Made by a program: the position numbers and the translations under genes. From a virus: a stretch of DNA of 21,726 nt. Positions 1 through 21,726 of the stretch are shown here, in pieces; position 1 is the first letter of the stretch, and every line of letters begins with the position of its first letter. Under the pieces are notes generated by a model. That model had not been told where the DNA came from and ran no database searches. It saw nothing but the letters and a program-made list of their open reading frames with translations. The stretch covers positions 1 through 21,726 of IMG/VR virus record IMGVR_UViG_3300036828_000465; one strand, given 5' to 3'.

Positions 1-1132
1 AATACAGCAGAATGCAAGCGCCGGGATCGCCACTGATCTCGGCATAATCGTCATGCACGCCGTCGGACGTCTGATAACTGCCGCCGCCGCGACCGTAGAG
101 GCCATTAGACCGAACAATCCTAGCGCCGGTGCCTATGCCGGGCTCGCCTGGCGAAGGATCGACATCGCCGGGGGGGTTCGGATAGCACCCGCGACCGCCG
201 GTACACGAACAGATCACCGGCTGGCCTGCGGCGCCGAATGACGACGGCTGTCCGTAAGTAGCTTTCCAAGTCGCCGCGTCATGGAAGACGTTGCCCGTGG
301 TGATGGGCACGGGCGGCGGCGCGCCGGCGCCGACATTGATCTGCATGACTGTACCCGGCACCACGTCATAGAGGTCTTCGCAGTAGCCGCCGTCACCGCC
401 CTTAATAAATAGTCCCTGGACGTCGTGGGGGGTCCATTCAATTCCCGGGCCACCGCCGGCCCAGAGCTTGACCCAGAGCTTGCGTACGCCGACTGGCACC
501 GTCCAATTGAAGCTGCCAGCCACCATCCAGGACGCCATGCCCTGAAAGCCGTTATAGACGTTGGTGACGTACGTCGTTCCGCCGCCGCCGGTGACGGGGC
601 CGCCGCCGCCGCCGCTGATGCCTTCTATCGCCGACTCGATTGCCGCCGCGATGTTTGGATTTACTAACTGAAACTCGGTATCGACATAAACGAGCACGGC
701 GACGCCGCCGGCGACCATGTCGCTCGGAGCGAGCGGAGAGCCGTCGATCCGGACAATCGGCCGGAACCCAGGGCCGCAATCGATCTGCGATGGTCCAGTG
801 TTTGGATGCGCAACCTTGACGCGAACGATCAGACCGTTGGTATAGCCGTCGAGCGCCGGGTTGAACGCGACCACGAGACTGTTGGTCACGCCCTTGTCGA
901 GCACGTAATTGACGGCCTGCGATCGCACCGCCTTAAGCAACTGATAGAGATCGAGCGATGTCGGCGTGAATCCACTGAGCCCGATCATATGCACGAGTTC
1001 GCGCATAGGATGCTCAAACGCCGACGCCGGCGGGATCGAACCGGCAAGGCCAATCGATGGATTGCCGTTTATGTAAGGCGCGTCGCCCTCGTGTACTTCA
1101 GGCGGAATACCGTATGGTTGCACGTATTGCAC
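1..1132 (-). CDS. Tail fibre-like protein with glycine-rich domain (partial, runs off window)
   Basis: An open minus-strand frame starts at GTG 1132 and has no stop before position 1, giving about 377 residues of an incomplete protein. An in-frame TGA lies four codons upstream, so GTG is the first possible start; a GAGG Shine-Dalgarno-like run sits 7 bases before it. The first ~170 residues (starting MQYVQPYGIPPEV) look like a virion-attachment region. A glycine run (GGGGPVTGGGG) follows, then a domain of the type seen in phage fibres: SFNWTVPVGVRKLWVKLW, AGGGPG, a GGDGGY segment, VPGTVMQINVGAGAPPP. It lies directly after gp48, 36 bases downstream, where Mu-like phages carry fibre genes. Four cysteines near residues 310-320 (CSCTGGRGCY plus a more distal Cys) are unusual. 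Receptor binding is inferred from position and domain type; the C-terminal end is not visible. Confidence 0.75.
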   Translation of the reverse strand, partial: MQYVQPYGIPPEVHEGDAPYINGNPSIGLAGSIPPASAFEHPMRELVHMIGLSGFTPTSLDLYQLLKAVRSQAVNYVLDKGVTNSLVVAFNPALDGYTNGLIVRVKVAHPNTGPSQIDCGPGFRPIVRIDGSPLAPSDMVAGGVAVLVYVDTEFQLVNPNIAAAIESAIEGISGGGGGPVTGGGGTTYVTNVYNGFQGMASWMVAGSFNWTVPVGVRKLWVKLWAGGGPGIEWTPHDVQGLFIKGGDGGYCEDLYDVVPGTVMQINVGAGAPPPVPITTGNVFHDAATWKATYGQPSSFGAAGQPVICSCTGGRGCYPNPPGDVDPSPGEPGIGTGARIVRSNGLYGRGGGSYQTSDGVHDDYAEISGDPGACILLY

Positions 1133-1168
1133 GGCGAAGCCTCACGCTTGAGTTGTTTGGAAAGCGAC

Positions 1169-2179
1169 CTACGGAGTGCCCTGGAGCGGGCCGCCTAGAC
1201 GTAGGTATGAGTAATCGAAGACGATGTCGGTATGCGCTGGCTTCCAGCGCTGAAGCAGACATTCAAGGTCCGTGCCGAGTCCGATGCGCAGGTGCGGATC
1301 GACGCCGGCCTGGCCGGAGGCTGCGCGGAACCATTGCAGCTTGGCGAGGTTCGCGCGCACGCTCCAAAAGAAGCGCATTTCCGGCGGCCCGATCTCCCAG
1401 CGGAAATCATAGTTATCGCCAGAGACCGGCGGTCGATTATTAATTGGACCTCCCTCCGGATCACCGGATGTTGGCACGGGACCACCGGGGAAAAATATCT
1501 CGCCATACTCGCCGCGCGTGTCGCCGACGCGCGAGACGCCGGCCATGAACGGCGCCCATTCTTTGATCGAGATGGTGTGGCCGATCCAGGCCATTACCTC
1601 GATGAACCATGCGCGGCTTTGGGCGCCGAGCAGAGTCATCTTCATCACCAGCATCTTTTGTCGCTCAGCGACCGTGATCGCCTCGGCGAAGCACGGATCA
1701 GGCAGGCCCCAATTGCGCTCCCAATCCTGCAGTAGCTCAATCGTCTGCCGCGGATCGCTCTCGCGTTCCAAAAGATCGGCGGCGCGCGAGTCGACGAAAC
1801 CGAATATCTCTGCGAGGCCGGAAACAACCTTCATGATAATGCGGTCGGGCTCACGCGGCCACGCCGCACCGGTCGGCAACAAATTGGCGAGCGCCACGCC
1901 GTAATCATCACCGCTTCGCCGAATGTGACGGTCCCCCGTATAAGGGGCGATCGGTGCCGGCGGCAGCGGCGGCAGCGGGCCGATTGTCCGCGCGGTGAAC
2001 TCCGGCGGGAAGACCATCAAATTTGCAGCGAACAGATGATCCGGCGCCATGTTGGGCGCTTTGCCGTCCGGCGGCCCGACCACCAAATCCCGAGCTAACA
2101 ACAGCTTAGTAAAACGCGGCGCGGTGACGACGCCGGGTGGCCCGACCGCCAAATTCGGAGCCGTAAAATTGAACACCAT
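1169..2179 (-). CDS. Baseplate protein, Mu gp48 / DUF2313 (YmfQ) family, with repeat-bearing N-terminus
   Basis: 336 residues from ATG 2179, with TAAGGGCG upstream as a plausible ribosome site, 12 bases after the gp47 stop. Residues about 88-330 carry the family pattern: DDYGVALANLLPTGAAWPRE, then a helical stretch with RAADLLERESDPRQTIELL, DWERNWGLPDPC, and RQKMLVMKMTLLGAQS. gp48-type proteins sit at the baseplate periphery and help attach fibres. The first ~85 residues are an extension absent from Mu gp48: three 22-residue repeats of the form A-x-[N/D]-L-x-V-x-P-P, followed by a proline-rich linker. Position after gp47 and before a fibre gene matches the Mu order. The assignment is from motif and order; the role of the extension is unknown. 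Confidence 0.85.
   Translation of the reverse strand: MVFNFTAPNLAVGPPGVVTAPRFTKLLLARDLVVGPPDGKAPNMAPDHLFAANLMVFPPEFTARTIGPLPPLPPAPIAPYTGDRHIRRSGDDYGVALANLLPTGAAWPREPDRIIMKVVSGLAEIFGFVDSRAADLLERESDPRQTIELLQDWERNWGLPDPCFAEAITVAERQKMLVMKMTLLGAQSRAWFIEVMAWIGHTISIKEWAPFMAGVSRVGDTRGEYGEIFFPGGPVPTSGDPEGGPINNRPPVSGDNYDFRWEIGPPEMRFFWSVRANLAKLQWFRAASGQAGVDPHLRIGLGTDLECLLQRWKPAHTDIVFDYSYLRLGGPLQGTP
1964..2161 (-). repeat. Three 66-bp tandem repeats in the gp48 N-terminus
   Basis: Residues 7-72 of the gp48-like protein are three repeats of exactly 22 residues, starting APNLAVGPP, ARDLVVGPP and AANLMVFPP. The relation is also visible in the DNA, where ggtggcccgaccgccaaatt and ggcggcccgaccaccaaatc are 66 bases apart and a more diverged third copy follows 66 bases further on. 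Decay increases toward the third unit. Confidence 0.75.
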
Positions 2180-2191
2180 GGTAAAACGCCC

Positions 2192-3265
2192 TTAGAGATA
2201 GCGGACGCTGCCGAGCACCGGCAGATGCCCAGCGCTCGGCATTCTCGTGTTGCCAAAGTACAAATCGTGATGATCTTCGCCGGTGGCGATCGAGATCGCC
2301 TCATCGACCCAGGACGCGTAAATCTCCTGACCGGGCATCCCTCTGTTGAACAGCATCGTTTGCAGAGACGCGACGATCGCGTTCCGCGTCGCGGCATCGT
2401 CGGTGACCAAATTCGCGATGGCGAGATCGATCGGGAAGGGAATCGGCGCCACAACCCAAAAATCTTTCACCGCGACCGGGCGCACGGTATCCATGTAATC
2501 GGTGACCGCGATAATGTCGTCATCATTTGGAAACCCCATGTCGCTTTGGCGTAAGCGGTCACACATGAAGCGCACGGTCACCGTGCCGATGCCCATCTCG
2601 TTGGGCGCGCACCATGCGCGCGTCACTCCCGGCACGCGCAGTGCCCATATTTCGTAATCTGTCTTATCGCCGCCCATCGGCGGCTCTTGGATGCGCTGAA
2701 GAACGCGGGCGCGCAGGTCCGCGTCGCTTTCCTCGTCCGCGCCGCCGGTTAGCTCGATCACGACCGCATTCGAATCGACGTTCGTAATCGCATCGGTGAG
2801 CGCCAGGACTTCATCGGCATCGAGATCGCCGGCGGCGCCGCCATCGAGAGCTGTGATCGGCACCGGCGTCGGATCGGGCCCGAGAGTGACCTCGTCTGTC
2901 GTTTCGTAATTGATGGCATTGCCGCCAATGAGCCCACTGCCGATCGGCACGATGGCGCCGGCGGTCCCGGTCATGGTCGCGAATCCGGTCGCGAACGTCG
3001 CGCCCTTCCTGCCGACAGTTCCGTCGGAATTGATCAACCAGATTTGGCCGTGGCGATCTAACCATTCCTTCTCGGCCGTGTCCGGAAGCAATTGCAGCGC
3101 GAGCCAGTCGATATAGAGCAGCGTCAGATGCGCAAGCGCACCCATCGCGTCCGACATGACGCGCAGCACGGAATTGGCGATCATCGCCGCGCCGGAGAGC
3201 GCCGTCGAGACGTTGTCGCGCGTCAACTCGCGCACCTGGCGCAACGTGGGCGTGGTCCATGGCAT
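2192..3265 (-). CDS. Baseplate J-like protein (Mu gp47 type)
   Basis: 357 residues from ATG 3265, four bases after the gp46 stop. The N-terminus (PTLRQVRELTRDNV) and the following region (YIDWLALQLLPDTAEKEWLDRHG) are the usual start of a baseplate J / gp47 wedge protein. The central part has GTAGAIVPIGSGL, and the stretch GGADEESDADLRARVLQRIQ, then PPMGGDKTDYEIWALRVPGV, are hallmark segments. The C-terminal third (IAVTDYMDTVRPVAVKDFWV) is typical too. The protein forms the wedge arms around the hub and links sheath contraction to baseplate opening. Length matches the family. Order gp46-gp47-gp48 is the Mu order. Confidence 0.93.
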   Translation of the reverse strand: MPWTTPTLRQVRELTRDNVSTALSGAAMIANSVLRVMSDAMGALAHLTLLYIDWLALQLLPDTAEKEWLDRHGQIWLINSDGTVGRKGATFATGFATMTGTAGAIVPIGSGLIGGNAINYETTDEVTLGPDPTPVPITALDGGAAGDLDADEVLALTDAITNVDSNAVVIELTGGADEESDADLRARVLQRIQEPPMGGDKTDYEIWALRVPGVTRAWCAPNEMGIGTVTVRFMCDRLRQSDMGFPNDDDIIAVTDYMDTVRPVAVKDFWVVAPIPFPIDLAIANLVTDDAATRNAIVASLQTMLFNRGMPGQEIYASWVDEAISIATGEDHHDLYFGNTRMPSAGHLPVLGSVRYL

Positions 3266-3269
3266 TCAC

Positions 3270-3800
3270 TTATGACTCCGGCACGTAGTAATTCGGCAAT
3301 GCCATTGCCTGCTGCTGCTCGTCCCACATCAACTGATAGAGCAGGGCAACTGCCGGAAGCGGCCCGCGATAAAGCGTGACGTTTGCGTCGATGCGATTGA
3401 CGCCGGTGCGCTCGACATCGACCTGCATCTGCGATGCGATGCGGTTGTCAATGAAGGGGCGAATCGCCTCGCGGATGTACTCATCGGCGCGCGCGGTGGT
3501 AGCTCCCTCCGCGCTTTCAACGCCGACGATCTTAGTACGCGAGAGGAGCCAGCAACGGGTGCCGATCGTCCAGCCGCCCCAAATCACTTCGGCATCGATA
3601 TCGCCCCACCATCCGCGCCGGTCGGTGCTATCGAGCTGAGGCAAGATATCGTCTGCTCCTGCCAGTCGATCAGTACCGAGCGCGACGATTACCGCCGTCG
3701 CCAATTCCTGACTCTCGTCGAGCATGCCGAACGGGGTGAGAAACCAGTCCAGCGTGATCTCAAACGGGCCTTTGTACTGAACGATGCGGACGTCGGTCAT
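3270..3800 (-). CDS. Baseplate wedge protein, Mu gp46 (GP46) family
   Basis: 176 residues from ATG 3800. This ATG shares bases with the TGA of the preceding gpN C-terminal gene (ATGA), so translation is probably coupled; a TTG at 3812 is in frame but less likely. Residues 32-45 (ELATAVIVALGTDR), 61-67 (RRGWWGD) and the later GTRCWLLSRTK are the GP46 family signature, in the usual order and spacing. The C-terminal half (YIREAIRPFIDNRIASQMQV) is also typical. GP46 resembles the gp25-type wedge subunit that connects baseplate and sheath in contractile tails. Nothing appears broken. Confidence 0.92.
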   Translation of the reverse strand: MTDVRIVQYKGPFEITLDWFLTPFGMLDESQELATAVIVALGTDRLAGADDILPQLDSTDRRGWWGDIDAEVIWGGWTIGTRCWLLSRTKIVGVESAEGATTARADEYIREAIRPFIDNRIASQMQVDVERTGVNRIDANVTLYRGPLPAVALLYQLMWDEQQQAMALPNYYVPES

Positions 3801-5980
3801 TGGGAAAGACAAATCCCGCTTATGGGCGCGAAGGCCGGATGCACGATCTTATTTTCGGCGCGCAATTCATCGCTGCGCGAACCGTCGCCGTAGAGCCGAT
3901 TGGCTATCCAGAGCGTCGGAAAAGCCGTTGCGAAAGCGTAAGGCACCACGCGCGGAAGCTGCCGGCCGCGCTCGGCGAGATCGCGCACCGCAGCCGCCCG
4001 CGTGGCGACCAGGAGCTGATAGGTAGCGGCGTCGTGTTCGTCGGCGACGGCTTCCTCGACCGGCGCGAAAGCCGCAGAAATTCGATTGAGCGCGGCAAGA
4101 GCATCATCGCGGGACACGTAGGTGGTCGCCGCGGTCGCCTGCGCCATTTGCATCAGGGTTAGCTCGACCGCGAGATCGGCAACCGCGATGGCCGGGAGAT
4201 ATTGCGGCGTCAGGGCGAGGATGGCGAGCCGCAGCGTATCGAAGGAGTCGAACGTGGCGCCGCATCCGGTCGCCAGCGTCCAGGCATTGACCGCTGCGTC
4301 GCCGAGCCCACCGCCGAAGATCAGCGCACCGCCATTGGCGCGGAGGTAGCCGACGCTGCGGCGGAAATCCCAGGCCGGCCGTCCAACGGTGCGCCCCGGC
4401 ACGGTCTTGAGGAGCGCATCAAGAATCGCGCCGAGAATATCGATCGCTTCGCTGATCTGCTGCGACTGCGTCGGCAGCGGCGTCCATGGCCCCCAAGTCG
4501 AATGCAGTTCGGGCGGACCGTCGGTAATAGAGCCGCCGGGCGTGAACGCATAGGCAGCCGGCTGCACGACAAGATTGACGGCCGTCAGCCTCGTCGATCC
4601 AGGCACGCCAAAATCGATACGGCTGATTGTGAGCGGCGCCGACGTCAGCTGAACTTTCTGTTGAAGCGTCGGCGATCCGAGCACCGGCGGCCAGGACGGA
4701 AGCGAGGCGCTCAAACCGATAAATGCGCGCAATGCCGACGCGCCGATCGCCGGCGAGCTAACGCTAAGACCGCTGCCAGCGAGGCTCGCCGAGGAAGTGC
4801 CAAAGGCCCAGGCCCAGACGAATTGCGAGTCCGGATCGGCAGGGTTCATGGTGACGGTGAACCCGTCAGGGTCCATCGATACCAGGTCCATCGCCCCGAC
4901 AAGCGCAGGCGCCGAGCTGAGTCGCGAATAAACCCGATCAACCGCGACGCTAGTGCCATCGGCAACTTTGTTAGTACCAGCGGCCGCCATCGCGACGCGA
5001 TTGGCCGGGCCCGTCCCGACGCCAAGCGACCAGCGCGAACCGGTGGTATCTCCGGTTCCGGCAGCGCTTTCGGCCAGCCAATCGCTCGCGAACAGCGCGG
5101 CGATGGGCTGGAAGCCAACGCCGGTAATCGGAAAGGCCGTCGTATCCGTGCGCGTCGAGAATCCGGCGATTGCGTGCTTGCCACCCTTGATCGCGAGATA
5201 CCAGCAATAGCGCGCGCTATCCGCTTGCAAAAAGTTGAGCCGGAATCCGTTACTAAGAAATTGGCTCACCGAGGCGCGCACGGTTGTCGCCGTTCCGGTA
5301 GGAGTAAAGCCAAGGGCGGCGATGACCTCGCCGCGGCGGCAATAACTCACCGACTGTCCGTTGACGCCGGGGAGGTCTCCGCTGAAGGCGATTGCCTGTT
5401 GCGAAGCCGTCGCGATCCCCAACGACAAGTGGCCGTAGGCAGAGTCAATCGTTGGCGGCGCCGCCGAGTAAACCAGCGAGCTGATCAGCAGCACGCAATC
5501 CGGCTGAAAACCCGCCGTGGTAATATCGAGATTGCCGGTCGCCGTTGGCGCCTGAAAGCGCCCCAGGCTCGCTTGGCCAAGGCCGCCGAGCGCCAGATAA
5601 TTGACCTGCAAAGCCGCGCCGAATACCTCGACAACCTTGAGCGTCATGCCGTCGGCATCGAACGATTGCAGATCGAGGCGACCGCTTGACACCGTGGTCG
5701 ATGCCAGCCGCTGGACGACGGAATCCTCTCGGTCCGAATGTGCAGAACCGCCACTGGTGGGAGTATAAGCGGCGCAAACGGCACGGCTGGTCGGGCCCGT
5801 AGCGATGCCGTAGCCGCGAATGATCGGCCCGGTAGTAACGTGATCGCTCGCGGTCGGCGGCTCGCCCGACCACCAGAACAACACCGCCTGCGGCTGAAAC
5901 CCGAAGCCGGTAAGCGCGATGGTGGTGTTAACGGCCCCGGTGCCGGTACTGAAGCTGCCGACTTTCGCGCGCTCGGGCAT
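3797..5980 (-). CDS. gpN C-terminal part fused to three tandem GFQP modules
   Basis: 727 residues from ATG 5980, which has an in-frame TGA two codons upstream and no strong ribosome site; it overlaps the end of the gpN N-terminal gene by 53 bases in another frame. Residues ~5-395 are three modules of about 131 residues, each with an A(F/L)G-type opening strand and a conserved GFQP (residues 27-30, 157-160, 289-292) and ending in a hydrophobic strand (VNYLALGG, YCWYLAIKG, FVWAWAFG). Residues ~400-500 are a strand-rich linker. Residues ~505-727 look like the C-terminal half of Mu-type DNA circulation protein gpN: DDALAALNRI, ATRAAAVRDLAERGRQLPRV, WIANRLYGDGSRSDELRAEN, KIVHPAFAPI. In most relatives that half is joined to the N-terminal domain in one ~480-residue protein. 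The modules may bind a receptor or glycan; that is inference. Confidence 0.8.
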   Translation of the reverse strand: MPERAKVGSFSTGTGAVNTTIALTGFGFQPQAVLFWWSGEPPTASDHVTTGPIIRGYGIATGPTSRAVCAAYTPTSGGSAHSDREDSVVQRLASTTVSSGRLDLQSFDADGMTLKVVEVFGAALQVNYLALGGLGQASLGRFQAPTATGNLDITTAGFQPDCVLLISSLVYSAAPPTIDSAYGHLSLGIATASQQAIAFSGDLPGVNGQSVSYCRRGEVIAALGFTPTGTATTVRASVSQFLSNGFRLNFLQADSARYCWYLAIKGGKHAIAGFSTRTDTTAFPITGVGFQPIAALFASDWLAESAAGTGDTTGSRWSLGVGTGPANRVAMAAAGTNKVADGTSVAVDRVYSRLSSAPALVGAMDLVSMDPDGFTVTMNPADPDSQFVWAWAFGTSSASLAGSGLSVSSPAIGASALRAFIGLSASLPSWPPVLGSPTLQQKVQLTSAPLTISRIDFGVPGSTRLTAVNLVVQPAAYAFTPGGSITDGPPELHSTWGPWTPLPTQSQQISEAIDILGAILDALLKTVPGRTVGRPAWDFRRSVGYLRANGGALIFGGGLGDAAVNAWTLATGCGATFDSFDTLRLAILALTPQYLPAIAVADLAVELTLMQMAQATAATTYVSRDDALAALNRISAAFAPVEEAVADEHDAATYQLLVATRAAAVRDLAERGRQLPRVVPYAFATAFPTLWIANRLYGDGSRSDELRAENKIVHPAFAPISGICLSQ
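4796..5968 (-). repeat. Three ~131-residue protein modules (GFQP repeats)
   Basis: Three tandem copies within the gpN-C fusion protein, at residues about 5-133, 134-267 and 268-395. The conserved GFQP is spaced 130 and 132 residues apart. Each module also shares a GxA/GTGP strand, an L-x-L-x-S/F-x-x-DG-F/M turn and a terminal W/Y-x-A-x-G strand. Identity is low at DNA level, so the copies are old. Confidence 0.75.
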
Positions 5981-6596
5981 GGATCAACCGGTTTCTGAAA
6001 TGATCGAGAGGATTTACCTGCGGCGGCGGTGGGAAATTCGCCGACGCCTGCTGCAGCGGCACCCGCGCGTTCCACCTGTTAAGCGCGTTCTGAAAGGCCG
6101 ACGATGATCCGGCGTTTCCGGCGTTCGCCGCATTGTTCACGTTAGACGTCGTGTTTGTATGGCTTACCTGGTTGCCGGGCAGCCCATATTCGGTGAAGCG
6201 CATTTCAAAGAGTGCGAATCCGCCCTTGTCGCGGCTTTCGCTTACCGAGTAGCGCTCGCAGACAACGTAGAATTCCGGAAGGGTCGGCAGCACTAAGGTC
6301 GCCGGCCCATACGACTCGCAGGCTATGATCAGCTCGTCGCGCGGGATTCGGTAATCCCGGTTCATGTACTGACCGCGATCCCACTCGACCGTATAGGCTA
6401 GCACATCGAATTGAATGACCCTCTGTCCCATGTCTTCAGCATAAGGCAAATCACGCTTAGGATACTCATGAAGCGCTATGCGTCGTCCGGATGTCTTGCT
6501 TACGTGCTCTACATGAAAGTACGCGTTGCTGAATTTCGCCGGGCGCAGCTCCATCCGCCACGGTTCTGGCGATGCATGTTGAATAAAGGTAGGCAT
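5928..6596 (-). CDS. gpN N-terminal part (DNA circulation protein N-terminal domain)
   Basis: 222 residues from ATG 6596, 3 bases after the spike gene stop. Residues ~11-135 match the DNA_circ_N domain: PWRMELRPAKF, AYFHVEHVSKTSGRRIALHE, YPKRDLPYAEDMGQR, then RDELIIACESYGPATLVLPT and RYSVSESRDKGGFALFEMRF. In Mu-like phages this domain heads a ~480-residue protein (Mu gpN) that belongs to the baseplate/tail-tip hub despite its historical name. Here the frame ends after an Asn/Ala/Ser-rich linker (residues ~145-190), and the matching C-terminal half is in the next gene, after an inserted repeat domain. It is either a split gpN or a disrupted one; the well-kept domain argues for function. Confidence 0.85.
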   Translation of the reverse strand: MPTFIQHASPEPWRMELRPAKFSNAYFHVEHVSKTSGRRIALHEYPKRDLPYAEDMGQRVIQFDVLAYTVEWDRGQYMNRDYRIPRDELIIACESYGPATLVLPTLPEFYVVCERYSVSESRDKGGFALFEMRFTEYGLPGNQVSHTNTTSNVNNAANAGNAGSSSAFQNALNRWNARVPLQQASANFPPPPQVNPLDHFRNRLIHARARESRQLQYRHRGR

Positions 6597-6599
6597 AAT

Positions 6600-7394
6600 C
6601 TAATCGAACCATCCAGAGGCGTCGCTGGCACTGAGCTTGGCAGTGCTTGCGGATGCAGACCATGTGTCAGCAACCTTGGTCTCCATGCTGCCGTCGCTCT
6701 GGTGCGTGATGTCCTTATTCGCCTTATCGACGAGATTGTCGCCGTTTGAGGTAATGCCGTTCTGGTCCATGCGGATCGATGTCTTCGTCGCGCCGGAGCC
6801 GTCCATGACCTCAAAATGAATGTAATCGGCCCCCTGAGTTATGCGCGTGCGATCCTTCCTCGTCTGCTGCGCGTCCTGCTTGGTCCCTGCCTGCTGGCCC
6901 TGGCCCTGTGATTGGCTGCCGCTCTGCCCGCCGCTCTGTCCGCTCTGCCCGCTCTGCCCCTGTCCTTGCTGACCGTCCTGTTGCGGCATAACGATGCGAT
7001 GCGTGATCGTCATTGGCGTTTCGATCGATATGGTGCTGCGCTTGATGTGGATGCGCTGGCCCTGATCGTCGTATATCGCCATTTCGCCTTCTTGCAGGTT
7101 CTTAAGCCGATGCCGGCGATCATCTATTCCAAAGATCATCGGATGAGCGCGGTTGCCGCCGAGGAAGGCGACGATCACTTCCGCCGGATGCTTGTCTTTG
7201 TCATCCTTTTCCGGCAGCGGACGCGTTGTGATGCCGTACTGCTGAATTCGCTCGACGTTCTTTATCGTCTCGCCGGAAAACAAATTGATGTCAGCGTACT
7301 GCCAAAATTTATCGTCGGCCGTCTTTTTCAGCGTGCCGCGAGTTACCGCAAGATAGGCGCGATGCGCAGCATCGCGAACCGTCGATCGCCACAT
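6600..7394 (-). CDS. Baseplate spike protein, Mu gp45 / gpV family
   Basis: 264 residues from ATG 7394, with AGAGAGG 6 bases upstream, 13 bases after the gpP stop. The N-terminal half is an OB-fold spike base: FSGETIKNVERIQQYGITT, then EVIVAFLGGNRAHPMIFGID, then the family signature LQEGEMAIYDDQGQRIHIKR (residues 100-119). The C-terminal part has short beta-helix-like repeats (DGSGATKTSIRMDQNGITS). Between them, residues 138-170 are an almost pure Gln/Gly/Ser tract (for example GQQGQGQSGQSGQSGGQSGS) not found in Mu gp45. The spike forms the membrane-piercing tip on the hub. Order hub-spike matches Mu. The tract is probably a flexible or surface loop; this is inference. Confidence 0.9.
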   Translation of the reverse strand: MWRSTVRDAAHRAYLAVTRGTLKKTADDKFWQYADINLFSGETIKNVERIQQYGITTRPLPEKDDKDKHPAEVIVAFLGGNRAHPMIFGIDDRRHRLKNLQEGEMAIYDDQGQRIHIKRSTISIETPMTITHRIVMPQQDGQQGQGQSGQSGQSGGQSGSQSQGQGQQAGTKQDAQQTRKDRTRITQGADYIHFEVMDGSGATKTSIRMDQNGITSNGDNLVDKANKDITHQSDGSMETKVADTWSASASTAKLSASDASGWFD

Positions 7395-7407
7395 GGGAAG
7401 CCTCTCT

Positions 7408-8463
7408 TTAGTCGACCTGGTATTCGCCGGGATTCATCGCCCGCGCGTTGACCAGCTCCAGCACCGTCATGGTGCCTTCTTCGTTGCTTTGCGTGAACGT
7501 TACCTGCTGGGTTACGAGCCCTTCCTGGATCGGCAGCATCGGCGACACAACGTCCACCTGCTGAGCGATGTCCCAAAGGCCGCCGCCGGGCGCGAGCCAT
7601 CCCTGCACGCCAACCTCGACCCGCAGCGCGGTGCTGTCCTGCCAGGCAGTTTCGAATTGCGCAGCCGCGCGTAGCTCCTGCTTCATGTTCTGCGGCCCGA
7701 GCGACCGGGGCGCGATAAACTTCAGCGGCTTATACCGTTGCACATTCGGATTGGTCGCTGTGGCTTTGCTCTGATTATTGTCCGTGCCCCATTTATCGTC
7801 GGTCGCCGTCGATTCGCCCAGCACGATGTTTCGATCCTTGAGCGGCATGTCAGTGAAGGTGGCGCGCGCCCATTTGATATTCTGGCCCTGGACCAAGGCC
7901 GGACCTGACGCGAAGTCGCCGCCGCCATCGATTACCAGATTGCCGTCCTTGTCATCGGCGAGAAAGCACGCGCGCATGCGCGAGAGCCGTTCGATGAAAT
8001 GATACGGGCTCTCGCTAATCATCACCTGAGCGTTGTCGAACGGCAGGCTCATGTACTGGCCCGAGCCTCTGGTGGTGACGTTGATCCCGAACGGCTTGCA
8101 CACGTCGCTCGCGATCTGCTGCAACGTCTGATTGGTGTATTGACCACCTTCCTTCATCACCGATGTTCCGGTGAGATCGGACACTTTGCTCTGCCCGGAG
8201 ATCATGACGCCGTGCCGCTCTGCGTCAAAATAAGCTTGCCGCTCGATCACATAGGCCGCGATGACGGGGATGCCGGCCAGCATGATTTGGCACACCATCC
8301 CCGGCTTGATCTGGATTGCAAAGTTCGGATCGAATTCGCTCACGCCAAAGCGAAACGAGCGCCAGCGACTCGGAAATTCGAGATGGACCCAGACCGTTTC
8401 CCAATCCTTGATATTCTGACCATTGATGACGACCGTCGCGATTTCTGATGGGTTCGCCGGCAT
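7408..8463 (-). CDS. Baseplate hub protein, Mu gpP (gp44) family
   Basis: 351 residues from ATG 8463, chosen over an upstream in-frame TTG at 8478 because a G-run precedes the ATG and the sequence after it (PANPSEIATVVINGQNIKDW) is the usual N-terminus. Typical features are WVHLEFPSRWRSFRFGVSE, IPVIAAYVIERQAYFDAERH, GTSVMKEGGQYTNQTLQQIA, PFGINV, and SPYHFIERLSRMRACFLADD followed by DGNLVIDGGG. gpP forms the trimeric hub beneath the spike, related to T4 gp27. Its start shares a base with the stop of a possible 33-residue ORF (TAATG). In Mu the N gene precedes P; here it follows gp45. Confidence 0.92.
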   Translation of the reverse strand: MPANPSEIATVVINGQNIKDWETVWVHLEFPSRWRSFRFGVSEFDPNFAIQIKPGMVCQIMLAGIPVIAAYVIERQAYFDAERHGVMISGQSKVSDLTGTSVMKEGGQYTNQTLQQIASDVCKPFGINVTTRGSGQYMSLPFDNAQVMISESPYHFIERLSRMRACFLADDKDGNLVIDGGGDFASGPALVQGQNIKWARATFTDMPLKDRNIVLGESTATDDKWGTDNNQSKATATNPNVQRYKPLKFIAPRSLGPQNMKQELRAAAQFETAWQDSTALRVEVGVQGWLAPGGGLWDIAQQVDVVSPMLPIQEGLVTQQVTFTQSNEEGTMTVLELVNARAMNPGEYQVD

Positions 8464-8564
8464 TAAATTGCCCCCCAACGGTTGCTCAACCTGATTTCAC
8501 ATGGGTTAAAATGATCGCGCGGCGGCCAGCGCCATGCCGCACCCGCCGCCGGCCATTGCCCCAT
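8463..8564 (-). CDS. Possible 33-residue ORF between tape measure and hub genes
   Basis: This ORF fills most of the roughly 120-base gap between the second tape-measure gene and gpP. It starts at ATG 8564 with a weak GGTGGG upstream, and its stop overlaps the gpP start as TAATG, as expected for coupled translation. The peptide is rich in Trp, Pro and Arg (MGQWPAAGAAWRWPPRDHFN at the start). A second short Gly/Ala-rich frame overlaps it (GTG at about 8572, ending GMALAAARSF), so neither can be preferred with confidence. No function can be given. Confidence 0.3.
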   Translation of the reverse strand: MGQWPAAGAAWRWPPRDHFNPCEIRLSNRWGAI

Positions 8565-8597
8565 TGATGCCCACCGCCGCAACGCCGGCGGCGGCCT

Positions 8598-10358
8598 CTA
8601 TTTGCCCCAGCGATTGGAAAAGGTCTCGCCGCCCGGATTTGTCTCGCCCGTGGTGTCGGATACGCCCATTTGTTCGACCTGGTTCATCTCGGTTTGACGG
8701 AACATTGATGGAGGTACGCCAGGAACGCCGGCGTCTGCTCGCTTGATATCAATGTCGATCTTGCCGGTGCCGTTGACCGTGCTCATGCCCGTTTGCGGAC
8801 CGAGCGCGCGATCGAGACGCGCGCCGCCGGCATCGCCGCCACGTAGGTCCTGCAACGTTCCAGGCTTTCCCCATTGGGGCGCGGCCCAAGGATCAAGCTC
8901 CGGCGCGACCGGCGCGGGCGCGGCTTCAAAGCCGAGAAAGCGGCGACGTAGGTCGGCCGCCGGCGCTGGCGCCATCCCCGGCGACGGCGCGATCGGCGCG
9001 GGCACGATCGGCGCAATACTCGGCGACGGCGGCGGCAGCGCCGGCAGCGCTAGGCCAGGCTGCTCGGGGCCGGTTCGCAGGATCGATCGCGAAGGCGCCG
9101 CTGGCGCTGCGGCCGGCGGCGCGACACCTGGCGGAGGCGCGATCGGCGGCGCGGCACCTGGCGCGATCGGTAACGGCGGCGCAACCGCGGGCGCCCCCGG
9201 CGTGACCGGCGCCTGCCGCAAGATCGATGGCGGCCCAGCCGGGATAATGATCGGCGCCGACGCCGCCGGCGCCGGAATCATCTGCGGCGGCAGGGGCGCT
9301 ACCGGTACCGTCTGGCTCGGCGCTGCCGGTGCTGTCTGGCCCGGCGCTGCTGCTGGCGGCCCCCCGAAATCGGCCGGCACCTTGCCGGTTCGCAGATACT
9401 CATCGACTTGTTCTTGTGTCGGCAATTTGCGTCTCCCCTCTTTGCCGCCGCCGAACAAATCGGTCATCCACTCGAACCAGCCACGTGCACCTTCTTTCGC
9501 CTTGTCAAAAACAAGGTTGTTGATCTCGTCAGCGATATGAGTAAACGTGGACGTTAGCACCGGGCGAACGCCTTGAATTAGATATTTCGACAAATTGTCC
9601 CATGCCTGGCTAATGTCATCGACCGATTTCTTGTACGCCTTCGCGGCCTCGATATCGTCGTGGAAGATCGGCCCGGTTTCGTCGATCTTCTCCCGCAGCT
9701 TTGCAAATTGCGGAGCGAGCCCCAGGTCGCCGAGCAAAATCGCCTTCTGATCCGGCGGCAGACGTTCGATCCCGTCGATGACCTTCAGGATGAAGCCGTA
9801 GGTATCATCCGGATTGGCCTCGTGAAACTTCCGCGCGTCGATGTAAATTTGTTTTGTCGTCTCGCCGTGAGCAATCATCAGGTCGGCAAATTCTTTCGCC
9901 TCCTTCGCATCGCTTCCTAACGGCCCCTTATTAAAGCCGTTGGCAATTCGCGACATATTCCGCTCGAAGCTTTGCACCTCCGCATCGGAGATACCGGCCC
10001 GCTTGCCAGCTTCCTGCAGGCGCTCGACCTGGTCGACCGTCATCTTCGTCTGATCGGCGAGCAGTTTCATGTCGACCGTCGTCTTCGACACTTTGCTCGA
10101 CATTTCGGTCAGGCCGGCGAATATCGCACTCGCGCCAAGCCCGGCGATGCCCAAGGTCTTAAGCGCCGGGGTGAGCACCTGGCTAATTCCACGGCCAAGC
10201 GGAGCTGCAACCTTCTCCAGTTTGCTGAGACCTTCGTGGGTCTCTTTCATCCCCTTGCCGCCGCCGACCTGGTCAAGGGTCGTTTGCAGCTGCTTGAGCT
10301 GCGGGCTCATCTCGTCCCGCAGCTTGGCAATCATTTCCCAGGTGGGGGCTTCGGCCAT
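8598..10358 (-). CDS. Second tape-measure-like protein (paralogue of the upstream tape measure)
   Basis: 586 residues from ATG 10358, 5 bases after the stop of the first tape-measure gene. The first ~300 residues align with the upstream protein almost without offset: both start with a MIA[K/R]LRD[E/D][M/L]SPQL motif, both have MKLLADQT at 97-104 / 96-103, then VERL, SFER, NPxxTxGFI, LAPxxA(K/R)L, LxKYL and RPxxT. This region is mainly helical with a hydrophobic patch at 68-85. Residues ~333-470 are Ala/Pro-rich low-complexity linker, with PSILR repeated. The end (GTGKIDIDIKRADAGVP) matches the end of the first copy (GTGELNVSVNAPRG). It lacks the peptidase domain of the first copy. One may set tail length while the other is a tip or ejected protein; this cannot be decided here. 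Confidence 0.75.
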   Translation of the reverse strand: MAEAPTWEMIAKLRDEMSPQLKQLQTTLDQVGGGKGMKETHEGLSKLEKVAAPLGRGISQVLTPALKTLGIAGLGASAIFAGLTEMSSKVSKTTVDMKLLADQTKMTVDQVERLQEAGKRAGISDAEVQSFERNMSRIANGFNKGPLGSDAKEAKEFADLMIAHGETTKQIYIDARKFHEANPDDTYGFILKVIDGIERLPPDQKAILLGDLGLAPQFAKLREKIDETGPIFHDDIEAAKAYKKSVDDISQAWDNLSKYLIQGVRPVLTSTFTHIADEINNLVFDKAKEGARGWFEWMTDLFGGGKEGRRKLPTQEQVDEYLRTGKVPADFGGPPAAAPGQTAPAAPSQTVPVAPLPPQMIPAPAASAPIIIPAGPPSILRQAPVTPGAPAVAPPLPIAPGAAPPIAPPPGVAPPAAAPAAPSRSILRTGPEQPGLALPALPPPSPSIAPIVPAPIAPSPGMAPAPAADLRRRFLGFEAAPAPVAPELDPWAAPQWGKPGTLQDLRGGDAGGARLDRALGPQTGMSTVNGTGKIDIDIKRADAGVPGVPPSMFRQTEMNQVEQMGVSDTTGETNPGGETFSNRWGK

Positions 10359-10363
10359 CGTTG

Positions 10364-12832
10364 CTACCCGCCGTTGCCCTTCTTGGACTCCGGCTCGTCC
10401 TTCGTAATCGTGCGGTCAAGCTTTGTTTTTTCGAACATGCCGTCGGCCTCGACCTTGGCTTTGGTGCCGCGCGGCGCGTTCACGCTCACGTTCAGCTCGC
10501 CGGTGCCTTTCACATCGCTGTCGGTCGTCGCGTTGATCGATTTATCGAGGCGTTTACGATCTTGAATCCCGCCGGCCTTATACATCTCGAAAGCCTGCTG
10601 ATATTCATCGTCGGTTAGTTGTCGTCTGCGGCCCTCACCCTGGATGTGGCTGCGCATAAATGGAAGCATAAAATTGGGATCGCTGGCCATCTCTGGAGTG
10701 ATAATCTGCGCGGAGTTATAGCCAGGCACGGCGCCACGGCCGCCACCCGACCACTTTTCCGCCGCCGCCCCGACGGTCATACCGACGTACTTTTGCGACA
10801 GCAGGTCCATATTGGCTGCCAGCCCGTGGACGTCAGATGGAAAATTGGCGATCTTGTTAGCGCCGCCAATCACTCCGTACCCGGTCATGCCATAACGTAT
10901 GGCCCGTTCGGTCGGCCACTGAGCACCGGGATTGTGGTAGCGCTCGCTCGCGAAGCCAGTCGCCGGCAAATTCTCCAGATGATGCATTGCATCGGGATGG
11001 ATACCGGCCGCGTCATCGGCGCCTACCAGCCCCTGCGCCCCCGGCTGCACCGGACCGACCGCGTCCGGGTTCAGCGGCGCCGAGCCACGACGGAATTCAA
11101 ACTGTTTGATGTTGAAATCGTCTCTAATAAATTTACCTTGATTGCCGCCGATGCCGGTAAACTTCCCGGTATTCGGATCGACGTCGCCAACGATCGTAAC
11201 GTGACTCCCCGCCTCCCCGGTACGCGTATAGCCGCCAAAACGTGACGATTTCCGAATAGCGACATCACCTGGCGATGGAGTGTCGACCGGCGTTCCCCAA
11301 TTACGCCAGTTCGACGCGATCGGATAGCCCTTTGGCGGCTCGCCGCCGACCGAGCGCACGACAGCAGCGGCGAAATCGCCGCACCAGTTGCTATCCTTGT
11401 GCACTCCGTACTTCGCTAGAAACTTTTGCACTCCTTCCGCGCCGCTTTCCTGTGCGGCGCGTGCTGCCCCAACTGCTAAGTCGCTGGAAATAACTCCAGG
11501 TTGCGATGGCGTGCCTCCACGTTGCGATGGCGCGCCTCCCGATCGCGACGGCGCGCCGCTTGGAGCAAACACCGTTGTTGGTATTCCTCCAGGAGCAGGC
11601 ACTCCTGGGGTGCCTTCTAAGCTCTCCCTAGCTAATGGTGCAGCGCGCGTTACCGGCGCCGCCGCGCCTGGCCCCACCGGCGCGCTTGGTTGCCGTGCCG
11701 GGACGCTCGGCGGCGGTCGCCATGCCGGCCCACCGGGTTGTTGCCGCGCCGGGACGCCGCTCGGTTGCATCGGGGCCGCTGCGCCGCCACCGGGCGGTTG
11801 CCATGCCGGCGCACCGGGCTGCCCGGGAAAAGTCCCTTGCAAATACGGGACGGGCGCGCCACTCCAGGAAGGCCCGACTGTCGGTGCTGCTCCTCCCATC
11901 CAGCCCTTAAAGCGTGCCCACCAGGCGCCAATGGCGTCCATCCAATGCTTCATGTAGATTTCAACATACGCCTTCGGTCCGGAAATCCAGAACGTGTTTA
12001 TTTCCTCCGCAGTCAGCTTGTTCCACTCCGTCATTGTCGGGCGAAATGTTGCAGTCAAATATTTCTGCAAATTATCTAACGCCTGTTCCACGGCGTGTTG
12101 CGAATTGATGAATTCCTGCGCCGCCTTCGTGTCATCCTTGAAGAGCGGTCCGAGGCGCTCCAGTTCTTTGTTCAGGCGCGCATATTCTGGCGCCAGCTGC
12201 AATCGGCCAAGGAGATACGCCTTGCTGTCCGGCTGGAGCTGGTCGATGCCTTCGAGCAGCTGCTTGATGAAGCCGCCGGTGTTTCCCGGGTTTAGCGCCA
12301 GATATCTGTCAAGCTCCTGGGCAAGCGCGGCCGTCTTGTCGCCCATCTTTCCGAGCATCTCGACGAATTCATCCCATTGCCTGGCGTTGGCACCTCCGGG
12401 ACCGCCTCGGAACGCCGCCACGATCATCGCCATTCGCCGCTCGAATGACGCCATTTGATCCGCCGGAATGCCGACGTGCTCGCCGGCAACTTTCAACCGC
12501 TCCACATCCTCGAATGTTAGACGCGTCTGATCGGCGAGTAGCTTCATCTCAATGGTCGACTTCGATACTTTCTCCGCGTTGAAACCGAGCGCGGCGAGCC
12601 CGCCGCTTACCGAAAGCACCGTGATCCCGAATTCCTTGAGGGCGGGATCGAGCACCTCCTTCATTTCTTTGCCGAGTTCCCCGCTTTGCTCGCGCAGCTG
12701 TTTTATCCAGCTTGTACCGCTGCTGCCCCGCGCAGTCTCGCCGACCGCCTTGATCTGCCTGATCATGCCCTGAAGCTGCGGACTCAAATCGTCGCGCAGC
12801 CGCGCAATCATTTGCAGCGTGTCGTCGGGCAT
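10364..12832 (-). CDS. Tape-measure protein with embedded NlpC/P60-like peptidase domain
   Basis: 822 residues from ATG 12832, four bases after the stop of the frameshifted chaperone product, the standard place for a tape measure. Residues 1-310 are helical, with a hydrophobic stretch at 69-84. Residues ~315-445 are a Pro/Gly/Ala/Ser linker with a 7-residue repeat. Residues ~450-580 look like an NlpC/P60-type cysteine peptidase: Cys484 in SNWCGDFAAAVVRSVGG, GDVAIRK (522-528), His544 in GSHVTIVGDV, and GIGGNQ (560-565). Residues ~630-700 (HNPGAQWP, then FPSDVHGLAANMDLLSQKY and GMTVGAAAEKW) resemble a second peptidoglycan-active or wall-binding unit found in phage tail proteins. The C-terminus (GTGELNVSVNAPRG) is shared with the next gene. 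It is likely to set tail length and cut peptidoglycan during entry. Confidence 0.85.
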   Translation of the reverse strand: MPDDTLQMIARLRDDLSPQLQGMIRQIKAVGETARGSSGTSWIKQLREQSGELGKEMKEVLDPALKEFGITVLSVSGGLAALGFNAEKVSKSTIEMKLLADQTRLTFEDVERLKVAGEHVGIPADQMASFERRMAMIVAAFRGGPGGANARQWDEFVEMLGKMGDKTAALAQELDRYLALNPGNTGGFIKQLLEGIDQLQPDSKAYLLGRLQLAPEYARLNKELERLGPLFKDDTKAAQEFINSQHAVEQALDNLQKYLTATFRPTMTEWNKLTAEEINTFWISGPKAYVEIYMKHWMDAIGAWWARFKGWMGGAAPTVGPSWSGAPVPYLQGTFPGQPGAPAWQPPGGGAAAPMQPSGVPARQQPGGPAWRPPPSVPARQPSAPVGPGAAAPVTRAAPLARESLEGTPGVPAPGGIPTTVFAPSGAPSRSGGAPSQRGGTPSQPGVISSDLAVGAARAAQESGAEGVQKFLAKYGVHKDSNWCGDFAAAVVRSVGGEPPKGYPIASNWRNWGTPVDTPSPGDVAIRKSSRFGGYTRTGEAGSHVTIVGDVDPNTGKFTGIGGNQGKFIRDDFNIKQFEFRRGSAPLNPDAVGPVQPGAQGLVGADDAAGIHPDAMHHLENLPATGFASERYHNPGAQWPTERAIRYGMTGYGVIGGANKIANFPSDVHGLAANMDLLSQKYVGMTVGAAAEKWSGGGRGAVPGYNSAQIITPEMASDPNFMLPFMRSHIQGEGRRRQLTDDEYQQAFEMYKAGGIQDRKRLDKSINATTDSDVKGTGELNVSVNAPRGTKAKVEADGMFEKTKLDRTITKDEPESKKGNGG
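11495..11557 (-). repeat. Three 21-bp repeats encoding a 7-residue unit in the tape-measure linker
   Basis: Residues 426-446 of the first tape-measure protein read GAPSRSG, GAPSQRG and GTPSQPG. The DNA repeats with a 21-base period (gttgcgatggcgtgcctcca, then a near copy, then a more diverged one on the plus strand). Such repeats can expand or shrink by slippage, and would alter linker length only. Confidence 0.65.
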
Positions 12833-12836
12833 CTCA

Positions 12837-13004
12837 TCACTCGGGGGGCGTCACATCGGCGAGCAGCCGCTCGGTCATCATCAGGTGACGCGTGATTGCT
12901 GACAGAGGCTCGTTTAGAAACTCATTTGGATGCCGGCCGTAGAACTTCGCTAACTTGTAGCAGGAGAGGATCAGTCCTGCTGTCCCAAGGCCGGCACGAA
13001 AAAA
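12837..13004 (-). CDS. -1 frameshift extension of the tail assembly chaperone (GT-type product)
   Basis: The chaperone gene contains T TTT TTC at 13004-12998, in phase as a classic -1 slippery heptamer (zero-frame codons 105 TTT and 106 TTC). Slipping back one base opens a frame that continues for 53 codons to TGA at 12839-12837, four bases before the tape-measure ATG. The extension is clearly protein-like (GLGTAGLILSCYKLAKFY, then GRHPNEFLNEPLSAITRHLM, ending LLADVTPPE) and fills the only gap between chaperone and tape measure. It has no sensible start of its own. The fused product would have 159 residues. Phages lambda, Mu and others make such G / GT pairs. Confidence 0.85.
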   Translation of the reverse strand, partial: FFRAGLGTAGLILSCYKLAKFYGRHPNEFLNEPLSAITRHLMMTERLLADVTPPE

Positions 13005-13315
13005 CGGCCGGACAAAGCAAAGCTGATCGTCTGCCAGTCCTTGGCCTTGAGCTGCTTGATGGTCGACGGCGGCACCGACGCAAGATTGCTCATCTGCGCT
13101 TCCATCGTCGCTTCGTTTAACGAGAGATCGAGACGGATTGGGCTGCCATAGCGCACGATGTCGCTGCCGGTCGGCTCGCGAAAGACCAGCTCCTTGACCT
13201 TATCGCCGTGCGAGTCAATCTCGTAAGCAAGCTTGTGCCGATATTCGGCGCCATTGGTTTTCGGCTCCGGCGATACTTCCGTGGCGCCGCGCGGGCGCTC
13301 AGTTACGTCATCCAT
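12971..13315 (-). CDS. Tail assembly chaperone, Mu gp41 family (short, G-like product)
   Basis: 114 residues from ATG 13315, with AAAGAAAGG about 8 bases upstream. The core is the Mu gp41-type segment: HKLAYEIDSHGDKVKELVFR, EPTGSDIVRYGSP, then LASVPPSTIKQLKAKDWQTI and SFALSGRFF. Family members coat the tape measure during tail assembly and are absent from the finished virion. The gene stands directly upstream of the tape measure, its normal place. The zero frame stops at 12971, nine codons past the slippery heptamer, so most ribosomes should make this short form and a minority the 159-residue form. Confidence 0.88.
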   Translation of the reverse strand: MDDVTERPRGATEVSPEPKTNGAEYRHKLAYEIDSHGDKVKELVFREPTGSDIVRYGSPIRLDLSLNEATMEAQMSNLASVPPSTIKQLKAKDWQTISFALSGRFFVPALGQQD

Positions 13316-13331
13316 GGGTCAGCCCTTTCTT

Positions 13332-13919
13332 TCATCGGCGCCTCCTATGATGGGGCCGGTGCACGCGCACCGGAGGCGCAATCTTTGGAGCAAGCGTCTT
13401 CGGTCGTGGAGCAGGTAACGGAATGTCTGGCGCCCCCGCCTTGCGCGTTGGCGGGCTAGTCCATGTAACCGGCTCAGTTGTTGTCGATGCAGCTGGCGCG
13501 GATTCCGGGGCATGCAGCGTAGGGTCTAATCTTGGATCGCTCCACTCATCCGGCTCCGGCGGTCGCGACTTAGGTAATCGAACCTCTGACGACGGAATTC
13601 GCGCTTCTTGCGGAGATGGCGATCCATGCGCTCTTTGCATTTGATGATAGAGGTCAATCTTTTCTTGCGTTGTAGCGCCTTTGGGCCACATCCAACCCTG
13701 ACCCTGCGGGTCCAAATCGTAGGTGGGGCTTAGAACCTCAGACGGGAATCGTTTCGCGATTTGCGCCGACGGAGCATCATCCGACACCGGCCCTTTCGGC
13801 TTATTCGCCGGCGGCCCCGGAGCCATGGCATGCAGCGCTTCTCGCGCGTACTTCGCTCCGACGTTGATCGTTACTTGCACGCGCGCGCTCGCGCGCGCGA
13901 TGATCGAATCGTTGCCCAT
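13332..13919 (-). CDS. Proline-rich protein of unknown function
   Basis: 195 residues from ATG 13919, two bases after the tail-tube stop; the ribosome site is weak. I do not recognise a family. The first ~35 residues (SIIARASARVQVTINVGAKY) may form a short ordered segment; a region around 85-100 (GATTQEKIDLYHQMQRAHG) looks helical. The remainder is rich in Pro, Ala, Ser and Thr and ends in a basic tail (HRPHHRRRR), so it is probably disordered. No signal peptide or membrane segment is visible. It lies between tube and chaperone, where Mu has no gene, so a minor virion or assembly role is possible. An alternating GC palindrome lies in its first codons. Confidence 0.65.
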   Translation of the reverse strand: MGNDSIIARASARVQVTINVGAKYAREALHAMAPGPPANKPKGPVSDDAPSAQIAKRFPSEVLSPTYDLDPQGQGWMWPKGATTQEKIDLYHQMQRAHGSPSPQEARIPSSEVRLPKSRPPEPDEWSDPRLDPTLHAPESAPAASTTTEPVTWTSPPTRKAGAPDIPLPAPRPKTLAPKIAPPVRVHRPHHRRRR

Positions 13920-13921
13920 TT

Positions 13922-14281
13922 TTAGAGTTCCGTCATGCTCGTGCCTTCGAATCGCACGCGCGCCATGCCTTCACGGGTGTTGATGTCCGCCGGCCGGATA
14001 TAAGCGGCTTCCTTGAGCACATAGGTGCGCCCATTGAGCAGCTCGGCGGTCACCGTCACGTTGACCATCTGCTCGAGCGTATCAAACAGCACGCTCGGCA
14101 ACGTCGAAAGATCGCCCTCGATGAACGGCACGCGCGGCACTTCGGTAAAGCCGTGCACGTAATCCTGCCCGGCGATCATCGTGCGCTCGACCGCGCCTGG
14201 CGACACGGTGAAGTTGCCGCGTAGCGGGTATTGATTGCCATCGACTTTGAGAAAGGCGGTGCCGCCGATCTTAATGGCCAT
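13922..14281 (-). CDS. Tail tube protein, Mu gpM family
   Basis: 119 residues from ATG 14281 with a good AGGAG 6 bases upstream. It reads as a Mu gpM / Tail_tube family protein throughout: the start MAIKIGGTAFLKVDGNQYPL, then the loop GNFTVSPGAVERTMIAGQDY, HGFTEVPRVPFIEGDLS, and the closing strands GRTYVLKEAAYIRPADINTR and MARVRFEGTSM. Length is normal (Mu gpM 118). It forms the inner tube through which DNA passes. In Mu it lies directly after the sheath gene; here about 4.2 kb of cargo separates the two. It overlaps the end of the glycosyltransferase-like gene by 11 bases. Confidence 0.95.
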   Translation of the reverse strand: MAIKIGGTAFLKVDGNQYPLRGNFTVSPGAVERTMIAGQDYVHGFTEVPRVPFIEGDLSTLPSVLFDTLEQMVNVTVTAELLNGRTYVLKEAAYIRPADINTREGMARVRFEGTSMTEL

Positions 14282-15065
14282 TGGAGTCTCCTGCTGTTTC
14301 TACTTGCGACGCGATCTGCCGCATCAGCCGCCAAGCGGTGCCGCTTGCCATTTCCGGCAGTGTGAATTGCTGATTCATCAGCGACGCCCACCACGCCTCG
14401 CGATCGGGCATCACCGGGTTTTCGATATCGAGATCAGTGCGACCGACTGGCGCCGCTGGCGACTCCGCCGCGACGAACACCGGAATGCCGGCGATCACTG
14501 CATCGACCGCAACATTCGACGAATGCGTGACCAGCGCCCAGGCGCCAGCGAGATCGGGAGCGAGCGGCTTCGTGAACGTCTTCGGCCGCACGACGATCGG
14601 CCGATCGGTCAAGATGCGCAGCCGACCCTCGATATGTGCGAGCCAGCTCCGGACGTTGATGCCCATCGCGCGGCCGAAGCTCGCGCCGGGCAAAGCTAAC
14701 AGAACGTGGCGGCCATCACGGCGCCACGGCTGCATCTTGACGCGAAGATCGGGACGCGGCGCCGGATCGCGCAACAGGATCGGCGACATGCCGCGATAGG
14801 TGCAGCGATAGTAACCGTGCGCAGTGCCACGCGCCGGCAGATAGAAGCCGTTATCGATATGCCAGAACGGCCGTCCCTCACGTGCCGCGCGAGGGATGAT
14901 CCGCAGCGCGAGCCATTCCTGTCCCCATACCGCGAACGGCGCCGGGCCCGCCGGCGGCTCGCCCACAATGACGCGGGAATGACCAATGCCACGCGCGAGC
15001 GCGCGCATGATCCGGCCGGTCTTGACCGTTCGCTCCGGCGTGACGCAAAGCCAGATAGTTTTCAG
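14271..15065 (-). CDS. Probable glycosyltransferase (capsule/LPS-type), possible CTG start
   Basis: The first ATG is at 15008 (245 residues), but the same frame upstream is clearly coding: LKTIWLCVTPERTVKTGRI leads directly into MRALARGIGH. Between the preceding TGA and the ATG there is no ATG, GTG or TTG; a CTG at 15065 follows GGAGAG with about 8 bases spacing and would give 264 residues starting MKTIW. Inner features (numbered from 15008) are WHIDNGFY (49-56), YYRCTY (66-71), and THSSNVAVDAVIAGIPVFVA (161-180), the last resembling the donor-binding end of capsule/CDP-glycerol-type transferases. No clear DxD motif. It overlaps the tube gene by 11 bases. The family is not certain. Confidence 0.65.
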   Translation of the reverse strand: MKTIWLCVTPERTVKTGRIMRALARGIGHSRVIVGEPPAGPAPFAVWGQEWLALRIIPRAAREGRPFWHIDNGFYLPARGTAHGYYRCTYRGMSPILLRDPAPRPDLRVKMQPWRRDGRHVLLALPGASFGRAMGINVRSWLAHIEGRLRILTDRPIVVRPKTFTKPLAPDLAGAWALVTHSSNVAVDAVIAGIPVFVAAESPAAPVGRTDLDIENPVMPDREAWWASLMNQQFTLPEMASGTAWRLMRQIASQVETAGDSNGH

Positions 15066-15132
15066 GCGTCGCTCTCCAGCGAATGAAGGTTGCCGCGTGG
15101 GCGAGCATCGCGATCAGGAGAAAGCGGAGCAT
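14878..15132 (-). CDS. Possible short ORF overlapping the glycosyltransferase start
   Basis: An ATG at 15132 overlaps the FkbM-type gene's stop as TGATG and has AAAGGA 5 bases upstream, the best ribosome site in this part. The frame begins MLRFLLIAMLAHAATFIRWR, a hydrophobic signal-like start, but after about 25 codons it runs antagonistically in a different frame over the glycosyltransferase and becomes Arg/Gly/His-rich, typical of shadow translation. It may be a short leader that couples translation to the CTG start of the next gene, or a relic of a gene start after a frame change. An 84-residue functional protein seems unlikely. Confidence 0.25.
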   Translation of the reverse strand: MLRFLLIAMLAHAATFIRWRATPENYLALRHAGANGQDRPDHARARAWHWSFPRHCGRAAGGPGAVRGMGTGMARAADHPSRGT

Positions 15133-15821
15133 CACGATCCTTTCCAGCGGAGGCAGTAATCCCCGCTCCATTCGAATTCGAGATTAGCGCCCCAGCTTTG
15201 CAGGAGCTTCACGGCGCCGAGCTGATCGAGGCCGTAGCGCTGCGGCGTGCCAGGCTTCTGCTCGACGATAATGGTCGGCTTCCATCGCTGGATCGTCTCC
15301 TCGCCACCGAGGATCACGTGTAGCTCGTAACCCTCGCAATCGATCTTGAGAAAATCGACGTGTGTGAGCCGATAGTCATCAAGCCGATTGACCTTGGCGA
15401 AACCGTTCCACCCAGGCGCGTCCTTCGGCACGACATGGGTAATTCCGGAATTGGTCGATTTGTAACGGAAGTAGATATCGCCGTGCTCGTTGCCGAGCGC
15501 GCAATCGTGCAGAGTGACCCGGGCGCCATCCTCCCGGCGGATGTTCTGCGCAAAACATTCCCGGCACTGCGGCATCGGCTCGTACGCCGTCACCTTGGTG
15601 AACATCCGCGAGAAGACCCGCGACCAGAGCCCGACATGCGCGCCAACGTCGACCGCATGGCGGAAGTTCTTGATATACGGGAATGCCTTCGCGAATTTTC
15701 GAAACTGATAGGTCGGAAGCCCATCGAATTCCGGCGCCGCTTTCGCCTCGACCTCAGCGGCGATCACCCGCGGAAGATTGACATCGCCGTCGGGAAACCA
15801 AAGACCGCGAAAATTCTGCAT
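15132..15821 (-). CDS. FkbM-family methyltransferase
   Basis: 229 residues from ATG 15821. It carries SAM-binding features of FkbM-type methyltransferases: AVDVGAHVGLWS (residues 56-67, motif I), the acidic AYEPMP (79-84), NNSGI-like TNSGITHVVP (123-132), and the diagnostic VDFLKIDCEGYELHVILGGE (155-174). Such enzymes usually O-methylate sugars or small molecules. It stands between two glycosyltransferases, so a sugar attached to host surface polysaccharide or to the virion is the likely substrate; that is inference. It is preceded by a 33-residue ORF that ends 5 bases upstream, and its stop overlaps a following ATG (TGATG). Confidence 0.92.
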   Translation of the reverse strand: MQNFRGLWFPDGDVNLPRVIAAEVEAKAAPEFDGLPTYQFRKFAKAFPYIKNFRHAVDVGAHVGLWSRVFSRMFTKVTAYEPMPQCRECFAQNIRREDGARVTLHDCALGNEHGDIYFRYKSTNSGITHVVPKDAPGWNGFAKVNRLDDYRLTHVDFLKIDCEGYELHVILGGEETIQRWKPTIIVEQKPGTPQRYGLDQLGAVKLLQSWGANLEFEWSGDYCLRWKGS

Positions 15822-15826
15822 CTAAA

Positions 15827-15928
15827 CTACAGGTCCGTCTCCCTCACGTCGATCAATTCACGCATTCCTTTAGCGAACGCGGCACAATGCGCTTTGAACC
15901 GTCGCATAAGCATAGCGATCATTCTCAT
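15827..15928 (-). CDS. Small 33-residue basic peptide (hypothetical)
   Basis: The roughly 118 bases between the GT9 and FkbM genes hold one ORF that fills most of the gap. It starts at ATG 15928 with AGGGA about 7 bases upstream and ends five bases before the FkbM ATG. The peptide begins MRMIAMLMRRFKAHCAAFAK and ends in an acidic segment (RELIDVRETDL); it is amphipathic and Met-rich. No family is recognised. The good ribosome site and tight fit favour translation; it could also act only to couple the neighbours. Confidence 0.45.
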   Translation of the reverse strand: MRMIAMLMRRFKAHCAAFAKGMRELIDVRETDL

Positions 15929-15938
15929 TTTGGCTTCC

Positions 15939-16751
15939 CTACATTAGTCGCCGCTGCTTGCGCGTTGCGTCATCGCGCTGCAATTCGCAGACCGCCGCTT
16001 CGAGCACCCGATCGACAGTTATCGCGGCCATCGCGTCCCGGCAGTGCTTGCACGACACGACCGTTCCACAGGGCGGCCCGGGCGCGACGATGTTGCTGTG
16101 CCACGGGTAGCCTGTCGCCTTTGGGCTGTTGAAGCCGCCAAAGATCACAACAGCCGGGATGCCGAGCGCGGCCGCGGCGTGATGCAAACCGCCCTCCGGC
16201 CCAATGTAGAGACGCGCCAGCGACATGACCGTGAGCGCGCCGCGGAACGTCGGCGTGATTACGCGCGTAAGGTGCTCGCCATATTGGTTGCTGGTGGGCC
16301 CGACCGAGATCGGGAATTCGCCCTCGGCCGCCAGCGCGTCGGCAACCGCCAGATAGCGATCGACCGGCCATTGCTTGTTCGCACCGATGCATGCCCCGAC
16401 CGGCTTGACCGCCGGCTCGATGATTATCGGGCGCGGCACCGCCCAGCTCGCGATCGATGCGTGCTCCTGCGCATCGAAATAGATTTCGCCGGGCGGGCAG
16501 CGGAAGTCACGGAACCGCCAGTGGCCCTGATGCAACTCGCCATAGAGCCGGTGACCGCGAAAGTGTTTGATCCATTCGATATCGCGATCGCCTTCGCTGC
16601 CCGGCGGCGCGACGTTGGGATTTCCGCGAAAGATTTCATGGCTCTGCCGGGTCCAGACGATCCGCCGGCCATTGCCAAAGGCAATGCGCTTGCCACGGAT
16701 CGCGGCGCCACGCGCGAGCCCCGACGCAATAACTTCGTCACCATAACCCAT
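15939..16751 (-). CDS. Glycosyltransferase family 9 (heptosyltransferase-like)
   Basis: 270 residues from ATG 16751, preferred over an in-frame TTG at 16778; GGAGG lies 11 bases before the ATG. It starts MGYGDEVIASGLARG, the usual GT9 opening in which the enzyme binds the acceptor. The nucleotide-sugar end is clear: ALTVMSLARLYIGPEGGLHH (172-191), AAAALGIPAVVIFGGFNSP (192-210). Cysteines at 228, 234 and 237 (CGTVVSCKHC) are common near the GT9 C-terminus. GT9 enzymes add heptose or related sugars to LPS core. It is shorter than the ~340 of bacterial WaaF/WaaC. It overlaps the 37-residue membrane peptide gene by 14 bases. Confidence 0.88.
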   Translation of the reverse strand: MGYGDEVIASGLARGAAIRGKRIAFGNGRRIVWTRQSHEIFRGNPNVAPPGSEGDRDIEWIKHFRGHRLYGELHQGHWRFRDFRCPPGEIYFDAQEHASIASWAVPRPIIIEPAVKPVGACIGANKQWPVDRYLAVADALAAEGEFPISVGPTSNQYGEHLTRVITPTFRGALTVMSLARLYIGPEGGLHHAAAALGIPAVVIFGGFNSPKATGYPWHSNIVAPGPPCGTVVSCKHCRDAMAAITVDRVLEAAVCELQRDDATRKQRRLM

Positions 16752-16851
16752 AGAGGCGCCCGCCTCCGAAAATGGCAACCCCGAGCATGGCGATCGAGAT
16801 TATTAGAAGCACGGCCGCGAGCGCCAGGTCTTTGCCGTTCAGCTCGCCCAT
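16738..16851 (-). CDS. 37-residue single-pass membrane peptide
   Basis: This ORF was found between the GT8 and GT9 genes: ATG 16851 to TGA 16738. It overlaps the GT8 end by 13 bases and the GT9 start by 14 bases, which fits coupled translation; GAGAGG lies about 10 bases before the ATG. The peptide is MGELNGKDLALAAVLLIISI followed by AMLGVAIFGGGRLYGLW. Residues ~9-29 form one uninterrupted hydrophobic helix with a short polar N-terminus. Function unknown; a membrane anchor or partner for the neighbouring transferases, or a holin-like peptide, are possible. Confidence 0.55.
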   Translation of the reverse strand: MGELNGKDLALAAVLLIISIAMLGVAIFGGGRLYGLW

Positions 16852-17552
16852 GCGTCGCGCGCCTCTCGCCATTCTCTTGCATAGGGCACGTTCTCGTAGC
16901 CCGCAAACCACGGGCCGCCTTCGGTGAAATGCACGATCTTCGGCTCGATCGCCTTATCGGAATGACCGACAAGGTAGTTCCAAGCCGGGTCGATCGCGCC
17001 GATCAGATCATCGTCAAGCCAGCAGAACCGGTGCAGATCGCGGCCCGGCAAGGAATTGACGAGCGCTGGCGTTAGAAGCGCGTTGGCCGGATGTTCGCAA
17101 TTGAACAGCATCAGCGATGACCAGTTTTTTCTCGGGTACGTCGTCTGCGCCTGGCCGTCCATCTTGATCGTCGCCGCCGGCGCATAGTCGTGTTTGACAC
17201 ACATGACCGCGTACCGTTCATCGGCCGCCGCGAATAGCTCGGCCAGATCGCCAAGCGCGAGCATGTCGGCGTCCAAAAAAAGCGCCCATCCGGTTCTCGC
17301 CAGAATGGGCACCATAAACCGCGCTATTGAGAATTCGGTCGCCATCGGTGCGCCCGAGATCACGTCCCAAAGCTGGCCGTCATGCCGCGCGTGCTCGCGC
17401 CAATAGAGCCCTTGCGCGCGCAACCGCGAGAGCACGAGACCGCGCACGCGAATCGGCTGAGACAGGTGACGCTTGATCGAAGCGCGCGCAACCGCGAATG
17501 CCATCGCCTCTCGCGGGTCGAAGCCCAAATAGATGCTGCGCGGTTGACTCAT
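16839..17552 (-). CDS. Glycosyltransferase, GT8-like (GT-A fold)
   Basis: 237 residues from ATG 17552 with GGGGATAGGG just before it; a TTG at 17576 is in frame but would add only 8 residues. Features: SIYLGFDPREAMAFAVARAS (residues 6-25) as the nucleotide-sugar strand, TEFSIARFMVPIL (72-84), the metal-binding DAD at 94-96 in ALFLDADMLALGDL, WSSLMLFNCEH (144-154), and IVHFTEGGPWF (206-216) whose His is the expected second metal ligand. The pattern is that of GT8-type retaining transferases that use UDP-sugars. It starts the compact run of transferase genes after a 76-base spacer. The donor and acceptor cannot be read from the sequence. Confidence 0.88.
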   Translation of the reverse strand: MSQPRSIYLGFDPREAMAFAVARASIKRHLSQPIRVRGLVLSRLRAQGLYWREHARHDGQLWDVISGAPMATEFSIARFMVPILARTGWALFLDADMLALGDLAELFAAADERYAVMCVKHDYAPAATIKMDGQAQTTYPRKNWSSLMLFNCEHPANALLTPALVNSLPGRDLHRFCWLDDDLIGAIDPAWNYLVGHSDKAIEPKIVHFTEGGPWFAGYENVPYAREWREARDAWAS

Positions 17553-17628
17553 CCCTATCCCCGCTATCTCATGCAACGTCGGCGCGGGCTGTGGAGACCA
17601 TGATAACCATGATGAGACTACGTGTCTC

Positions 17629-18330
17629 TCACATCGCGCCGACGCCGGCCAATGCCGCGTCGATCTGCATCCGCGGAAAGGCCGTGATGCGACTTTCCGG
17701 CGCCGCGTTGATGACCGTCACGCCGGCGAGATCGAGGCGCCGGCGGACCTTGCTGAAGTTCTTCGCCCACTGCACCCAGCGGTCCGTCGGCTGCTCGCGC
17801 CTGTTCATATAGGCACGAGTATCGGCGGAGCCGGCGTCGCCGTTGTAATCATAACCCAGGAGCACAATCCGCTTGGCACGCTTGAGCCACGCGAGATTGA
17901 GCGCGCCAAAGCCCGACGTGCCGCCGGAGCAGATCACGGTCAACTCATCGGACAGGTCCGACAGATCAACGCGCCGAAGAAAGCGGACGCAAGGCGCGTG
18001 CGGAGGCGGCCCGAGCTGCTTGATCTTCGGCACAGCCCAATAGACCGGCATGGTGCGCACCGCATTGAGCATGTCCCGCCATTCCAAATAACGGGGGATG
18101 TCGAGCCCGAAGCCAGCATCGGCCCAGGGAATGTTGAACATTGCGGCCTTGACAGCGAGCACGTGCATCCCGCGCAAGCGCTCGTAATCAAAGCCGCGAA
18201 GCGAAGGGCCGTTGCCGACGATCGCCACCGGCCGATCGTCCCACCAGGGCGGATCAACGGCGGCGAAGTCTGACGTTTGACTCCTTAGTAGCCCACCTTC
18301 GGATTCTTGGTAGCCCGCTGGGTACCCCAC
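17629..18330 (-). CDS. DUF115 / MptE-like protein of phage glycan cassettes
   Basis: The open frame reaches up into the tRNA, so the start must be internal. GTG 18330 is preceded by AAGGAG four bases away and is the only good candidate; the product has 233 residues. Core motifs are RPVAIVGNGPSL (33-44), a Rossmann-like loop, then GLDIPRYLEW (75-84), and the signature ICSGGTSGFGALNLAWLKRA (133-152) followed by KRIVLLGYDYNG (153-164). This matches DUF115/6-hydroxymethylpterin pyrophosphokinase MptE-like proteins, seen in flagellin-glycosylation loci and in many phages near sugar enzymes. Its exact reaction is unknown. It is the first protein gene after the tRNA. Confidence 0.75.
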   Translation of the reverse strand: MGYPAGYQESEGGLLRSQTSDFAAVDPPWWDDRPVAIVGNGPSLRGFDYERLRGMHVLAVKAAMFNIPWADAGFGLDIPRYLEWRDMLNAVRTMPVYWAVPKIKQLGPPPHAPCVRFLRRVDLSDLSDELTVICSGGTSGFGALNLAWLKRAKRIVLLGYDYNGDAGSADTRAYMNRREQPTDRWVQWAKNFSKVRRRLDLAGVTVINAAPESRITAFPRMQIDAALAGVGAM

Positions 18331-18379
18331 TGTTCTCCTTTTCGGTTGCCAAGGTGTTCTACTTTTGGTCCGAGCGGAT

Positions 18380-18457
18380 TGGTTGCGGGGGCCGGATTTG
18401 AACCGAGCGACCTCGGGCTTATGAAACCCGCGAGCTGCCAAACTGCTCTACCCCGCA
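18380..18457 (-). tRNA. tRNA with CAT anticodon (elongator Met or Ile2), CCA encoded
   Basis: Read on the minus strand: acceptor TGCGGGG / CCCCGCA (7 perfect pairs), D-arm GAGC-AGTTTGGCA-GCTC, anticodon stem CGGGT/GCCCG with loop TTCATAA, 6-base variable region, T-arm CTCGG-TTCAAAT-CCGGC, discriminator A, then an encoded CCA. The first T-stem pair is C-C, a mismatch. A paired 1-72 position and the absence of three G-C pairs at 29-31 speak against initiator tRNA, so it is elongator Met or, if the C is modified, Ile(ATA). It lies 8 bases after the T-run of the sheath terminator. Confidence 0.92.
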
Positions 18458-18464
18458 ATGTCAG

Positions 18465-18487
18465 AAAAGCGGCCTAAATTAGGCCGC
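18465..18487 (-). terminator. Rho-independent terminator overlapping the end of the sheath gene
   Basis: On the minus strand GCGGCCTA-ATT-TAGGCCGC is an 8-bp perfect hairpin with a 3-base loop, followed by TTTTC. The sheath stop codon TAA lies within the stem and loop. It would end or attenuate the transcript of the sheath and upstream genes before the tRNA and transferase cassette. Confidence 0.8.
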
Positions 18488-20008
18488 AACAGTTACGTCA
18501 ATTCCTCTATCATATTGAAGACGGAATTGAGCTAGAACGGCAAAAATTCGCAGTTGGTTGATCAGATCGGGCGGGTATAACACGTTAAGGCGGTTGGGGT
18601 CATTAGGGTCGCGCTCCACGATTAGATTCGCTTTGAATGCGTTCACGTTTTCTACGAGACCATTGAATTCATCGATTAGATATTGCGCGACCAGCTCCGC
18701 CCTGATGATCGTCGGCGTGACGATCTTCTGTCCGACTCCGAACCGCGTCCCGTCATCGGCCAGCTTGGAGCGCGGATATTTCGACGTGATCGCGTGCCGC
18801 TGATTGCGAATGAGACGCGAAAGCGTGGCGAGCGTCGTCACCAGCTCGTAAGCGTCATCGCCTTGGCCATAGAGGTTCAGCTGATAACCAGTCGTTTCGC
18901 GCTGGATCATCGGCCAGCCGTTGGGACCGTATTTCTGCGTCGCGAGGCCGTTGTGCGCCAGCGTGTTCAATTCGCTTACCACGTAGCGCTGGTGTAGCGG
19001 CGCGGCGAGAATGCCGGTCAGCTCTAATGTTTGAAGAGGCCGCGCTGGATCGTTTTGCAGCGCGCGGCCAGCCATGGCGGTATAAGCGGCAGTCCACTCC
19101 CAGGTCGGCGACGGCGCCGTCAGCTCGACGGCCATCCAACTAAATATCGCCGCGTTTTGCGTATTGCCCCAAGCGATCGTGGTGGCGAAGTCGCCGCGAT
19201 AGGCGGAATAGATTGTGCCGTACATCTGGCGCATCCAGCCCCAGCGACCTGAGTCGGTGAAACCATATTCCAGGTCCCACAACAGGATCGAAGTACCATC
19301 GTTGTACGGCAGCGCCACGTACTCGTAGCCATAATCCGCGATATTGGCGATCGCGGCGGTGAAATCCGGGACGCCGGCGCCACCGCCCAATTTGTTGCCC
19401 GCCGGATAAGTGATCGTGAGGCCAGGTGGCAGCACTTCGCCGGCGAGCGATCCTCTGTAGCTATCGCGAATGTCGATATCATTGCCGTTCTGCCCACCCC
19501 ATCTGCAGGTCAGTGCAAGCGAGTTGGTAGTCAAGACGCTCGTCACCGGCAGGTCAACGTCGCCGTTGATGGCATCATTGAGCTTGCTCGCCACTATGGC
19601 GGTCGTATCGCTCGCGGTGACTACGACCGAGACGAGCTGGCCGCCGATGTAGAAACTGAGCGTACCGGCATCCGTCGGCGGCGTCGCGATTGTCACTGTT
19701 CCGTGCGCCTTCACCGCGCCAAGCGCATCGGGCACGGGGAGCCCGAACATCTGCTGCGCGAAATTATTTAGCATGAAGATTCGAAACATATCGGCGAGCA
19801 TCGAGCCCTCGCCGAATGCAGCCTTCGCCTGGGCCAGCGTTCCGATAGCTAATGGAATGTTCGGCAGTGCCTTACCGGTCGGAAGCATCTGGCCGACGAG
19901 CAGGCACGCCTCCGGATAGGTCGGCAGGCCCGCCATCGACGGATCGATCTCGACCCAATACAGCGGTTGTTTCCAGTCGGCGGGAAACTGAGCAAATTCG
20001 ATCGGCAT
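18479..20008 (-). CDS. Tail sheath protein, Mu gpL family
   Basis: 509 residues from ATG 20008 with a strong AAGGAG 7 bases upstream. Length is close to Mu gpL (495). Typical features: VEIDPSMAGLPTYPEACLLV near the start, the region FGEGSMLADMFRIFMLNN, a domain with GTVTIATPPTDAGTLSFYIG, then YGYEYVALPYNDGTSILLWD and the C-terminal contractile core RGDFATTIAWGNTQNAAI, LELTGILAAP, GVGQKIVTPTIIRAELVAQY and LRIFAVLAQFRLQYDRG. The sheath contracts around the tube to drive injection. Its stop is inside a terminator hairpin. The tube gene that normally follows is about 4.2 kb away. Confidence 0.95.
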   Translation of the reverse strand: MPIEFAQFPADWKQPLYWVEIDPSMAGLPTYPEACLLVGQMLPTGKALPNIPLAIGTLAQAKAAFGEGSMLADMFRIFMLNNFAQQMFGLPVPDALGAVKAHGTVTIATPPTDAGTLSFYIGGQLVSVVVTASDTTAIVASKLNDAINGDVDLPVTSVLTTNSLALTCRWGGQNGNDIDIRDSYRGSLAGEVLPPGLTITYPAGNKLGGGAGVPDFTAAIANIADYGYEYVALPYNDGTSILLWDLEYGFTDSGRWGWMRQMYGTIYSAYRGDFATTIAWGNTQNAAIFSWMAVELTAPSPTWEWTAAYTAMAGRALQNDPARPLQTLELTGILAAPLHQRYVVSELNTLAHNGLATQKYGPNGWPMIQRETTGYQLNLYGQGDDAYELVTTLATLSRLIRNQRHAITSKYPRSKLADDGTRFGVGQKIVTPTIIRAELVAQYLIDEFNGLVENVNAFKANLIVERDPNDPNRLNVLYPPDLINQLRIFAVLAQFRLQYDRGIDVTVAA

Positions 20009-20783
20009 CGACTTTCTCCTTGCGCGGCCAATGGATCGCGACCGCAGCCGTGATGGTCAGGAGACCAGCAATCGCTTGCGCGATCGCCGCCTCCTGCGTT
20101 TCCAGAAAATCGAGCCAGCCTTCGATATCTGTGGCGGGGATTAACTCGAGCTTCTGCAATTGCCCGACGCTTTCGCCGACGTAATGCAGGCCCAAGAGAA
20201 ACAGCATTCCAGAGATCACGATCAGAATCGGCCGGACCATGATCATGGTGCGCGCCGAGTAGCGCAGCGCCACATACATCCCGATCAGGCAGACCAGAGC
20301 GGTCTGAACGCCAAGCAGAAGCGACGCGAGATCGAAGTCGATCGTGGGATTGAGCACGAGCAGAAAGATCGTCGCTTCCATGCCCTCGCGATAAACGATC
20401 ACGAACGCGGCGAGGATCGGCAGCCACGGCCGCGAGGCCGAGTATGCCGTGATCCGCCGCGTCCATGCCGGGGGTTCGATCGCTGGCGCTTCGGCGAGAA
20501 ACGCCGAAGCCGCGAGCAGGAATATCCAGGCCATTACCAGCATGAACAATTCGAGCCAGTCGGTGAAGAACCGGCTGGCGAATTGCGCGGCATGGCCGAC
20601 GATGACAGCGCTGATCGGCAGTCCGATGAAGACCGCGAGCCCGGCGCCGAGATAGAGGCAGACCCTATTCCGTGACGTTGCCTGGATCAGAAACAGCTCC
20701 AGGCCCAGGAGCGCCAGCACCGCTTCCGTCCCCTCCCGCATCACTACCAGAAACGCTTCGAATGTAATCTGCGGGAGGTGCAT
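19872..20783 (-). CDS. FTR1-family iron permease (phage-borne)
   Basis: 303 residues from ATG 20783, with only a weak ribosome site. Two REGxE motifs, the iron-ligand signature of the FTR1/EfeU family, are present in hydrophobic helices: VVMREGTEAVLALLG (residues 13-27) and IVYREGMEATIFLLV (129-143). Seven hydrophobic segments can be drawn at about 8-33, 40-62, 74-97, 118-144, 152-174, 181-204 and 233-251, the family's usual number. Family members move iron across the cytoplasmic membrane, often with an oxidase or EfeO/EfeB partner; none is in this window. The last 45 residues overlap the sheath gene out of frame and the first codons overlap the DUF2635 gene. It lies in the tail operon, so it should be expressed late in infection. 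Substrate is inferred from family. Confidence 0.9.
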   Translation of the reverse strand: MHLPQITFEAFLVVMREGTEAVLALLGLELFLIQATSRNRVCLYLGAGLAVFIGLPISAVIVGHAAQFASRFFTDWLELFMLVMAWIFLLAASAFLAEAPAIEPPAWTRRITAYSASRPWLPILAAFVIVYREGMEATIFLLVLNPTIDFDLASLLLGVQTALVCLIGMYVALRYSARTMIMVRPILIVISGMLFLLGLHYVGESVGQLQKLELIPATDIEGWLDFLETQEAAIAQAIAGLLTITAAVAIHWPRKEKVDADRICSVSRRLETTAVLGRDRSVDGGPADLSGGVPARRPDASDR

Positions 20784-21000
20784 TGAGGATCGATCCGTCC
20801 ATTAGGCGCCGGTTGGTGAATTGATCGGCTGGCCACGGCGTCGCCGCCGGAAAGCGGTCGAAGCGACGCTTGTCTGATGGGTGATAAAGGAATTTGCGGA
20901 CGCTCTCGTCGCGCGGCCACACGCCGATTTCCGGCCGCCGCTTATTACGAGCGGCTGCGAAAGGGCTGCCTTGGAGCCTCGCCATATCTGACGGTTTCAT
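20665..21000 (-). CDS. Small DUF2635-like protein (Mu gp38 position)
   Basis: 111 residues from ATG 21000, which overlaps the previous stop as ATGA and has AAAGGA 7 bases upstream. Residues ~23-72 fit a DUF2635/gp38-like pattern: PEIGVWPRDESVRKFLYHPS and TPWPADQFTNRRLMDGSI, ending in the typical RR-x-x-DGS. In Mu the equivalent gene lies just before the sheath gene. Residues ~80-111 are Gly/Ser/Ala/Pro-rich, overlap the iron permease gene by 119 bases, and look like a run-on tail rather than part of the fold. Its function in tails is not well known. Confidence 0.65.
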   Translation of the reverse strand: MKPSDMARLQGSPFAAARNKRRPEIGVWPRDESVRKFLYHPSDKRRFDRFPAATPWPADQFTNRRLMDGSILNAPPADYIRSVSGSDAGGDGSGAGAPGPGAVSDPGNVTE

Positions 21001-21689
21001 CGCTTTTCCTTTGCACCGAAGAAACTCTTGACCGTCTTGACCATCTGCGCCCACGGACCTTCCGGCTTGGCGTTGGTAAGCTCGCCGGTTTCCGGATCGA
21101 TGTCCCACGCCGCGGTGACTTGTTGAACCGCGTCCATCGTGTCGGGTTCCGGGAACGCGGTTTCGAGATGCAGACGCAGGAAGTCGTCGGGCACATACGG
21201 CGGCCAGACCGTTTCCCAGCACATGACCAGTTGCATTTGATATTCGGCCACGGCGAGTTCGCCGACGCGCGAGAACACGAGCTTGGTATCGGAGGACTCG
21301 AAGCCGGAGGTCAGACGGACGAACGCCGGATCGGTATAGAGCGCCAGCCGCGTCGCCATGAGCTTAGTGGCGAGCATGGCGAGCTGGTCATCGACGTTGC
21401 TCGCCAGGATCATCCCGGAAATGCCGAGAGTTGCCCGCTGATAGAAGCGCGGGTCCAGAATGTTGTAATCGCCGATCGGCTGCTCGGCGTCGCGCAGCAG
21501 ATAGACCGAGAGACACGGCAGGTCCTGCGGCTGGATCGTAAGCGCCGGCGTGCGCCGATAGGTAGCGAAGCCTTTGACGGACGCGACGATCTTCTCATAG
21601 GCCGCAGACCAGACCATCTCGGCCGTTAGATTGGCCTCGGCAATTTCGAGATTGGTAGCGGTGTCGAGATCAAGCGGCGCGTCGTTCAT
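20997..21689 (-). CDS. Probable tail terminator / tail completion protein (Mu gp37 position)
   Basis: 230 residues from ATG 21689, which overlaps the stop of the upstream gene (ATGA). It shows the compact alpha/beta pattern of tail terminators: an N-terminal helix (MVWSAAYEKIVASVKGF), RRTPALTIQPQDLPCLSVYL, strand-rich IPxx-like middle FYQRATLGISGMILAS, ATKLMATRLALYTDPAF, and a strand GELAVAEYQMQLVMCWETVW. The final 40 residues are charged. The position before gp38-like and sheath genes fits Mu gp37, which caps the tail for head joining. The family match is approximate, by layout and position more than by strict motifs. Confidence 0.6.
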   Translation of the reverse strand: MNDAPLDLDTATNLEIAEANLTAEMVWSAAYEKIVASVKGFATYRRTPALTIQPQDLPCLSVYLLRDAEQPIGDYNILDPRFYQRATLGISGMILASNVDDQLAMLATKLMATRLALYTDPAFVRLTSGFESSDTKLVFSRVGELAVAEYQMQLVMCWETVWPPYVPDDFLRLHLETAFPEPDTMDAVQQVTAAWDIDPETGELTNAKPEGPWAQMVKTVKSFFGAKEKR

Positions 21690-21726
21690 TGCGGATAATC
21701 GGGCGCGATTTTGCGCAGCTGCATGA
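21686..21726 (-). CDS. C-terminal end of an upstream gene (partial)
   Basis: The minus-strand frame entering at 21726 reads MQLRKIAPDYPQ and stops at TGA 21688-21686, sharing ATGA with the next gene. Such tight coupling is the rule in this operon, so these are probably the last codons of a head-tail joining gene; too little is visible to identify it. Confidence 0.5.
   Translation of the reverse strand, partial: MQLRKIAPDYPQ

Follow-up and report, generated by a model that had tools for sequence, protein, structure and literature searches.

A divergent FTR1-type permease gene in the tail operon of a Mu-like phage

Why should a gene resembling those for iron permeases lie among the structural genes of a contractile-tailed phage, and what might its product do? 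The question is raised by an open reading frame of 303 codons at positions 20783–19872. The window, meaning the whole stretch of DNA analysed, is a linear IMG/VR record of 21,726 bases, from a soil-type bacterial virus, in which the recognisable genes all lie on the minus strand, as do all window features given below. An initial annotation had placed an FTR1-type protein in a Mu-like tail operon, downstream of a gp38-like gene and upstream of the sheath gene, and both the neighbours and the gene order bear this out. The order runs from a gp37-like gene (20997–21689; a weak match to phrog_6774, with a homologue in 61 related loci) through the gp38-like gene, the FTR1-type gene, the sheath, a block of cargo genes, the tail tube, the tail chaperone and two tape-measure-like genes to a P/gp44-like hub, a gp45-like spike, a DNA-circularisation-like hub, gp46, gp47/J and gp48. 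No EfeO, EfeB, P19 or cupredoxin gene was found beside the FTR1-type gene, its neighbours being the gp37-like, gp38-like and sheath genes.

The predicted protein carries the REG.E pattern twice, as REGTE (residues 16–20) and REGME (residues 132–136), both within membrane helices, and hydropathy gives seven membrane segments at approximately residues 8–36, 45–63, 79–97, 120–147, 155–173, 181–199 and 232–250, in agreement with the initial annotation. Its best profile matches are to FTR1: TIGR00145 (EfeU/Ftr1) matched with E=3.7e-7 and 30 bits (curated cut-off 303.8), NF041756 (EfeU) with E=3e-4, and Pfam FTR1 (PF03239) with E=9e-4 and 19 bits (curated cut-off 25.3). Because the curated cut-offs are missed, the protein is best called divergent FTR1-type, and not EfeU. 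Bacterial FTR1 proteins align with residues 8–250 at 30–34% identity (best E of about 1e-19), those of the Bradyrhizobium family giving E values of 1e-19 to 1e-14 over the same residues at about 30% identity at best. These whole-protein matches, far above chance, remove doubt about the family. At least 90% of 69 bacterial homologues share the charged residues R16, E17, E20, E78, R132, E133 and E136, each of which the window protein retains, and no part of the protein is better preserved than the metal-ligand motifs; a further glutamate conserved to that degree, E211 between the last two helices, is replaced by lysine. An AlphaFold model built from two sequences (pLDDT 47.6) was too poor to be informative, and a search by sequence found no relative of solved structure. 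The find is real and unusual, and the family assignment holds at the divergent FTR1-type level.

The full reading frame overstates the length of the gene. Its last 46 residues (258–303; 19872–20012) are not FTR1-like and derive from a different-frame reading of the sheath ribosome site and of the initial 137 nt of that gene, and the stretch encoding them aligns to the sheath starts of relatives (Bradyrhizobium prophages). Its codon-use score is −1.59, as against −0.98 for the FTR1 core and −0.75 for the same stretch in the sheath frame. The alignment and this un-phage-like codon use indicate that the genuine FTR1 portion comprises residues 1–257 only (20783–20013). The sheath gene's ribosome-binding site, AAGGAG (20016–20021), lies inside the final FTR1-like codons (..WPRKEK). 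At the other border, the gp38/DUF2635-like gene (20665–21000), assigned because its core resembles the small gene that relatives have at this position, and not by a profile match, begins with an ATG at 21000 that overlaps the gp37 stop. Its conserved core ends in ..RRLMDGSIL at about 20785, some 2 bases ahead of the FTR1 ATG, and past that point its frame continues out of frame for 119 nt into the FTR1 gene. The FTR1 coding part exactly fills the gap from the end of the gp38 core to the sheath AAGGAG. It has no stop of its own and a weak ribosome site, and the codon use and GC3 (0.78) of its core are like those of the phage genes. RNA folding at the two borders shows nothing remarkable, no sigma70-type promoter was found for the gene, and terminator-like sites are no commoner than in shuffles. 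The protein, described initially as looking functional, may be so: the motifs and membrane segments stand, but the native C-terminus and stop are missing. This loss matters because the entire EfeU is reported to be necessary for uptake in E. coli (PMC3577903). All seven helices are retained despite it.

The gene is absent from close relatives. The sheath (18479–20008; phrog_165) anchored a set of 136 related loci, made up of 80 IMG/VR contigs (54–61% sheath identity) and, within genome contigs, 56 prophages, the closest of which is in Bradyrhizobium (60%). Neither tblastn nor a profile search covering every reading frame found an FTR1 in any of the 136. In the 61 relatives with a complete gp37-to-sheath interval, that interval spans 43–1290 nt; it is either empty or occupied by a gp38-like gene, small extra ORFs occur in some cases, and an FTR1 is never present. 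An extra host-type gene missing from sister phages at the same place is what is expected of phage cargo, and the predicted permease gene has that character. One sub-clade (L075, L076, L059, L060 and L065) apparently has no gp38/DUF2635-like gene, its gp37-like gene ending 15–21 nt before the sheath. The Mu-like phages IPK, BgVeeders33, ST64B, phiNP, PY223 and MuM16-2 gave no tblastn match to FTR1, and the five of these that are annotated have no such gene at this place.

Wider searches agree with the early remark that no well-studied phage carries FTR1. Across 50,697 phage records, tblastn matched only unannotated Listeria and Staphylococcus contigs and yielded no credible FTR1 in annotated phages; OR846728 and OR849886, labelled "Listeria phage" and "Staphylococcus phage", are such contigs and match EfeU-type proteins. 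The one Listeria contig inspected (L088) was rejected as a phage FTR1, being host chromosome with a host iron-uptake operon. Scans of IMG/VR and GTDB contigs with the window protein alone found no relative, and FTR1-profile scans of IMG/VR recovered only one other FTR1; these IMG/VR and GTDB scans depend on exact short peptide patterns and may omit near-identical records, so rarity is a statement of lower sensitivity. A plasmid search gave no match, and no relative of the window gene at more than 40% identity was found. No report of a phage FTR1 was found in the papers searched; giant viruses carrying iron transporters are known (PMC9270025).

The other FTR1 came from an IMG/VR scan with a bacterial FTR1 alignment, which returned one contig, IMGVR_UViG_3300049927_000124 (hereafter L232). 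This is a related phage, with 66% identity to the window in the sheath C-terminus and 59% in the tail tube. Whereas the window gene lies between gp38 and sheath, a position where none of the 136 related loci has an FTR1, the L232 gene lies between sheath and tail tube; both adjoin the sheath gene. The L232 protein (198 amino acids) scores 44 bits, above the Pfam FTR1 cut-off, and ends after the sixth membrane segment, about one helix early, so that the seventh is missing. Both REGxE motifs are kept in the window protein, and this distant phage relative has REGLE and, deviating from the pattern, REAFE. The two phage proteins share 27% identity over 191 residues, and L232 reaches 39% with host FTR1s. 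In trees they fall apart on very long branches, with a common origin not rejected (p-AU 0.225). The two genes are likely to represent independent captures, and the predicted FTR1 in a sister phage lifts the window find above a one-off.

The interval between sheath and tube, where the L232 gene lies, is a cargo site, or insertion hot spot, in these phages. In the window it holds sialyltransferase-like, GT8-like and GT9-like genes, an FkbM methyltransferase gene and one more gene (14271–18366), followed by the tail tube gene (13922–14281). Sugar-modifying genes occupy it in L028, L047 and L093 as well; L014 and L068 carry genes of GIY-YIG type by sequence resemblance, L232 has one by a Pfam match under the cut-off, and L102 has an alpha/beta hydrolase. 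A Bradyrhizobium jicamae prophage (L091) has a metal-efflux set there (11577–18688 of its own contig, minus strand), comprising an RND pump, a membrane-fusion protein, an outer-membrane factor and a cation-efflux protein that carries a heavy-metal domain. The view that Mu-like tail operons have no membrane transporter does not hold, since related operons carry the L232 FTR1 and this efflux set. Metal-transport genes have been reported in soil lysogenic phages (PMC8240259). Given that precedent and the metal-efflux genes at the cargo site, an FTR1 fits a known kind of phage cargo, and viruses such as these probably pick up metal-transport genes as cargo. Like phage moron or auxiliary genes in general, those for metal transport included, the window FTR1 is a host-type gene in a phage operon that is absent from sisters; unlike usual cargo, it lies inside the structural operon, overlaps both neighbours and has no visible promoter of its own. 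What is new here is the FTR1 gene family as phage cargo and its exact position.

Candidate donors are found in the Hyphomicrobiales. Of 297 genomes in the Bradyrhizobium family, 56 contain an FTR1 match, identity reaches 33–34% among genomes of the order, and matches are fewer across the class and phylum; none of about 1,300 sampled genomes holds a bacterial FTR1 above about 34% identity to the window protein. The nearest host proteins include stand-alone genes of about 270 amino acids with no EfeO or EfeB adjacent, and the two nearest-type genes whose neighbourhoods were read (L229 and L231) lie outside an EfeUOB operon, so a lone permease gene is unsurprising. Stand-alone Hyphomicrobiales FTR1s (for example L195, L196 and L182) share with the window protein full-length alignment, the two REGxE motifs and seven membrane segments, at 27–34% identity; the window gene differs in lying within a phage tail operon and in encoding, instead of the native C-terminus, sheath-gene sequence read out of frame. 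Members of the oxidase-dependent Fe transporter family (EfeU of EfeUOB, yeast Ftr1p, Campylobacter cFtr1) likewise share family homology (TIGR00145), motif and topology with the window protein, which scores far under the curated values; no gene for a periplasmic partner (EfeO, EfeB or P19) or an oxidase was seen in the window. FTR1-like proteins for metals other than iron exist, and the substrate of the window permease is not fixed by its sequence. In E. coli, the family member EfeU, which has this topology, has been described as an iron permease of the inner membrane (PMC9174327). Many of the phage's relatives reside as prophages in Bradyrhizobium or other Hyphomicrobiales, and the phage is therefore taken to be temperate.

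With moderate confidence, we favour the reading that a temperate, Mu-like phage with a contractile tail carries, as cargo in its tail operon, a gene of Hyphomicrobiales-type host origin for a divergent FTR1/EfeU-type metal permease, through which the host cell probably takes up iron or a similar metal. It is favoured because of the FTR1 match and motifs, the phage-like codon use, the exact fit at both borders, the absence from relatives and the second case in L232. The gene would have been captured from such a host into the tail operon and translated from the late tail transcript or in the lysogen; late expression is plausible from its position. The protein would insert in the inner membrane, with the REGxE glutamates acting as metal ligands, as in EfeU and Ftr1p, and the odd C-terminal tail tolerated as a cytoplasmic extension, and the metal imported could help the infected or lysogenic cell. 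Counting against this are the identity of at most about 34% to any FTR1 and the very long branch, the Pfam score under its cut-off, the missing C-terminus and stop and the lack of a detectable sigma70-type promoter, and, in L232, the shortened protein and altered second motif. A bolder proposal, that Mu-like phages of Hyphomicrobiales have captured FTR1s beside the sheath more than once, as working, late-made importers that raise iron uptake during virion production or lysogeny, is offered only tentatively. Links between phage and host through iron have so far been discussed mostly in terms of tail-bound iron and receptor use, and an inner-membrane iron permease encoded by a phage, if that is what this gene specifies, would give a direct handle on whether phages steer host iron supply. 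Two FTR1 genes flanking the sheath in related phages turn a curiosity into a testable comparison.

The main rival, rather doubtful in our judgement, is that illegitimate recombination placed an FTR1 segment here as a functionless passenger, tolerated since neither the core of gp38 nor the ribosome site of the sheath gene was damaged. The missing stop and weak ribosome site would be expected of such a segment, as would borders made of long out-of-frame overlaps (119 and 137 nt), the absence of the gene from all close relatives, and the loss of the last helix and the REAFE motif in L232. However, 257 codons have stayed intact with both metal-ligand motifs retained at about 70% divergence, and, for all the rarity of FTR1 elsewhere in viral contigs, the two cases lie on either side of one and the same gene.

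There is a small chance that the protein now serves the phage in another way, as a membrane factor (in superinfection exclusion or envelope change, for example) or as a transporter of another metal, iron import not being the point. A changed role would agree with the strong divergence of both phage FTR1s, their long branches in the trees and their altered C-termini, and with the sheath-side cargo of relatives, mostly envelope-sugar genes; the preservation of the metal-ligand motifs above all else in the window protein speaks against it. An assembly chimera that misplaced a bacterial gene in a phage contig is less probable again. The contig is metagenomic and the sole one with an FTR1 at this place, but a chimera would need two joins, the first falling precisely where the gp38 core ends and the second precisely on the ribosome site of the sheath gene, and would have to account for phage-like codon use, an independent contig with an FTR1 in the same type of operon and the lack of any close bacterial source among the sampled genomes; nothing indicates a join. 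That the permease supplies iron to the virion, at spike or fibre tips, a possibility raised in the initial annotation and favoured only by the position in the tail operon, is hardly credible, because the gp45-like spike (6600–7394) has no HxH motif, the six-histidine iron site of the P2 and phi92 spikes (PMC6116203, PMC11448403), and the 28 of 48 complete related spikes that have HxH in their last 60 residues cope without an FTR1.

Two minor features of the operon may be recorded. The tape-measure-like genes stand in tandem (10364–12832 and 8598–10358), the first with a weak CHAP peptidase domain. A tRNA-Met (CAT) gene (18380–18457; 54 bits against Rfam tRNA), absent from ten related loci and from L232, follows closely on a terminator-like stem (18487–18469) and lies between the sheath gene and the glycosyltransferase cargo.
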